From Brevundimonas sp. M20 (lineage in GTDB: Bacteria; Pseudomonadota; Alphaproteobacteria; Caulobacterales; Caulobacteraceae), in the NCBI RefSeq assembly GCF_006547065.1, contig NZ_CP041243.1:1875001-1939000 (forward strand): a stretch of DNA of 64,000 bases, written 5' to 3'. This document shows, one piece after another, positions 1 through 64,000 of this stretch. The notes beneath the pieces were generated by a model. That model was not told where the DNA came from. It did no database searches and saw only the letters and a program-made list of their open reading frames with translations. Positions within the stretch are counted from its first letter, which is position 1, and each line of letters begins with the position of its first letter. The translations under genes were made by a program, and so were the position numbers.

Positions 1-184
1 GATCGGGCGAGGTGTCGATCAGCACGCTGGTCACGCCGTCCGGCCCATGGCGACGAATCAGGGCCGAACAGCGGGTACGGGCGTTCTTCGGCTCCGACGG
101 ATCACAGGCGCCCCAGTCGCCGTCGCCGCGCGGCACGCCCCCGGAAGAGCCGCTGCCCAGGATGACGACTTCCAGATCGTCCAT
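1..184 (-). CDS. MBL fold metallo-hydrolase, N-terminal part (runs off the window)
   Basis: Only the first 61 codons are inside the window; the gene continues past position 1. The N-terminus reads MDDLEVVILGSGSSGGVPR, followed by a Gly/Asp-rich stretch and a CSALIRR strand. This is the usual opening of PhnP/RNase Z-like metallo-beta-lactamase hydrolases that sit beside tatD in alphaproteobacteria. The metal-binding HxHxDH motif would lie outside the window. The ATG shares one base with the tatD stop (TGATG), so translation is probably coupled. Substrate unknown; phosphodiester cleavage is the family expectation. Confidence 0.8.
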   Translation of the reverse strand, partial: MDDLEVVILGSGSSGGVPRGDGDWGACDPSEPKNARTRCSALIRRHGPDGVTSVLIDTSPD

Positions 185-972
185 CACTGCCCTTCCGGTC
201 GAGGGATGCGGTCGAACAGGGCGAAGAAGGCGTCGGTGGTGCGGGCCTCGGCCTCTTCCCGGGACCAGCCCCGGATTTCGGCCAGCTTGTCCAGCACATG
301 GCCGACGTAGGCCGGTTCGTTCCTGCGCCCCCGATGCGGGATCGGCGCAAGATAGGGGCAGTCGGTTTCGACGATGATCCGGTCGGCCGGCATGACGGCG
401 ATGATATCGCGCACGGCCTGCGCCGCCTTGAAGGTCGCGATGCCGGACACCGAGAACCAGCCGCCGAGTTTCGCTGCTCTTTCAGCCAGTTCAGGCCCAC
501 TGGTGTAGCAGTGCATGAGGAATTTGAACGGCGCCCTGGCCTGTTCTTCCTCAAGGATGGCCGCCATGACGTCGTCGGCTTCGCGCGTGTGCACGACGAG
601 CGGCAGGCCGGTCAGGCGGGACGCCTCGATATGCTGACGGAACACCGCCGCCTGCTCCTCACGCGGGCTGAGGTCATAGTGGAAGTCCAGACCGCACTCG
701 CCGACGCCGACGACGCGCGGCCGGTGCGCCAGTTCGACCAGCCGGGCGGCGGTCAGGTCGGTATAATCCTTCGCCTCATGAGGATGAACGCCGACCGTGC
801 ACCAGATGTCGTCGTGCGCCATCGCCAGACCGTGCGTCGCCTCGAAGGTCGACAGCTTGTCCGAAATCTCGACCATCATCTGCACCCCGGCCTGACGGGC
901 GCGGGCGATCACCTCGTCCCGGTCCTCATCGAACTGGACGGCGTGCAGGTTGACGTGACTGTCGATGATCAT
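184..972 (-). CDS. tatD: TatD family metal-dependent DNase
   Basis: 262 residues, normal for TatD amidohydrolase-fold nucleases, which remove nucleotides from DNA ends and have been linked to DNA repair and quality control. The N-terminal metal motif reads IDSHVNLH, with Asn at the second ligand position, a variant also found in true TatD proteins. Later landmarks are GECGLDFHYD (metal Glu near residue 93), VVHTREAD (His near 127), MHCYTSG (His near 153) and the Asp of ETDCPYLAP (near 203). The start overlaps the holB stop by four bases (ATGA) and the stop overlaps the MBL gene start, so it belongs to the tmk-holB-tatD transcript. Confidence 0.93.
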   Translation of the reverse strand: MIIDSHVNLHAVQFDEDRDEVIARARQAGVQMMVEISDKLSTFEATHGLAMAHDDIWCTVGVHPHEAKDYTDLTAARLVELAHRPRVVGVGECGLDFHYDLSPREEQAAVFRQHIEASRLTGLPLVVHTREADDVMAAILEEEQARAPFKFLMHCYTSGPELAERAAKLGGWFSVSGIATFKAAQAVRDIIAVMPADRIIVETDCPYLAPIPHRGRRNEPAYVGHVLDKLAEIRGWSREEAEARTTDAFFALFDRIPRPEGQ

Positions 973-1949
973 CCGCGGGCGGCCTTGGTGCGTTGCAGGT
1001 CCGCCAGCGCCCCGGCCAGCACATCGGCCCGGTCCAGATTGATGGCGGCTGTGCGGTCCGGCAGATCAGACAACCGGGTCCACAGGTCCGCCCATTTGGC
1101 GCCGGACGCGCCTTCTTCAAGAGCGCGCACCTTCACGGCGGCGATCAGGCGCTCCATCAGGGTTTCGAACCGCTCCTGTCCCTCGGCGCCGCGGAACTTG
1201 TCGGCGATGGCGAGGGCTTCGGCGCGGTCGACGTGCTCAGCGTTCACCCAGTCCTGCGCGATCTGATCGGCCTCCAGCGTCGCACCGGACGCCAGCGCCA
1301 GCGCCTGACCGGGCGAGCCGCCGGCCATGCCGGCGATGCGCGACGCCTCGGCCGAGGACACGCCGGTGCGATTGCGGACCATCTCCTCCAGCGCATGTTG
1401 CGGCCAGACCGGGAAGGCCAGACGGCGGCAACGCGACCGGATGGTGGCCAGCAGCCGGCCCGGCGCATGGGTGACGAGAAACAGCACGCCTCGTTCCGGC
1501 GGTTCTTCAAGAACCTTCAGCAAGGCGTTGGCGGCGTTCAGGTTCAGATCATCCGCAGCGTCGATGATAGCCACCCGATAATGGGCCTGGGACGGGCTCT
1601 TGGAGAAGAACTCCGGCAGGTCGCGCGCCTGATCGACCGAGATCGACTTCTTCGTCTTGCCGCCCTCGACCAGCCGCTCCAGCACCAGCAGATCCGGATG
1701 GGACTGGGCCGCGATCTGGCGGGACACAGGATCATAGGAGTCCGCGCCCAGAGGTCCGCGCGACGGGTTCGGCGCCGCGCCCAGCAGACGACGGGCCGCG
1801 CGGTAGGCGAAGGTCGCCTTGCCCGAGCCCTCCACCCCGCACAGCAGCCAGGCGTGATGCAGGCGGCCACGTTGCTGGGCATCGACAAAGGCGGCCTCGG
1901 CGGCGGCGTCCGGGATCAGGTCAAAACGGTCCCGAGGGTGCTCGCTCAC
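969..1949 (-). CDS. holB: DNA polymerase III subunit delta-prime
   Basis: 326 residues. This is the clamp-loader subunit that helps place the beta sliding clamp on DNA in the cytoplasmic replisome. The AAA+ fold is visible: LLCGVEGSGKAT near residues 36-47 as the P-loop region, NAANALLKVLEEPP as the conserved lid/SRC helix region near 140-153, and LVTHAPGRLLATIRSRC as the sensor 1 strand and arginine-finger segment. Both ends overlap neighbours by four bases (tmk upstream, tatD downstream), indicating a tightly coupled operon. In many alphaproteobacteria metG lies between holB and tatD; it is absent here. Confidence 0.93.
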   Translation of the reverse strand: MSEHPRDRFDLIPDAAAEAAFVDAQQRGRLHHAWLLCGVEGSGKATFAYRAARRLLGAAPNPSRGPLGADSYDPVSRQIAAQSHPDLLVLERLVEGGKTKKSISVDQARDLPEFFSKSPSQAHYRVAIIDAADDLNLNAANALLKVLEEPPERGVLFLVTHAPGRLLATIRSRCRRLAFPVWPQHALEEMVRNRTGVSSAEASRIAGMAGGSPGQALALASGATLEADQIAQDWVNAEHVDRAEALAIADKFRGAEGQERFETLMERLIAAVKVRALEEGASGAKWADLWTRLSDLPDRTAAINLDRADVLAGALADLQRTKAARG

Positions 1950-2572
1950 AGCAGCCGACCCTCAATGGCGGCCCAGACGCGAGCGGCCACCGCCTCCTCA
2001 TCCCCCGTGGCGTCAATCACCACGCAGCGATCAGACTTTTCTTTCGCGATTTCAAGGAAACGGCGGCGAAGTCTCTCATGGAACTCCAGCCCCTTGGACT
2101 CGAACCGGGTCTCGAACAGGCCGCGTCCGAAGGCGCGCTCCAGACCCACCTCGACCGGCAGGTCGAAGATCAGGGTCAGGTCCGGCTGGGTGTCGCCGAC
2201 GATGGCGGCGTCGAGGGTTTCGATAAAGTCGGCGGGCGTGCCGCCGCCGGCCCCCTGATAGGCGCGGCTGGAATCGGCGAAGCGATCGCAAACCACCCAG
2301 CGACCGGCCTCGAGCGCGGGGCGGATGGTCTTCTCCAGATGATCGCTGCGGGCGGCGAACATCAGCATGGTCTCGGTCAGCGGCGACCAGCGCCCGGCGT
2401 CGCCGTTCAGGGCGATATTGCGGATTTCTTCAGCGCCCTGCGAACCGCCGGGCTCACGCGTGCGCACGACGTCGATCTCGCGCTCGCGCAGCCGATCGAC
2501 CAGCCGGCCGACCTGCGTGGACTTGCCGGCGCCTTCGCCGCCTTCGAACGTAATGAATCTGCCGTGGGTCAC
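1946..2572 (-). CDS. tmk: Thymidylate kinase
   Basis: 208 residues, standard length. It phosphorylates dTMP to dTDP with ATP for DNA synthesis. The P-loop is FEGGEGAGKST (residues 9-19). The REPGGSQGAEEIRN segment near 40 and CDRFADSSRAYQGAG near 94 are the dTMP-binding and DR[YF] motifs. A basic lid region follows near residues 140-155. The stop overlaps the holB start by four bases, so dTTP supply and the clamp loader are co-expressed. The 37 bp between it and rlpA hold no recognisable terminator. Confidence 0.95.
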   Translation of the reverse strand: MTHGRFITFEGGEGAGKSTQVGRLVDRLREREIDVVRTREPGGSQGAEEIRNIALNGDAGRWSPLTETMLMFAARSDHLEKTIRPALEAGRWVVCDRFADSSRAYQGAGGGTPADFIETLDAAIVGDTQPDLTLIFDLPVEVGLERAFGRGLFETRFESKGLEFHERLRRRFLEIAKEKSDRCVVIDATGDEEAVAARVWAAIEGRLL

Positions 2573-2609
2573 CGGCGCACAATGGCGACCCCGCCGACTG
2601 AAACAAGCC

Positions 2610-3413
2610 TTAGCGGCCCGATATCAACAGGGCGTCCGCATATCCGCGCGCGACCACGGCCTGACGGGCGTGTTCGGCGGCGTTGGCGTCGGTCCAGGGG
2701 CCGACCAGAACCCGGTAAGCGGGCGAATCGCCCTGCCCCGCCACATCGACGGTCGCCCGGTCGCCGAGACGATCCGCCACCCGGCGAGCGGCGCGGCGGT
2801 CGCTGAACGATCCGGCCTGAATCCAGAACCGACCGGCCTCGGCGGCAGGCTCGGGACGCGGCGGCGGCGGCCCGGGCGCGACGGTGGCGGCGTACTGCAG
2901 CGGCTGGGCCGAGCCGAGACGCGGCGCCGGACCGAGGTAGCGCACCCTCACCTCGCCCACGCCTTGCTGAAGCATGCCCAGCTGGTCGGCGGCGCCGCGC
3001 GACAGGTCGATGATCCGCCCGTCCACGAACGGTCCCCGATCATTGATCCGCACCACGATGCTGCGTCCGTTGGCCAGATTGGTGACCTCGACCAGACCCG
3101 GCAGCGGCAAGGTCTTGTGAGCGGCGGTCAGGGCGTACATGTCGAACCGCTCGCCCGTCGCGGTCGGGCGGCCGTTGAACTGGTCCCCGTACCAGGAGGC
3201 GGTTCCGGTCTCGTCGTAGTTCGGCTGCTCCGCCGGGCGATACCAGCGCCCCCGGATCTGATAGGGCCGCATGGTGCCCGATACGATCGGCGCCGGATCG
3301 GTGACGACCGGAAGACGCGCCCCGCCTGTCGACCGCGCCCCGGTCGCGCACGCCGCCATCAGGGGCAGCAGCGCCACGATACAGGCGCCCTTGAGCAGTC
3401 TTGCCGTCATCAT
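2610..3413 (-). CDS. rlpA: RlpA family lipoprotein with SPOR domain
   Basis: 267 residues. An N-terminal signal ends in the lipobox LMAAC (Cys22), predicting an outer-membrane lipoprotein. Residues about 68-150 form the RlpA double-psi beta-barrel, with [19 protein letters not shown] and the VRINDRGPF motif typical of septal lytic transglycosylases. The last 75 residues are a SPOR domain ([19 protein letters not shown]) that binds denuded septal peptidoglycan. A role in cell division and peptidoglycan remodelling follows from the family. It lies upstream of tmk on the same strand and may be the first gene of that operon. Catalytic activity itself is not proven by sequence. Confidence 0.88.
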
Positions 3414-3507
3414 CCCGATCCTTGTGGAGATCCGGATGCCACACGGACATTTCCGCTTTGGTTAACGCGCCGTTTGAGGGTATGCGGCTTGTCCGCTCAC
3501 GGGACAC

Positions 3508-3597
3508 GGACAGGTGGCCGAGTGGTTTAAGGCAGCGGTCTTGAAAACCGCCGTAGGTGAGAGCCTACCGTGGGTTCGAATCCCACCCTGTCCGCCA
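3508..3597 (+). tRNA. tRNA-Ser(TGA)
   Basis: A complete class II tRNA of 90 nt including an encoded CCA. The acceptor stem GGACAGG/CCTGTCC pairs 3508-3514 with 3587-3593. The anticodon loop CTTGAAA gives anticodon TGA at 3542-3544. The long variable arm (GTAGGTGAGAGCCTAC) is typical for tRNA-Ser, and the T-loop is GGTTCGAATC. It stands alone on the plus strand between divergent rlpA and the convergent SDR gene. The 119 bases between it and the SDR stop hold no gene. Confidence 0.97.
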
Positions 3598-3716
3598 CCT
3601 TCATGGTGAAGCCTCCAGATTTCCGTTCAGACTGGAAAGCGGACATTGAAACTGCGGCGGAGCCCGGCGCCTGTCCGTCCCGGCCGGCTGGGCCGAGTGC
3701 GGACAGGCCTTCACAG

Positions 3717-4505
3717 TCAGACGGTCGGCACTGTTCCTCCATCGACGACGAGTTCCGTTCCGTGAATCGCACTGGCCCGGTCCGAGGCGAGGAACGCGAT
3801 GGCGTTCGCGACCTCGGAGGGTTCGGCGCCGCGTCCGATCGAGATGCCGCCCAGCCCGGAGAGGACAAGTTGTCTCGCGTCCTCGAGGGTTCCGCCATTA
3901 GCCGCCCGTATGCGCTCGAGGAACACATCCGTGCCCTCGGTCATGATCCAGCCCGGAGACACGGTGTTGACGCGCACTCCCCTTGGTCCGAGTTCCTTGG
4001 AGATGGACTTGCTGTAGGTCCGTAGCGCGGCCTTCGCGGCGGCATAGGCCGTCGTCGCGTCGGGGAGCGGCAGGACCGACTGGATGGAGGTGATATGCAC
4101 CACCGCGCCGGAGCCCCGTTCGATCATCTGCGGGATCAGCAGACGGTCGAGACGAACCGCCGCCAGCAGGTTCAAATTCAGCTCGGACAGCCAATCCTCG
4201 TCGGTCAAGGCGACGAAGCCGCCGCCCGGCGTGTTCGAGCCTCCAAGGACATGGACGAGGATATCGATCCCGCCCAGACGCTGAAGCGCCGCACCGGCGA
4301 GAGCTTCTCCCCCTGCCGCCGTCGTCAGATCCGCCTCAACGAATTCGACGCCGTCGATGGGCTCGGGGTTCGCGCGCGCCGAGGTGATCACCCGTGCGCC
4401 GCCGGCCAGGAAGCGCTCGACGGTGGCGCGGCCCAGACCCTTGGTGCCGCCGGTGATGAGGACACGCTTGCCCGCGAACTCCGTGGCATTCTCCGGGGCC
4501 CTCAC
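3717..4505 (-). CDS. SDR family oxidoreductase
   Basis: 262 residues, a classical short-chain dehydrogenase/reductase. The cofactor motif is TGGTKGLG (residues 18-25), and an Asp-Leu pair (EADLTT) follows the third strand. The catalytic Ser sits in HITSIQSVLP and the YxxxK pair in YAAAKAAL. The C-terminal ELVVDGGTVPTV is the usual SDR ending. It is translationally coupled to the NTF2-like gene, whose stop overlaps its start by four bases. Both are divergent from a LysR regulator. Substrate not predictable; the pairing with an NTF2-like protein suggests catabolic or detoxifying modification of a small hydrophobic molecule (inference). Confidence 0.88.
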   Translation of the reverse strand: MRAPENATEFAGKRVLITGGTKGLGRATVERFLAGGARVITSARANPEPIDGVEFVEADLTTAAGGEALAGAALQRLGGIDILVHVLGGSNTPGGGFVALTDEDWLSELNLNLLAAVRLDRLLIPQMIERGSGAVVHITSIQSVLPLPDATTAYAAAKAALRTYSKSISKELGPRGVRVNTVSPGWIMTEGTDVFLERIRAANGGTLEDARQLVLSGLGGISIGRGAEPSEVANAIAFLASDRASAIHGTELVVDGGTVPTV

Positions 4506-4831
4506 GCCGAGACCTCCATGGTCCTGATGGCGTCGCCGTCGAGTTCCACGCGGTAGGTGAAGCGGATCGGACTGCCCGGAAACTCACCATGGGCCGGACC
4601 TTCGACCACGACCGCCTGACCTTCATGACGAACGGCGTCGGGGCTGAAGATCGCCTTCAGGCCAACGACCATCTCCTCAAGCAGGGCGCGGATTTCGGCA
4701 TGACCCTCGAAGCGTTTGCCGTTGTCGAGGAAGACTGCGTCGGCGGCGAATGATTTCATCATACCGTCGAGGTCCAGCCTTGCATTGGCCTCCACATAGT
4801 CGGCGATCGGGGACGGAAGCTCTGGAGACAT
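4502..4831 (-). CDS. NTF2-like (SnoaL-type) nuclear transport factor 2 family protein
   Basis: 109 residues, matching the compact NTF2-like alpha+beta cone fold. The opening IADYVEANARLDLDGMMKSF, then DAVFLDNGKRFEGHAEIRALL, is the usual helix followed by first strands of SnoaL-like proteins. GEFPGSPIRFTYRVELDGDAI is the closing sheet. Members act as isomerases, cyclases or binding proteins. It is the first gene of a two-gene unit with the SDR (four-base overlap) and is divergently arranged from the LysR gene at 4959, with 127 bp of shared control region. Confidence 0.75.
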   Translation of the reverse strand: MSPELPSPIADYVEANARLDLDGMMKSFAADAVFLDNGKRFEGHAEIRALLEEMVVGLKAIFSPDAVRHEGQAVVVEGPAHGEFPGSPIRFTYRVELDGDAIRTMEVSA

Positions 4832-4914
4832 TGGTCTGTCCTGCTGTTTGGGTCACAGCCGGGTGGCCGCGCCTTTCGATGACGCCAAGATAGGGATGGA
4901 CAGATCGTGCGATA

Positions 4915-4956
4915 ATCGGGACAAATTTGGATGAGACGTCACGAAATTCGGGACAA
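4915..4956. promoter_or_regulatory. Direct repeats in the LysR/NTF2 intergenic region, candidate LysR site
   Basis: Two near-identical decamers, ATCGGGACAA (4915-4924) and TTCGGGACAA (4947-4956), lie 32 bp apart, about three helical turns, directly upstream of the LysR gene. LysR regulators commonly bind spaced sites in such divergent gaps and control both their own gene and the divergent operon. The repeats are seen in the sequence; binding is inference. Confidence 0.4.
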
Positions 4957-4958
4957 TC

Positions 4959-5879
4959 ATGAGAAGCAGCCTGACCGAATTGGACGCCGTTCTGGTCATC
5001 GCCCGCTGCGGCAAGTTCCGCGCGGCCGCGATCGAACTCGGTGTATCGACAACCGCGCTGAGTAACGCCGTTGGGAAGTTGGAGCGCACGCTTGGCGTTC
5101 GGCTCTTCAACCGGACGACAAGAAGCGTCTCATTGACCGAGGCGGGTCTGCAGTTCGTCGCCCAGGTCGCGCCCGCCATGCGAGACATCCATGAGGCCAT
5201 GGACATGGTGCGCTCCCGACAGGCCACACCCTCGGGCACCCTGCGCATCAATGCCTTTCCGACAGCGGCGCGGGAAATTTTCTCTTCGCTCGTCCTGCCG
5301 TTCGTTCATCAGCACCCCCAGGTCCATGTCGATATCGTCACGGAGGGTCGCATGGTGGACATCGTCGCCGGTGGCTTCGATTTCGGCGTCCGGAGCGCTG
5401 ATCGGGTGCCCGTCGACATGATCGCCCTTCCCCTGGGGGTCGCGCGACGTAATGTGGTGGTGGCTTCACCGACCTATCTGAAGGCCCATGGAAGGCCACG
5501 GGTTCCCCAGGACCTGTTGCGCCACTCGTGTCTTCGCGTCCGTCTTCCGAATGGCGCGCTCTATCGCTGGCCGTTCGAGAAGGAGGGCGAGTCCATTCAC
5601 ATCGACGTCGAAGGCCCCCTCACCCTCGATGAAGCCAGCCTCGCCCGCACCGCCGCCATCGCGTCGATGGGCCTCACCCTGGCGATGGAAGCCGACGTGC
5701 GGGACGACCTTGAGACCGGCAGGCTGATACCCGTTCTCGAGGACTGGACGCCCGCCCTGTCGCCATTGAGCCTCTACTATCCCAGCCGTCGTAACCCGAC
5801 CGCCGCGTTCAAGGCGTTCATCGACTTTGCGCGACAAAACGGGAAAGCCGAATCTCCGCCCGGCGCCAGCCTGCCGTAA
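4959..5879 (+). CDS. LysR family transcriptional regulator
   Basis: 306 residues, standard for the family. The N-terminal winged helix-turn-helix covers residues 1-60 ([19 protein letters not shown], then [19 protein letters not shown]). The C-terminal two-lobed effector-binding domain covers about 90-295. The [15 protein letters not shown] and [14 protein letters not shown] segments resemble the CrgA/YafC-like subgroup that often controls neighbouring oxidoreductases. It is divergent from the NTF2-SDR pair, which is therefore the likely target. The inducer is unknown. The ATG at 4959 fits the domain start. Confidence 0.92.
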
Positions 5880-5900
5880 GCTTCCGACGTTTCCCGAGCT

Positions 5901-7013
5901 TCACGCCCCGTCAGGCTGCGCGTTGCGCCAGGCATTGAGGCGGGTCTGAACGTCGGCTTCGGTATCGCCGTAGAACAGGTTGTACGGCCGCGCCTTGCGG
6001 CGGTCGGCCCAACTGCCGGTCGGCTGGAGCGACTCCAGACGCGGCGCGCTGTGGCGCAGCAGGCCGCCACGACACTGGGCGGACACCTCGCGGGCCATGA
6101 GAGCCGGGCGGGCGCCCCACTCCAGCCCGGTCGCGTTGGTGGCGCCGCGCTGGGCGCGGGCGGCCACGAGGGCCACGTCGGTAGAGCCGGTAAGCGGGTT
6201 CACACAGACCGCCGGGCGCCCCTCCAGCTCGACCAGACGCCCCCGGTCGTCCCAGACCAGGGCGCGTCGGAGCCGACGCCGGGCCGCGCCGTCATTGCCG
6301 TCATCGACCGGCGACCAGGCGACGATGCAGCCGACCTGATCCCGGCGCGAACAGGCGGGGACGGCCGGGGACAGCCGATCCACCGGAACCACCACATCGA
6401 CCAGATAGACCGCGGCGATCCGGGATCTGAGCGCCCTGTCGCCTGCCACGCGCTCGCGCACCAGCCGTTCCAGAAGCTCGCCGCCCTGCTCGGTGCCCGC
6501 CAGCACAAGTGGACCGGCGGGGTGACGCTTCAGCCAGGCCTCGAACGCGGCGGCGATGTCCTGATAGGCGAAAGCCCGGGCCTCGCGCGCGTCCTCACGC
6601 AGGGTCAGACGAGTATAGAGGCTGGCCTGCCGGTAGCGGGGCGCGCTGACCCTGCCCGCGCGGGCGAAGGGACCGGCGTAATTGGGCAGGACCACCTCAC
6701 GCAGCCAGCGCTCGCCTCGACGCTCGCCGATGGGTCCGTTCCAGTCGCGCCCGCCGTCATAGGTGGTGGAGTGAACGTAGAAGACCGAGGCGTCCCCGGT
6801 CTCCGGCGCGCGGGCGTCGAGCAGGGCCCAGCTTTCCGCCCTGCCGTAATCCGGGGCCGGCGGCGGCGAATAGGTCTGGAACGGCACCTGGGGATCGAGC
6901 CCGGCACGCAGAATGTCGCCCCGCCACACCGCGACGGCTGTCACGACGAGCAGGACCAGGGCGAGGCCCACGACGCCGACCCACTGCCGGGCTGTCAGCG
7001 TCGCCAATCTCAC
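5901..7013 (-). CDS. DUF3089 domain protein (alpha/beta-hydrolase-like), membrane anchored
   Basis: 370 residues. A transmembrane segment covers residues 11-30 (WVGVVGLALVLLVVTAVAVW); the rest is the DUF3089 alpha/beta-hydrolase-like fold, with the diagnostic FYVHSTTYDGG segment near 78. The position expected for the nucleophile elbow reads AGTEQGGE (residues 172-179), with Glu175 where family members usually carry Ser, so classic serine-hydrolase chemistry is doubtful. Its start overlaps the hldD stop by four bases, making it the last gene of the kdsA-hldE-hldD operon. A role in the cell envelope is inferred from that position. The enzyme activity of DUF3089 is not established. Confidence 0.8.
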   Translation of the reverse strand: MRLATLTARQWVGVVGLALVLLVVTAVAVWRGDILRAGLDPQVPFQTYSPPPAPDYGRAESWALLDARAPETGDASVFYVHSTTYDGGRDWNGPIGERRGERWLREVVLPNYAGPFARAGRVSAPRYRQASLYTRLTLREDAREARAFAYQDIAAAFEAWLKRHPAGPLVLAGTEQGGELLERLVRERVAGDRALRSRIAAVYLVDVVVPVDRLSPAVPACSRRDQVGCIVAWSPVDDGNDGAARRRLRRALVWDDRGRLVELEGRPAVCVNPLTGSTDVALVAARAQRGATNATGLEWGARPALMAREVSAQCRGGLLRHSAPRLESLQPTGSWADRRKARPYNLFYGDTEADVQTRLNAWRNAQPDGA

Positions 7014-8011
7014 CGGTAGGCGTCCGAGGTCATCAGGAAGTCCTGCACATAGCGGCGGACCCCCTCCTCCAGCGGCGTCGACTGGCCGCTGTAGCCCGCG
7101 GCGCGGATGCGTTCCATCCGGGCCTCGGTGAAGTACTGGTACTTGTCCCGGATCGACAGCGGGGTGTCGACGTATTCGACCCGCGGCGTCTTGCCCGCCG
7201 CGCTGAAGGTGGCGTTGGCCAGATCGAGGAAGGAGCGCGCCTGCCCCGAACCGGCGTTGAATACGCCCGAAACGGCCGGGGTCTCCAGCAGCCAGTCGAT
7301 AATGTCGACAACATCCTCGACGAAGACAAAGTCACGCATCTGACCGCCGTCGGCGTAGTTCGGGTTGTGCGACCGGAACAGGGTGACCGGCTCGCCTGCC
7401 TGAACCTTGGGCCAGATCTGGGCCACGACCGACTTCATCCCGCCCTTGTGGTATTCGTTGGGGCCATAGACGTTGAAGAATTTGAGCCCCGCCCACTGGC
7501 TGGGCGCATTGCCCTCGTCGGCCTGTTTCACCGCATACTGGTCGAACAGGTATTTCGAATAGCCATAGGCGTTCAGCGGGCGCAGACCCGACAGCCACTC
7601 GATGTCATCCCGGTCCTCGAACCCGCTGTCTCCGTCGCCGTAGGTGGCGGCCGAGGAGGCGTAGATGAGCCGGGCGTCGCGCAGCACGCACCAGTCCCAC
7701 AGGTCGCGGGACAGGCTGAAATTGGTGCGCATGATCAGGTCGGCGTCCGCCTCGGTCGTCGAGGAGATGGCGCCCATGTGGACGATGGCCTCGACCCGGT
7801 CGGCGTGCTGTTCCAGCTTTTCGAACAGCTCCTCCGGCTGCCAGAAGTCGGCGATGCCGTGCTTGGCCAGGTTCTTCCACTTGCCCAACGCCGCGTCTTC
7901 CATGCGGTCGCACACGACGATGTCGCGACGGTCCTCGGCGCACAGGCGCGCGACGATGTTCGAGCCGATGAAGCCCGCGCCGCCGGTCACCACGATCATT
8001 CGCCGGGCCAT
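7010..8011 (-). CDS. hldD: ADP-L-glycero-D-manno-heptose 6-epimerase
   Basis: 333 residues. It inverts C6 of ADP-D-glycero-beta-D-manno-heptose to give the L,D form used in the lipopolysaccharide inner core. The NADP-binding motif VTGGAGFIGSN is at residues 8-18. MGAISSTTEAD near 76, the Ser of SSAATYGDG, and YGYSKYLFDQ (Tyr and Lys of YxxxK) are typical of HldD/RfaD. It overlaps the upstream hldE stop by one base (TGATG) and the downstream DUF3089 start by four bases. Cytoplasmic. Confidence 0.95.
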   Translation of the reverse strand: MARRMIVVTGGAGFIGSNIVARLCAEDRRDIVVCDRMEDAALGKWKNLAKHGIADFWQPEELFEKLEQHADRVEAIVHMGAISSTTEADADLIMRTNFSLSRDLWDWCVLRDARLIYASSAATYGDGDSGFEDRDDIEWLSGLRPLNAYGYSKYLFDQYAVKQADEGNAPSQWAGLKFFNVYGPNEYHKGGMKSVVAQIWPKVQAGEPVTLFRSHNPNYADGGQMRDFVFVEDVVDIIDWLLETPAVSGVFNAGSGQARSFLDLANATFSAAGKTPRVEYVDTPLSIRDKYQYFTEARMERIRAAGYSGQSTPLEEGVRRYVQDFLMTSDAYR

Positions 8012-9465
8012 CAGCTGTCCTTCATCCTGGAGATTGTGCGGGTCGTGGAGAAGCCGTCCTCAAACGTCGCCAGCTTCACCTCGCCACCCCAGCTTTCCAC
8101 CAGGTCGCCGCCGACCACGCCCTCGCGGGTGTAGTCCGCGCCCTTGATCAGGACATCGGGACGCAGGCGTTCGATCAGCGCCAAGGGGGTGGGGTCGTCA
8201 AAACTGGTGACGCGATCGACCGATTGCAAACCGCCGATGACCACGGCGCGACTGTCCAGATCGTTGATCGGACGACCCTCGCCCTTGAGCCTGCGCACCG
8301 AGGCGTCCGTGTTCAGCGCCACCACCAGCCGGTCGCACCAGCCGCGGGCCTGCGCCAGATAGGCGACGTGGCCGCGGTGCAGAATGTCGAAGCAGCCGTT
8401 GGTGAAGCCGACCTTCAGCCCCTGACGGCGCCAGCCCTCGACCACATGCGCCAGTTCCTCCAGCGGCATGACCTTGGCGTGGGCGCCCGAGGCGTGCTGG
8501 CTCATCTCGGCGTCGATCAGTTCGGCGGGGCTGACCACGGCGGTGCCCGCCTTTCCCACCACCACGCCCGAGGCGAGGATGGCGAATTCCACCGCCGTCT
8601 CCAGCGTGGCGCCCGCGCCCAGCGCCAGACCCAGCGCCGCCAGCCCGGTGTCGCCGGCGCCCGAAACGTCGAAGACCTCGCGCGCACGTCCGGGGAAATG
8701 CCTCGCCGCACCACCGCGCCGCATCAGGCTCATGCCCTTGCCCGCGCGGGTGACGATGATGGCCCTGGCTGTCGTGGCATCCAGAAGGGCCGTCAGCGCA
8801 GACTCGACCTCGGCGTCCGTATCGACCGGCAGGCCGGTGGCGCCGGCCAGTTCGCTGGCGTTCGGCTTGATGACATCGACGGCGCCGTAGCGAGCGAAGT
8901 CGGTCCCCTTGGGATCAACGATCACCGGCGCGCCGGAGGCCTGCGCCGCCGACAGGGCGTCGGCCATAAGGGCGGCGGTGACGCTGCCCTTGGCATAGTC
9001 GGAAATCAGGATGGAGGCCGCGCCGTCGAACACGCCGTTGGACGGCAGGGTCCGGTCGCCCGGCTCCTCGTCATCCAGCCGCAGCAGTTGCTGGCCGCCG
9101 GAAACGTAGCGCGTCTTCACGATGGTCGGGGCGGCCGCGCTGGCCTCGACGAAGCTGACGACACCGTCGTCCTGCCCGATCAGGGTCGTCAGTTCCGAGC
9201 CTGCCCGATCCAGCCCGACGACGGCGCCCAGACGGGCCGCGCCGCCCAGGGAGCCGACGTTGCGCGCCACATTGCCGACCGCGCCGGCCATGGCGACCGT
9301 GCGCTTCGTCTTCAGCACCGGAATAGGCGCTTCGGGCGAGATGCGGCTGACCTCGCCGTAAACGTAGCGGTCCAGCATCAGGTCGCCGACACAGGCCACC
9401 TTCAGCCCGCGCACGCGCTCCAGAAGCGCCTGCAGTTCTCCCAGATCGAGCGTGCGTTCAGCCAT
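8011..9465 (-). CDS. hldE: Bifunctional heptose 7-phosphate kinase / heptose 1-phosphate adenylyltransferase
   Basis: 484 residues. The N-terminal part (to about 325) is a ribokinase-like kinase: VGDLMLDRYVYGEVSRISPE near 22-41 and the catalytic SGAGDTGLAALGLALGAG near 270. The C-terminal part (about 345-484) is a nucleotidyltransferase with GFTNGCFDILHRGH as the HxGH motif. Together they phosphorylate D-glycero-D-manno-heptose 7-phosphate at O1 and, after GmhB, attach ADP. The fused E. coli-type arrangement is intact. It sits 18 bp after kdsA and is coupled to hldD. Confidence 0.95.
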   Translation of the reverse strand: MAERTLDLGELQALLERVRGLKVACVGDLMLDRYVYGEVSRISPEAPIPVLKTKRTVAMAGAVGNVARNVGSLGGAARLGAVVGLDRAGSELTTLIGQDDGVVSFVEASAAAPTIVKTRYVSGGQQLLRLDDEEPGDRTLPSNGVFDGAASILISDYAKGSVTAALMADALSAAQASGAPVIVDPKGTDFARYGAVDVIKPNASELAGATGLPVDTDAEVESALTALLDATTARAIIVTRAGKGMSLMRRGGAARHFPGRAREVFDVSGAGDTGLAALGLALGAGATLETAVEFAILASGVVVGKAGTAVVSPAELIDAEMSQHASGAHAKVMPLEELAHVVEGWRRQGLKVGFTNGCFDILHRGHVAYLAQARGWCDRLVVALNTDASVRRLKGEGRPINDLDSRAVVIGGLQSVDRVTSFDDPTPLALIERLRPDVLIKGADYTREGVVGGDLVESWGGEVKLATFEDGFSTTRTISRMKDS

Positions 9466-9483
9466 CCGGCTGGCCTACCGGAT

Positions 9484-10344
9484 TCAGGCGACCTTCGCCA
9501 TCCGCGCCTTCGACAGATCGTCGTAGGCCAGCAGGTCGGCGGCCAGAGCCTCGAACTGGTTCAGCGGCACCATGTTCGGGCCGTCGGACGGCGCGTTGTC
9601 CGGGTCCTGATGGGTCTCCATGAAGACGGCGTCCACGCCCACGGCGACGGCGGCGCGGGCCAGAACCGGCACGAACTCGCGCTGGCCGCCCGATGAGGTG
9701 CCCTGCCCGCCCGGTTGCTGCACCGAGTGGGTGGCGTCGAACACGACCGGACAGCCGATCTCACGCAGGATCGGCAGGGCGCGCATGTCGGAGACGAGGG
9801 TGTTGTAGCCGAAGCTGGCCCCGCGCTCGCAGGCCATGACATTCGGATTGCCCGCCCCGGTGACCTTGGCGATGACGTTCTTCATGTCCCACGGGGCCAG
9901 GAACTGCCCCTTCTTGATATTGATCGCCTTGCCGGTCGCGGCGGCGGCCAGCAGCAGATCGGTCTGGCGGCTCAGGAAGGCCGGGATCTGCAGCACGTCG
10001 ACCACCTCACCGGCGATGCGGCAGTGTTCCTCGGTGTGCACGTCGGTCAGGACCGGCAGGCCGATGCTCTCGCGGATTTCGGCGAAGATCGGCAGCGAGC
10101 CTTCCAGGCCGAAGCCGCGGGCGGCGTTGGCGCTGGTGCGGTTCGCCTTGTCAAAGCTGGTCTTGTAGATGATGCCGACGTTCAGACGTTCGCCGATCTC
10201 CTTCAGCGCCGTAGCCATCTCCAGCGCATGCTGGCGGCTCTCCAGTTGGCACGGGCCGGCGATGAAGACGATGCGCTGACCGCCGCCGATGCTGACGGGA
10301 CGGGCGACGCCCTTGATGTCGATGACGGCGTTGGGCTTGGACAC
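9484..10344 (-). CDS. kdsA: 3-deoxy-8-phosphooctulonate synthase (Kdo-8-P synthase)
   Basis: 286 residues, standard length. It condenses arabinose 5-phosphate with phosphoenolpyruvate to Kdo 8-phosphate, a precursor of lipopolysaccharide Kdo. Visible landmarks: [10 protein letters not shown] near 28 (family GPC-ES), [12 protein letters not shown] near 61, [14 protein letters not shown] near 142 and [16 protein letters not shown] near 203. The tail [14 protein letters not shown] carries the metal/substrate loop. It is the first gene of the kdsA-hldE-hldD-DUF3089 operon; the 111 bp gap to the divergent photolyase should hold its promoter. Confidence 0.95.
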
Positions 10345-10455
10345 GGCGAATTCCTGCGTAAAGCGACTTGGCGACGCGCGGCCCTTGCCGCACCTATGCG
10401 GCGATCAGGTGGCGTCGGACTTTGAGGATCGCAAGCTACCACGGAGCCAGACCGC

Positions 10456-11916
10456 ATGACCACCAGACCCGCCCCCGTCATTGTCTGGTTTCGCCGCGAC
10501 CTACGCCTGTCCGACAACCCGGCGCTGAATCACGCGGCAGAGACCGGTGCGCCGGTCATTCCGGTCTATATTCACGATCAGGGGCCGGTTCAGGAGCGCG
10601 CGGGCGGCGCCTCCCTGTGGTGGCTCGACAAGTCGTTGCGGGCGCTCGGCGACAGTCTGAAGGCGCGCGGCTCGCGCCTGATCCTTCGCTCCGGTGATTC
10701 GGAATCCGAGCTGCGCCGCCTGATCGGGGAGACGGGCGCCGCCAAGGTCTTCATGAACCGCCGCTTCGAGCCGGAACTGTTCGCCCGCGACGCCGACATC
10801 GCGCATGCGCTGAAGGCGGATGATGTGGAGGTGCGGGGCTGGAACGGGTCGCTGATGTGCCGCCCCGGCGGGGTGCTGAACGGGTCCGGCCAGCCCTACA
10901 AGGTGTTTACGCCCTTCCTGAAGGCGCTGCTGGCCACGACGGAACCGCCGACCCACACCACGGGACCCCGCACGCTCGACACGCCCGCCGATCTGAACAG
11001 CGAGGCGCTGGACGCGTGGGGGCTGCATCCCTCGAAACCCGACTGGTCCACCGGCTTCGACTGGTCGCCGGGCGAGGCCGGGGCGTCCGAAGCCCTGTCG
11101 CGGTTCATCGCCGGAGGCCTGAAGAACTACAGCCGCGACCGCGACTTCCCCGCCGCGCCCGGCTGCAGCCGACTGTCGCCGCATCTGCATTTCGGTGAAA
11201 TCCATCCCTGGCGCGCCATCGCCCGGGTTCAGGCGGCTGTGGACGGGGGCGACGTCCCGCGGGCCGAGGCTGACAAGTTCATCGCCGAACTGGGCTGGCG
11301 GGATTTCTCGGCCCACCTGCTGCACCACTTCCCGCAGATCACCGACACCGCCTTCCGGCCCGAGTACGACGCCATGCCCTGGCGCGACGACCCGGCGGGG
11401 CTGCGGGCGTGGCAGCGGGGCCTGACCGGCTATCCCATCGTCGATGCGGGCATGCGCCAGCTGTGGACGACCGGCTGGATGCACAATCGCGTCCGCATGA
11501 TCGTCGCATCCTTCCTCGTGAAGGACCTGCTGATCGACTGGCGACGGGGCGAGGACTGGTTCCGGGACACCCTCGTGGACGCCGATCTGGCCAGCAATGT
11601 GCAGAATTGGCAGTGGGTTGCGGCATCCGGAGCGGACGCTGCGCCGTATTTCAGGGTGTTCAATCCGATTACCCAGGGGACGAAGTTTGATGCCAAGGGA
11701 CAGTATGTCCGCCGCTGGGTTCCCGAGATCGCGGCCCTGCCCGACAAATGGCTGCACGCCCCGTGGACCGCGCCCGCGGAAGTCCTGCGCGGCGTCGGCT
11801 TGCGCCTCGGTCACGACTATCCCCGGCCGATCCTCGACCATGCGGAGGCGCGGGACCGCGCGCTGGAGGCCTTGCGGACCGTCACCGCGTCCCGTCACGA
11901 CGACCCCGGGCATTGA
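10456..11916 (+). CDS. phrB: Deoxyribodipyrimidine photolyase (class I CPD photolyase)
   Basis: 486 residues. It repairs UV-induced cyclobutane pyrimidine dimers using blue light, FADH- and an antenna cofactor. The N-terminal Rossmann antenna domain begins VIVWFRRDLRLSDNPAL. The FAD domain shows LSPHLHFGEI (near 238), EADKFIAELGWRDFSAHLL, and the hallmark GLTGYPIVDAGMRQLWTTGW near 323 with MHNRVRM following. The C-terminal NWQWVAASGADAAPYFR is the conserved FAD/DNA-binding segment. Divergent from kdsA. A second, unrelated photolyase-type gene lies at the right edge of the window. Confidence 0.95.
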   Translation: MTTRPAPVIVWFRRDLRLSDNPALNHAAETGAPVIPVYIHDQGPVQERAGGASLWWLDKSLRALGDSLKARGSRLILRSGDSESELRRLIGETGAAKVFMNRRFEPELFARDADIAHALKADDVEVRGWNGSLMCRPGGVLNGSGQPYKVFTPFLKALLATTEPPTHTTGPRTLDTPADLNSEALDAWGLHPSKPDWSTGFDWSPGEAGASEALSRFIAGGLKNYSRDRDFPAAPGCSRLSPHLHFGEIHPWRAIARVQAAVDGGDVPRAEADKFIAELGWRDFSAHLLHHFPQITDTAFRPEYDAMPWRDDPAGLRAWQRGLTGYPIVDAGMRQLWTTGWMHNRVRMIVASFLVKDLLIDWRRGEDWFRDTLVDADLASNVQNWQWVAASGADAAPYFRVFNPITQGTKFDAKGQYVRRWVPEIAALPDKWLHAPWTAPAEVLRGVGLRLGHDYPRPILDHAEARDRALEALRTVTASRHDDPGH

Positions 11917-11949
11917 CGCCCCGGGGGCGGCCTTCCCACATCACCGCAC

Positions 11950-13170
11950 ATGACGTCGTTGACCGCCGAACGGCCCGAGGCTGCGGCCCGTACCCCGCGA
12001 GGGGTGGCCCTGCTGTTGCGCCTGCTCTCCGCCAACTGGACCTTCGGCCAGTTGACTATCCTTCTGCCGAACGGACAAACCCGGCGGATGTCCGGGCAAG
12101 AGCCCGGGCCCGCCGCCGTGCTGGATATCCGCGACTACCGCTTTGCCCGCCGGGTGTTGGCCAATGGCGATATCGGTTTCGCGGAAGGCTATATGGCCGG
12201 TGAGTGGGAGACGCCGCATCTGGCGCCGTTGCTCGAGGTTCTGGCCCGGAACTACGACAACATCCGCCGCCTTTTCGACGGCAACCCCGTGATGACGGCC
12301 ATCAACTGGCTCTCGCATCGGATGAACCGCAACAGCCGGTCCGGATCGAAGAAAAACATCCACGCCCACTATGATCTGGGCAACGACTTCTACAGCCGCT
12401 GGCTGGACCCCTCCATGACCTATTCCTCGGCCCGGTTCGCCACGCCGGACACGCCGCTGGAGGCCGCGCAGCGCGAGAAATACGCCTCTCTCGCCCGCAT
12501 GATGGACCTGCGTCCCGGCCAGTCCGTGTTGGAGATCGGCTGCGGCTGGGGCGGCTTCGCCGAGTTCGCGGCGAAGGAGGTCGGCGCAAAGGTCACCGGC
12601 ATCACCATCTCGCAGCAGCAATACGACTTCGCGAAACAACGCCTCTTCAACGCGGGCCTGTCGGAGAGGGCGGACATTCGGCTTGTCGACTATCGCGACG
12701 TGACCGGCCAGTTCGACCGTGTCGCTTCCATCGAGATGTTCGAGGCGGTCGGTCAGGAGTACTGGCCCGCCTATTTCGGCAAGATCCGTGATGTGCTCGC
12801 GCCTGGCGGTCGCGCGGGTCTGCAGATCATCACCATCGAGGACGACCTGTTCGAGGAATACAATCGCCGCACCGACTTCATTCAGAAGTACGTCTTCCCC
12901 GGGGGCATGCTGCCGTCCGAGGACCGGCTGAAGCCGGTGATCGAACGGGCCGGTCTGGAGTGGCAGGCCATCGAGCGCTTCGGTCTCGACTATGCCGACA
13001 CCCTCAAGCTCTGGGACGAGCGCTTTCAGTCCTCCTGGGGCGAGATCAGCCGCATGGCCGGGTTCGACGAGCGGTTCCGCCGCCTGTGGCGGTTCTATCT
13101 GGCCTATTGCGAAGCCGGCTTCCGGTCACAACGCACCGATGTGGTCCAGCTGGCTCTGGCGAAGGGCTGA
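11950..13170 (+). CDS. cfa: Cyclopropane-fatty-acyl-phospholipid synthase family methyltransferase
   Basis: 406 residues, close to the usual length. It transfers a methylene group from SAM to unsaturated acyl chains of membrane phospholipids. The N-terminal lipid-binding part includes DYRFARRVLANGDIGFAEGYM. The methyltransferase domain starts at IHAHYDLGNDFYSRWLD (near 137), with the SAM motif VLEIGCGWGGFAEFAAKEVG near 193 and the Cfa-specific ITISQQQYDFAKQRL. The active-site Glu of SIEMFEAVGQEYW and QKYVFPGGMLPS are present. It begins 33 bp after phrB and may share its transcript. Confidence 0.9.
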   Translation: MTSLTAERPEAAARTPRGVALLLRLLSANWTFGQLTILLPNGQTRRMSGQEPGPAAVLDIRDYRFARRVLANGDIGFAEGYMAGEWETPHLAPLLEVLARNYDNIRRLFDGNPVMTAINWLSHRMNRNSRSGSKKNIHAHYDLGNDFYSRWLDPSMTYSSARFATPDTPLEAAQREKYASLARMMDLRPGQSVLEIGCGWGGFAEFAAKEVGAKVTGITISQQQYDFAKQRLFNAGLSERADIRLVDYRDVTGQFDRVASIEMFEAVGQEYWPAYFGKIRDVLAPGGRAGLQIITIEDDLFEEYNRRTDFIQKYVFPGGMLPSEDRLKPVIERAGLEWQAIERFGLDYADTLKLWDERFQSSWGEISRMAGFDERFRRLWRFYLAYCEAGFRSQRTDVVQLALAKG

Positions 13171-13191
13171 GGCGGGGCGCATATCGGTCGC

Positions 13192-14022
13192 ATGACCTCC
13201 GCCCTGATCTCCGCCGCCGACCTCGCCGACCGTCTGAGCGATCCTGACCTGCGCATCGTGGACGCCAGCTGGCATCTGGACGGACATGACGCCCGCGCGG
13301 ACTTCGCCGACCGGCATATCCCCGGCGCGGTGTTCCTTGATCTGGACGTGGTGTCGGACGGCGACAGCCCCCTGCCCCACACCCTGCCGTCGCCCGCCGC
13401 CTTCGCCGCCTCAGCGGGCGTGCTGGGCCTGTCTGATCGGGACAGCATCGTGGTTTATGACACGGCGGGCCTGTTCTCGGCGGCGCGGGTCTGGTGGATG
13501 CTGAAAATTATGGGCGCGCGCGATGTGCGGGTGCTGGACGGCGGCCTGCCCGCCTGGACCGCGCGCGGGTTACCGCTTGAGACCGGGGCGCCTGAACGAC
13601 CGTCCTTCAGCGTCTTCAGCCCCCGCTTCGACAGCGACGCCGTCGTCGGCCTCGATCAGGTCCGGGCCGCGCTGGGCGGAGAGACGCAGGTGCTGGACGC
13701 CCGCGGCGCCGGCCGCTTCCGGGGCGAGACCGCCGAGCCCCGGCCCGGCGTTCGTTCCGGGCACATGCCCGGCGCGCTGAACCTGCCTTACGGCGCGTTG
13801 CTGAACGCGGACGGCACGATGAAGCGCGGCCCGGCGCTGGAAGCCGCCTTCACCGATGCAGGAATGGATCTGGACCGTCCGGCGATCACCACCTGCGGCT
13901 CGGGTGTCACCGCCGCCATCCTGACGCTGGGCCTGCATGAGCTGGGCCGGACATCCCGCCTCTACGACGGAAGCTGGGCCGAATGGGGCGCGCCGGAAGG
14001 CGGCCCCGTCCAGACCGGCTGA
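13192..14022 (+). CDS. sseA: 3-mercaptopyruvate/thiosulfate sulfurtransferase (double rhodanese)
   Basis: 276 residues with two rhodanese domains (about 1-130 and 150-276). The second carries the catalytic loop TTCGSGVTA with Cys235; the GSGV type of loop favours 3-mercaptopyruvate over thiosulfate. Linker landmarks are WHLDGHDARADFADRHIPGA and VFLDLDVVSDGDSPLPHTLP. It moves sulfur from mercaptopyruvate to an acceptor and may help cyanide or redox protection. It lies 21 bp after cfa. Its stop codon abuts the stop of the convergent symporter gene with no intervening base. Confidence 0.92.
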   Translation: MTSALISAADLADRLSDPDLRIVDASWHLDGHDARADFADRHIPGAVFLDLDVVSDGDSPLPHTLPSPAAFAASAGVLGLSDRDSIVVYDTAGLFSAARVWWMLKIMGARDVRVLDGGLPAWTARGLPLETGAPERPSFSVFSPRFDSDAVVGLDQVRAALGGETQVLDARGAGRFRGETAEPRPGVRSGHMPGALNLPYGALLNADGTMKRGPALEAAFTDAGMDLDRPAITTCGSGVTAAILTLGLHELGRTSRLYDGSWAEWGAPEGGPVQTG

Positions 14023-15381
14023 TCAGACCTGGCCGACGGTCCCTTCCTTCAGACCGCGGCGGGCCTGCCCCGGCAGGCCTTCCGGGTCGGTCGAGCCGTC
14101 GCCGGGGATGGCGTCATCACTCTCGCCGCGCGAGACGACCGTGGCGAGCACCAGATCGCCGGTGACGTTCAGGGTCGTGCGGCACATATCCAGGAAGCGG
14201 TCGACGCCCAGGATCAGGCCGATGCCCTCGACCGGCACATTGACCATGGCCAGGATCATCGCGACCACGGGCAGCGAGCCGGCGGGCACGCCCGCGGTGC
14301 CGACGCCGCCCAGGATGCAGACCAGCATGACCACGACCTGTTGGGTAAGCGACAGCTCGATCCCGAAGAACTGGGCCAGGAACAGAACCGTCACCCCCTC
14401 GAACAGGGCGGTGCCGTTCTGATTGGCGGTCGCGCCGACCGTCAGCACGAAGCGGGCGATCTTGCGCGGCAGACCCAGTTCCTCATCGGCGGCGCGCAGG
14501 GCCACTGGCAGCGAGGCGTTGGACGAGGCGGTCGAGAAGGCCATCACCATCGGCTCGCGCACGCCACGGAAGAACTTGATCGGGTTCACGCCGCCGCCGA
14601 TCCAGACGACCAGCGGATAGACCACGAACATGTGGATCGCCATGGCGCCCACGGCCACGCCGACGAAGGCGGCCAGACGCACCAGCAGATCCCAGCCAAA
14701 CACGGCCGCCAGCTTGAACATCAGGCAGGCGATGGCCAGCGGGGCCAGCTTGATGAAGAGGTTGATCAGCTTCATCGTGACCTCGAGGAGGCCCTCGATG
14801 GTGCTCTGCAGGCCGTCCGTCTGCGGGGACTTGGCCATCACCAGCCCGATCCCGAAGAACAGGGCGAAGATCATCACCGGCAGGATCTGGTTCTCCGCCG
14901 CCGCGGTGACGACGTTCGAGGGGATCAGGTCGAGGAAGAAATCATCGAAGCGAACGCCGCCCTGCGCCTTGGCCACGATCTCGCTGGTTCCCTGCGCCCC
15001 TTGGGCCAGCAGCGATTGCGCCACCTCGGGCGGCACCCCGTCGCCGGGACGGAAGAAGTTGACCATGCCCAGACCGATGACCACGGCGATGCCGGAGACG
15101 ATGATCGTCAGCAGCAAGGTCTTCAGGCCCGCGCGACCGAGCGAGTTCAGGTCGCCCATCTCGGCCACCCCGACCACGAGGGCCGAGAACAGCAGGGGGA
15201 TGACCATCATGAAGAGCAGCTTCAGGAAGATCTGACCGATGGTCCCGGCGATCACGATCGGCGCCCATTCGGCGTCCGGCTGGATCGCGAAATTGGCCCA
15301 CAGACCGGCGCCGAGGCCGACCGCGAAGCCGATCAGCATCAGCCAGTGGAGCGCGATCCCGCCCTTTTTGCTCGTTTGCAT
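14023..15381 (-). CDS. Dicarboxylate/amino acid:cation symporter (DAACS/GltP family)
   Basis: 452 residues with about eight hydrophobic spans and two re-entrant loops. The serine-rich loop [14 protein letters not shown] (near 285) and the TM7 motif [15 protein letters not shown] (near 322) are hallmarks of sodium- or proton-coupled glutamate/aspartate/C4-dicarboxylate symporters. [17 protein letters not shown] forms the second hairpin, and the Asp/Arg pair in [18 protein letters not shown] binds substrate. The substrate could be glutamate, aspartate or a dicarboxylate. The amino-acid binding protein gene ends 31 bp upstream on the same strand, so both likely serve acidic amino acid uptake. 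Confidence 0.88.
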
Positions 15382-15412
15382 ACAGTGGTCCCCCGGCGAT
15401 TGAGCCGTGTGG

Positions 15413-16519
15413 TTATCGGATGGGCAGGCCGTAGATCAACCCGGCAGGCCGCTGGTTCCATTGCGCATTGAGGCCCCGCTCCAGATCGAGCGACGAATCC
15501 GGGCCGATATTGCGCGCGAAGATTTCGCCGTAATTGCCTTCCGCCTCCAGCGCATTCTTCAGCCAGGATTTGGACAGGCCCAGCATGGGGCCGAAGTCGC
15601 CCTCCACGCCCAGCAGACGCCGGACCGCCGGATCACGGCTTTCAGCGGCCAGGGCGCCGACGTTCTGGCGCGTGACGCCCAGTTCCTCGGCCAGGATCAG
15701 GCCGTTCAGGGTCCAGCGCACGACCGAGGTCCAGGCTTCGTCGCCCCGCTTCACGGCCGGGCCCAACGGTTCCTTGGAGATCACCTCCGGCAGGATGGCG
15801 TGCTGATCCGGATCGGGCAGCAGGGTCCGGGCGGCGGCCAGTGCGGAAATGTCGGCGCTGAAGGCGTCGCAGTCTTCCTTCGCATAGGCCTCGCGCGCCG
15901 CTTCCTCATTGTCGGTGACGACGGGCGTGTAGGCGATGCCGCGCGCACGGAACCAGTCCGCCAGATTCAGCTCGCTGGTCGAGGCCCGCTGCACACAGAT
16001 GCGCGCTCCGTTCAGCTCCGTCGCGCTGGACAGGTTCAGCGACCGCCGGACCAGGAAGCCCTGACCGTCGTAATAGTTGATCCCGGCGAAGCGCACGCCC
16101 TCCTGCGCCTCGCGCGACAGGGTCCACGACGTCTCACGCCAAAGCACGTCGACCCGGCCCGCGCGCAGGGCGTCGAAACGCTGGCTGGTGGTCAGGGGCA
16201 CGAAGCGCACCGCGTTCGCATCGCCCAGCACCGCGGCCGCCAGCGCCCGGCAGAAGTCGGCGTCGAAGCCGCGCCACTGGCCGCGATTGTCGGTGTAGGC
16301 GAAACCGACCAGCCCCTCGTGCACGCCGCAGTTCAGACGGCCGCGCCGCTTCACCGCCTGCAGGGTCGGGCTGTCAAAGGCCGGGGCTTCGGTCGGGGCG
16401 GTTGCGACGGTCTCGTCCGCGGCGTCATCCTCGCGCGCGCCCCGTCCGCAGGCGGCGACCGCCAGCGTCAGGACCAGCGCCATCGCCGCCGTCCGAACCT
16501 TCATCCCGCCTGTCCGCAT
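15413..16519 (-). CDS. Amino acid ABC transporter substrate-binding lipoprotein (AapJ-like)
   Basis: 368 residues. The signal sequence ends in the lipobox AVAAC, predicting a periplasmic lipoprotein. The mature part matches the AapJ/BztA type of polar amino acid binding protein: GRLNCGVHEGLVGFAYTDN, GFDADFCRALAAAVLGD and LWRETSWTLSREAQEG are characteristic. No permease or ATPase genes are adjacent, so it is an orphan binding protein here. It lies 31 bp before a DAACS symporter. An in-frame ATG at 16504 is an alternative start; 16519 was kept because GAGG precedes it at good spacing. Confidence 0.86.
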   Translation of the reverse strand: MRTGGMKVRTAAMALVLTLAVAACGRGAREDDAADETVATAPTEAPAFDSPTLQAVKRRGRLNCGVHEGLVGFAYTDNRGQWRGFDADFCRALAAAVLGDANAVRFVPLTTSQRFDALRAGRVDVLWRETSWTLSREAQEGVRFAGINYYDGQGFLVRRSLNLSSATELNGARICVQRASTSELNLADWFRARGIAYTPVVTDNEEAAREAYAKEDCDAFSADISALAAARTLLPDPDQHAILPEVISKEPLGPAVKRGDEAWTSVVRWTLNGLILAEELGVTRQNVGALAAESRDPAVRRLLGVEGDFGPMLGLSKSWLKNALEAEGNYGEIFARNIGPDSSLDLERGLNAQWNQRPAGLIYGLPIR

Positions 16520-16606
16520 GCCGCGCCTCGTCAGTGTGTCCGCCAGACTTGCGCCCCGCCCCTTTTAGAGGCCTTTGAGCCCTGAACCGCAACCCCGCGA
16601 GCCGCC

Positions 16607-17791
16607 ATGACCGACCGTTCCGACCGCACGCGCCTGATCGCCGGGGCCACCCGCCGCACATCAGGCCCCGGGCTCGGCCGTCGCCCGGTCTCCCCGCCGG
16701 TCGAGCGGGCCTCGACCCTGCTCAACGATTCGCCGTCCGCCATGCGGGACGGCTCCATCGGCCCGACCTACGGCATCGAGGACCTGTCCGCGGGGCGCGA
16801 ACTGCGCGCGGCGCTGGCCGAATTGGAGGGGGCTTCCGACGTCTGGCTGGTCCCGTCCGGCCTCGCCGCCGTCACCGTGCCCCTGACCGCCCTGCTCCAG
16901 CCCGGCGATCAGGTGCTGACGACCGACGCCCTGTACGGCCCCACCCGCCGCTTCCTGTATCGCCACCTGCGGCCGCGCGGGATCGACACCGTCTTCCACC
17001 CCGCCGAGGCCGGGACCGAAGCCATCCTGTCCGCCCTGACCGACCGGACGAAGGTGATGCTGATCGAGTCGCCCGGCTCCCTGACCTTCGAGATGCAGGA
17101 CGTCCCCGCCCTCGCCGCCGCCTGTCGCGAACGCGGTGTCCTGACGATCATGGACAACACCTGGGGCGCGGGTCTGGCCTTCAAGCCTCTGGCCCATGGC
17201 GTCGATGTCAGCGTTCAGGCCCTGACGAAGTACGCGGGCGGCCACTCCGACCTGCTGATGGGCTCCATCGCCGTCGCCGATGACATCGTCGGCAAACCGA
17301 TCTTCGAGACGATTGAGGACCATGGCTGGCGCGTTACCTCCGACGACGCCTGGCTGGCCCTGCGCGGCCTGCGCACCCTGCCCTTGCGCTATGCCGAACA
17401 GGCCCGCTCGGCGCGGATCGTCGCCGACTGGCTCAAGGCCCGGCCCGAGGTCGCCGACGTGATCTGGCCCGCCCTGCCCGGCTCACCCGCCCACGACTTG
17501 TGGAGCCGCGACTACACCGGCGCCGCGTCCCTGTTCGGACTGGTGATGAAGGGCGGCGACACGGCCGCTGCCCACGCCCTGATGTCGGCCCTCAGCCTGT
17601 TCGGCCTCGGCTATTCCTGGGGCGGCTTCGAAAGCCTGATCACCCACGAGACCGCGCAATTGGCGATGCGCGGATCACCGCCGAAGCTGGCGGGCGAACT
17701 GCTGCGCCTGCATGTAGGGCTGGAAGACCCGGCGGAACTGATCGTCGATCTGGAAGTCGGGCTGGCGGCGTGGACGGCGGCGACGACCTGA
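16607..17791 (+). CDS. metC: Cystathionine beta-lyase
   Basis: 394 residues, Cys/Met metabolism PLP-dependent enzyme family. It converts cystathionine to homocysteine, pyruvate and ammonia. The PLP Schiff-base lysine is in SVQALTKYAGGHSD (near 207). YGPTRRFLYRHLRPRGID binds cofactor phosphate and substrate; the Asp of IMDNTWGAGLAF stacks with the PLP pyridine nitrogen. The ending YSWGGFESLITHE is characteristic of MetC rather than gamma-synthases. Divergent from the binding-protein gene with an 87 bp gap. Confidence 0.9.
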   Translation: MTDRSDRTRLIAGATRRTSGPGLGRRPVSPPVERASTLLNDSPSAMRDGSIGPTYGIEDLSAGRELRAALAELEGASDVWLVPSGLAAVTVPLTALLQPGDQVLTTDALYGPTRRFLYRHLRPRGIDTVFHPAEAGTEAILSALTDRTKVMLIESPGSLTFEMQDVPALAAACRERGVLTIMDNTWGAGLAFKPLAHGVDVSVQALTKYAGGHSDLLMGSIAVADDIVGKPIFETIEDHGWRVTSDDAWLALRGLRTLPLRYAEQARSARIVADWLKARPEVADVIWPALPGSPAHDLWSRDYTGAASLFGLVMKGGDTAAAHALMSALSLFGLGYSWGGFESLITHETAQLAMRGSPPKLAGELLRLHVGLEDPAELIVDLEVGLAAWTAATT

Positions 17792-17828
17792 GCGATCCTT
17801 GTTCGCGACGATGATTCTGGGGCGAACG

Positions 17829-18155
17829 ATGAGCGCGGTTTCGGCAGCCTGTCTGGCGCTTCTGGCCCTGTCGACCGGCTGCGCGAAGCCGCAGCCGATA
17901 GCCAGGGCCGAGGCCGCCTGCGACATCGCCACACAGAAGGTCACTGAGCTAAGAGGCCTCCCGACCAGCCATGTCGCGCATTGCGAAAAGCTGGGTGAGG
18001 CGAACGGCTATTACCCCCTCGCCCTCTACGCCCATTGCAAGGAAGCGGTCTGCGGCAGCACCAGCATGGGCTGGTTCGCCGTCAGCAAGACGACCGGCGA
18101 AGTGTTCGAATGGGATGTCACGGCGTTGCGGGCGGGACCGCGCCTGAAAGAATAA
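17829..18155 (+). CDS. Small predicted lipoprotein, unknown function
   Basis: 108 residues from the ATG at 17829, chosen because GGGG lies six bases upstream; an ATG at 17811 would add six residues. The signal MSAVSAACLALLALSTGC ends in a lipobox with Cys18. The mature part has four more cysteines (ACDIATQ, HCEKLG, HCKEAVCG), suggesting disulfides. Its end, SKTTGEVFEWDVTALRAG, looks like a small beta-domain. It follows metC by 37 bp on the same strand. No family recognised. Confidence 0.55.
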   Translation: MSAVSAACLALLALSTGCAKPQPIARAEAACDIATQKVTELRGLPTSHVAHCEKLGEANGYYPLALYAHCKEAVCGSTSMGWFAVSKTTGEVFEWDVTALRAGPRLKE

Positions 18156-18225
18156 ACTTCGCGGGCCTTGGCACGCTCTCCGGGCTTCGACGCTGAATCC
18201 TGCCGATGGAAATTAGGCCGTCAAA

Positions 18226-18774
18226 CTAGCGCTGTTCCGGCCCATCACCTGACGCTGACAGGAAGCGGCAGACGAACGATAGCGGCGCATAGACCTTGTG
18301 GTCAGCCAGCAGCAGCCGCTCGATCTGCCCCAATAGCCCGCCCACCTGCCGGATCGCCACTTCCCGGCTGACGATGACACGCGGCGCAAGGCTCTCGACG
18401 GGCACGCGGTAGGCGTTCAACCACTCGGCATCCAGTGTAACGTCTTCGCCGTCCAACACGGTATTGAAAGTCACATCGAAGCCCTGTTCGTAAATGCCGA
18501 ACTTCCGGGCTCCCGTCGGCCAGATCAGCCAGCGACCGAATTGGATCAGGTCAGAAAGATTGATGGCCAAATCGTCCCAGCAAAGGGTCAAGCGCACCCC
18601 TGCCCAATCTATGCAGAAATCCGGTCGTCCCAAGGCTTCGAGCGCGTCCACGACCGCGCCCTGAAAATCGTAGTCGAGTTCCTTCAGCTCCCAGATACGC
18701 ACGGCGCTCCAGTCGAGCACTGGCGGAGGCTCGGTCCACTGGATCGTCAGGGCGAACGGTTCAACAGGCGTCAT
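18226..18774 (-). CDS. Hypothetical protein of unknown function, likely accessory
   Basis: 182 residues from the ATG at 18774 (MTPVEPFALTIQW). Upstream in-frame codons run into the integration-site repeat and are unlikely to be coding. The protein is acidic and rich in Trp and Asp, with blocks such as DWSAVRIWELKELDYDFQG, DFCIDWAGVRLTLCWDD and FGRWLIWPTGARKFGIY. No signal peptide or membrane span. Its composition recalls small immunity-type proteins, but that is only a resemblance. It has lower GC than its neighbours and sits next to the displaced tRNA-Arg fragment, so horizontal origin is likely. Confidence 0.55.
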   Translation of the reverse strand: MTPVEPFALTIQWTEPPPVLDWSAVRIWELKELDYDFQGAVVDALEALGRPDFCIDWAGVRLTLCWDDLAINLSDLIQFGRWLIWPTGARKFGIYEQGFDVTFNTVLDGEDVTLDAEWLNAYRVPVESLAPRVIVSREVAIRQVGGLLGQIERLLLADHKVYAPLSFVCRFLSASGDGPEQR

Positions 18775-18849
18775 CGCCAACTGAACTCTCCTCTCCCCGG
18801 TCCTAGCGAGAGTGCGATGCTCCGCTCTGTGCGAGGTCAGCTGAGCAGA

Positions 18850-18869
18850 TGTAAAACCGGCTGTAAAAC
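18850..18869 (+). repeat. Two TGTAAAAC repeats left of the displaced att copy
   Basis: TGTAAAAC occurs at 18850-18857 and 18862-18869, 12 bp apart in direct orientation, just outside the displaced tRNA fragment. Further copies are at 18975-18982, 19026-19033 and 19528-19535, all in the same orientation. Such short, directly repeated, AT-rich sites beside a core resemble integrase arm-type sites. Their role is inferred. Confidence 0.5.
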
Positions 18870-18880
18870 CATCAGCCGCA

Positions 18881-18940
18881 ATCCCGCTCAAACCCTGGCG
18901 CGCCCTGCAGGATTCGAACCTGCGACCGTCCGCTTAGAAG
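18881..18940. repeat. Direct repeat copy 1 (displaced att site)
   Basis: 60 bp identical to 19547-19606 except one base (C at 18889 against G at 19555). It covers the 3' half of tRNA-Arg from just past the anticodon to CCA plus 15 bp of downstream flank. Similarity continues leftward, with gaps, to a TGTAAAAC copy. The layout matches the attL/attR pair left by a tyrosine recombinase crossing over in a tRNA anticodon loop. Confidence 0.85.
18896..18940 (-). pseudogene. Displaced 3' half of tRNA-Arg
   Basis: Reading the minus strand, this fragment holds the anticodon TCT and the rest of the anticodon loop, the 3' anticodon strand, variable loop, T arm, 3' acceptor strand and CCA of tRNA-Arg. 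It lacks the 5' acceptor strand and D arm: beyond 18940 the sequence (ATAGTGCGATAGTCC) is unrelated to the intact gene. It cannot make a functional tRNA and marks an integration site. Confidence 0.85.
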
Positions 18941-19071
18941 ATAGTGCGATAGTCCGAAATTTCAGCGCCTTAGGTGTAAAACCGCGCGTTATCTAACCTC
19001 GCCAGCGCTAAACCGACGGACGGGGTGTAAAACTTCAAGGACGCCAATGTCCGCTTTCGACCCAGAGCGGA

Positions 19072-19419
19072 CTAGATTGATTTCGGCTTCGTTCGCCAAA
19101 ATCGCAAAAATGCCGCCCTTAGCGTCAAACCGAATGCCGCGCCCACACAGCCGACGACAAGCCATGAGCCACTCAGCAAGCCGGCCACCATCAACAAACC
19201 GGCCCAGAGGACAAACTTGAAATCTGACGATGCGGCTCCCGAAGACATGAATGAGGCGGCGGCCAAACCTGCCCAAATAAGAACTGCGAGCAAGCAGCCG
19301 CCCAACAGGCCCGCGATGGCGCCGCGTGCCGACCAGCGAGCTGATCCTGATGCGCACACTACGAAGGCAAGGAGCGTCCACCAGAGCAGTGGGTCCCCGT
19401 AGATTGATCGACCGTCCAC
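19072..19419 (-). CDS. Small multi-span membrane protein, unknown function
   Basis: 115 residues from a GTG at 19419 preceded by GGGGGA. The hydrophobic spans are near residues 12-24, 31-51, 68-84 and 85-103 (WWTLLAFVVCASG, GAIAGLLGGCLLAVLIWAGL, FVLWAGLLMVAGLLSGS, WLVVGCVGAAFGLTLRAAFL), ending in a basic RFWRTKPKSI tail that should face the cytoplasm. No family recognised. It is the only gene between the two att-like repeats and so the only visible cargo of the putative element. Confidence 0.5.
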   Translation of the reverse strand: MDGRSIYGDPLLWWTLLAFVVCASGSARWSARGAIAGLLGGCLLAVLIWAGLAAASFMSSGAASSDFKFVLWAGLLMVAGLLSGSWLVVGCVGAAFGLTLRAAFLRFWRTKPKSI

Positions 19420-19546
19420 TCATCCCCCGGCATCGTGATCTGCCGATGCTAGCTCTGCGGAAGTCAGCTTTCTACCCTTAGCGGTCATTCAGAGAGTCCG
19501 CTTTCGGCGTGAGCACCCGCCGGGCCGTGTAAAACTTTTCAGGCCG

Positions 19547-19606
19547 ATCCCGCTGAAACCCTGGCGCGCCCTGCAGGATTCGAACCTGCGACCGTCCGCT
19601 TAGAAG
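19547..19606. repeat. Direct repeat copy 2 (att site within intact tRNA-Arg)
   Basis: Partner of 18881-18940, one mismatch in 60 bp. It overlaps the 3' half of the intact tRNA-Arg and 15 bp of its downstream flank. A TGTAAAAC copy lies just left at 19528-19535, at nearly the same distance as in copy 1, so the arm-like site was duplicated with the core. Confidence 0.85.
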
Positions 19607-19638
19607 GCGGGTGCTCTATCCAGCTGAGCTAAGGGCGC
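19562..19638 (-). tRNA. tRNA-Arg(TCT)
   Basis: 77 nt including encoded CCA. The acceptor stem GCGCCCT/AGGGCGC pairs 19632-19638 with 19666-equivalent bases at 19566-19572. The D arm is GCTC...GAGC. The anticodon loop CTTCTAA gives TCT at 19602-19604, reading AGA codons. The T arm is GCAGG-TTCGAAT-CCTGC. Its 3' half is duplicated at 18896-18940, so this is the restored copy at an integration site. Confidence 0.96.
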
Positions 19639-19699
19639 TGAAGGGATGGCAAGGCCGTACCCGTAAGACCAAAATGGCTCAAGGGCTGCACGGTCGTCC

Positions 19700-19768
19700 G
19701 GCCTCAAGTCGCGCGAAGCGCGGTAGGCCAAACAGAAATGGCCTCAAGTAGCCGATAGGCGACAGGCC
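19700..19768. repeat. Two tandem related stem-loops
   Basis: Two units share the start GGCCTCAAGT and an AGGCC end: 19700-19729 and 19740-19768. In each, GGCCT pairs with AGGCC, and the unit is followed by an A-rich spacer (AAACAGAA, TAACAAAGAA). They sit in the 157 bp between tRNA-Arg and the complex I subunit gene, which holds no gene. They may be REP-like intergenic repeats or processing signals. Confidence 0.5.
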
Positions 19769-19774
19769 TAACAA

Positions 19775-19800
19775 AGAAGCACTGACCGCTATGCGGTCAG
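19775..19800 (-). terminator. Hairpin overlapping the complex I subunit stop
   Basis: CTGACCGC and GCGGTCAG (19782-19800) form a perfect 8 bp stem around a TAT loop and overlap the stop codon at 19797. On the minus strand it is followed by TGCTTCTTTG, a weak T-rich tail, so it is a probable terminator. A similar GACCGCT/AGCGGTC hairpin is at 29400-29415. Confidence 0.5.
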
Positions 19801-20105
19801 TGCGTCCACGACTGCTTGCGGTTGGTGGCGAAATTGTCGGCGTAGGCCTTGATGATCACCGGCGGCTCCTGCGGCTCGTGCAGGCGGAAGGCGATGCCGT
19901 GGCGCTCGGCGTAGGCGACGGCCTCTTCCCTGGTGTCGAAGGTCAGGCGGACCTGACCGTTCATGTCCGACGAGGAGGTCCAGCCCATCAGCGGGTCGAT
20001 GGTGCGGGCCGAGGCCGGCTCGAACTCCAACCGCCAGTCTCTCGACTTGGCCTTGCCGGACTGCATGGCGGTCTTGGCGGGGCGGTAGATGCGAGCGATG
20101 GCCAT
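19797..20105 (-). CDS. ETC complex I subunit (NDUFS4-like accessory protein)
   Basis: 102 residues from the ATG at 20105, which has GAGGA seven bases upstream. It is a homologue of the mitochondrial NDUFS4/18 kDa subunit found in alphaproteobacterial NADH:quinone oxidoreductase. The opening ARIYRPAKTAMQSGKAKS, the DWRLEFEPASARTIDPLMGWT block and FDTREEAVAYAERHGI are diagnostic. It ends in the basic NFATNRKQSWTH tail. It would bind the peripheral arm of complex I on the cytoplasmic side. It is encoded away from the nuo operon, as is usual. Confidence 0.9.
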   Translation of the reverse strand: MAIARIYRPAKTAMQSGKAKSRDWRLEFEPASARTIDPLMGWTSSSDMNGQVRLTFDTREEAVAYAERHGIAFRLHEPQEPPVIIKAYADNFATNRKQSWTH

Positions 20106-20273
20106 CGGAATCCTCATTCGTCCGGCCGAAACCGGTCTCCGCGTCCTAAAAGCCTTCGGCATCAGGATCAAGGCGGATGGGCTCCGCGACGCCGCCTGCG
20201 CGGAAAATCCTTCGAATCTCCACATGCCTCTTGCGCCCGGACAGCGCATGAGTGGTCATCGACACCTTGAGGG

Positions 20274-20582
20274 ATGAAGCCGGGGATGACGGACATGACC
20301 AGGACCAGTGACAGAGCGGGCGTGCCGCTGTGGCGGGTCGGACTTTGGGGCGGAATCGCCGCCCTTCTCGTGCTGCCGCTGATCGCGATGCAGTTCACCA
20401 GCGAGGTCGCCTGGACCGCGACCGATTTCCTGTTCGCGGCCATCCTGCTGGTCGGCGCGGGCGCGCTGTTCGAACTGGCGGCGTGGAAGGTGCGCGACCT
20501 GACCGGCCGTCTGGTGCTGGCGGCGGTCCTGATCGGCGCTGTGCTGCTGGTGTGGGCCGATGGGGCCGTGGGGATCTTCTGA
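20274..20582 (+). CDS. Small membrane protein, unknown function
   Basis: 102 residues from the ATG at 20274; ATGs at 20286 and 20295 are alternatives and the upstream sequence does not decide. Three hydrophobic spans: about 21-41 (VGLWGGIAALLVLPLIAMQF), 50-69 (ATDFLFAAILLVGAGALFEL) and 79-97 (LVLAAVLIGAVLLVWADGAV). Small proteins of this form are common in Caulobacterales without a known role. It is divergent from the complex I subunit gene and ends 12 bp before tRNA-Pro on the other strand. Confidence 0.7.
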   Translation: MKPGMTDMTRTSDRAGVPLWRVGLWGGIAALLVLPLIAMQFTSEVAWTATDFLFAAILLVGAGALFELAAWKVRDLTGRLVLAAVLIGAVLLVWADGAVGIF

Positions 20583-20594
20583 CCCCGTAAACTC

Positions 20595-20671
20595 TGGTCG
20601 GAGTGAGAGGATTCGAACCTCCGACCCTCTGCTCCCAAAACAGATGCGCTACCAGGCTGCGCCACACTCCG
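20595..20671 (-). tRNA. tRNA-Pro(TGG)
   Basis: 77 nt including CCA. The acceptor stem is CGGAGTG/CACTCCG (20665-20671 with 20599-20605). The anticodon loop TTTTGGG within CATCTG...CAGAGG gives TGG, reading CCA and other proline codons. The T-loop is TTCGAAT. It is placed between a small membrane protein gene and the DUF192 gene. Confidence 0.96.
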
Positions 20672-20726
20672 ATCCAGAGCGGCGCGTCTTGCCACGCGCC
20701 GCCCCCGACCGCAATGCGCCGCGTGC

Positions 20727-21203
20727 TTATTCCGCGAAGAAGGGGTGATGAACCTTGTCGCCCGGCTTGGCGCCGATCTCGTCCGAGCGGCCGCCACGCA
20801 GTTCCAGCACGCCCATGGCCGGACCGTTGGACGGCAGGACCGTGTCGTTGTTCGGCGCCGCGTTCTTGACGATCGAGACGATGCGTCCGTGCGGGTCGAG
20901 ATAGAGGATGTCCAGCGGGCTGGGCGTGTTGTGCATCCAGAAACCGCGCTCGGCCACGTCCGGGAACTGGAACAGCATGCCGCGATCATCGGCCAGCGGC
21001 GGGCGCTCCATCAGGCCGCGTTGACGCTCGGCGTCGTCATCGGCGATCTCGACCATGAATTTGTGCTCGCCGGTCGAGGTGGTGATCGACAGCGGCTCCA
21101 TCGGCTCGCCGTTCGCCCCCTTGGGCGTGCCCATGGCGCAACCAGCCAGCAGCAGGGCGCCCGCGATGGCCGCCAGAATTCCACGACGATAGATCATACG
21201 CAT
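20727..21203 (-). CDS. DUF192 domain lipoprotein
   Basis: 158 residues from the ATG at 21203; an ATG at 21197 is equally possible. The signal ends in the lipobox LLAGC. DUF192 covers about 40-150: FMVEIADDDAERQRGLMER, DRGMLFQFPD, FWMHNTPSPLDILYLDPHG and GVLELRGGRSDEIGAKPGD are the family signature blocks. The biochemical role of DUF192 is unknown; an extracytoplasmic place follows from the signal. It starts 25 bp after the cold-shock gene stop on the same strand and may be co-transcribed with it, a pairing common in this group. Confidence 0.9.
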   Translation of the reverse strand: MRMIYRRGILAAIAGALLLAGCAMGTPKGANGEPMEPLSITTSTGEHKFMVEIADDDAERQRGLMERPPLADDRGMLFQFPDVAERGFWMHNTPSPLDILYLDPHGRIVSIVKNAAPNNDTVLPSNGPAMGVLELRGGRSDEIGAKPGDKVHHPFFAE

Positions 21204-21228
21204 CCGCCCTTGCACGAGGGCGGATACC

Positions 21229-21792
21229 TTATCCGCCCATTCTGATTTCAGCGACCACCAGCCCCTTGGGGCCATCGGCGAACCGCACCGAAACCGGCTC
21301 TCCGGGCAGAAGATCGTCCAGCCCGCAGCGCCGCAGCGTTTCGACATGGACGAAGATATCGCCGGCCTGTCCGTCGCGCACCACGAATCCGTAGCCCTTG
21401 GTGCGATTGAACCATTTGACCACGGCGGGCTCCAGCGGACCGCCGGAGCCCGCCGGAGGCGCGGCCCCCTGCTGGCGCAGACTGTCATAGCCGTTCCGCC
21501 GCGCGGGCGGCGCGGCGGCGGCGGCCGGATCGCCCGCGCCCAGCTCCACGATTTCGGTCACCTGCCAGCCCTTCGGACGGCGCACGCAGTCACAGGAGAT
21601 CGGCGCGCCCTCGGCGGCGGTCTCATGCCCGCTGTCCCGCAGGCTGGAGATGTGGAGGAGCACGTCCTTGAGATCCGTCAGCCCCGGATCGTCAGGTACG
21701 ATGAAGCCGTATCCCTTGCCGGGATCGAACCATTTGACCCGTCCGGCGATACGCACCGCGACCGCCGCCTCCCCAACCTCGTAGTCCGACAC
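21229..21792 (-). CDS. Cold shock protein with two cold-shock domains
   Basis: 187 residues from a GTG at 21792, chosen because AGGGGG lies seven bases upstream; a GTG at 21825 has no such site. The first cold-shock domain starts near residue 15 ([18 protein letters not shown], then DVLLHISSL) and the second near 118 ([15 protein letters not shown], then DIFVHVETL), joined by a Pro/Ala-rich linker. Both carry RNP1-like KGYGF and RNP2-like (L/F)(L/V)H motifs, so both should bind single-stranded nucleic acid. The double-domain form is known from Caulobacter CspC/CspD. Role: RNA chaperone, often stationary-phase or stress linked. Confidence 0.9.
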
Positions 21793-21839
21793 AACTTTCC
21801 CCCTGCCCGGGATCAGTACGGGCACGGCTTATTTAACAC

Positions 21840-21880
21840 GGTTCTTCGAACCCCTGAAAAGCGAAAAATGTCCATTTTTC
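21840..21880 (-). promoter_or_regulatory. Two inverted repeats upstream of the cold-shock gene
   Basis: GGTTC-TTC-GAACC (21840-21852) and the A/T-rich palindrome GAAAAATG-TC-CATTTTTC (21863-21880) lie 48 to 88 bp upstream of the GTG start. The second has 8 bp perfect arms in a GC-rich genome. They could be structured leader elements that respond to temperature or an operator. Function is inferred. Confidence 0.35.
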
Positions 21881-22006
21881 TAAGTTGTAGGGCGGCGATC
21901 GTTCAACCCTGCCCCACACATCTCTCCGCGCGCGCCACGGCCATGTTGATCCGGACCCGACGCATCCGGCGGCGGGGGCGAGTCTGTCGGCGATGTGGGG
22001 AGAAGC

Positions 22007-22115
22007 CCCCGCGTGGCAGTCCCTAGGGGAATCGAACCCCTCTTTTCAGGTTGAAAACCTGACGTCCTAACCGATAGACGAAGGGACCGCGGCGCGGGGA
22101 AGCGGCGATATAGCC
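22007..22115. repeat. tRNA-Glu duplication unit, copy 1
   Basis: This 109 bp block is identical to 22282-22390. It contains a whole tRNA-Glu plus 27 bp of its upstream flank, ending GATATAGCC, and about 7 bp downstream. Identity of non-tRNA flank shows a recent segmental duplication rather than just conserved tRNA sequence. Confidence 0.85.
22014..22088 (-). tRNA. tRNA-Glu(TTC), copy 1
   Basis: 75 nt including CCA. The acceptor stem is GGTCCCT/AGGGACT with a G-T first pair; anticodon loop TTTTCAA gives TTC; the T arm has GGTTCGATTCC. Identical to the copy at 22289-22363. It lies between the cold-shock gene and recJ. Confidence 0.96.
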
Positions 22116-22281
22116 GAGCCCATCCCGCAGGCCAATCCCCAATCTGACGACAGCGTCCCTGCCTCATCCTGAAACCGGATGGCGGACACGACGAGGCTAG
22201 TCGCGTTGACTGTGCGGAAAAGCGGTTCGGAATGTCCTGGAGGGGGCGGCCTGTTCAGACCAGAAGCCTTTGAAAGGCTAA

Positions 22282-22390
22282 CCCCGCGTGGCAGTCCCTA
22301 GGGGAATCGAACCCCTCTTTTCAGGTTGAAAACCTGACGTCCTAACCGATAGACGAAGGGACCGCGGCGCGGGGAAGCGGCGATATAGCC
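22282..22390. repeat. tRNA-Glu duplication unit, copy 2
   Basis: Second member of the 109 bp pair, 275 bp from the first. The 166 bp between the units (22116-22281) holds no recognisable gene and is not itself repeated, so the event was not a simple back-to-back duplication or the spacer has diverged. Confidence 0.85.
22289..22363 (-). tRNA. tRNA-Glu(TTC), copy 2
   Basis: Identical in all 75 positions to the gene at 22014-22088, including the encoded CCA, and with the same 27 bp upstream flank. Both copies should be functional and raise the dose of the only glutamate isoacceptor needed for GAA and GAG. Confidence 0.96.
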
Positions 22391-22452
22391 AACGCCTCCG
22401 AAGGCTGCAACGCCTTTTTCGAGAAAAGTTCAGATCGCCGTTCCGGTCGGGC

Positions 22453-24276
22453 TCAGGGCTGGGCCATGCGGGGATCGGCGACGTCCTCGATCTCGAATTG
22501 CACGCCGCGACGGCCGTTCCAGTCGTCCGCCTTCAGACGACCGACCACGCTCAGCCCGCCGCCGCCCGACAGCAGGGCCTGACCGGTCGGCAGGTCGGCG
22601 CAGCGCCAGGCGATGGCCTTGACCGAGGCGCCGTCCGGGCCGGTCAGGCGGCAACGCACATGGCCGCCGTTCATGGCCACGGGCTCGCGCACCTGCACAT
22701 GCTCCATGGCGAACAGGGGCTCGGGATTGCCCGGCCCGAAAGGCGCCAGGGCGTCGAACTGTTCGAACAGGGCGCGGGTGGCGGCGCGCGGCTCGATCAG
22801 GGCGTCGACCTCGACCGCGTCCAGCGCCTCGGCGGCGGCCTGTTCGCCGGCCATGCGGCCGTTCAGGAAGTCGCGCAGCTCGCCGATCCGGTCCGCCTTG
22901 ACCGTCAGCCCGGCCGCCATGGCGTGCCCACCGCCGGCGAGGAGCACGCCCTCCTCCCACGCCGCCTGCACGGCCTTGCCCAGGTTCATGCCCGGCTGGG
23001 ACCGGCCCGAGCCCTTGCCCACGCCGTTCACCGCATCCACGCCGATAACGATGACGGGCTTGCGCCAGCGCTCGCGCAGGCGACCCGCGACGATGCCGAC
23101 CACGCCCGGATGCCAGTCCTCGCCCTCGACCACGACCACGGCGGAGCCGTCGTCATGCGCGCCCGTCGCCTCGACGCGGCGGATGGCCTGATCGATGACG
23201 GCCTTCTCGACCTCGCGCCGGGCGATGTTCAGGCTGTCCAGTTCGCGGGCCAGCTCTGCGGCCTCGGCGGGATCGTCGGTGGACAGCAGGCGCGCGCCCA
23301 GATCGGACTTGCCGATGCGTCCGCCCGCATTGATGCGCGGCCCAAGAATGAAGCCCGCGTGATTGACCTTGGCCGGACCTTCCTCGGCGCCCGCGGCGGC
23401 CAGCAGGGCTTTGAGGCCCGGATTGCTCCAGCTGGACATGACGTTCAGCCCGAGACTGGTCAGCGCCCGGTTGAAACCGGTCAAACCGGTCACGTCGCAG
23501 ATGGCGCCCATCGCGGCCAGATCCAGCCACTGGCGGATGTCCGGTTGCTCGCGCGCCTCAAAGAGTCCCCTGCCCCGCGCCTCGCGGTTCAGCGCCGCCA
23601 GCAGGACGAAGACCACCCCGGCGGCGGCCAGATTGCCCTGCCCGGAGTTGCAGCCGGGCCGGTTAGGATTGACGACCGCCAGACAGGCCGGCGGCTGCTC
23701 GCGCATCATATGGTGGTCGATGACCACGACCTTCAGCCCGATCGCCGCGGCATGGGCGACCGCCTCATTGGCCGCCGCGCCGCAGTCCACGGTGACGACC
23801 AGATCGGCGCCGGACGCCTTCAGGGTGTCGAACGCCTTTGCGCTGGGGCCATAGCCCTCGGTGATGCGGTCCGGGACATAGATGGGCAGCTCGGCCCCCA
23901 TCTGGCGGAACCAGCGCACCAGCAGCGCCGCGCTGGAGGCGCCGTCCACGTCATAGTCGGCGAAAACGTGGATCGACGATCCGGCCTGCAGGGCGTCGAT
24001 GATCGCCGTCGCGGCGGCGTCCATGTCGGTGAAGCTGGACGGGTCCGGGAACAGGGCCTTCAGCGTCGGCGCCAGAAAGTCCTGCCCCTGATCGGCGCGC
24101 ACGCCGCGCGACGCCAGCGCTCGCGCCAGCGGTTCATCGAGCCCCAGCGCCTGCATATGGGCGCGGATGACGCCCGGCTCGGCGGGCCTTTGCCGCCATG
24201 GGCGACCGGAAAGCGAGCGGGAGACGCCCAGAAACGCAGACGCCGAGGCCGGGGAGCTCCCGCCGCCGTTCGCCAT
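22453..24276 (-). CDS. recJ: Single-stranded-DNA-specific exonuclease RecJ
   Basis: 607 residues, standard length. A 5'-3' exonuclease on single-stranded DNA acting in RecF-pathway recombination, mismatch and base-excision repair. DHH-family motifs: VFADYDVDGASSAALLV near 102, VVTVDCGAA near 160, VVIDHHMM (DHH) near 184 and the Asp of DLAAMGAICDVTGL near 245. The DHHA1 RNA/DNA-binding part carries GSGRSQPGMNL and GGHAMAAGLTV near 430-455. A C-terminal OB-like domain follows. The start shares one base with the glpX stop, so the two are coupled. Confidence 0.95.
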   Translation of the reverse strand: MANGGGSSPASASAFLGVSRSLSGRPWRQRPAEPGVIRAHMQALGLDEPLARALASRGVRADQGQDFLAPTLKALFPDPSSFTDMDAAATAIIDALQAGSSIHVFADYDVDGASSAALLVRWFRQMGAELPIYVPDRITEGYGPSAKAFDTLKASGADLVVTVDCGAAANEAVAHAAAIGLKVVVIDHHMMREQPPACLAVVNPNRPGCNSGQGNLAAAGVVFVLLAALNREARGRGLFEAREQPDIRQWLDLAAMGAICDVTGLTGFNRALTSLGLNVMSSWSNPGLKALLAAAGAEEGPAKVNHAGFILGPRINAGGRIGKSDLGARLLSTDDPAEAAELARELDSLNIARREVEKAVIDQAIRRVEATGAHDDGSAVVVVEGEDWHPGVVGIVAGRLRERWRKPVIVIGVDAVNGVGKGSGRSQPGMNLGKAVQAAWEEGVLLAGGGHAMAAGLTVKADRIGELRDFLNGRMAGEQAAAEALDAVEVDALIEPRAATRALFEQFDALAPFGPGNPEPLFAMEHVQVREPVAMNGGHVRCRLTGPDGASVKAIAWRCADLPTGQALLSGGGGLSVVGRLKADDWNGRRGVQFEIEDVADPRMAQP

Positions 24277-25235
24277 CAGGCCACCGGACGCGTCGTGCGG
24301 ATGCGCTGCACGGTGCGGGTCGAGGAATCCATCACCAGCGTATGGGTGGTGACGAAGCCGTCGCGGAAGTGGACGCCGTCCAGCATCGCGCCCTTGGTCA
24401 CGCCCGTGGCGGCGAAGATGGCGTCCTTCGAAACCAGCTCGTGCAAGTCGTATTTGCGGTCGAAGTCGGTCACGCCGGTGCGGCGGGCGCGCTCGCGCTC
24501 GTCATCGTTGCGGAAGACCAGACGCCCCTGGAAGAAGCCGCCCACGCACTTCAGCGCCGAGGCCGCCAGCACGCCTTCCGGCGCGCCGCCCTGACCGAGG
24601 TACAGGTCGATGCCGGTTTCCGGCTCGGCGGTATGAATCACGCCCGCCACGTCGCCGTCGGTGATCAGCACCACCTTGGCGCCGACCTCGCGCAGGGCGG
24701 CGATCAGCTCGGCATGGCGCGGACGATCCATGACGCAGACCGTGATCTCAGTCGGGGAGACGCCCTTGGCCTTGGCCAGATTGCGCACGTTGTCCTGCGG
24801 GGTGAAGTCCAGATCGACCGTGCCGGCGGGGTAGCCCGGGCCGACCGCGATCTTGTCCATGTAGGTGTCCGGCGCGTGCAGCATGCCGCCCCCCGGCGAC
24901 ATCGACAGCACGCACAGGGCGTTGGCCATGGCCTTGGCCGTCAGGGTGGTGCCTTCCAGCGGGTCCAGCGCGATGTCGATGGCCGGGCCTTTGCCGGTGC
25001 CGACCTTCTCGCCGATGTAGAGCATCGGTGCCTCGTCCCGCTCGCCCTCGCCGATGACGATCTTGCCGTCGATATCCAGGGCGTTCAGCGCGGTGCGCAT
25101 GGCGTCCACGGCCAGCTGGTCGGCCTTCTTCTCATCGCCGCGGCCGATCTGGGCGTAGCTGGCGATGGCGGCCAGTTCCGTGACGCGGGCGGCGTCCGCG
25201 GCGAGGGTCGAGGCGTAGGGGGCCGTGTCGGCCAT
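24276..25235 (-). CDS. glpX: Class II fructose-1,6-bisphosphatase
   Basis: 319 residues. It hydrolyses fructose 1,6-bisphosphate in gluconeogenesis, metal dependent and lithium sensitive. Family landmarks: GRGDEKKADQLAVDAMR near 31, IVIGEGERDEAPMLYIGE near 58, the metal-binding DIALDPLEGTT near 86 and LITDGDVAGVIH near 191. FQGRLVFRNDDERERAR follows. The upstream gene on this strand is a lipoprotein 59 bp away. RecJ is coupled downstream (TGATG). Confidence 0.94.
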   Translation of the reverse strand: MADTAPYASTLAADAARVTELAAIASYAQIGRGDEKKADQLAVDAMRTALNALDIDGKIVIGEGERDEAPMLYIGEKVGTGKGPAIDIALDPLEGTTLTAKAMANALCVLSMSPGGGMLHAPDTYMDKIAVGPGYPAGTVDLDFTPQDNVRNLAKAKGVSPTEITVCVMDRPRHAELIAALREVGAKVVLITDGDVAGVIHTAEPETGIDLYLGQGGAPEGVLAASALKCVGGFFQGRLVFRNDDERERARRTGVTDFDRKYDLHELVSKDAIFAATGVTKGAMLDGVHFRDGFVTTHTLVMDSSTRTVQRIRTTRPVA

Positions 25236-25294
25236 GGGCGGTCTCCGTGAGCTTGATCCCCGGATTCTGTCGCCCGGGCGATTCTGAAAGGGGA

Positions 25295-25735
25295 TTAGCG
25301 GCGGGCGACCGGCGGCGGGGCGCGGCCCCGTTCGCGCGCGGCCCGCAGATTCGCCTCGATCTCCGCCAGGGTTTCGGCGGTGGCCGGAGCGACCGGCGTG
25401 GCGGCGACCCGCTCGCGCACCTGATCGGCGAAAGCGGCGGCGTCGCCGGTGGTCTGCCAGTCGATTCGCGCCGCCTCGCCCGCCAGGGCACCGGCGGAAA
25501 CACGCAAGGTGTTCACCTCGACCGCCAGCTGAACCGGCTCAGGCGCGGCCTCGCCCTTCGGAAAATCCTCCCAGCGGGGATATTCGCGGTTCGCGTCGAC
25601 CAGCGCCTGGGCCTGCGGCAAGACCGGCGAGCTCATGTCGCCGCGCGGAGAGAACGCGGCCCCGCAGGCCGACAACAGGCCCGCGCCCGTCAGGACGACG
25701 CACAGCGCAGCATTTTTCCGGATCAGCGCGTTCAT
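25295..25735 (-). CDS. Predicted lipoprotein, unknown function
   Basis: 146 residues from the ATG at 25735; an ATG at 25750 would add five residues, and neither has a strong ribosome site. The signal MNALIRKNAALCVVLTGAGL ends in LLSAC, a good lipobox. The mature part contains a proline-rich segment and helical stretches (LVDANREYPRWEDFPKGE, AETLAEIEANLRAARERG). The YPRWEDFP block is reminiscent of small conserved Caulobacterales lipoproteins of unknown role. Divergent from phaC with a 91 bp gap. Confidence 0.7.
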   Translation of the reverse strand: MNALIRKNAALCVVLTGAGLLSACGAAFSPRGDMSSPVLPQAQALVDANREYPRWEDFPKGEAAPEPVQLAVEVNTLRVSAGALAGEAARIDWQTTGDAAAFADQVRERVAATPVAPATAETLAEIEANLRAARERGRAPPPVARR

Positions 25736-25826
25736 TTCACTGGCGGTCATATGCCATGATCGTGACAGGCGGAAGGGCGGCGCGAGTCCTTTACGTCCAA
25801 TAATGACGCGCAGCAGGAACCGCAGC

Positions 25827-27821
25827 ATGGCCCGACGCCCCACCGTCCCGCCGCCCGCAGCCTCCTCCGGGGAGGCGGAAAAGGCGCCGCGCCGCTCCGG
25901 CCGCCCGACCTCGGCCAAGCCCCCTCGTCCCCGCGCCGCCAAGTCAAAGGCCGCCGCCGCGCCTGAGCCGGATCCCGCTCCCACGCCTCAACCTGAGCCG
26001 CGACAGGAACCGGACCCCGGCTCGCAAGCCGGGCCGGACGCCGGGGCCTACGGCGCCGAGCAACGGGAAATGCTCGAGACCCTGTCTTTCAATCTCGCCA
26101 AGGCGGTGATGACCGCCCAGACCGCCATCGCGGAGGCCGCGCTCAGTCAGGCGGATCGCCCGGCGGCCCTGTCGCCCGATCCGTTCAACGTCGGCCCGGC
26201 CATGACTTCGGTGATGTCCAGCCTCGCCGCGCGTCCCGACCGGCTGTTCAGCGCCCAGGCGGACCTGTTCAACCGCTATATGGACCTGTGGGCCAGCACC
26301 GCCCGCCGCGCGGCCGGCGATGACGTCGCCCCCGCCGCCTCCCGGGACAAGCGTTTCAAGGATCCCGCCTGGTCCGAGAACCCGATGTTCGACGTCATGC
26401 GCCAATCCTATCTGGTCACCGCCGACTGGATGAACGGACTGGTCGCCTCGGTCGACGATGTGGATCCGCGCACCAAGCGCCGCGCCGAGTTCTTCACCAA
26501 GCTGCTGACCGACGCCTTCTCGCCTTCGAACTTCCTCGCCTCCAACCCGGTCGCCCTGAAGGCGCTGGCCGAGAGCAACGGCGAGTCGCTCGTGCGCGGG
26601 ATGCAGAATTTCGCCGCCGATCTGGAGCGCGGCCACGGCAAGCTGAAGATCAGTCAGGCCGACGACGGCGGCTTCGAGGTCGGGGTCAATGTCGCCACCG
26701 CCCCGGGTCAGGTCGTCTGGCGCGACGATCTGTTCGAACTGCTCCAGTACGACCCGGCTACCCCGACCCAGCACGCCGTCCCGCTGCTGATCTTCCCGCC
26801 GTGGATCAACAAATTCTACATTCTGGACCTTCAGCCGGCGAACTCGATGATCCGCTGGCTCTCGGCCCAAGGCTTCACGGTCTTCGTCTGTTCATGGGTC
26901 AATCCGGACAGGGACAAGGCCGATTACGGTTTTGACGATTATCTGGAGAAGGGCGTCTACCGCGCTGTCGAAAAGGTGCTGGAGCAGACTGGCTCTAAGC
27001 ACGTCAACACGGTCGGCTACTGCATCGGCGGCACCCTGATGGGGGCGGCGCTGGCCCATATGGCGGAAAAGGGCGACGACCGGGTCTCGGCCAACACCTT
27101 CTTCGCGGCCCAGCATGACTTCGCCGAGGCCGGCGACCTGCTGCTGTTCACCGACGAGCACTGGCTGGCCGAAATCGAGCAGCAGATGGACGCCGCGGGC
27201 GGCGTGCTGCCCGGCGCGGCCATGGCGGACACCTTCAACGCCTTGCGGGCCAACGATCTGATCTGGTCGTTCTTCGTCTCGAACTATCTGATGGGCAAAG
27301 CGCCGCCCGCTTTCGATCTGCTGGCCTGGAACTCGGACCAGACCCGTATGCCCAAGGCCCTGCACATGGACTATCTGCGCTCCATGTACGGACGTAACGC
27401 CCTGACCGGTGGCGACTTCACCATCGGCGGCGTCACCGTCGACCTGTCGAAGGTAACCATCCCGCTCTATTTCCAGGCCAGCCGCGAGGACCACATCGCG
27501 CCGATGAACTCGGTCTATCGCTCGGCCCGCGCCTTCTCCGGCGCCGACGTGACCCTGACACTGGCCGGCTCCGGCCATATCGCGGGGGTCGTGAACCCGC
27601 CGTCGGCGAATAAGTACCAGCACTGGATCAACCCCGCCCTGCCCGCCACGCTCGAGGAATGGCAGGCCGGAGCCGTTGAACATCCCGGAAGCTGGTGGAA
27701 CCACTGGGCCGACTGGCTGCATGACAAGTCCGGCCCGCAGGTCCCCGCCCGCGATCCGAAATCAGGCCCGCTCAAGCCGCTCGAACCGGCCCCCGGCAGC
27801 TATGTGAAAGTAAAGTCTTGA
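25827..27821 (+). CDS. phaC: Class I polyhydroxyalkanoate synthase
   Basis: 664 residues from the ATG at 25827, which has CAGGAA eight bases upstream. It polymerises (R)-3-hydroxyacyl-CoA to PHA on cytoplasmic granules. The alpha/beta-hydrolase core has the lipase-like box GYCIGG with catalytic Cys399, the Asp of ASREDHIAP and the His of GSGHIAG. PPWINKFYILDL and SWVNPD are class I landmarks. The first about 75 residues are an unusual low-complexity extension rich in Pro, Ala, Lys and Arg. The stop overlaps the next gene by four bases. No phaE or phaR is adjacent. Confidence 0.93.
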   Translation: MARRPTVPPPAASSGEAEKAPRRSGRPTSAKPPRPRAAKSKAAAAPEPDPAPTPQPEPRQEPDPGSQAGPDAGAYGAEQREMLETLSFNLAKAVMTAQTAIAEAALSQADRPAALSPDPFNVGPAMTSVMSSLAARPDRLFSAQADLFNRYMDLWASTARRAAGDDVAPAASRDKRFKDPAWSENPMFDVMRQSYLVTADWMNGLVASVDDVDPRTKRRAEFFTKLLTDAFSPSNFLASNPVALKALAESNGESLVRGMQNFAADLERGHGKLKISQADDGGFEVGVNVATAPGQVVWRDDLFELLQYDPATPTQHAVPLLIFPPWINKFYILDLQPANSMIRWLSAQGFTVFVCSWVNPDRDKADYGFDDYLEKGVYRAVEKVLEQTGSKHVNTVGYCIGGTLMGAALAHMAEKGDDRVSANTFFAAQHDFAEAGDLLLFTDEHWLAEIEQQMDAAGGVLPGAAMADTFNALRANDLIWSFFVSNYLMGKAPPAFDLLAWNSDQTRMPKALHMDYLRSMYGRNALTGGDFTIGGVTVDLSKVTIPLYFQASREDHIAPMNSVYRSARAFSGADVTLTLAGSGHIAGVVNPPSANKYQHWINPALPATLEEWQAGAVEHPGSWWNHWADWLHDKSGPQVPARDPKSGPLKPLEPAPGSYVKVKS

Positions 27822-28198
27822 AGCGTATCGAACCCAATCTGCTGCTGGCGATCTCGACCGCCAGCGCCCTGATCCTCGTCCTGGCGACCATCCATCTCTT
27901 CGGCGCGCCGGGCCAGGATCTGCGCAACATCCTGCTGGTGATCATCTGCACCGGGGGCTTCGTGCTGCTCAACCCGATCATGCTCAAGATGATGAAGATC
28001 GCGCCGCGTCCGCCGCTGATCCACCCGGACAGCCCGTCGACCATGCTGTGGGCCGCCCTGTTCCCGATGGCGATCATCCTCGCCGCCGCCGTGCCGGTGT
28101 TCTGGCCCGGTCAGGATTACGGCCTCCTCGTCCTGATCGCCGCGGTATGGTTCGGCGCGACCGTGGAGTCCGCCCTCAAGGTGCTGCGCCCGCGCTGA
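27818..28198 (+). CDS. Small membrane protein coupled to phaC
   Basis: 126 residues from a TTG at 27818 that overlaps the phaC stop (TTGA). Four hydrophobic spans: about 8-27, 37-53, 74-95 and 102-117 (LLLAISTASALILVLATIHL, NILLVIICTGGFVLLNPIM, TMLWAALFPMAIILAAAVPV, YGLLVLIAAVWFGATVE). No family recognised. Tight coupling to phaC suggests shared expression; a link to PHA metabolism is only inferred. Confidence 0.65.
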   Translation: MKRIEPNLLLAISTASALILVLATIHLFGAPGQDLRNILLVIICTGGFVLLNPIMLKMMKIAPRPPLIHPDSPSTMLWAALFPMAIILAAAVPVFWPGQDYGLLVLIAAVWFGATVESALKVLRPR

Positions 28199-28233
28199 CT
28201 GTTCACGCTCTCGCGGGCTGCTAAGCTACTCGC

Positions 28234-29394
28234 ATGAGCCGTATCACCGCCGCCCTCGCCGCCCTTGCCCTGCTGGCCGCCGCCACGCCCGCGCCGGCCC
28301 AGCAGCCGACGCCCGAGACCAATCCGTCCGGCGTCCTGTTCTGGTCGCCCGCCGATCGCGAGCGCGCCTTCCGGACGATGGACACCATCATGCCGCACGC
28401 GCCGGTGTCACGCGGCGACGGCCCGGTCCGGCCCCTGCCGCAGGGCGCGCCCCTTGATCTCGACCCGGCCGCTTACATGGTGGATCAGCGGGTCGCCGGG
28501 GTGCTGGTCCTTCAGGACGGCAAGATCAGGCTGGAGCGCTACGGCCTGGGCATCGACGCGGACACCCGCTGGGTCTCCTTCTCCATGACCAAGAGCCTGA
28601 CATCGACCCTGGTGGGCGCGGCCTTGAAAAGCGGCGCCATCGCCTCGCTGGAGGATCCGGTCACCCGCTACCTGCCCGCCCTCGCCGGCGGCGGGTATGA
28701 CGGCGTGACCGTTCGTCAGTTGCTGACCATGACCTCGGGCGTCGCCTGGAACGAGGACTATTTCGACCCGAACGCCGACGTGGCCCGCTTCCTTCAGGAG
28801 CCTCCGGTTCCCGGACAGGACCCCGTGGTGACCTATATGGCCCGTCTGCCCCGGGCGGCCGAGCCCGGGACGCGGTGGCGCTACTCCACCGGCGAAACCA
28901 ATCTGGTCGGCGCCCTCGTCGCCGCGGCCGAAAACAAGCCTCTGGCCCAACTGCTCAGCGAACACATCTGGTCGCGCGCGGGCATGCAGGCCGACGCCGT
29001 CTGGGCGCTGGATCAGGGCGGGCGCGAGATCGGCGGCTGCTGCGTCTCCGCCGTGCTGCGCGACTGGGGCCGCATCGGGCTGATGGCGCTGGAGGACGGC
29101 GTCCTCGGCGGCGAGCGCATCGTCCCCGACGACTGGTTCGCCCAGGCCGTCCGCAAACAGGCGGAAACCGGCGAGCCCGGCGAGGGCTATGGTTTCCAGT
29201 GGTGGACCCAGGACGACGGCGTCTATGGCGCTTACGGCATCTTCGGCCAGAGCATCCGCGTCGACCCCGAGCGCAGGCTGGTCATCGTCCTGCTGTCCGC
29301 ATGGCCCCAGGCCGTGGGCCGGACCCAGAGCGCCGCCCGTCGCGCCTTCTTCGCCGATGTCGTCCGCGCGGTGGACGCCGCGCCGCAGCCGTAA
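28234..29394 (+). CDS. Serine hydrolase, beta-lactamase (class C) family
   Basis: 386 residues. A signal peptide covers residues 1-22 (ending APAQ), so the enzyme is exported. The SxxK motif is SMTK (Ser117, Lys120) and the second motif is YSTGETN (Tyr217), where the usual YxN is altered. QLLTMTSGVAWNEDY and WGRIGLMALEDGVLGGERI are typical of the class C beta-lactamase/esterase (EstB-like) group. A QSIRVDPERRLVIVLLS segment replaces the third KTG-type motif. More likely an esterase or peptidase than a true beta-lactamase. Convergent with argC. Confidence 0.85.
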   Translation: MSRITAALAALALLAAATPAPAQQPTPETNPSGVLFWSPADRERAFRTMDTIMPHAPVSRGDGPVRPLPQGAPLDLDPAAYMVDQRVAGVLVLQDGKIRLERYGLGIDADTRWVSFSMTKSLTSTLVGAALKSGAIASLEDPVTRYLPALAGGGYDGVTVRQLLTMTSGVAWNEDYFDPNADVARFLQEPPVPGQDPVVTYMARLPRAAEPGTRWRYSTGETNLVGALVAAAENKPLAQLLSEHIWSRAGMQADAVWALDQGGREIGGCCVSAVLRDWGRIGLMALEDGVLGGERIVPDDWFAQAVRKQAETGEPGEGYGFQWWTQDDGVYGAYGIFGQSIRVDPERRLVIVLLSAWPQAVGRTQSAARRAFFADVVRAVDAAPQP

Positions 29395-29399
29395 ACCCC

Positions 29400-29415
29400 G
29401 ACCGCTGTAGCGGTC
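29400..29415. terminator. Short hairpin between convergent genes
   Basis: GACCGCT-GT-AGCGGTC forms a 7 bp stem in the gap between the serine hydrolase stop and the argC stop, overlapping the latter's end. It resembles the hairpin at 19782-19800. No T-run follows on either strand, so termination is only probable. Confidence 0.4.
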
Positions 29416-30346
29416 AGCTCAGGCCAGCACCCTCGTCCAGACCCAGCATCAGGTTCAGGTTCTGGACCGCCGCGCCGGACGCGCCCTTGCCGAGGTTGTC
29501 CAGCAGGGCGACCAGACGCACCTGCTCCCCGCCGCGATCGCCGAACACATGCAGGCGCAGGCGATTGGTGCCGTTCAGACCTTCAGGGTCGATCCCGGTC
29601 ATGGCCTCGGTCTCCTCCAGCGAGGCGACCTCGACGAAGCGCTGACCCGCATAGGCCTCGACCAGCGCGCCGTGCACCACCTCGACCGAGGGCGAGCCCG
29701 GCAGAGCCGACAGATGCAGCGGAACCTCGACCAGCATCCCCTGCCGGTACGATCCAACCGCCGGGGTGAAGAGCACCTTGCGCTCCAGCCCCGTGTGCGT
29801 CGTCATCTCGGGCACATGCTTGTGCTTCAGCGTCAGGCCATAGGCGCGATAGGCCTCGGCCTCGCCGCTCTCGAACTCGGCGATCATGGCCTTGCCGCCG
29901 CCGGAGTAGCCGCTGACCGCATTGACCGTCACCGGCCAGCCCGCCGGAATGATCCCCGCGCTGACCAGAGGCCGCACCAGACCGATGAAGCCGGTCGGAT
30001 AGCAGCCGGGGTTCGACACCCGCGTCGAGGCCGCGATCTTGTCGCGCTGGTCCGGCGCCATCTCGGCGAAGCCGTAGGTCCATTCCGGATCGACGCGATA
30101 GGCGGTCGACGCGTCAATCACCCGCGCCTTCGGGTTTTCGATCATCGACACCGCTTCCTTCGCCGCTTCGTCCGGCAGGCAAAGGATGACCGCATCAGCG
30201 CTGTTCAGCGCCTCGCGCCGCGCCTCGACGTCGCGACGGCGATCGCCCAGCAGCAGCAGTTGAAGATCGGCGCGCGCTTCCAGACGCTCGCGGATCTCCA
30301 GCCCCGTGGTTCCGGCCTCGCCGTCGATGAAGATGGTGTGGGTCAC
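29414..30346 (-). CDS. argC: N-acetyl-gamma-glutamyl-phosphate reductase
   Basis: 310 residues from the GTG at 30346, where the protein begins VTHTIFIDGEAGTTGLEI, as in the short (type 2) ArgC. Upstream in-frame codons give no family similarity. It reduces N-acetylglutamyl 5-phosphate with NADPH in arginine biosynthesis. The NADPH motif is DGEAGTTG; the active-site Cys115 is in SNPGCYPTGF; YSGGGKAMIAE and KHVPEM bind substrate. No other arg gene is adjacent, as is usual for type 2 ArgC. Confidence 0.93.
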   Translation of the reverse strand: MTHTIFIDGEAGTTGLEIRERLEARADLQLLLLGDRRRDVEARREALNSADAVILCLPDEAAKEAVSMIENPKARVIDASTAYRVDPEWTYGFAEMAPDQRDKIAASTRVSNPGCYPTGFIGLVRPLVSAGIIPAGWPVTVNAVSGYSGGGKAMIAEFESGEAEAYRAYGLTLKHKHVPEMTTHTGLERKVLFTPAVGSYRQGMLVEVPLHLSALPGSPSVEVVHGALVEAYAGQRFVEVASLEETEAMTGIDPEGLNGTNRLRLHVFGDRGGEQVRLVALLDNLGKGASGAAVQNLNLMLGLDEGAGLS

Positions 30347-30456
30347 GATAGAACTCTGCTCAGCGCCGGAGAGCACGCTCGCCCGCCGGGGGTCACGCAC
30401 ATAGGGCCGGTTTCGGATCGACGCCAGAGTTTCCGCCCTTGGCCGTGCGCCGGACT

Positions 30457-31512
30457 TCAGAACAGCCCGCGCGCCGTGATCTCCTGCTCGATCAGCCCGG
30501 CCAGCACGACTTCGTCCGCCAGTGACGGATGCCAGTCGCAGCCCTGCAGCTCCAGGCCGGTGAACGGCACGACCGTCGCCAGTCCGGGCGTCCGCCCGTT
30601 CACCGCCTCGGCCACCTGACGAACATCCCCCACAAAGGCGTCCCCGCCCATCAGGATGAAGCGCGCTTGCGGCTGCCGCCCGGCCAGTTCGCCGAGGAAG
30701 GCCACATAGCGCTCACGATAGGCCGCCCGCAGACCCGCATCATCCGCCCAGCGCTCATCGGAATGCAGGGGCGTCGAAAAATCGTTGGTGCCCAGGTTCA
30801 CGACGATGACCTGCGGCTTCCAGTCGCCCGGTGCCCCGTCCAGCGCCTCGGCCATGTCCGGCTTCAGTCTTCCGTACAGCTCCGGCAGACTCAGATCACG
30901 CGACCCGCCGTCATAGTTTCGCACGATGCCGAAGCCGGAATAGGCGTTGATCCGGTAGTCCGCGTCGAAATGGCGGGCCACGCGCGGCCCAAAGGCGCTC
31001 TGGGTGTCCGTGGTCGCCGTGATCTCGTCCGGCGAGCACGTCCGCCCGCGCGCGGTATTGCCGTAGCCCACGGTGTAGGAATCCCCGATGAACTCGATCT
31101 GGCGCGTCTTCGGGACAGCAGGGAGCGCATGCCCCGCGCCGATCACCTCGAATCCGATGAACCGCCCGCCGCCCGTCTGGCTTTCGCCCTGCTTCTCCAG
31201 CCGCACGACGTGGTCGCCGACCGCCATCCCGGTCAGGGTCAGGTCGACCGCGCCGGCCTGCCGGAACACCGCGCGCTCCTGCCCGTCCAGCAACAGTCGC
31301 ATACCACCGGCCGGAGCCTCAAAGCGGACCCGTACCGCCTCGCCGTGGAACCGGCCCTCGAAGTAAACGCCCGGCCAGCCGAAGCGCAGGCTCCCGTCCG
31401 CCTCATGGATCACCCGCCCGCCCATATGCAGCGGCAGGGGCTCGTCCGCGACCGCAGGCGTCGCCGCGACGGCCAGAACCGCAGCGGCGGCGGTCATCAG
31501 TGTCTTCAGCAT
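30457..31512 (-). CDS. SGNH/GDSL hydrolase, carbohydrate esterase CE2-like
   Basis: 351 residues. A signal peptide covers 1-22 (AVAATPAVADE), so it is exported. Residues about 30-130 form a jelly-roll-like domain and 135-350 the SGNH domain: the catalytic Ser is in IEFIGDSYTVGYGN, the Gly/Asn blocks in VVNLGTNDFSTP, and the Asp/His pair in GCDWHPSLAD. This two-domain form matches CE2 acetyl-esterases acting on plant polysaccharides. It starts two bases after the hybrid kinase stop, so it is probably translated from the kinase transcript. Confidence 0.85.
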   Translation of the reverse strand: MLKTLMTAAAAVLAVAATPAVADEPLPLHMGGRVIHEADGSLRFGWPGVYFEGRFHGEAVRVRFEAPAGGMRLLLDGQERAVFRQAGAVDLTLTGMAVGDHVVRLEKQGESQTGGGRFIGFEVIGAGHALPAVPKTRQIEFIGDSYTVGYGNTARGRTCSPDEITATTDTQSAFGPRVARHFDADYRINAYSGFGIVRNYDGGSRDLSLPELYGRLKPDMAEALDGAPGDWKPQVIVVNLGTNDFSTPLHSDERWADDAGLRAAYRERYVAFLGELAGRQPQARFILMGGDAFVGDVRQVAEAVNGRTPGLATVVPFTGLELQGCDWHPSLADEVVLAGLIEQEITARGLF

Positions 31513-31514
31513 TC

Positions 31515-33911
<2,397 letters not shown>

Positions 33912-33983
33912 TGGAACTCTCTCGGGTACGCCCGGTGAATTCTGGAGGACCAAAGCTGACGTTTCGTTAGCGCGCTGACGATC

Positions 33984-35183
33984 TCAACTCGTCGGCGGCG
34001 TCGCGATCACGACCGGAGGCGCCGAAAGTTCCGTCGCCGGACTGACCCAGGCGTCGCCGCCGAGAACCCGCTGACGGCCCAGTTCGAACACCCGCGTCAT
34101 CGACTCATTGTCAAATTTCAATGACGACGCATCCTCGTCCGCCGGGATGGAGGCGACCCTGAAGGTCACGCCGTTGCGCTCGGCGAAGGCCGCGTTGGCG
34201 GCTATGAAGGTCCGCGCCGTCGCCTTGCTCATGCTCTCGTAGGTTCGCGTCAGGATGGAGGACAGGTTTCCCCGCACCACGCCGGACGTCCGCCCCACCT
34301 GTCCGTTGACCACCACATAGAGCGACGCCCGCTCCGCGCCGGGGAACCGGTTGGAGGTCGCCAGCAGTTCTTCGGGCACGGCGAGGAAGGGCATGTTCAC
34401 CCCGCCGTCCACATGCATTTCCTGAACAATCTGATCGCCTTGCAGCGATGAAATCAGAACCGGCGGGAAGACGCCGGGAATGCTGGCCGACGCCACCAGC
34501 ACTTCACGGAACAGCACCAGCGCCTGCTCGTCGCCCTGACTGGCCAGCTGGCCCATGTCCCAGATGACCGACTCCTGGGTGTCCAGATTGGTCGTCACCA
34601 CCAGCAGCCGCCGCCCCTTGGCATGCTCCACCGCGATGGCGCGCAACAGCTCGGGCGTGACGTTCTGTTCGACCAGCCGCCGCAGCGGGGCGGCGCTGAA
34701 CATGCTCGGGCCGACCAACCCCGCCAGCGCGCGCGGACTCAGGATGCTGGAGGCGCCGCCGCCGGTATAGGCCTCGCGCAACTCGTCGTCCCAGTCAGAG
34801 CCCAGGAAGGCGAACGGAGCCGAAAGCGCGCCCGTGCTGATGCCGGTGACGATGTCGAACTCGGGCCGGGTTCCCATCTCGGTCCAGCCGATCAGAAGCC
34901 CCGCGCCGAACGCTCCGTTGGCCCCGCCGCCGGACAGCGCCAGCATGGCTCCGCTGCCTTCATGTGAGGCCAGCCGCCGGGCCACGAGGTCGATGACCTC
35001 ATGCTCCAGCACCTGATCGCCGGGGCGAATGCGGGGGTCTTCTGTCGGCAAGACCGAGGCCTCGACCTGGCGCAGGGGCACCGGCTCAAGTCGCGCCACC
35101 GTGCCACAGGCCGACAGGGTCATCGCCAGCGCGACGATGATCCCGATACCCGGCCATCCGCTCAGTCCTGATGGGCGAACCAT
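33984..35183 (-). CDS. Patatin-like phospholipase, lipoprotein
   Basis: 399 residues. The signal ends in LSAC (Cys26), predicting a lipoprotein. The patatin domain shows the oxyanion loop SGGGANGAFGAG (near 84), the nucleophile elbow GISTGA with Ser117, and the dyad Asp in VDGGVNMPF. These are all the residues needed for Ser-Asp hydrolysis of phospholipid or acylglycerol esters. An envelope place suggests a role in lipid turnover or predation-like lysis, which is not decided by sequence. It stands alone between the kinase and a small membrane protein gene, on the same strand. Confidence 0.88.
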   Translation of the reverse strand: MVRPSGLSGWPGIGIIVALAMTLSACGTVARLEPVPLRQVEASVLPTEDPRIRPGDQVLEHEVIDLVARRLASHEGSGAMLALSGGGANGAFGAGLLIGWTEMGTRPEFDIVTGISTGALSAPFAFLGSDWDDELREAYTGGGASSILSPRALAGLVGPSMFSAAPLRRLVEQNVTPELLRAIAVEHAKGRRLLVVTTNLDTQESVIWDMGQLASQGDEQALVLFREVLVASASIPGVFPPVLISSLQGDQIVQEMHVDGGVNMPFLAVPEELLATSNRFPGAERASLYVVVNGQVGRTSGVVRGNLSSILTRTYESMSKATARTFIAANAAFAERNGVTFRVASIPADEDASSLKFDNESMTRVFELGRQRVLGGDAWVSPATELSAPPVVIATPPTS

Positions 35184-35291
35184 GATCCTCTCCGGCCCGC
35201 CCCGATCATCCCGACCGGGGCTCGCGAGGAGGAATGCCTAACAGCACAGGTTGGTTCGCGCCATCACATCGGACCGGTGTTCTGACGCGGA

Positions 35292-35402
35292 CTATTTCCT
35301 GTCCGGCAGGTTGCTCCAGATGGAGACGCCGCCGACCACCAGCATGAAGACGGAAAAAAGGCCGACGATGGCGATGACGACGGGGACAGCGGATTCGGGC
35401 AT
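35292..35402 (-). CDS. 36-residue single-span membrane protein
   Basis: A very short gene: MPESAVPVVIAIVGLFSVFM opens it, followed by LVVGGVSIWSNLPDRK. There is one hydrophobic span (about 6-29) and a short charged C-terminus. AGGAG (35409-35413) lies six bases before the ATG. A perfect FNR/FixK box at 35453-35466 is centred 57 bp upstream of the start, the spacing expected for a class II site with a 16-base leader. Similar tiny subunits accompany low-oxygen oxidases, but no such complex is encoded nearby and no family is recognised. Confidence 0.7.
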   Translation of the reverse strand: MPESAVPVVIAIVGLFSVFMLVVGGVSIWSNLPDRK

Positions 35403-35452
35403 GACAGGCTCCTGTTCTGCCCGCCTTCTCCACCCGCACCCGGAGCAACGCC

Positions 35453-35466
35453 TTGATCAGGATCAA
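35453..35466 (-). promoter_or_regulatory. FNR/FixK-type box
   Basis: TTGATCAGGATCAA is a perfect match to the FNR/FixK consensus TTGAT-N4-ATCAA. It lies between the TetR gene stop and the 36-residue protein gene; only the latter is correctly oriented and spaced. It predicts induction when oxygen is low. Confidence 0.65.
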
Positions 35467-35511
35467 ACGGCGACGCTGGCGGAGCGCAAGATGGACAACA
35501 GCCGGTCCTGA

Positions 35512-36162
35512 TCAGGCCTCAATCTCAACGCCGCCCTGATTGGCCGAAGCCAGATAGGCATGACACGCCCGCGGCAGCTCACACCGCAGCCGATCCAGCG
35601 TCTCCTCGGACGGATCGGCCTCCATGACCACCCGAACCGATCCGCCCAGGATGGCCGTCAGCATGAAGGCCGCGGACGGCCGATCCTCGAACCGGGCCTC
35701 GGGCGCGTGGGCCAACAAGTCCTCGAACAGGCCGGACAGCATCTTCGCGGCCCGGTTCATGTGTTCCGACAGATCGAACTCGGCGGCGATGCCGTAGATG
35801 GCCCGCGACGAGACCATGTCCGCCAGCTTGGCGTCGAGCCAGGCGGCCGACAGCCCCTCCGCGATCCCCTTCAGATCACTCCCCCTCAGTCGCTCGGCCG
35901 CCGCGCACATCGCCGCCTCGATCAGCGCCATCTGCCGTTCGACGATCCCGAACAACAGGGCCTGCTTGTGCGGAAAGTACTGGTACATCGTTCCGACCGA
36001 GACACCCGCCCGTTCGGCCACCCGCGTCGTCGTCAGCCGCCCGACGCCCTCGGCCAGCAAAACCTGAATGGTCGCCTGCCGGATCGCCTCGATGGTGGCG
36101 GCGGATCGGGCCTGTCGTGGCGATTTGCGGGGCTGCAGCAGCGCGGGCCGGGGCCGGTTCAA
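35512..36162 (-). CDS. TetR family transcriptional regulator
   Basis: 216 residues from a TTG at 36162. The N-terminal helix-turn-helix is TTTRVAERAGVSVGTMYQYF (near 43-62). The C-terminal ligand domain is of the AcrR-like TetR_C type. It is divergent from an SDR gene, and a perfect inverted repeat lies between the two starts, so it most likely represses that SDR and itself. A basic, Pro-rich leader (NRPRPALLQPRKSPRQARS) precedes the DNA-binding domain. The ligand is unknown. Confidence 0.9.
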   Translation of the reverse strand: MNRPRPALLQPRKSPRQARSAATIEAIRQATIQVLLAEGVGRLTTTRVAERAGVSVGTMYQYFPHKQALLFGIVERQMALIEAAMCAAAERLRGSDLKGIAEGLSAAWLDAKLADMVSSRAIYGIAAEFDLSEHMNRAAKMLSGLFEDLLAHAPEARFEDRPSAAFMLTAILGGSVRVVMEADPSEETLDRLRCELPRACHAYLASANQGGVEIEA

Positions 36163-36186
36163 ATGCGAATTCCAAACCTGAAGGAT

Positions 36187-36203
36187 GCTTCATATTCTGA
36201 AGC
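36187..36203. promoter_or_regulatory. Inverted repeat between TetR and SDR genes, candidate operator
   Basis: GCTTCA-TATTC-TGAAGC has perfect 6 bp arms; an overlapping TGAAG-GATG-CTTCA lies at 36179-36192. It sits 25 bp upstream of the TetR start and 30 bp upstream of the SDR start, a classic position for a shared TetR operator. Confidence 0.5.
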
Positions 36204-36232
36204 CTCAGTTCACCCCCCACAAGGAGTTTCCC

Positions 36233-36988
36233 ATGCAGACCGTCCTCATCACCGGCTGTTCGACCGGCTTCGGCCGCGAGGCCGCGCTCCATTTCCTCGA
36301 AAAGGGCTGGTCCGTCGTCGCGACCATGCGCAACCCGGCCGCCGGCGACCTTCCCGCCTCCGACCACCTGCGGGTGCTGCCGCTGGATGTCACCGACCCT
36401 GACAGCATCGCCGAGGCGGTCGCCGCCGCCGGCCGCATCGACGTGCTGGTCAACAACGCCGGCATCGGCTGGCTGAACGCCATCGAAGGCACGCCGATGG
36501 AGGCCACCCGCCGGGTGTTCGAGGCCAATCTGTTCGGCGCCATCGCGATGATGCAGGCGGTGCTGCCGGGCATGCGCGCCCAGCGCTCGGGCGTCATCGT
36601 CAACGTCAGCTCCAGCTCGACCTACAAGCCCCTGCCCCTGCTCTCGGTCTATCGGGCCAGCAAGGCGGCGATGAACGCCCTGACCGAGTCGGCGGCGCCC
36701 GAACTGGCCGAGTTCGGCATCCGCGCCCGCGTTGTCCTGCCGGGCATGGCGCCGTCCACCGCCTTCGCCGCGAACGCGCAGGAACAGGTCTTCGGCGCAG
36801 GTGGTTTCCCCGAGGCCTACGCCGACTTCACCCAACGCACCATGGCCGCCCTCCACGCCGCCACGGCCGGCCCGGTCACCGTCGCCCGTGATGTGGCCGA
36901 AGCCGTCTATCGCGCCGCCACTGACCCGGCCTGCCCGATGCTGCTGCCCGCCGGCCCCGACGCGGTCGCCTGGGCCACCGGCGAATAA
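36233..36988 (+). CDS. SDR family oxidoreductase
   Basis: 251 residues from the ATG at 36233, which has AAGGAG upstream. The cofactor motif is TGCSTGFGREA (near 7-17); LVNNAGIGW, the catalytic Ser of VNVSSSSTYKP and the pair in YRASKAAMNAL are present. RIDVLVNNAGIG and the absence of the final DGG ending place it with the retinol-dehydrogenase/AKR-like classical SDRs. It is divergent from TetR, its likely repressor. Substrate unknown; such pairs often detoxify ketones or aldehydes. Confidence 0.9.
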   Translation: MQTVLITGCSTGFGREAALHFLEKGWSVVATMRNPAAGDLPASDHLRVLPLDVTDPDSIAEAVAAAGRIDVLVNNAGIGWLNAIEGTPMEATRRVFEANLFGAIAMMQAVLPGMRAQRSGVIVNVSSSSTYKPLPLLSVYRASKAAMNALTESAAPELAEFGIRARVVLPGMAPSTAFAANAQEQVFGAGGFPEAYADFTQRTMAALHAATAGPVTVARDVAEAVYRAATDPACPMLLPAGPDAVAWATGE

Positions 36989-37015
36989 TCCCACAAGAAG
37001 TACCGGCCTGACGGT

Positions 37016-39502
37016 CTATCCCGGGCACCGCGCATCGCTGGTGCGACTGAGCAGGCCGATATCCTCCACCGAAATCCGCGCAGCGCCCGACGACCGCAGG
37101 GCGAACGGCGTATCGACGGCGGTCACGCCCGCCCGGTCTGGATTGAAACAGGCCAGCGGAATGCGGATCGCTGTCCAGACCCCCGGTCTGGCGTCAGCCA
37201 GCAGGGGTGCGAGATCAATCCAGTCGCGGCCAAAACCGAGTTCGAGCGGCCCGGACAGCGGACCATCCAGTCGAACGGACAGCCCCAGGACCATGTCCCC
37301 ATTACGTTGACGTGACAAATCGACCGTGGGTCCGGTGATCCTCATTTCCGCCCTGTCGCTGAACGCAAGGGCGGCCGCGCTCTCCTGGGCCGAGCCGTCG
37401 GTCGGGCGAACGCTCACACGCCCGCGGGGACTCGCCGCCGCCAGGATGGCTCCCGCCCGACTGTCGCCGCCCTCGTCCCGAAGAATGAGCGACCAGGGCG
37501 GCAACACCCGACCGTCAGCATAGTAGCGGTCGGCGTTCCCGCGACCCGGCGCGACGCCGGCCTCTTCGGAAAGACGGCCAACAAACGCCGGCCGGGCGTA
37601 GCTGAGGCCGTAGCCATAGGAGAATTGGGGGTCATAGCCCGGCGTTCCGACGTTCAGCACCTCCTGCGCGGCGCTCTTCGGCCACGAGAAAGACAATCGG
37701 CCGGAGAAGTCGAAGCGCGTGCGGCCATCGGGCCCGGCGACCAGGACATCGGCGACGCCCCCGCCCTCCGTTCCGGGGAGCCAGGCCGCGACAAAGGCGT
37801 CCGAGGCGTTGATCTCCGGATTGGTCCAGAGCGGGCGACCGCTCAGGAAGACGGAGACCGTCGGAATACCGGCGGCCTTGTAGCGCCTCAGAAGCGCCAG
37901 CGGCGTCTCCGGACCAAAGTCGAGGGTCTCGATATCGCCCTGAAACTCCGCGTAGGGCGTCTCTCCAAACACGACGATGGCGACGTCCGGACGCGTCCGC
38001 CAATCCCCGTCGGCGCTGAGTTCGGCCTGTCCCCCGCTCGCTTTCACCGCCGCCTCGAGACCGGCCCATATGGAGGTTCCGCCGGGGAAGTCAGCATTGG
38101 TGGTGTCCGCCCCCTGCCAGGTCACCGTCCAGCCGCCGGAGGCCTGGCCGATCGAGTCCGCCGCATCTCCGGCGACGAGAACGCGGGCGCCGGGCCGGAG
38201 GGGGAGCACGCCATTGTTCTTGAGCAGGACGAGGGATTTGCGGACCGCCTCGCGCGCCAACGCGCGGTGGGCCGGCGAGCCCAGGATGTCAGCACGGCCC
38301 TCCAGCGATCGGTCACGATCAAACACCCCCAGCTTGAACTTCACCCGGAGAATCCGGCGCACCGCATCGTCAACGCGCGCCTGCGGTATCTGCCCTGAGC
38401 GCGCCTGGGCCAGGGTGTTTGCGTACAGCCCGCGCCAGCTGTCGGGCGCCATGAACATGTCCAGCCCGGCGTTGATCGCCTCGGGACAGCTTTCATTGCC
38501 GCAACCCGGGATCTGTCCGTGAGCATTCCAGTCGCCGACGACGAAGCCCTCGAACCCCATCCGGTCCTTCAGGACGTCGGTGAGCAGGGAACGGTTTCCG
38601 GTGATCTTGACGCCGTTCCAGCTGGAGAACGACGCCATCACCGTCAGCACGCCGGCGTCAATGGCGGGGACATAGCCCTGGGCGTGAATGGCGACGAGTT
38701 CGGCTTCCGGAATGACGGCGTCGCCCTGGTCCACCCCCCCGGCGGTGCCGCCGTCGGCGAGGAAATGCTTGGCCGATCCGGCGATGTGGTCAGGGCCGAG
38801 CGGGCGGCCGGGGACAAGAGCCCCCTGCAGGCCGAGGGTCATCGGCCCGGCATAGCTGACGACAATCTCGGGATTTTCGCCGTAACCTTCATAGGCGCGC
38901 CCCCACCGGTCGTTGCGCGGCACCGCCAGTGTGGGCCCGAAAGTCCAGTCCGCGCCCGAGGCGGCGACTTCCTGTGCGGTCGCCGCACCGATGCGCCGGA
39001 TCAGATCCGGGTCGCGCGCGGCCCCCAGGCCGATGTTGTGCGGAAACAGGGTGGCGCCGACGATATTGTTGTGCCCGTGGACCGCGTCGATGCCGAACAT
39101 CAGAGGGACCGCCGCCCCGGGCCGGGCCGCCGCCGCGTCGCGGAACGCCCGGGACAGCGAGACCCAGTCCTGAAGGGGCGCGCGCTCGTTACCCGCGGGC
39201 GCCGAGTTGCCTCCCGCCAGGATCGAGCCGATCGGGTAGGTCGCGAGATCCGCCGGGGTAATTGAGGCGATGTCGGCCTGAATCAACTGCCCGACCTTCT
39301 CCTCCAGCGTCATGCGCGCCATCAGGGCGTCGATACGGGCCTCGGTCGCGGCGTCGGTGATCGCCGCCGGGCTGGCGGCGACCGGCCAGACGGCGGGATC
39401 GGCGACAGCGGCTCTCGGCGAAGGCCCGCCGGTCGAGGCGCAGCCGGCCAGGACGGCGGACAGCGCGATAGCGGAGACGAGCGCTCGACGGGACGCGGGC
39501 AT
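37016..39502 (-). CDS. Glycoside hydrolase family 3 lipoprotein (ExoP-like beta-glucosidase)
   Basis: 828 residues from the ATG at 39502, preceded by GAGG. The lipobox is VLAGC (Cys21). The GH3 N-terminal barrel shows PLMFGIDAVHGHNN, KHFLADGGTAGG (245) and the nucleophile Asp324 in FVVGDWNAHG. A C-terminal GH3 sandwich follows (VLVAGDAADSIGQASGGWTV). The last about 180 residues form an ExoP-type galactose-binding-like domain. It should release glucose or xylose from beta-linked oligosaccharides in the periplasm. It lies downstream of the TonB receptor on the same strand, separated by a hairpin. Confidence 0.92.
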   Translation of the reverse strand: MPASRRALVSAIALSAVLAGCASTGGPSPRAAVADPAVWPVAASPAAITDAATEARIDALMARMTLEEKVGQLIQADIASITPADLATYPIGSILAGGNSAPAGNERAPLQDWVSLSRAFRDAAAARPGAAVPLMFGIDAVHGHNNIVGATLFPHNIGLGAARDPDLIRRIGAATAQEVAASGADWTFGPTLAVPRNDRWGRAYEGYGENPEIVVSYAGPMTLGLQGALVPGRPLGPDHIAGSAKHFLADGGTAGGVDQGDAVIPEAELVAIHAQGYVPAIDAGVLTVMASFSSWNGVKITGNRSLLTDVLKDRMGFEGFVVGDWNAHGQIPGCGNESCPEAINAGLDMFMAPDSWRGLYANTLAQARSGQIPQARVDDAVRRILRVKFKLGVFDRDRSLEGRADILGSPAHRALAREAVRKSLVLLKNNGVLPLRPGARVLVAGDAADSIGQASGGWTVTWQGADTTNADFPGGTSIWAGLEAAVKASGGQAELSADGDWRTRPDVAIVVFGETPYAEFQGDIETLDFGPETPLALLRRYKAAGIPTVSVFLSGRPLWTNPEINASDAFVAAWLPGTEGGGVADVLVAGPDGRTRFDFSGRLSFSWPKSAAQEVLNVGTPGYDPQFSYGYGLSYARPAFVGRLSEEAGVAPGRGNADRYYADGRVLPPWSLILRDEGGDSRAGAILAAASPRGRVSVRPTDGSAQESAAALAFSDRAEMRITGPTVDLSRQRNGDMVLGLSVRLDGPLSGPLELGFGRDWIDLAPLLADARPGVWTAIRIPLACFNPDRAGVTAVDTPFALRSSGAARISVEDIGLLSRTSDARCPG

Positions 39503-39538
39503 GGGGGACCTCAACACGGCTCGGTACGGACAAGGAAA

Positions 39539-39569
39539 GGGCGGCGCGATCCGGAGATCCGCGCCGCCC
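39539..39569 (-). terminator. Intercistronic hairpin between TonB receptor and GH3 genes
   Basis: GGGCGGCGCG (39539-39548) and CGCGCCGCCC (39560-39569) form a perfect 10 bp stem with an 11-base loop. On the minus strand it is followed by TTTCCTTG. It is either a partial terminator that lowers GH3 expression relative to the receptor or a stabiliser of the receptor mRNA end. Confidence 0.7.
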
Positions 39570-39582
39570 CAGGGTCAGGAGA

Positions 39583-42312
39583 CTAGAAGTTGGCGCGCAG
39601 ACGCACGCCGAAGGTGCGCGGCTGGTTCAGGAACAGCACATTGACGACCTGATCGGACACCAGCTGCTTCTCAACGACGGTCTCGTCGAATACGTTGTTC
39701 ACATAGCCCTCGACGCGGTAACGACCGCTGGACGGCTCCCAGCCGGCGCCGAGGTTGACCGTCACATAGCCGCCCTGCCGCCCCCAGAAGCCGCCGTCGC
39801 GGGCTTCGGTGCTGCGCAGATAGGGGCTGGTCAAGGGCGCGGTCGGATCAATCGTGGTTCCCGCCACCGACGCCTTGAAGGCGTCATAGGCCGCCTGCCC
39901 CGCCGCATCTCCGGGCCGCGCGGTGAACTGGATCACCGGAAGCTCATTGTAGATGTTGAGGTAGTAGGACGAGCGGTAGTTGGCCAGCAGGTGGAAGTCC
40001 GCCCGGCCGCCGAACAGATCCATCGTCTGCTGCAGGTGAGCGTTCAGATTCACCTTCGACACGTTCGGCAGGTCGTTGCCCCCGATATCGATGTTGAAAT
40101 TGGGCGTGCCGTCGCCGTAGTCGGTGCCGCGGGTGTCCGTCAGCGACCCTTCGTCCGCCTGGGCGTCGATATAGGCGCCGATGATGTCCAGCCGCATGCC
40201 GAACGGCAGGTCGAAGCGGGTCTCGAGCTCGAAGCCCTGGATGGTCGATTGGGCGACGTTGATGTTCTGCTGCGAGAAGCCGGCGCTGGCCCCGCCCGGG
40301 CCCGTGCCGAGCGATACCAGGGTCTGGAAGACCTGGTCGGCGTAGTCATAGAAGAAGATGTTGGCGTTGACGTCGATCCGGCCGGTCGCGGGACGGAAGG
40401 TGTTCTTCGTGCCCAGCTCGAACAGTGTCACCGATTCCGGCGCGAACGTCGGTGCGGTCGAGACGCCGTTGACGACGATGGTGTCGTTGAATCCGCCGGA
40501 CTTGTGACCCGTCGAGACGGTTCCGTAGAACAGGTTGTCGGGGGTGAGATCGTACTCGAAGCCCAGGCGATAGTCGCTGAACGAGTCCTCGTAGGAGCCG
40601 ACCTGCTCGCCCGGGGCCGTGATCTGGAAGAAGCTGTGCTGGCCGTTGGCGGGGCAGACCTGCCCGCCGCCGCCCGGCTGGGTGTCCGGACGGTTGATGC
40701 AGGTGCCGTTGGGGCGCGAGCCGTCGGCCACCCCCGCGATCTGGTCCAGGAAGGTGTCGCGCGCGCCGGGCCGGAAGGCGCCGGCGAAGTAGCGCGCCGC
40801 CGCGGCGTTATCGCCCGGGGTCGGCGGAGCGTAGCTGTCCCGACCTGTGAAGATCGGGCGGAAACCCTCCGTGCCCAGACGGGAGGTGAAGCAGCAGTTG
40901 AAGGCTTCCGACCCGAGGCCGAGCGACCAGTTGCCGCCGATGCCGCGCCGGGACTTGTTCTCCTCCGTGTAGCGATAGCCGGCCTTCAGGCGCAGCTGAT
41001 CCGTCACGGGATAGGTGATGTCAAAATAGGCGGCGAACGAATCGGCCTGCACGTCCGGGAAGGTGAACTCGGTTCCGGAATAGAACTGTCCCTTGTCGAC
41101 CACCGACAGGAAGCCGACCTGCTGGCTTTCCTTGAAGTAGAACAGGCCGGTCGACCAGACCACCTCGGCGTCGGGCGCGGAGGACAGGCGCAGCTCGTGC
41201 ACATCGGATTCGGACAGGGTCAGCCAGTACTGGGTGCCGAAATTGTCGTAGTCCACATCGCCCGCGCCGTATCCGGGACGCACCACGCCCTCGTTGGCCG
41301 CATTGACCTGATAGTAGTCCACGCTGCGTCGGCTGGCGGTGTACTCAAGCACAGCCGGGCCGAAATCATAGGAGGCGTTGAGCGCCAGACCCCAGTTGTC
41401 ATTCTCCACCAGGCCCTGAGGCCCCCGGTAGAGAACCTCGCGCAATTCCAACTGGTCCGGCGTGCCGCCGCCGACCAGGCCGTTGCGCACGTTCGTCGCC
41501 GGATAGCCGGTGCCGCGCTCGGACTCGAAGTCGCCCATGAAGGTCAGGCGGAAGCGGTCATTGGGCTGGTAAAGGTAGGTGGCGCGAGCGGAGAACAGCT
41601 GCTGCTCGCCGGTCGGATCCAGACTCTGATCGTTGCCGACGTTCTCGTAGGCCGTGCCGCGATCCACTCCGTAGACCGCCAGACGAAGGGCCTGATCCTC
41701 GCCGATCGGCATGTTGACGGCGCCTTCGTAGCCGTAGGTGTCCAGATTGCCGACCTCGCCCTGAACAAAGCCCTCGCTCACGCCGAGCCGCGGCATATTG
41801 GGGATGATGTTCAGCGTGCCGGCGACGGCGTTGCGGCCCCGCAGGGTGCCTTGCGGTCCCTTGGCGACCTCGACGCGGGCGAGGTCGAAGAAGAGACCGC
41901 CCAGACCCCGGGGACGCGGCAGGTAGACGCCGTTGAGGTGGGTCGCCGCCGAAGGGTCGCCCAGCTCGGTGTTGTTGGCCGTGCCGACACCCCGGATGTA
42001 GATCTGGACGTTGCCTTCCTGGTTGGCGATCGACAGGCCGGGCACAGCCGACTGCAGATCCTCGATCTGGTCGATGCCGACCGCCCGGAGGTCCTCGCCC
42101 GAGATCGCCTGGGCGACGCCGGCGTAGTTCTGCAGCGTTTGTTCGCGACGCTCGGCGGTGACCACGACTTCGCCCAGGTCAGCCGCCTCTTCCTGCGTCG
42201 CCGGCTGCGGACGCGTCTGGGTGGCCTCGGGAGCTGTCTGGGCCGCGGCGACGCCCGCGCTCAGAGCCAACGACGCGCAACCGAGCAGCAGCGAGCGTTT
42301 GAATTCGATCAT
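39583..42312 (-). CDS. TonB-dependent outer-membrane receptor
   Basis: 909 residues. A signal peptide ends near residue 24 (GVAAAQ). The TonB box region is GEVVVTAERREQ; the plug follows (about 50-165: ISGEDLRAVGIDQIEDLQSA, VQIYIRGVGT). The remaining about 740 residues are a 22-strand barrel ending in aromatic F (FGVRLRANF). It should import oligosaccharides across the outer membrane with TonB-ExbBD energy. Placement between a GH3 enzyme and a LacI regulator, with a perfect operator upstream, supports glycan uptake. The exact sugar is not readable from sequence. Confidence 0.93.
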   Translation of the reverse strand: MIEFKRSLLLGCASLALSAGVAAAQTAPEATQTRPQPATQEEAADLGEVVVTAERREQTLQNYAGVAQAISGEDLRAVGIDQIEDLQSAVPGLSIANQEGNVQIYIRGVGTANNTELGDPSAATHLNGVYLPRPRGLGGLFFDLARVEVAKGPQGTLRGRNAVAGTLNIIPNMPRLGVSEGFVQGEVGNLDTYGYEGAVNMPIGEDQALRLAVYGVDRGTAYENVGNDQSLDPTGEQQLFSARATYLYQPNDRFRLTFMGDFESERGTGYPATNVRNGLVGGGTPDQLELREVLYRGPQGLVENDNWGLALNASYDFGPAVLEYTASRRSVDYYQVNAANEGVVRPGYGAGDVDYDNFGTQYWLTLSESDVHELRLSSAPDAEVVWSTGLFYFKESQQVGFLSVVDKGQFYSGTEFTFPDVQADSFAAYFDITYPVTDQLRLKAGYRYTEENKSRRGIGGNWSLGLGSEAFNCCFTSRLGTEGFRPIFTGRDSYAPPTPGDNAAAARYFAGAFRPGARDTFLDQIAGVADGSRPNGTCINRPDTQPGGGGQVCPANGQHSFFQITAPGEQVGSYEDSFSDYRLGFEYDLTPDNLFYGTVSTGHKSGGFNDTIVVNGVSTAPTFAPESVTLFELGTKNTFRPATGRIDVNANIFFYDYADQVFQTLVSLGTGPGGASAGFSQQNINVAQSTIQGFELETRFDLPFGMRLDIIGAYIDAQADEGSLTDTRGTDYGDGTPNFNIDIGGNDLPNVSKVNLNAHLQQTMDLFGGRADFHLLANYRSSYYLNIYNELPVIQFTARPGDAAGQAAYDAFKASVAGTTIDPTAPLTSPYLRSTEARDGGFWGRQGGYVTVNLGAGWEPSSGRYRVEGYVNNVFDETVVEKQLVSDQVVNVLFLNQPRTFGVRLRANF

Positions 42313-42399
42313 GATCTTTCCTCCCCGTGGATCCTGTTCTTCAGGATTCCATCGTGCCGCGCCCGGAGGCGCCCGTTTCCCTGGCTCAAACTGTCCTGT

Positions 42400-42417
42400 T
42401 TTGACAGCGCTGTCAAA
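42400..42417. promoter_or_regulatory. LacI-type operator
   Basis: TTTGACAGCGCTGTCAAA is a perfect 18 bp palindrome with central CG, as LacI/GalR operators have. It lies between the LacI gene's end and 88 bp upstream of the TonB receptor start, so it should control the receptor-GH3 unit. Confidence 0.75.
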
Positions 42418-42430
42418 TTCAGCCCGAAAA

Positions 42431-43471
42431 TCACGGCGTCCCTTGGGACGAGCGCCGGACTATAAGGGAATAGGACACTTCCTCGGCCTGCCCGGGAGCG
42501 CCGCGGCTTCCGGGGAGGAGCAGCCGGGTGGCCGCGGCCGCCATCTCGGTGACGGGCTGACGGATGGTGGTCAGCGGCGGAGTGCTCAACATGGCGCTGG
42601 GCGTATCATCGAACCCGGACACGGCCACATCCTCCGGAATCCGTACCCCCATGGCGACCGCCGCGTTGAGAACGCCAAGGGCCATGTCGTCGTTGCTGGC
42701 GAAGATCGCCGTGGGCCTGTCCGGCAGACCGAGACCGAGCAGTTGCTCCCCTGCCCGCCGCCCGGATTCGAAGGTGAAGTCTCCCTCGACGATCAGCCGG
42801 GCGGGTGCCTCCAGTCCCCGGGCCCTGAGAGCCGTCTCGAATCCCTCCTGACGCCGACGGCTGGCGGCGTAGCTCGCCGGTCCGGACACGAAGCCGATCT
42901 TCCGGTGCCCGAGGGCGATCAGGTGGTCGGTCATGTCGCCGGCGGCCTGACGATCGTCCATGAAGACACGCATGCCCCGCTCGGGATGGGTTTCCGCGCC
43001 AAGGCGGACGAAGGGCGTCCCGTGGCGTTCCAGAACGTCCATCACCCGGGGATCATCCGAGTTCGGCGGCGTCAGCAGAACGCCGTCCGGGCGGAGCGCC
43101 CGCAGGAGGGACGACAGGCGGGTCTCCAGACTCTGCGAGCCGTAGTCGATCAGTTCGACCATGAGGTAGTGGTCGGCCCGGCGGCACTCCACGAGCGCGC
43201 CGTACTCCAGACGGCTCAGATAGTCGTTGCCCCGACCGCTACGCCAGTGCTCGAGCGTCAGCTCGGCGTCGACGAAGGCGGCGATCAGGTAGGAAGAGGC
43301 TCCCGCCAGCGTCCGCGCCGACAGATTGGGGCGATAATCGAGGGTTTCAACCGCCGCGCGGACCTTCGCCGCGAGGGCGGGGCGGACATTGGGTTCACGG
43401 TTGAGGACGCGGGACACGGATTTGATGGACACCCCGGCAAGGGCGGCGACATCGTAGATCGTCGCGCTCAT
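42431..43471 (-). CDS. LacI family transcriptional regulator
   Basis: 346 residues from the ATG at 43471. The N-terminal helix-turn-helix is YDVAALAGVSIKSVSRVLN (residues 5-23), with the hinge helix NLSARTLAG near 49. The periplasmic-binding-like sensor domain follows to the end (AAFVDAELTLEHWRSG to SLIVRRSSQGTP). It is upstream of the TonB receptor gene on the same strand, with the operator in between, and divergent from the MFS gene. Likely inducer: a mono- or disaccharide released by the locus enzymes. Confidence 0.92.
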   Translation of the reverse strand: MSATIYDVAALAGVSIKSVSRVLNREPNVRPALAAKVRAAVETLDYRPNLSARTLAGASSYLIAAFVDAELTLEHWRSGRGNDYLSRLEYGALVECRRADHYLMVELIDYGSQSLETRLSSLLRALRPDGVLLTPPNSDDPRVMDVLERHGTPFVRLGAETHPERGMRVFMDDRQAAGDMTDHLIALGHRKIGFVSGPASYAASRRRQEGFETALRARGLEAPARLIVEGDFTFESGRRAGEQLLGLGLPDRPTAIFASNDDMALGVLNAAVAMGVRIPEDVAVSGFDDTPSAMLSTPPLTTIRQPVTEMAAAATRLLLPGSRGAPGQAEEVSYSLIVRRSSQGTP

Positions 43472-43506
43472 CGTGGCGGCCTTCTTCCCGGGGCCGCGAC
43501 ACGCGA

Positions 43507-43539
43507 CCGAACTCGCCTGATATGCCGTGGAGAGTTCGG
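43507..43539. promoter_or_regulatory. Inverted repeat between LacI and MFS genes
   Basis: CCGAACTC (43507-43514) and GAGTTCGG (43532-43539) are perfect 8 bp arms 17 bases apart, in the 122 bp divergent gap. It differs from the operator at 42400 and may be a second control site or an mRNA hairpin; the role is uncertain. Confidence 0.35.
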
Positions 43540-43593
43540 CGCACGCAAGATTCCCCTCGCATCCGGACGAGGCTTTCGACATGGTCCGCCCCC

Positions 43594-44820
43594 ATGAGGG
43601 CATCCGTGGATCCCGGGCCTGACCCCGAAACGCCTGTCAGCATCAGCTTTATCGCCCTGCTGACCTGGGCCAACATCGGCGCCTTTATCGCCTTCGTACC
43701 GCTTCTGAGCCTTCTCGTGCCGTTGCGCGCGGAGGTGCTGGCGCCCGCCGACAAGGTCGGCCTGCTCAGTCAGGTCGCCCTCTGGGGCGCGGTCGCCGCC
43801 AGCCTGGCCAATATGGCGGTGGGCTGGGCGAGTGACCGGACGCGGCACCGCTGGGGCCGCCGCCGCCCATGGATCGCCGCCGGACTGGCCGGGCTCGTTC
43901 TTGCTTACGCCCTGATCGCCGTCGCGGCGTCGCCCGGCGCCCTGATCGTCGGCGTCGTGGCTTTTCAGGTGGCCTTCAACATGATGTTCGCGCCCCTGAC
44001 CGCCACCCTGGCGGATCGGGTGCCGGACCGGCAGAAGGGACGCGTCTCGGCCTTTCTCGGACTGGCCGCTCCCATGGGCGCGGTGAGCGGCGTCCTGATC
44101 ACGGCGCCGGGAGACGGGGTGCTGCGAATGGCCTTGCTGACCGGTCTGGTTCTGACCGGCGTTCTGCCCTTCCTGCTGGCTTATCGGGAGCCGGTTCGCC
44201 CCGCCCCCGAAAGCACGGTCGCGAGCCGCGGCGCGCTTTCCGCCGACTTCGGCTTCGCCTGGACCTCGCGTTTCTGCCTCCAGATCGCGGCCAGCGTCGT
44301 GAACGCCTACATGCTCTACTATCTGGCGGACTACGCCCGCTATGCGGAGCGATTCCCCGGATCGACCGTCGAGTCGGGACTGGCGCGCTTGATCGCCCTG
44401 TCGACGGTGCTGATCGTGGCGGCGGGCTTCCTGGGAGGGCTGGCCTCGGACCGTTTGAACCGCCGCCGCGCCTTCATTCTTCTGGCCGCGGCCCTGATGG
44501 CCGCGGGTCTTTCGGTGTTCGCGATCTGGCCTGACTGGCCCGGACCGCTGGTCGGCTACGCCCTGTATGGGGTGGGATTCGGCATTTACAGCACGGTGGA
44601 CGCGGCCCTGGTCGCGCAGGTGCTGCCCTCGCGCCGTGACGCCGCGCGGGATCTCGGCGTAATGAACCTGACCAACACCCTTCCGGCGGTTCTGGCGCCT
44701 CTGCTTGCCCTGGTCGCGCTGGGGCCGGACCGACAGGGCTGGCCGATCCTTATGGGCGCCGCCGCCCTTATCGCCGTACTAGGCGGCTTGACCGTTCTGG
44801 GCGTGCGTCGTGTGCGTTGA
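43594..44820 (+). CDS. MFS transporter, probable sugar carrier
   Basis: 408 residues from the ATG at 43594. About 12 hydrophobic spans in two halves. The loop 2-3 motif is WASDRTRHRWGRRRPW (near 72), the [R/K]xGRRRP form seen in GPH-type and sugar MFS carriers. The second half has LASDRLNRRRAFI as its counterpart. Inner-membrane uptake of mono- or disaccharides follows from the locus. Its stop overlaps upstream codons of the GH5 frame, whose true start is 87 bp further on, so GH5 is probably co-transcribed. Confidence 0.85.
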   Translation: MRASVDPGPDPETPVSISFIALLTWANIGAFIAFVPLLSLLVPLRAEVLAPADKVGLLSQVALWGAVAASLANMAVGWASDRTRHRWGRRRPWIAAGLAGLVLAYALIAVAASPGALIVGVVAFQVAFNMMFAPLTATLADRVPDRQKGRVSAFLGLAAPMGAVSGVLITAPGDGVLRMALLTGLVLTGVLPFLLAYREPVRPAPESTVASRGALSADFGFAWTSRFCLQIAASVVNAYMLYYLADYARYAERFPGSTVESGLARLIALSTVLIVAAGFLGGLASDRLNRRRAFILLAAALMAAGLSVFAIWPDWPGPLVGYALYGVGFGIYSTVDAALVAQVLPSRRDAARDLGVMNLTNTLPAVLAPLLALVALGPDRQGWPILMGAAALIAVLGGLTVLGVRRVR

Positions 44821-44906
44821 TCCTGCCTTACCTCTTCTCGCCGCGTCTTGACGCCGACGGCCGCTCACGATTGCCTGCGCCGCGTTCCATCCGCCGGAGT
44901 CATCCG

Positions 44907-46001
44907 ATGTTCCGTCCACTGGGCCAGATCTTGCTGGCGATCGCCCTGTGCCTCGCCTCCCTCTCGACAGTGACGGCGGCGGAGCGTCCCACCGCGCGCG
45001 AGGCGGCGGACGGCATGGGCAAGGGCTTCAATCTCGGACAGATGTTCGAGAGCAGCCAGCATCCGCCGACGCTCCTGACCGCCCGTCCCAAGATCGACGC
45101 CTATTATGCCCGGGGCTTCCGCGTGGTGCGTATCCCGGTGACCTGGACGGAGTCCGTCCACGGCTCGACCCTGGCCGATCCTGACACCGGCCGCCTCGAT
45201 CCGGACTCGTCGCGGCTGGCCCAGCTCGAGGCCGTCGTCGACTACGCCCTGTCCCGTCCCGGACTTTATGTCGTCCTCAACGCCCACCATGAAACCCGCT
45301 TGAAGGACGGCGCGCGGGGAGAAGTGCTCGCGGCGCTCTGGGCCGACATCAGCGCCCGGTTCGCCGACCGGGACGGGCGGCTGATCTTCGAAATCCTGAA
45401 CGAGCCCCATCTCAGCGACAAGACGGCGATGGCGCCGGCCTCCCTGCGGGCGATAACCGGTCTGGCCTATGCGCGCATCCGCCAGAACGATCCGCGACGG
45501 CTGGTGGTGATCGGCGGAAACCAGTGGTTCGGCGCGCATGAAATGGCCTTGACCTGGCCCGACCTGGCCGCCGTTGGCGGTGGACAGGACCGCTATCTGA
45601 TGGCGACCTTCCACCACTACGATCCCTGGACCTTCAGCGGCGACAATCAGGGCGACTATGCCGACGCATGGACCGACGCGAACATCGCCGATCCGATGGC
45701 GACGATGGCCGCCTGGGCCTCCACCATCGGCGGGGGCATGCCGGTCTTCATCGGCGAATGGGGCGTCGGCTGGAAGAGCACCCTGCCCGCCATGGACTGC
45801 AACAACATCAGGCTCTGGTACTCGCGTTTTGATGTCGTCCACGCGCGCGCCTTCCAGATGCCCACGGCGGTCTGGGACGATGGCGGCTGGTTCCAGCTCT
45901 ACGATCACGACACCGGAGCGTTCTCCAGCAACCTGATCGACTGCCTCGACGGCGCCTGCCTCTGGACAGGCGGCGAACGCTTCGGCCCGAACTGCGGCTG
46001 A
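44907..46001 (+). CDS. Glycoside hydrolase family 5 (endoglucanase/cellulase)
   Basis: 364 residues from the ATG at 44907 with GGAG upstream. The signal peptide is residues 1-24 (STVTAA). GH5 motifs: RVVRIPVTWTES near 72, NAHHET near 125, the acid/base Glu166 in FEILNEPHL, HHYDPWTFSG near 236, and the nucleophile Glu284 in FIGEWGVG. It cleaves beta-1,4-glucan or a related polymer. A single domain with no carbohydrate-binding module is seen. It is likely periplasmic or secreted and completes the glycan locus with GH3, receptor and transporter. Confidence 0.92.
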   Translation: MFRPLGQILLAIALCLASLSTVTAAERPTAREAADGMGKGFNLGQMFESSQHPPTLLTARPKIDAYYARGFRVVRIPVTWTESVHGSTLADPDTGRLDPDSSRLAQLEAVVDYALSRPGLYVVLNAHHETRLKDGARGEVLAALWADISARFADRDGRLIFEILNEPHLSDKTAMAPASLRAITGLAYARIRQNDPRRLVVIGGNQWFGAHEMALTWPDLAAVGGGQDRYLMATFHHYDPWTFSGDNQGDYADAWTDANIADPMATMAAWASTIGGGMPVFIGEWGVGWKSTLPAMDCNNIRLWYSRFDVVHARAFQMPTAVWDDGGWFQLYDHDTGAFSSNLIDCLDGACLWTGGERFGPNCG

Positions 46002-46075
46002 GTCAGACCACGGCGCCGACCGCCCGTGCCGGTGCCCCGTCCCGCGTCAGCGAGGACTTGCAGGGAGCGCGTGAC

Positions 46076-47635
46076 TCACTCCCACTCGATCGTCCCCGGC
46101 GGCTTGGAGGTTACGTCGTAGACGACGCGGTTCACGCCGCGGACCTCGTTGATGATGCGCGTGGCGGTCTTGCCCAGCACATCCCAGGGGAACGGGTAGA
46201 AGTCGGCGGTCATCCCGTCGGTCGAAGAGACAGCGCGCAGGGCCAGCACCTTCTCGTAGGTGCGCGCGTCGCCCATCACGCCAACCGTCTTGACCGGCAG
46301 CAGCACGGCGAAGGCCTGCCAGATGTCGTCGTAAAGACCCGCGTTGCGGATTTCTTCCAGATAGATGGCGTCGGCCTGTTGCAGGGTGGCGACGGCGTCC
46401 GGGGTGATCTCGCCGGGGATGCGGATGGCCAGCCCTGGTCCGGGGAACGGGTGACGGCCCACGAAGGCGTCGCTCAGGCCCAACTCGCGGCCCAGCGCGC
46501 GGACCTCGTCCTTGAACAGTTCCCGCAGCGGCTCGACCAGCTTCAGCTTCATATAGTCCGGCAGGCCGCCGACATTGTGGTGGCTCTTGATGACGTGGGC
46601 CTTGCCGCTGGACGACGAGACGCTCTCGATCACGTCCGGATACAGGGTGCCCTGCGCCAGGAACTCGGCGCCCTCGATCCTGGCGGACTCGCGATCAAAG
46701 ATTTCGATGAACACCCGGCCGATGGTCTTGCGCTTGGTCTCGGGGTCCGACTGACCGGCCAGCGCGCCGAGGAATTCCTTCGACGCATCAACGTGGATCA
46801 GCGGAATGTTGTAATGCTCGCGGAACAGGGTCGTGACCTGCTTGGCCTCGTCCTTGCGCAGCAGGCCGGTGTCCACGAACACGCAGGTCAACTGGTCGCC
46901 GATGGCTTCGTGGATCAGCACGGCGGCGACCGAGGAATCCACGCCGCCCGACAGGCCGCAGATCACCCTGGCGTCGCCGACCTGTTCGCGGATCTGGGCG
47001 ATCTTTTCGTCGCGATAGGCCGCCATGGTCCAGTCGCCCTTCAGCCCGGCGATGCCGTGGGTGAAGTTCTTCAGCATCTGGTGGCCGCGCGGGGTGTGCA
47101 TCACCTCCGGGTGGAACTGCACGCCGTAGAAGCGGCGCGTCTCGTCGGCGATCACCGCATAGGGCGAGCCCGACGATGAGGCGACGACGTCAAAGCCTTC
47201 GGGGATGGCGACGATCTTGTCGCCATGGCTCATCCAGACTTCCTCCTCCTCGCCCACCGGAGCCAGACCGGCCAGCAGGGGCGAGGTCTTCTCGACGGTG
47301 ATCGCCGCACGTCCGAACTCGCGGGTGTGGCCGCCCTCGACCTTGCCGCCCAATTGCTCGCACATGGTCATCTCGCCGTAGCAGATGCCCAGCACCGGCA
47401 CGCCCGCCTCGAACACGCCCTGCGGCGCGCGCGGGCTGCCTTCCTCGTGCACGCTCTCGGGCCCGCCAGACAGGATGATCGCCGCCGGCTTCATGGCCGC
47501 CATCGCCGCCTCGGCCTTGGCGTAGGGATGGATCTCGCAATAGACGCTCGCCTCGCGCAGGCGACGCGCGATCAGCTGGGTCACCTGACTGCCGAAGTCG
47601 ACAATGAGAACTTTCTGGTGGGTCGGCTGGGTCAT
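46076..47635 (-). CDS. guaA: GMP synthase (glutamine-hydrolysing)
   Basis: 519 residues. The class I glutamine amidotransferase domain (1-195) has the nucleophile Cys in [10 protein letters not shown] and the His/Glu of FHPEVMHT. The ATP-pyrophosphatase domain has [14 protein letters not shown] near 228. The C-terminal dimerisation domain ends [18 protein letters not shown]. It converts XMP to GMP. It overlaps the mtnN stop by four bases, so it is the last gene of guaB-MAPEG-rsmB-mtnN-guaA. Confidence 0.96.
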
Positions 47636-48342
47636 GCGAGCGATTCCGGGGAGGGCGTGGAATGGGCGGGGTCTTGGCGGTCTGAAACCGCAATAGCAAG
47701 GGCGGCGAGGCCGTCGGCCTCCAGCACGGCGATCAGACGATCCAGCGCCGTCGCCAGGTTCTCGTCCACGTGGTGCAGGGTGGAGGTCCAGTCCTCCAGC
47801 GCCTTAAGTTCGGCGCGTCCATCCGACACCCCGCGCAAGGCGACCAGAGGCAGGCCGAAGGTCTGGCAGGCGCGCAACAGGGCGAAGGTCTCCATGTCCA
47901 CCATATCGGCGTCGATGGCGTCATAGGCCGCCCCGGAGACGACATTCCCGCCGGTGGACAGGCTCGCCGTCGGCACGCCCGGGATCGGGCACGGCAAGGC
48001 CATCACGGCGGGGAGGTCCAGCAAGGGCGTCTTGCCCTTCTCGAAGCCGAGCGCGCTGGCGTCCATGTCTCGATAAGAAACCGACGACGCCTGATAGACC
48101 GCCGCATGCTCCAGCGTCGGCGAGCCGCACGAGCCCAGCGACAGCACCAGATCGGGCAGGTCTCCCCTCGCCTCCAGCCGCGCCAGTTCGGCGGTCAGGG
48201 CGATTGCGCCCTCGACCGGACCGATACCGGTCATCAGCGGCTGGATGCGCGCCTTCAGATGGACACCGTACTCCGCCGGGGCCGCCATGACGCAGAGGAC
48301 CGACACGTCGCCGTATCGCTCCATGCGCCAGGCCCCGCTCAC
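47632..48342 (-). CDS. mtnN: 5'-methylthioadenosine/S-adenosylhomocysteine nucleosidase-like protein
   Basis: 236 residues from a GTG at 48342 that overlaps the rsmB stop (GTGA); an ATG at 48324 would give 230. Phosphorylase/nucleosidase fold: [12 protein letters not shown] at the start, [16 protein letters not shown] and the catalytic region [15 protein letters not shown] with GVSDGR. It would hydrolyse MTA/SAH to adenine. The family is shared with other purine nucleosidases, so the exact substrate is open. Its position between rRNA methyltransferase and guaA fits clearing of SAH and purine salvage. Confidence 0.82.
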
Positions 48343-49643
48343 GAAGCGCGCTCGTACAGGGCGACGAAGAAACCGTCCGTGTTGGTCGAAGCGGGCGACA
48401 GACGCAGGCGATGCCCGTCCGCCTTCGCCGCCAGCGTCGCCGCGCCGTCGCCGTTCAGCGCCGCATCCGACAGGGCCGAGGCCACCGTCACCGGCTTGAA
48501 CTCCGGATGCGCCGCCTCGAAGGCCGCGACCGACGCCTCGTTCTCGCGGCTCAGCATCGAACAGGTCACATAGACCAGACGCCCGCCCGGCTTCACCAGC
48601 TGGGACGCCTGCGACAGGATGCGGACCTGCAACGCATGCAAGCGCTCCACCTCCTCGGTCGTCAGACGCCACGCGTCCTCCGGACGCCGCCGCCAGGTGC
48701 CCGAGCCGCTGCACGGCGCATCGACGAAGACCACATCGGCCTGACCGTTCAGATCCTCGATCCCGCCGCCGTTCTGGCCCAGCAGGCAGAGGTCCGCCGC
48801 CACGCCCGCGCGGGTCAGGCGAGGCCGGATGTTGTCCAGACGCTTCTGCACCACGTCACAGGCGACCAGCGTGCCTTGCGCCTGCATGGCCTGGGCCAGC
48901 GCCAGCGTCTTGCCGCCGCCGCCCGCGCAATAGTCCACGACCGTCACGCCCGGCCTGGCGCCGGCCAGCCACGACACGATCTGGCTGCCTTCGTCCTGGA
49001 TCTCGACATGGCCCTGTTTGAAGGCCTCCAGCGCCTGCACGTTCGGCGGCGGCTCGCTGGGCAGGCGCAGGCCGAAGGTCGAGAACGGCGTCGGCTCGGG
49101 CGACAGACCCGCTTCCTTCAGCTCGGCCTCAACATCGGCGGTCGTCGCCAGCAGGCCGTTGACCCGCAGGTCGATCGGCGCGCGCGGCGCCATCAGCTCG
49201 CGCGCCTCCTCGGCCCAGCGCTCGCCGTAGGTCGCCTTGAAGTCCTCGACCGCGAACTCGGGCAGGCCCGACGCGACCCAGCCCGGCAGTTCGCCTTCGC
49301 CGGCGGCGGTCAGGCGCGAGCGCTCCTGCTTGGACAGCGGACGGGGACCGTAGCCGTCGCCCGAGTGCAGGGCCTCGATCTCGTCCAGCGACAGGCCGTC
49401 AATCAGGCTCAGGCTACCGATCACCAGCGCCCGGCCGTCCTCGCGCCCGCCCATGGCCCAAACCAGGCGGCCGCGCGCGCGCAGCACCTTGTAGACCCGG
49501 TCGGCGATGGCCCGCCGGTCCTTGGACCCGGCATATCGGTTGGCCGTCCCCCAAGCCTTCAGCACGGTTTCAGCGGGCTGACGCCCCTGGGCGATGCTGT
49601 CCAGGATGGAGGCGGCGGCGGCGAGACGGGCGGCTGGGGTCAA
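48339..49643 (-). CDS. rsmB: RsmB/NOP family RNA m5C methyltransferase
   Basis: 434 residues. N-terminal NusB-like helical domain (1-140: RLAAAASILDSIAQGRQPAE), then the Rossmann methyltransferase: VVDYCAGGGGKTLALAQAM (SAM site), DAPCSGSGTWRRRPE (motif IV Cys) and TCSMLSRENEA (motif VI Cys, the nucleophile). It methylates cytosine C5 in 16S rRNA. It is 10 bp after the MAPEG gene and coupled to mtnN, which would remove the SAH it produces. Confidence 0.92.
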   Translation of the reverse strand: MTPAARLAAAASILDSIAQGRQPAETVLKAWGTANRYAGSKDRRAIADRVYKVLRARGRLVWAMGGREDGRALVIGSLSLIDGLSLDEIEALHSGDGYGPRPLSKQERSRLTAAGEGELPGWVASGLPEFAVEDFKATYGERWAEEARELMAPRAPIDLRVNGLLATTADVEAELKEAGLSPEPTPFSTFGLRLPSEPPPNVQALEAFKQGHVEIQDEGSQIVSWLAGARPGVTVVDYCAGGGGKTLALAQAMQAQGTLVACDVVQKRLDNIRPRLTRAGVAADLCLLGQNGGGIEDLNGQADVVFVDAPCSGSGTWRRRPEDAWRLTTEEVERLHALQVRILSQASQLVKPGGRLVYVTCSMLSRENEASVAAFEAAHPEFKPVTVASALSDAALNGDGAATLAAKADGHRLRLSPASTNTDGFFVALYERAS

Positions 49644-49653
49644 TTCAGATCTT

Positions 49654-50052
49654 TCAGACGAACAGGGCGGCGATGACCATCAGCAGTCCGCCGGTGGCGA
49701 TCAGCCAGACCAGCGAACGAACATAGGGCACGCCGAAGGCGTAGAGCGGGACATAGATCAGCCGCCCGAAGAAATAGAGGTGCGTACCGAGGGCGGTCAG
49801 GAAACCGAACTTGCCCTCGATGCTCGCCATGAGGACCGCGCCGATGAACAACGGCAGGGTCTCCAGCAGGTTGTTCTGCGCCCGCTTCAGGCGGCCCGCC
49901 AGCTTGCCGGAAGGCTGGGCGTCGCCATCACGCGGGCCCGCGTTCCACTTCCCGCCCAGTTCCGCCGTGCTGGCCATGCCGGCCGCCAGAATCTGGGCGA
50001 GCGCCAGAATGAGAGTGAAAGCCAACAGAATGAATTCAGGCGTCATATCCAT
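49654..50052 (-). CDS. MAPEG family membrane protein
   Basis: 132 residues from the ATG at 50052, with GGGAG upstream; ATGs at 50061 and 50046 are alternatives. Four hydrophobic spans: FILLAFTLILALAQILAA, NLLETLPLFIGAVLMAS, LYFFGRLIYVPLYAFGV and VWLIATGGLLMVIAALFV. RAQNNLLETLP and the second-half FGRLIYVPLYA match the MAPEG signature (eicosanoid and glutathione metabolism family in eukaryotes; role unclear in bacteria). It lies 17 bp after guaB and 10 bp before rsmB. Confidence 0.88.
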   Translation of the reverse strand: MDMTPEFILLAFTLILALAQILAAGMASTAELGGKWNAGPRDGDAQPSGKLAGRLKRAQNNLLETLPLFIGAVLMASIEGKFGFLTALGTHLYFFGRLIYVPLYAFGVPYVRSLVWLIATGGLLMVIAALFV

Positions 50053-50069
50053 GGCTTGCACTCCCTTGC

Positions 50070-52219
<2,150 letters not shown>

Positions 52220-52227
52220 GCGCTCCC

Positions 52228-53229
52228 TCAGGGCCTCAGATTGCCATATGCCGTGCAGCCCCGGCGATGGTCGCCCGGCCGGTTCTCCGTATCGCGGCAC
52301 ATCAGCGACGCCAGCCCCAGATGACCGGCCTCGCGCCGGACCTCCCATACCACCCGATCACCGCGCACGCCCAGCAGGCCGACGTCGGCGATATTGTCCG
52401 ATCCGTCGCCCAGCTTGACCGCGATCACCGCGAAATCGGGATCGACCGGATCACGATGGATACGAACGCCGCGCCGCCTGCCCACGAAGGCGTCGACCCC
52501 GCCCGGCAGGATCGATCCCGGCTCGACCGAATCCAGCAGGGCGCCGCCCTCGCGGTCCGCCCGTGACTCTTCCGCCCGCTGGAACGGCACGAACGGCAGC
52601 ACGGTCAGCCCGACCATGGCCCAGATGATATCGGTCCCGATGTCGCCGGACCGAGCCGTCTGCTCCGGCAACTGCATGCACAGACTGGTCACCGACAGAT
52701 CGGCGGGCGACGGCGGGAGGCGCTCCAGCACGCCCAGACCATCCGACAGCGGCAGCCGCCCCATCCCCACCGTCATCGGCGACGGCGGCTGGGGCGCCAG
52801 AATCCGGGCTTCGACCGAGTCCCGCGTCGCGGGACTTGCCGGACCGGTGCGGCGCGGAACCGGCATCTCGGGGTAAACCCCGGTCAGCACCCCGTTCTCG
52901 AACACGTACCAGCCCCGGCTACGGCGCATCAGTTCGGCGTGGGGATTGGGGTCCGGCTCGTCCGCCAGCGGGGGGACCTCCGGGAAACCCGTCACACACA
53001 CCCCGCCCCGGGGCCAGGCGCGCTGGAAGCGTTGGGCGGGATAGATATCGACCCGGCGTCCGCCCTCAAGGATGCGCACGGCGTCGGCCTCGACGACCTC
53101 GCCCGGCGCGCCGGTCATGAGGCCGACCTCGGCGGGTGTACGTCGCAATAAGTCGGCTACCGGAACGCGCACCGGCGGCAGGGCCGTGGCCTGCATCGCG
53201 CCGATCAGGGCCAGGGCAGCGACACTCAT
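52228..53229 (-). CDS. Hypothetical exported protein, unknown function
   Basis: 333 residues. The N-terminus MSVAALALIGAMQATALPPV looks like a short signal. A Pro/Arg-rich middle is followed by DIIWAMVGLTVLPFVPFQRA, one hydrophobic span near 200. The C-terminal domain has DFAVIAVKLGDGSDNIADVG and a CRDTENRPGDHRRGC end. No family recognised. Its start overlaps the rlmE stop by four bases, so it is translated from the same message; it converges with the DUF2061 gene 8 bp away. Confidence 0.6.
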   Translation of the reverse strand: MSVAALALIGAMQATALPPVRVPVADLLRRTPAEVGLMTGAPGEVVEADAVRILEGGRRVDIYPAQRFQRAWPRGGVCVTGFPEVPPLADEPDPNPHAELMRRSRGWYVFENGVLTGVYPEMPVPRRTGPASPATRDSVEARILAPQPPSPMTVGMGRLPLSDGLGVLERLPPSPADLSVTSLCMQLPEQTARSGDIGTDIIWAMVGLTVLPFVPFQRAEESRADREGGALLDSVEPGSILPGGVDAFVGRRRGVRIHRDPVDPDFAVIAVKLGDGSDNIADVGLLGVRGDRVVWEVRREAGHLGLASLMCRDTENRPGDHRRGCTAYGNLRP

Positions 53230-53936
53230 CGCTTGTTCAGCGCCACCAGAAACACCTCGGCGCTATCCTTGCGGCTCGATTCCGGCTTCACGTATTTCAC
53301 CGTCTCGAACTCCTCGCGCAGGCGCGCCAGAACGCCCCCGGCGTCGCCGCCCTGGAAATTCTTTGACACGAAGGCCCCGCCCGGCCGCAGGGTGCGGATG
53401 GCGAAGTCGGCGGCGATCTCGATCAGGGCGATGATCTTCAGGTGATCCGTCTTGCGATGGCCGACCGTGTTGTGGGCCATGTCCGACAGCACCAGATCCG
53501 GCGGCCCGCCCAGCAGGTCCATCATCTGTTGATCCACGCCCGGATGGGTGAAGTCGGCCTGGATCAGCTCTGCACCCGGAACAGGCTCGATCGGCAGCAG
53601 GTCCACGCCCACCACCGCCCTGGCGCCGCGCTTCAGCGCCACCTGCACCCAGCCGCCCGGCGCCGCGCCCAGATCGATCACCCGGCTGCCCGGCCTGATC
53701 AGGCGGAAACGGTCGTCGATCTCGATCAGCTTGAACGCCGCGCGCGAGCGCCAGCCCTCGGCCCGCGCCTTCTCGGACCACTTGTCCGACAGCTGGCGCT
53801 TGATCCACTGCTGGCTGGACATCGACTTGGTGTCCGCCGTTTTCATCTTGGCGCCCATGCCGCGCCCGGCAGCGGTTCCGCCGGTGGGCGGTTTCACCAT
53901 TCTGCGGCGTTCGGCGGGCTTTTCGTCTTCACTCAT
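53226..53936 (-). CDS. rlmE: RlmE family 23S rRNA 2'-O-methyltransferase (FtsJ)
   Basis: 236 residues from the ATG at 53936; further upstream codons are not conserved-looking. It methylates U2552 of 23S rRNA late in 50S assembly. SAM motif VIDLGAAPGGWVQVAL near 97. The KDK-E tetrad is visible: the Lys of SRAAFKLIEID, the Asp of VLSDMAHNTVGH, the Lys of GGAFVSKNFQG, and a C-terminal Glu. A basic 40-residue extension (MVKPPTGGTAAGRGMGAKMK) precedes the domain. Coupled to the unknown gene downstream. Confidence 0.93.
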   Translation of the reverse strand: MSEDEKPAERRRMVKPPTGGTAAGRGMGAKMKTADTKSMSSQQWIKRQLSDKWSEKARAEGWRSRAAFKLIEIDDRFRLIRPGSRVIDLGAAPGGWVQVALKRGARAVVGVDLLPIEPVPGAELIQADFTHPGVDQQMMDLLGGPPDLVLSDMAHNTVGHRKTDHLKIIALIEIAADFAIRTLRPGGAFVSKNFQGGDAGGVLARLREEFETVKYVKPESSRKDSAEVFLVALNKR

Positions 53937-54002
53937 GACACCCACATAGCCGCGACAGCGTTTGCGGGCTATGACCCCGCGACATTTCAAAGGAGCGCGC
54001 CC

Positions 54003-54464
54003 ATGGCCGAAACCCTCACCCTCACCCTCGACAACGGCGACGCCCCGGGCGGCGACGTGGTCATCAAGCTGCGCCCGGACCTGGCGCCGAACCACGTCAA
54101 GCAGATCACCGAACTGGCGTCGGAAGGCTTCTATGACGGCGTCGTCTTCCACCGCGTGATCCCGGGCTTCATGGCCCAGGGCGGCGATCCGACCGGCACC
54201 GGCACCTCGGGCTCCAAGAAGCCGAACCTGAAGCAGGAATTCTCGGCCGAGCCGCACGTCCGCGGCGCCGTGTCGATGGCTCGCACCTCGGACCCGAACT
54301 CGGCCAACAGCCAGTTCTTCATCGTCTTCGATGACGCCACCTTCCTGGACCGCCAGTACACCGTCTGGGGCAATGTCATCGAAGGCATGGAGCACGTCGA
54401 CAACCTGCCCAAGGGCGAGCCGCCGCGCGCTCCGGGCAAGATCGTCAAGGCCACGGTGGCCTGA
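54003..54464 (+). CDS. ppiB: Peptidyl-prolyl cis-trans isomerase, cyclophilin type
   Basis: 153 residues from the ATG at 54003, preceded by AAAGGAG at good spacing. A single cyclophilin domain without signal, hence cytoplasmic. Active-site blocks: FYDGVVFHRVIPGFMAQGGD (Arg and Phe), GAVSMARTSDPNSANSQFFI and FLDRQYTVWGNVIEGM. It speeds proline isomerisation in folding proteins. Two bases separate it from the HD-domain gene, so they share a transcript. Confidence 0.95.
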   Translation: MAETLTLTLDNGDAPGGDVVIKLRPDLAPNHVKQITELASEGFYDGVVFHRVIPGFMAQGGDPTGTGTSGSKKPNLKQEFSAEPHVRGAVSMARTSDPNSANSQFFIVFDDATFLDRQYTVWGNVIEGMEHVDNLPKGEPPRAPGKIVKATVA

Positions 54465-54466
54465 TC

Positions 54467-55042
54467 ATGATCTCCGGTGCGGTTCGCGACGAGCTGATCG
54501 CGCGCTACGGCGAACCGCACCGGCGCTATCATGCGATGGCGCATATCGAGGACTGTCTGACCCAGATCAGGGCCTCAACCGACCTCACCGCCGACCAGCG
54601 CGACCTGCTGGAGACCGCGATCTGGTTCCACGACGCGATCTACGACCCCACCCGAAATGACAACGAGGCCGCCAGCGCCGATCTGGCGCGCGAACGCCTG
54701 TCCGCCGACGGCGCCGATCCGGCCTTCGTCGCCGAGGTCGAACGGCTGATCCTGCTCACCGCCGGCCATTCGGTCAGCGACGGCGACGCGCTGGGCGCCC
54801 GTCTCGTCTCCATCGACCTGTCGATCCTCGGCGCCGAGCCCGCCTGCTATGACGCCTACGCCCGCGCCATCCGCGAGGAATACGCCCACGTGCCCGAGCC
54901 CTTCTACCGGGCAGGCCGCGCGGCCATCATGACCCGCTTCCTCGACAGCCCCGCGCTGTTCGCCGATCCGGTCTGGGCGGACCGCTACGAGGCGCAGGCG
55001 CGTGAGAACATCGCGCGCGAGATCGCTGAACTGATGGGCTGA
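54467..55042 (+). CDS. HD superfamily metal-dependent hydrolase
   Basis: 191 residues. The HD motifs are visible: H in HRRYHAMAHIEDCL (near 27), the HD pair in TAIWFHDAIYDPTRNDNE (near 61), a His in TAGHSVSDGDAL and the Asp in IDLSILGAEPACYDAYARAI. It belongs to the group of predicted HD phosphohydrolases seen in many bacteria; nucleotide or phosphoester substrates are likely, but not shown. It follows ppiB by two bases. Confidence 0.85.
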   Translation: MISGAVRDELIARYGEPHRRYHAMAHIEDCLTQIRASTDLTADQRDLLETAIWFHDAIYDPTRNDNEAASADLARERLSADGADPAFVAEVERLILLTAGHSVSDGDALGARLVSIDLSILGAEPACYDAYARAIREEYAHVPEPFYRAGRAAIMTRFLDSPALFADPVWADRYEAQARENIAREIAELMG

Positions 55043-55048
55043 CGCGTC

Positions 55049-55077
55049 AAAGAAAAAGGCCGCCCCTTCGGACGGCC
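55049..55077 (-). terminator. Terminator of rnd
   Basis: On the minus strand a hairpin (GGCCG at 55073-55077 with CGGCC at 55058-55062, plus further G-C pairs inside) is followed directly by TTTTTCTTT. It is placed 7 bases after the rnd stop, a clear intrinsic terminator. It lies in the 41 bp gap to the convergent HD gene. Confidence 0.8.
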
Positions 55078-55083
55078 CCTTCC

Positions 55084-56232
55084 CTACTCGATCTCCACGA
55101 CCTCGACCCGCGGTCCGTTCAGGACCAGGGCGATCTCGCCGCGCTTCAGCTTCAGTGCGTCCTCGCCGAACAGCTGACGGCGCCAGCCCTTCAGGGCCTC
55201 GACGTTGGCGTTGTCGTCCAGCGCGATCTTCTCCAGATCGGCGACGTTGGCGATCAGCTTGGTGGCCACGCCCGCGTTGTCGCTCTTGGCCTTCAGCAGC
55301 ACCTTCAGCAGTTCCACCACCGAGGGCGGGGCCGGCTGGTTGTGCGCCGGGCGCTCCAGCTTGGGCGCATGGGCTTCCGGATCGGCCATCACGCGTTTCA
55401 GCTCGGCGATCAGCTCCAGACCCAGCCGCGACGCGCCGAAGCCCTTGGGGACCGAACGCAGGCGGTTGAAGGCGTCGGGGTCGGTCGGCGCCTGCGCCGC
55501 GATCTCATCGATGGCCTCGTCCTTCAGGATGCGACCGCGCGGCTGGTCCCGCTCCTGCGCCGCCCGCTCACGCCAGACGGCGGTGGCGACGAAGGGCGCC
55601 AGATATTTGGCCGAGAACTTCTTCGGCTTCAGGCGCTTCCACGCCTTCTCCGGGTCGGTGTCGTACAGGGCCGGGTCGGTCAGGTCGCCCATCTCGGCCA
55701 TCACCCAATCCAGACGGCCATCCTTCTGCAGTCGGTCGCGCAGCTTGGGATACAGGGCCGCCAGATGGGTCACATCGCCCAGCGCATAGACCAGTTGCGC
55801 CTCAGACAACGGACGGCGCGCCCAGTCCGTGAAGCGGCTGCCCTTGTCGACTTCCTGACGCAGCATCTGGCGAACCAGCGCCTCATAGCTGACCTGATCG
55901 CCGAAGCCGGCGGCCATGGCGGCCACCTGGGTGTCGAACATCGGCTTGGGCATGGCGCCCAGCTTGGCGAAAATCTCCACGTCCTGACGGGCGGCGTGGA
56001 AGACCTTCAGAATCGATTCGTCGCGCAGCAGCTCAAGGAAGGGCTCCAGATCCAGCCCCTCGGCCAGCGGATCAATGATCGCGGCGTCGGTCGGCGAGGC
56101 GGCCTGAATCAGGCACAGCTTGGGCCAGTACGTCGTCTCCCGCATGAATTCGGTGTCGACGGTGATGAAGGGCTCGGAGGCCAGACGCGCGCAGAACTCG
56201 CGCAGCGCCTCGGTGGTGGTGATCGGCGTCAT
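55084..56232 (-). CDS. rnd: Ribonuclease D
   Basis: 382 residues. A 3'-5' exonuclease for tRNA 3'-end maturation. DEDDy motifs: Asp/Glu in FITVDTEFMRETTYWPK near 20, the Asp of KVFHAARQDVEIF near 79, and Tyr/Asp in YALGDVTHLA near 150. One HRDC domain follows near 210-290 (WRERAAQERDQPRGRILKDE), with a second, weaker HRDC-like region to the end. It is transcribed alone: a clear terminator follows and the start is divergent from purM with an 80 bp gap. Confidence 0.94.
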   Translation of the reverse strand: MTPITTTEALREFCARLASEPFITVDTEFMRETTYWPKLCLIQAASPTDAAIIDPLAEGLDLEPFLELLRDESILKVFHAARQDVEIFAKLGAMPKPMFDTQVAAMAAGFGDQVSYEALVRQMLRQEVDKGSRFTDWARRPLSEAQLVYALGDVTHLAALYPKLRDRLQKDGRLDWVMAEMGDLTDPALYDTDPEKAWKRLKPKKFSAKYLAPFVATAVWRERAAQERDQPRGRILKDEAIDEIAAQAPTDPDAFNRLRSVPKGFGASRLGLELIAELKRVMADPEAHAPKLERPAHNQPAPPSVVELLKVLLKAKSDNAGVATKLIANVADLEKIALDDNANVEALKGWRRQLFGEDALKLKRGEIALVLNGPRVEVVEIE

Positions 56233-56312
56233 TCGGATGCTATAGCCCCGCGCAATGCGGTTGTGGCAAGAGCCGCGACATATTTCCGCCCACTGATTCA
56301 GGCCCGTGACCG

Positions 56313-57350
<1,038 letters not shown>

Positions 57351-57356
57351 AGGCCG

Positions 57357-57842
57357 CTACTCCTCGGTGCTGGTGTAGGTCACGCGAACCACGGTCGCGC
57401 GGCCTTCCGCCTGACGCACCGACACGGTCACGGCGCCCTTGGTCCACAGCGCCCGGTTGGCGGACGTCGTCGGCTCGGCGACAAAGCCCGCCTGCTCCAG
57501 CGGACGGCGCACCGCGCCGCGCGCCGAAGCGAAGTCGATGGTGCGTCCCTGAAGCGTGCACGCCCGCAGGACTTCGCCATCGTCGTCGCCTTCGTCGTCG
57601 GCCAGTTGAAGCATGTATTTCGCGATCCGGTCGCCACCGCTCCGGGTCACCGCGTCGCCGGACTCCATCTCCACGACCGGCCCTTCCTCGCTCACCACGG
57701 TGAAGCCCAGGAACTCGGCCGGCGCCCTGTCCTTCTCGCCGCCGACGAACGGCAGGCAGACGTTGACCAGCACGTCCCGCGTCAGATCATCACCCTGCAA
57801 CGGCGGGCTGAACAGGGCGGCGGCGAACAGGGCGGCAAGCAT
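57357..57842 (-). CDS. Hypothetical exported protein, unknown function
   Basis: 161 residues from the ATG at 57842, with GGGGAG upstream. The short hydrophobic start MLAALFAAALFSPPLQ is a probable signal. The rest is a mixed alpha/beta domain: TRDVLVNVCLPFVGGE, VLRACTLQGRTIDFASA, then GAVTVSVRQAEGRATVVRVT. Two cysteines could form a disulfide. Proteins of this shape recur in Caulobacterales without a known role. It converges with purM (6 bp gap) and is divergent from purN. Confidence 0.65.
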   Translation of the reverse strand: MLAALFAAALFSPPLQGDDLTRDVLVNVCLPFVGGEKDRAPAEFLGFTVVSEEGPVVEMESGDAVTRSGGDRIAKYMLQLADDEGDDDGEVLRACTLQGRTIDFASARGAVRRPLEQAGFVAEPTTSANRALWTKGAVTVSVRQAEGRATVVRVTYTSTEE

Positions 57843-57982
57843 GTGGTGAACTCCCCTCGAAACAATCGGCGCCACTGTTTCCGAGCGAACGTCGCGACGC
57901 AAGCGCCTGATCGCGAACGCCCCGCCGTTGACCCGGCCGGGCCGGGGCGGCATTCCTCCCCTCCCTCCCCGAGGCTGGCCCG

Positions 57983-58579
57983 ATGACCGAATCTCCGCCG
58001 CGCCGTACCCGCGTCGCCGTCCTGATTTCAGGCGCGGGCTCCAACATGGCCGCCCTGATAGAGGCGTCCCGCAAGCCCGGGGCGCCGTTCGAGATCGCCC
58101 TGGTCCTGTCCAACCGCCCCACCGCGGGCGGGCTCGCCATCGCTGAGGCGCAGGGCGTTCCCACCGTCGTCGTCAATCACCGTCTCCATGGTCAGGACCG
58201 CGAGGCGCATGAGCGCGCCATCGACGCCGTCCTGATGGAGCATGCGATCGATGTGGTTGCGCTGGCCGGCTACATGCGTCTGCTGACGCCCTTCCTCGTG
58301 CGTCTGTGGGCGGCGCGGATGATCAACATCCATCCCAGCCTGCTTCCCAAATACCCGGGGCTGGACACCCATGCCCGCGCCATTGAGGCCGGGGACGCCG
58401 AGGCCGGCTGCACCGTCCATCTGGTCACCGAGGGCGTCGACGAAGGTCCCATCCTGGATCAGGAGTTCGTGCCGATCCTGCCGATGGACACCCCCGAAAG
58501 CCTGGCCGCGCGGGTGCTGGCCGCCGAACACAAACTCTATCCTCGCGCCCTGACCGCCTTCTGCCGGGCGCTCTGCTAG
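57983..58579 (+). CDS. purN: Phosphoribosylglycinamide formyltransferase
   Basis: 198 residues. It transfers formyl from 10-formyl-THF to GAR. Landmarks: RVAVLISGAGSNMAALIEA near 11, the catalytic Asn of MINIHPSLLPKYPG, His in the same block, and the Asp of VTEGVDEGPILDQ. Its stop shares the tetramer CTAG with the stop of the convergent DUF1275 gene. Separated from purM by one inverted gene. Confidence 0.95.
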   Translation: MTESPPRRTRVAVLISGAGSNMAALIEASRKPGAPFEIALVLSNRPTAGGLAIAEAQGVPTVVVNHRLHGQDREAHERAIDAVLMEHAIDVVALAGYMRLLTPFLVRLWAARMINIHPSLLPKYPGLDTHARAIEAGDAEAGCTVHLVTEGVDEGPILDQEFVPILPMDTPESLAARVLAAEHKLYPRALTAFCRALC

Positions 58580-59238
58580 GACCGCCCGTCCGCCCGGCGC
58601 GCCGCGCGTTCCGCCACGGCCGTCAGGACCGTCAGCAGCCCCGTCACGGCGGCCGCGCCCCACAGCGCCATGACCCCGGCCTTCAGAAAGGCCAGCGCGC
58701 CCAGCGCACCGCCGGTCGCCAGCCCGAGCCAGAGCAAAAGGAAGGGCAGCCAGTCCCACCGCGCGCCGCCATGCAGCGCCGTGGCGATCCTCTGCCCCAT
58801 GCGAACGAGGGTTCCGGTCATATAGGTCAGGCCCAGTCCGACATCGCCCTCGCGCTGGAAGACCGCATTCTCCACCCCCATCGCCATGACCACGAAGACC
58901 ATGCCGACGTGCGGCCGACCGAGGCCGCACAGGGCCGCCCCTGAGATCAGCAACAGCGTCTCGGTCGCCAGCACAAGGGATCGACGCTCCTCGCCGAACC
59001 GGCGCGCCACCGTGCCCCCCAGCACCACGCCCGCCACGAACAGCCCGATCAGCATCAGGGCCATGCCCGCCTGCGCCGGATCGCCGGAGGCCAGGCCCAC
59101 GCCCAGCCGGGTCGAGTTCCCGCTCATGAAGGAGACGAAGAAGCCGCCCAGCGTCATGAAGCCGATGGCGTCGACATAGCCCGCCAGCGCCGAAAGGCTT
59201 GCCCCCAGCAACACGCCCCTTTTGCCGTAGTGCTTCAT
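58576..59238 (-). CDS. YoaK family (DUF1275) membrane protein
   Basis: 220 residues with about six hydrophobic spans. Family blocks: LSALAGYVDAIGFMTLGGFFVSFMSG (DUF1275 opening, given in part) with SGNSTRLG, then MGVENAVFQREGDVGLGLTYMTG and TGTLVRMGQRIA. Function unknown in most species; some members are tied to copper or transport. It starts after the ndk terminator, so it has its own promoter, and converges with purN with a four-base overlap of stops. Confidence 0.9.
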   Translation of the reverse strand: MKHYGKRGVLLGASLSALAGYVDAIGFMTLGGFFVSFMSGNSTRLGVGLASGDPAQAGMALMLIGLFVAGVVLGGTVARRFGEERRSLVLATETLLLISGAALCGLGRPHVGMVFVVMAMGVENAVFQREGDVGLGLTYMTGTLVRMGQRIATALHGGARWDWLPFLLLWLGLATGGALGALAFLKAGVMALWGAAAVTGLLTVLTAVAERAARRADGRS

Positions 59239-59260
59239 GGCGTGCCCGAACGGCCCAATT

Positions 59261-59291
59261 GAAAACGGCCGGATCGTCTCCGATCCGGCCG
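59261..59291 (-). terminator. Terminator of ndk
   Basis: CGGCCGGATCG (59266-59276) and CGATCCGGCCG (59281-59291) form a perfect 11 bp stem with a four-base loop. On the minus strand TTTTC follows (59265-59261). It lies 27 bases after the ndk stop, a textbook intrinsic terminator. Confidence 0.9.
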
Positions 59292-59317
59292 CTGCATTTC
59301 AAGATGCCGGGCTGAAA

Positions 59318-59737
59318 TCAGCCGACAATCTGATCTTCGGTGAAGAACTGGGCGATCTCGATGGCGGCGTTCTCCTGCGAGTCCGAACCGTGGACCGAGT
59401 TTTCACCGATCGACAGGGCGAACTGCTTGCGGATGGTGCCTTCGGCGGCCTGTTCCGGGTTGGTGGCGCCCATGACTTCACGGTAGGCGGCGACGGCGTT
59501 CGGGCCTTCCAGCACCTGAACGACGACCGGCTCGGCGGTCATTTGCTCGACCAGCTCGCCGTAGAACGGGCGCTCGGCGTGCACTTCGTAGAATTTCTTG
59601 GCCTGATCGGTCGACAGCTTGACGCGACGCTGGGCGACGATGCGCAGGCCGGCGCCTTCGATCACGGCGTTGATCGCGCCGGTCAGGTTGCGGCGGGTGG
59701 CGTCCGGCTTGATGATCGAGAAGGTACGTTCGGTCAT
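59318..59737 (-). CDS. ndk: Nucleoside-diphosphate kinase
   Basis: 139 residues from the ATG at 59737, standard length. It balances NTP pools by phosphate transfer through a phospho-His. Landmarks: [18 protein letters not shown] at 5-22, [15 protein letters not shown] near 50, and the active-site His in [14 protein letters not shown] near 115-128. It stands alone with its own terminator and is divergent from the ABC-F gene. Confidence 0.97.
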
Positions 59738-59879
59738 GGGATGACTTCTGGTTTGGGAGATTGAAGGTCGCGGGCTTATAGACGCGCGCTCCCCGGTTTC
59801 CAACCGCCTCACAATTTTGCCTCTATCGCTGACCGATCCCCGGTCGTTCGGCGTCGGGGGCGCGCCCGAGTTCTGGACT

Positions 59880-61802
59880 ATGCTGCAGATCAATCGCCTG
59901 ACCCTCAACGCCTGGGGCCGTTCGTTCCTCGACGACGCCTCCGTCAGCCTGCCGCCCGGCGCCAAGGTCGGCCTGGTCGGCCGCAACGGCATCGGCAAGT
60001 CGACCCTGTTCAAGGTCATCCTCGGTGAACTGGTCGCGGGCGGCGATGAAGTCAGCCTGCCCAAGACCGCCCGTATCGGCTCGGTCGATCAGGAGCACCC
60101 GGCCACGCCCGTTTCCGTGCTGGAGACGATTCTCGAGGCCGACGTCGAACGCCACGAGCTGCTGACCCGCCTCGAAACCGCCGAGCCCGAGGAAATGGGC
60201 GAAATCTGGGGTCGTCTGATCGAGATCGACGCCGACGCCGCCCCGGCCAGGGCCTCCGAAATCCTCGTCGGCCTCGGCTTCTCGCAGGAAGACATCCATC
60301 GCCCCATGGCCCATTTCTCGGGCGGGTGGCGGATGCGCGTCGCTCTGGCTGCGGCCCTGTTCGCCGAGCCGGACATGCTGCTGCTCGACGAACCGACCAA
60401 CTATCTCGATCTGGAAGGCGCCCTGTGGCTTGAGGCCCGCCTGAAGAAATATCCGGCGACGGCGCTGATCATCTCGCACGACCGCGAGATGCTGAACGAG
60501 GTCTGCACCCACATCCTGCACCTGTCGAACCGCAAGCTGGACCTCTACACCGGCAACTACGACACCTTCGAAAAGACCCGGGCCGAGAAGCTGCGCCTGA
60601 TGGCCGCGACCCAGTCCAAGCAGGAGGCCGAGCGCGCCCACCTTCAGAAATTCATCGACCGCTTCAAGGCCAAGGCTTCCAAGGCCACCCAGGCCCAGTC
60701 GCGCGTCAAGAAGCTGGAAAAGATGGAGCGGATCGAGCTGCCGCCAGAGGAGCGCGTCGCCCCCTTCGTCCTGCCGTCGCCCGAACGCCCCCTGCCCCCG
60801 CCGCTGATCCGGCTGGAGCGGGCCAATGTGGGCTATGAGCCCGGCAAGCCGATCCTGAAGAACCTCAACCTGCGCATGGACCTGGACGACCGGATCGGCC
60901 TGCTGGGCGTCAACGGCGCGGGCAAGTCGACCTTCGCCAAACTCATCGCGAAAGCACTGACGGTCGAGACCGGCGAGTTCCACCGCGACGGCAAGATGCG
61001 CGTGGGCTGGTTCCACCAGCACCAGATCGAGGCCATGGACCCGACCGACACGCCGCTGGAGATCATCCGCCGGGCCATGCCGGAAGCTTCCGAATCCAGC
61101 CGCCGGTCGAAGCTGGCCCAGTTCGGCCTGCCCTTCCAGAAGCAGGAAACCACGGTCGCCAGCCTGTCGGGCGGCGAGCGCGCCCGCCTGCTGCTCAATC
61201 TGGTGGCGATGGACTCGCCCCACATCCTGATCCTCGACGAACCGACCAACCACCTCGACATCGACAGCCGCCGGGCCCTGCTCGACGCACTGAACGAGTA
61301 CACCGGCGCCGTCATTCTCATCACCCACGACCGCTCGCTGATGGAGCTGGTCGCCGACCGCCTGTGGCTCGCCGCCGACGGCACGGTGACCCCGTTCGAG
61401 GGCGACATGGACGACTACGCCAAATTTGTCCTGGACCGCGCCAAACAGGCCGGGATGAAGCCGTCACAGGTCAAGCATGAGCCGGTGGCCGAAGCCGCGC
61501 CGGCCGCAAGCACCTCCGCCCCTCAAGCAGCGAGCGGCCGCGCCGCGAGCGATAGGGGCCAAAAGAAAGGCGGACCGTCGCCGTCCACCCTGCGTCACGC
61601 GGTGAAAAAGGCCGAGGAGCGCATGACCCAGCTCGCCGCCGACCTCTCGCGCCTCGACGACGACCTCGCCAACGCCGCCGCCAACGATCCGAAGAAGCTC
61701 GAAGGCCTCAGCCGCTCCCGCGCCAAAACCCAGGCCGACCTCGACGCCGCCGAGGCCGCATGGATTGAGGCCGAGGAAGCCCTGGCCGAGGCCACCGCAT
61801 GA
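59880..61802 (+). CDS. ABC-F family ATPase (translation factor type)
   Basis: 640 residues from the ATG at 59880. Two fused ATPase domains with no membrane part. First: Walker [10 protein letters not shown] near 37, signature [15 protein letters not shown], Walker [16 protein letters not shown]. Second: GVNGAGKST near 348, [27 protein letters not shown]. The inter-domain linker (about 235-290, [16 protein letters not shown]) is the ribosome-binding P-site finger. A C-terminal coiled coil ([19 protein letters not shown]) follows. YheS/Uup-like factors resolve stalled ribosomes. Coupled to DUF2164 by four bases. Confidence 0.93.
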
Positions 61803-62038
61803 CACCCATCAGGTTCAGCCGCGAGGAGATCACCGCCATCGCCGCGAAACTGCGTCCCTATTTCCGGGACGAGTTCGACGTCGACTTGCGCGACCTCCCG
61901 GCTGAAATGCTGGTCGACTTCCTCGCCCGCGAAATCGGCCCCTTCTTCTACAACCGCGCCCTCTATGACGCGCAGGCCATCGTAAAGAAGAAGGCCGACG
62001 ACATCGCCGAAGCCATCGCCGGGCTGGAGCGCGGCTAG
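61799..62038 (+). CDS. DUF2164 family protein
   Basis: 79 residues. The whole protein matches the small DUF2164 family: [37 protein letters not shown] and [19 protein letters not shown]. It is cytoplasmic and mostly helical. Function unknown. The start overlaps the ABC-F stop by four bases (ATGA), so the two are translationally coupled. Confidence 0.9.
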
Positions 62039-62049
62039 ACCTTTCCCTA

Positions 62050-62064
62050 CCCATCTCCGATGGG
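62050..62064. repeat. Hairpin CCCATC-TCC-GATGGG
   Basis: A perfect 6 bp hairpin in the gap after DUF2164. A related CCCATCTGCGATGG lies at 62558-62571. Both look like one family of intergenic repeat and could act as a weak terminator. Confidence 0.5.
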
Positions 62065-62129
62065 GAGAAGACTGTTATGTTCAGCGAACGCGAATCCCCC
62101 GACGCTCCGGCGCCCTCAAGGAGTTGTCC

Positions 62130-62540
62130 ATGATCCGCCCCATCCTGATCGCCGCTGCCCTGTTCGCCGCTGCCCTGTTCGCCGCTACCCCGGCCCTCGC
62201 CCAGGAGCCCGCGCCGCGTCACTACCGACTGGACGTGTCGGTCGTGCGCAACGGCGTCGAGGTCGTGTCGACCCACACCCAGATCATGGAGAACGCCCCG
62301 GCCAGCGCATCGGCGACCCTCGGCGACACCACCTATGAGTTCGAGGCCAATCTGTTCACCGTCCAGGGCGACGGCGCCGACGCCCAGATGATGGTCGAGG
62401 CCAATCTGGCCCGGAACGAGACCCGGATCGCCGCCCCGCGCCTGACCTTCCTGCGCGGCGAAATGGCCGAAATCGCCATCGGCGACGAGGCGGGTGACAT
62501 CCTGAAAATGTCGATCATGCCTGTTCCCGCCGCCGACTGA
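62130..62540 (+). CDS. Hypothetical exported protein
   Basis: 136 residues from the ATG at 62130, with AAGGAG seven bases upstream. The signal MIRPILIAAALFAAALFAAT is followed by PALAQ, a clear signal-peptidase site. It contains a 15-bp exact tandem repeat (62155-62184) encoding ALFA twice. The mature part is all beta: HYRLDVSVVRNGVEVVSTHT, TTYEFEANLFTVQGDG, TRIAAPRLTFLRGEMAEIAI. No family recognised; it is periplasmic by prediction. Convergent with the AIM24 gene. Confidence 0.7.
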   Translation: MIRPILIAAALFAAALFAATPALAQEPAPRHYRLDVSVVRNGVEVVSTHTQIMENAPASASATLGDTTYEFEANLFTVQGDGADAQMMVEANLARNETRIAAPRLTFLRGEMAEIAIGDEAGDILKMSIMPVPAAD

Positions 62541-62546
62541 CCGGCC

Positions 62547-62583
62547 CGCGTCTCCTCCCCATCTGCGATGGCGCGGAGACGCG
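62547..62583. terminator. Hairpin between convergent genes
   Basis: CGCGTCTCC (62547-62555) and GGAGACGCG (62575-62583) are perfect 9 bp arms around a 19-base loop that contains the CCCATCTGCGATGG motif. It lies in the 52 bp between the exported protein and AIM24 genes, so it may serve both as terminator. No T-run follows. Confidence 0.5.
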
Positions 62584-62592
62584 TCACCGGCC

Positions 62593-63291
62593 CTACGACT
62601 GCCCCTGCTGCATATAGGTTTCCTCATAGGGCTGGACCACGACCCAGCCCTCGCCCTGGAACTTCATCTGGATGCTCTCGCCCGAGCCCCGGCCGACGAA
62701 GGTCTTCAGCGAGATGTCCGTGGCGATCTCCGGCGACAGGCCGCCGGACCAGGCCACCGTCGCGTTCGGATCGGTGAAGATCGGCCCGGTCTCGTGGCTG
62801 ACCTTGAGGATCAGCGGGTCATAGTGGCTGGTGATCGCCACGATGCCGCTGCCACTCAGCTTCACATTGAACAGACCGCCGGACATCATCCCGGCCACCC
62901 GCTTCATCATGGTGATCTGGTTGCTGACGCCGGTTTCCAGCGCCAGCACGTCGTTTCCGTTGGCGAAGATGGTCTCGTTGTCGAGGCGCAGCAGGGTGAT
63001 CTTCTTGCCGGTGTCGGCCAGATAGACGCGCCCCTGCCCCTCCACCTTCATCAGCACCATGCCCTCGCCACTGACGGCCTTCTTCAGCAGATTGCCGAGG
63101 CCCTGCTCCATCAGGCCCTGACGGGTGAATTTCACCGAGCCGGTGCGGGCCACCATCGCGCCCGCCTTGGCCCAGATCGCGCCGTTCAGCTTCACCTCCA
63201 GCAGATACTGGCTCTCCAGCTCAAAGGCTTCAGGGCTGACGTCCTTCTCCTTGTAGGCGGCGACGAACTCGGCGACGGTCTTGACCGGCAT
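62593..63291 (-). CDS. AIM24 family protein
   Basis: 232 residues from the ATG at 63291, preceded by GAGG. A single AIM24 beta-rich domain: LNGAIWAKAGAMVARTGSVK near 35, GEGMVLMKVEGQGRVYLAD and the GGLFNVKLSGSGIVAITSH block are typical. The family is named after a yeast mitochondrial inner-membrane protein; the bacterial role is unknown. No signal peptide or membrane span. It lies 107 bp after the photolyase-like gene stop on the same strand. Confidence 0.88.
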   Translation of the reverse strand: MPVKTVAEFVAAYKEKDVSPEAFELESQYLLEVKLNGAIWAKAGAMVARTGSVKFTRQGLMEQGLGNLLKKAVSGEGMVLMKVEGQGRVYLADTGKKITLLRLDNETIFANGNDVLALETGVSNQITMMKRVAGMMSGGLFNVKLSGSGIVAITSHYDPLILKVSHETGPIFTDPNATVAWSGGLSPEIATDISLKTFVGRGSGESIQMKFQGEGWVVVQPYEETYMQQGQS

Positions 63292-63398
63292 GGGAACCTC
63301 GAAGGGGGGTTTTCGGAAGCCGCGAGGCTGGGCGGGTATCCGTCGCGGCGCAAGCCGTTTGACCACCCGCCCTCGTCTTTTCCACGGACCTGACGTCC

Positions 63399-64000
63399 CT
63401 ATTCCGGGTTGTCCGCGAGCGGCGTCGCCCCCAGCGCCAGCCGCGTCGCCTCCGCCTCGGCCAGCAGGGCCGCGCGTTTGGCTTCGCCGAAACCGTCCAG
63501 CGTCCGGTAGGGCATGGCCAGCCGGATATTGTCGCGCAGCCGCCCCCGGTTCCGCTCAAGGAACCCCCAGTACAGCCGGTTGAAGGGACAGGCGCCGTCG
63601 CCGGACCTGCCCTTCACGTCATAGCGGCAGGCCCCGCAGTAGTCGCTCATCCGGTTGATGTAGGCCCCTGACGCCGCATACGGCTTCGACCCAACGATCC
63701 CCCCGTCGGCGAAGGTCGCCATGCCCCGCGTATTGGGCATCTCCACCCACTCATAGGCGTCGGCGTAGACGGTCATGTACCAGTCATCCACCGCGTCCGG
63801 ATGCACCCCCAGCATCATGGCCAGATTGCCCGTGACCATCAGCCGCTGGATATGGTGGGCATAGGCGTTGTCGCGGCTGGTCGCGACAACGTCGGCCACA
63901 CAGGCCATGTCCGTCTCGCCCGACCAGAAGAACCACGGCAGGGCGCGGTCGGCGTCCAGGAAGTTGCGCCGTCCGTACTCCGGCGACTTCAGCCAGTAGA
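63399..64000 (-). CDS. Cryptochrome/photolyase-related protein, C-terminal part (FeS-BCP type)
   Basis: The C-terminal 200 residues are inside the window; the 5' end lies past 64000. The frame is open to the edge and reads YWLKSPEYGRRNFLDADRAL, then the FAD-domain blocks DNAYAHHIQRLMVTGN and DWYMTVYADAYEWVEMPNT. Cysteines in MSDYCGACRYDV and GDGACPFNRLYW are placed as in the iron-sulfur bacterial cryptochrome/(6-4) photolyase group. It likely repairs UV (6-4) photoproducts. It is the second photolyase-type gene in the window, unrelated to phrB at 10456. Confidence 0.9.
   Translation of the reverse strand, partial: YWLKSPEYGRRNFLDADRALPWFFWSGETDMACVADVVATSRDNAYAHHIQRLMVTGNLAMMLGVHPDAVDDWYMTVYADAYEWVEMPNTRGMATFADGGIVGSKPYAASGAYINRMSDYCGACRYDVKGRSGDGACPFNRLYWGFLERNRGRLRDNIRLAMPYRTLDGFGEAKRAALLAEAEATRLALGATPLADNPE

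Follow-up and report, generated by a model that had tools for sequence, protein, structure and literature searches.

Cis-mobilizable elements (CIMEs) are decayed ICEs and IMEs that are without integration or transfer genes and keep core sites at both ends, as set out in an excerpt of PMC5704250. At ssrA of Dehalococcoides, 15 tandem islands without an integration module are thought to have moved with their neighbours (excerpt of PMC3146451). The vrl locus of Dichelobacter nodosus lies in ssrA and has no integrase gene, and transduction from a phage packaging site has been proposed for it (excerpt of PMC2593044); SaPIs have their own integrase and excisionase (excerpt of PMC12829572). Here we describe a tRNA-Arg locus whose sequence makes it probable that a stranded, integrase-less unit, unit B, lies in a tandem array, now decayed, that belongs to a family of Brevundimonas phage integrases.

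The window, the whole 64-kb stretch of DNA analysed, contains a 60-nt direct repeat, 18881-18940 and 19547-19606, whose copies start 666 bases apart and differ at one position. Each copy consists of 45 bases of the 3' part of tRNA-Arg(TCT), a gene called by ARAGORN, and 15 bases outside the gene. The tRNA portion reaches two bases past the anticodon and is identical in both copies, the sole mismatch (position 18889) falling in the 15 non-tRNA bases. The sequence-only reading had described this repeat, its spacing and its end beside the anticodon, and all were borne out by the repeat and tRNA coordinates. It had also found the interval to be without a recombinase, in agreement with which tblastn of two family integrases, from the related elements G016 and G024 introduced below, gave no match in the window. 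By their sequence, the two copies seem to behave like attachment cores.

Near these cores we found TGTAAAAC at 18850, 18862, 18975, 19026 and 19528, all on the plus strand and within 690 bp. These five are every TGTAAAAC in the window, for which 100 shuffles gave a mean of 0.09 and a maximum of 1, and the whole 3.3-Mb host genome has 13. Four of them stand at -31, -19, +94 and +145 around the start of the 18881 core, as at both ends of the G016 element. Before the 19547 core the -19 site is present and the -31 site absent. We regard the five as putative arm sites, to which an integrase would bind.

Features of the tRNA-Arg locus, in window positions
Feature	Position	Strand	Basis
metC-like gene (Cys_Met_Meta_PP), left chromosomal neighbour	16607..17791	+	abuts or overlaps tRNA-side core in 10/24 relatives
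Gene for 184-aa protein, possible cargo of unit A	18229..18780	-	codon-position GC 0.66/0.42/0.76
Right arm pair (-31, -19) ahead of distal core, marking right end of unit A	18850..18869	+	order as in G016, G001, G119
Distal core, common to units A and B	18881..18940	+	direct repeat, 59/60 identical
Unit B: interior and one core (666 bp), without a recombinase but with both ends	18941..19606	+	repeat, ORF list, tblastn
Left arm site of unit B, +94 from core start	18975..18982	+	offset equal in other left ends
Left arm site of unit B, +145	19026..19033	+	GTAAAA within one base of place in 8/8 left ends, window included
115-aa hydrophobic ORF in unit B, doubtful gene	19072..19419	-	codon-position GC, protein search
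Stretch before right end of unit B, possibly a dispersed repeat	19457..19510	+	short matches to query 517-570 in G012, G016, G027, G029
Right arm site of unit B, -19 from core; usual -31 partner missing	19528..19535	+	compared with full elements
Core on tRNA side (15 bp and tRNA 3' part), forming right end of unit B	19547..19606	+	direct repeat; position matches full elements
Intact tRNA-Arg(TCT), integration target	19562..19638	-	ARAGORN; Rfam tRNA 68 bits

Large insertions occupy the same tRNA in Brevundimonas sp. A19_0 (G016, ~39 kb), B. pishanensis (G024, ~37 kb) and B. bullata (G001, ~38 kb). In G016 a 376-aa integrase ORF (PF00589) points toward the tRNA and contains, within its terminal codons, two TGTAAAAC copies at -31 and -19 relative to the core; the opposite end of the element has another two, at +94 and +145 from the start of its core. 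Arm sites in the final integrase codons (L039:9800-9846) are read as a protein tail VKPxVKP. An integrase gene stands beside the arms, and its ORF extends to them, in all three elements and in that of UBA7664 (G111), while in ASV9 (G119) a cargo gene lies between the two. With ORFs in the left end of the G016 element that we take to be tail-type, these related elements look like prophages. Of 50,697 phage records, that of Mesorhizobium phage vB_MseS-P1 was the closest to the family (50.7%). A separate integrase relative (63%; L156, after 4000) likewise has the paired arms, next to a sequence that resembles a tRNA, by eye tRNA-Pro.

A left-junction pattern with free spacing recovered seven junctions in 6 of 131 genus genomes, with one spacing in all seven; an earlier, stricter pattern had given four among 299 genomes sampled from the bacterial family, all in Brevundimonas. 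The first left arm was part of the retrieval pattern, so its presence proves nothing. The second arm, which did not enter the pattern, occurs in all eight left ends, the window included, as GTAAAA displaced by at most one base, and outside the arms these left ends are 35% identical pairwise. Paired right arms were found in 14 of the 131 genus genomes, at one locus each (tRNA-Gln 8, tRNA-Arg 5, tRNA-Gly 1); in these assignments L097, with an N run and no ARAGORN tRNA, was placed by sequence, and the pair in the window precedes a partial copy. A reversed control pattern had no match among the genomes listed.

A single integrated element would have its right arms facing the tRNA and its left arms facing the other flank. 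At 18850-19033, right arms, core and left arms follow one another in a row, an attP-like order that is expected of a circle or of a junction between tandem units, and which in the chromosome indicates two tandem units. Moreover, the 15 bases preceding the tRNA-derived part at 18881 match the right-end type and differ from what precedes the distal cores in G016 and G024. Together, the row of sites and these 15 bases suggest that two units met here, which would once have been separate. The sequence-only reading of one small integrated element at tRNA-Arg holds in so far as the interval looks like a product of site-specific integration, with the end anatomy of the 37-39 kb integrase-bearing elements, but it has to be amended on the left, where 18881 is preceded by the right end of a second unit. 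We therefore consider the locus, in all likelihood, to be what remains of a tandem array, with unit B keeping both ends and unit A a right end.

A profile search of the host, which covered the PF00589 recombinase family, gave three matches, two above the cut-off (ORFs of 299 and 309 aa), which look like XerC and XerD, and one below. No phage-type integrase was found above the cut-off in this search, and tblastn of two family integrases against the three loci produced a single match with an E value of 0.59. As no phage-type integrase was seen in the host, unit B looks stranded. On the account that we favour, a phage-type tyrosine integrase would have inserted elements into the 3' end of tRNA-Arg(TCT), giving a tandem array that has since decayed. 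Of unit B, a crossover core on either side, both left arm sites and a single right arm site of the usual pair would have been retained, but no recombinase gene; all that would survive of unit A, to its left, is a right end made up of a pair of arm sites plus the core common to both units, and possibly one cargo gene. A family integrase would bind the arms, pair the two cores and excise unit B as a small circle, which could re-enter a tRNA-Arg; in a host without such an integrase, unit B would now be stranded. Given a helper integrase, unit B might still be excisable. Counted against this account are the missing -31 site at the right end of unit B, the lack of a left end of unit A, the doubtful 115-aa ORF of unit B, the right arms of G024, which are altered with an extra A, the N runs in the core copies of UBA7664, a MAG, and a genome set that contains no near relative of the host.

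With the tRNA and its right neighbour as query, matches were obtained in 81 of 81 genomes. From 44 of the 48 other genomes of the genus we took 50 stretches, and the tRNA match allowed 43 of these stretches to be oriented. Of the oriented stretches, 24 contained the metC-like gene, and in 10 of these the gene match either overlaps the core or stops no more than 81 bases from it; the gene of the window ends at 17791, which is 1,755 bases before 19547. The sequence-only reading had proposed a search of relatives for empty sites and larger islands; metC-like genes abut or overlap the core in those 10 of 24, and large elements occur in G016, G024 and G001. The outcome named there as telling against insertion, relatives all carrying the same interval, was not seen in the genomes searched: the 606-bp interior has matches in 6 of 61 genomes including the host, and the other five match over pieces of 26-53 bp only, for which reason we rejected the idea of a widespread repeat. 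At the same tRNA-Arg, G003 has a 2.3-kb interval (L058:7780-10189) bounded by a diverged partial tRNA copy. It was rejected as a member of the TGTAAAAC-arm family, having no TGTAAAAC within one substitution, and perhaps stems from another integrase.

The largest ORF wholly inside unit B between the cores encodes 144 aa and overlaps the 115-aa ORF in antisense. The sequence-only reading had placed a small membrane protein in the interval. A hydrophobic 115-aa ORF does exist, but it is a weak candidate for a gene: its GC by codon position is 0.55/0.58/0.66, versus 0.70/0.53/0.89 in the neighbouring metC-like gene, and a protein search returned one cluster, identical in sequence, on two contigs of at most 5,431 bases. 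It had no PADLOC or PHROGs match, and unit B may carry nothing, given how doubtful this ORF is. We also observed GTCCGCTTTCG twice in unit B (19049-19059 and 19496-19506), with three further copies in the genome; it may be a dispersed repeat at which the ends of a deletion could have been joined. To the left, upstream of the arms of unit A, no continuation of the family-integrase frame was detected by tblastn. The 184-aa protein encoded there has five further relatives in a protein search and none in the other 130 genus genomes (host, 1 of 131). It gave no Pfam, PADLOC or PHROGs match, and none of eight viral stretches matching a pattern encodes a relative. Its gene is perhaps cargo of unit A. 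The gene at 17799-18155 was not counted as cargo, having matches in 11 other genus genomes.

Alternatively, tandem prophages could have been almost wholly deleted in place, with unit B as immobile debris whose ends survive by chance, an account that we rate at slightly under an even chance. The missing right arm site and a host without a phage-type integrase above the cut-off would fit such decay, as would the decayed arrays and integrase remnants seen at tRNA-Gln in G009, G096 and G101; the G009 tandem array includes a truncated integrase (L111, oriented by paired arms, about 17340-19800) and ORFs that are presumably transposase-like. Chance survival is harder to reconcile with cores that agree in all 45 tRNA bases and with two intact left arm sites. 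It is also at odds with IMG/VR 3300006790_000460 (L130), in which a right end resembling that of unit B, reading TGTAGACT at the place of the -19 site, is joined to a phage left end. L130 is one of seven stretches of viral contigs with the unit-B right-end pattern; the other six have no TGTAAAAC in the DNA examined and look unrelated, and a match in G137 was set aside as it sits at tRNA-Arg(ACG). A further argument against a dead locus comes from UBA7664, a Brevundimonas MAG in which two left junctions 2,633 bases apart are followed by a full element of ~39 kb with its integrase beside the right arms. The 2,633-bp unit (L127, reverse strand, about 3062-5738) has complete ends, two long full-length genes and no integrase match. 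PADLOC assigns these genes to the anti-phage defence pair PD-Lambda-5 as A (E 6.6e-181) and B (E 1.3e-111), and B is a D12 methyltransferase by Pfam.

The UBA7664 unit also bears on whether unit B was ever a prophage, since its cargo is different and its left end is unlike that of the adjoining full element. Unit B might likewise have been a small cassette from the outset, brought in by a family integrase acting in trans. Such an origin would also suit G157, where a 15-kb element at tRNA-Gly(CCC) has arms at both ends (L119:4740-19740) and none of the five PF00589 matches of the genome lies on its contig; a decayed right end precedes its distal core. We nevertheless think this origin unlikely for unit B, which has almost nothing besides its ends, has a left end resembling that of the G016 element, as deletion in place would give, and has no second copy of its 606-bp interior in the 61 genomes. 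Partial tRNA copies can form by several routes, but chance duplication of tRNA debris without an integrase is a most improbable source of the 18881 copy, which is flanked on either side by arm sites with the spacing of the family and whose end falls on the same base as that of the distal cores in full elements.

Compared with these alternatives, decay of a tandem array that left unit B stranded, and perhaps still excisable, remains our preferred reading, and other members of the family bear on how cargo might be gained. In ASV9, a KAP-NTPase gene (L118:9537-12457; PF07693; PADLOC PDC-S49, E 6.9e-22) lies between the integrase and the right arms; we rejected this locus as a tandem, as it has one right end with the gene inserted there. 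A MUG113/T5orf172 gene (L154:4206-4598) has the same place in IMG/VR 3300006790_000079, and the integrases of both elements are without the arm-encoding tail. These genes may reflect cargo capture by junction loss: a prophage integrated beside a cassette would, on losing the junction, come to have cargo between integrase and arms. More tentatively, integrase-less att cassettes, down to 0.67 kb, might form a passenger class excised and accreted at tRNA genes by phages of one integrase family, some with defence systems such as the PD-Lambda-5 of UBA7664. The tRNA would then act as a loading dock, where a prophage gains a neighbouring cassette whose cargo can be captured by junction loss.

The interest of the locus lies in its arm signature and in the class of units that this indicates. 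Units without a recombinase are hard to find, and the arm-site signature makes such cassettes directly searchable. Should they be mobile in trans, phages would be able to disseminate short defence cassettes without encoding these themselves. The locus is also a naturally occurring, near-minimal substrate on which the requirements of an integrase can be studied.

Among known systems, phage-inducible chromosomal islands share with these loci small units at phage-type attachment sites and defence genes nearby, but differ from unit B and the UBA7664 unit, which are without integrase or excisionase (excerpt of PMC12829572). By the ORF list and tblastn of family integrases, unit B has no integrase of its own, which sets it apart from a PICI-type phage satellite and from a prophage of the TGTAAAAC-arm family, although with its core at tRNA-Arg and arms at both ends it has all of the end anatomy of such prophages except one right arm site. 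The vrl locus is similar in being integrated, having no integrase gene and possibly being moved by phage, and different in its ssrA site and proposed transduction from a phage packaging site, as opposed to an att cassette at tRNA-Arg (excerpt of PMC2593044). The Dehalococcoides islands likewise stand in tandem at one RNA gene without an integration module, but depend on a serine recombinase, whereas the family here is of the tyrosine type (PF00589), and the excerpt concerned makes no mention of an arm-site signature (PMC3146451). CIMEs differ in that the related integrase-bearing elements here are prophage-like and that unit B measures 0.67 kb (excerpt of PMC5704250). The likeness to CIMEs is nonetheless the closest: unit B has no integration or transfer genes in the ORF list or by tblastn of two family integrases, its putative attL and attR have cores and arm sites with one right arm site missing, and it stands in tandem with a second element at the 3' end of a tRNA gene, as seen in the row of sites at 18850-19033 (compare the excerpt of PMC5704250). 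Unit B thus appears to be built like a CIME, a kind formed by decay and tandem accretion.
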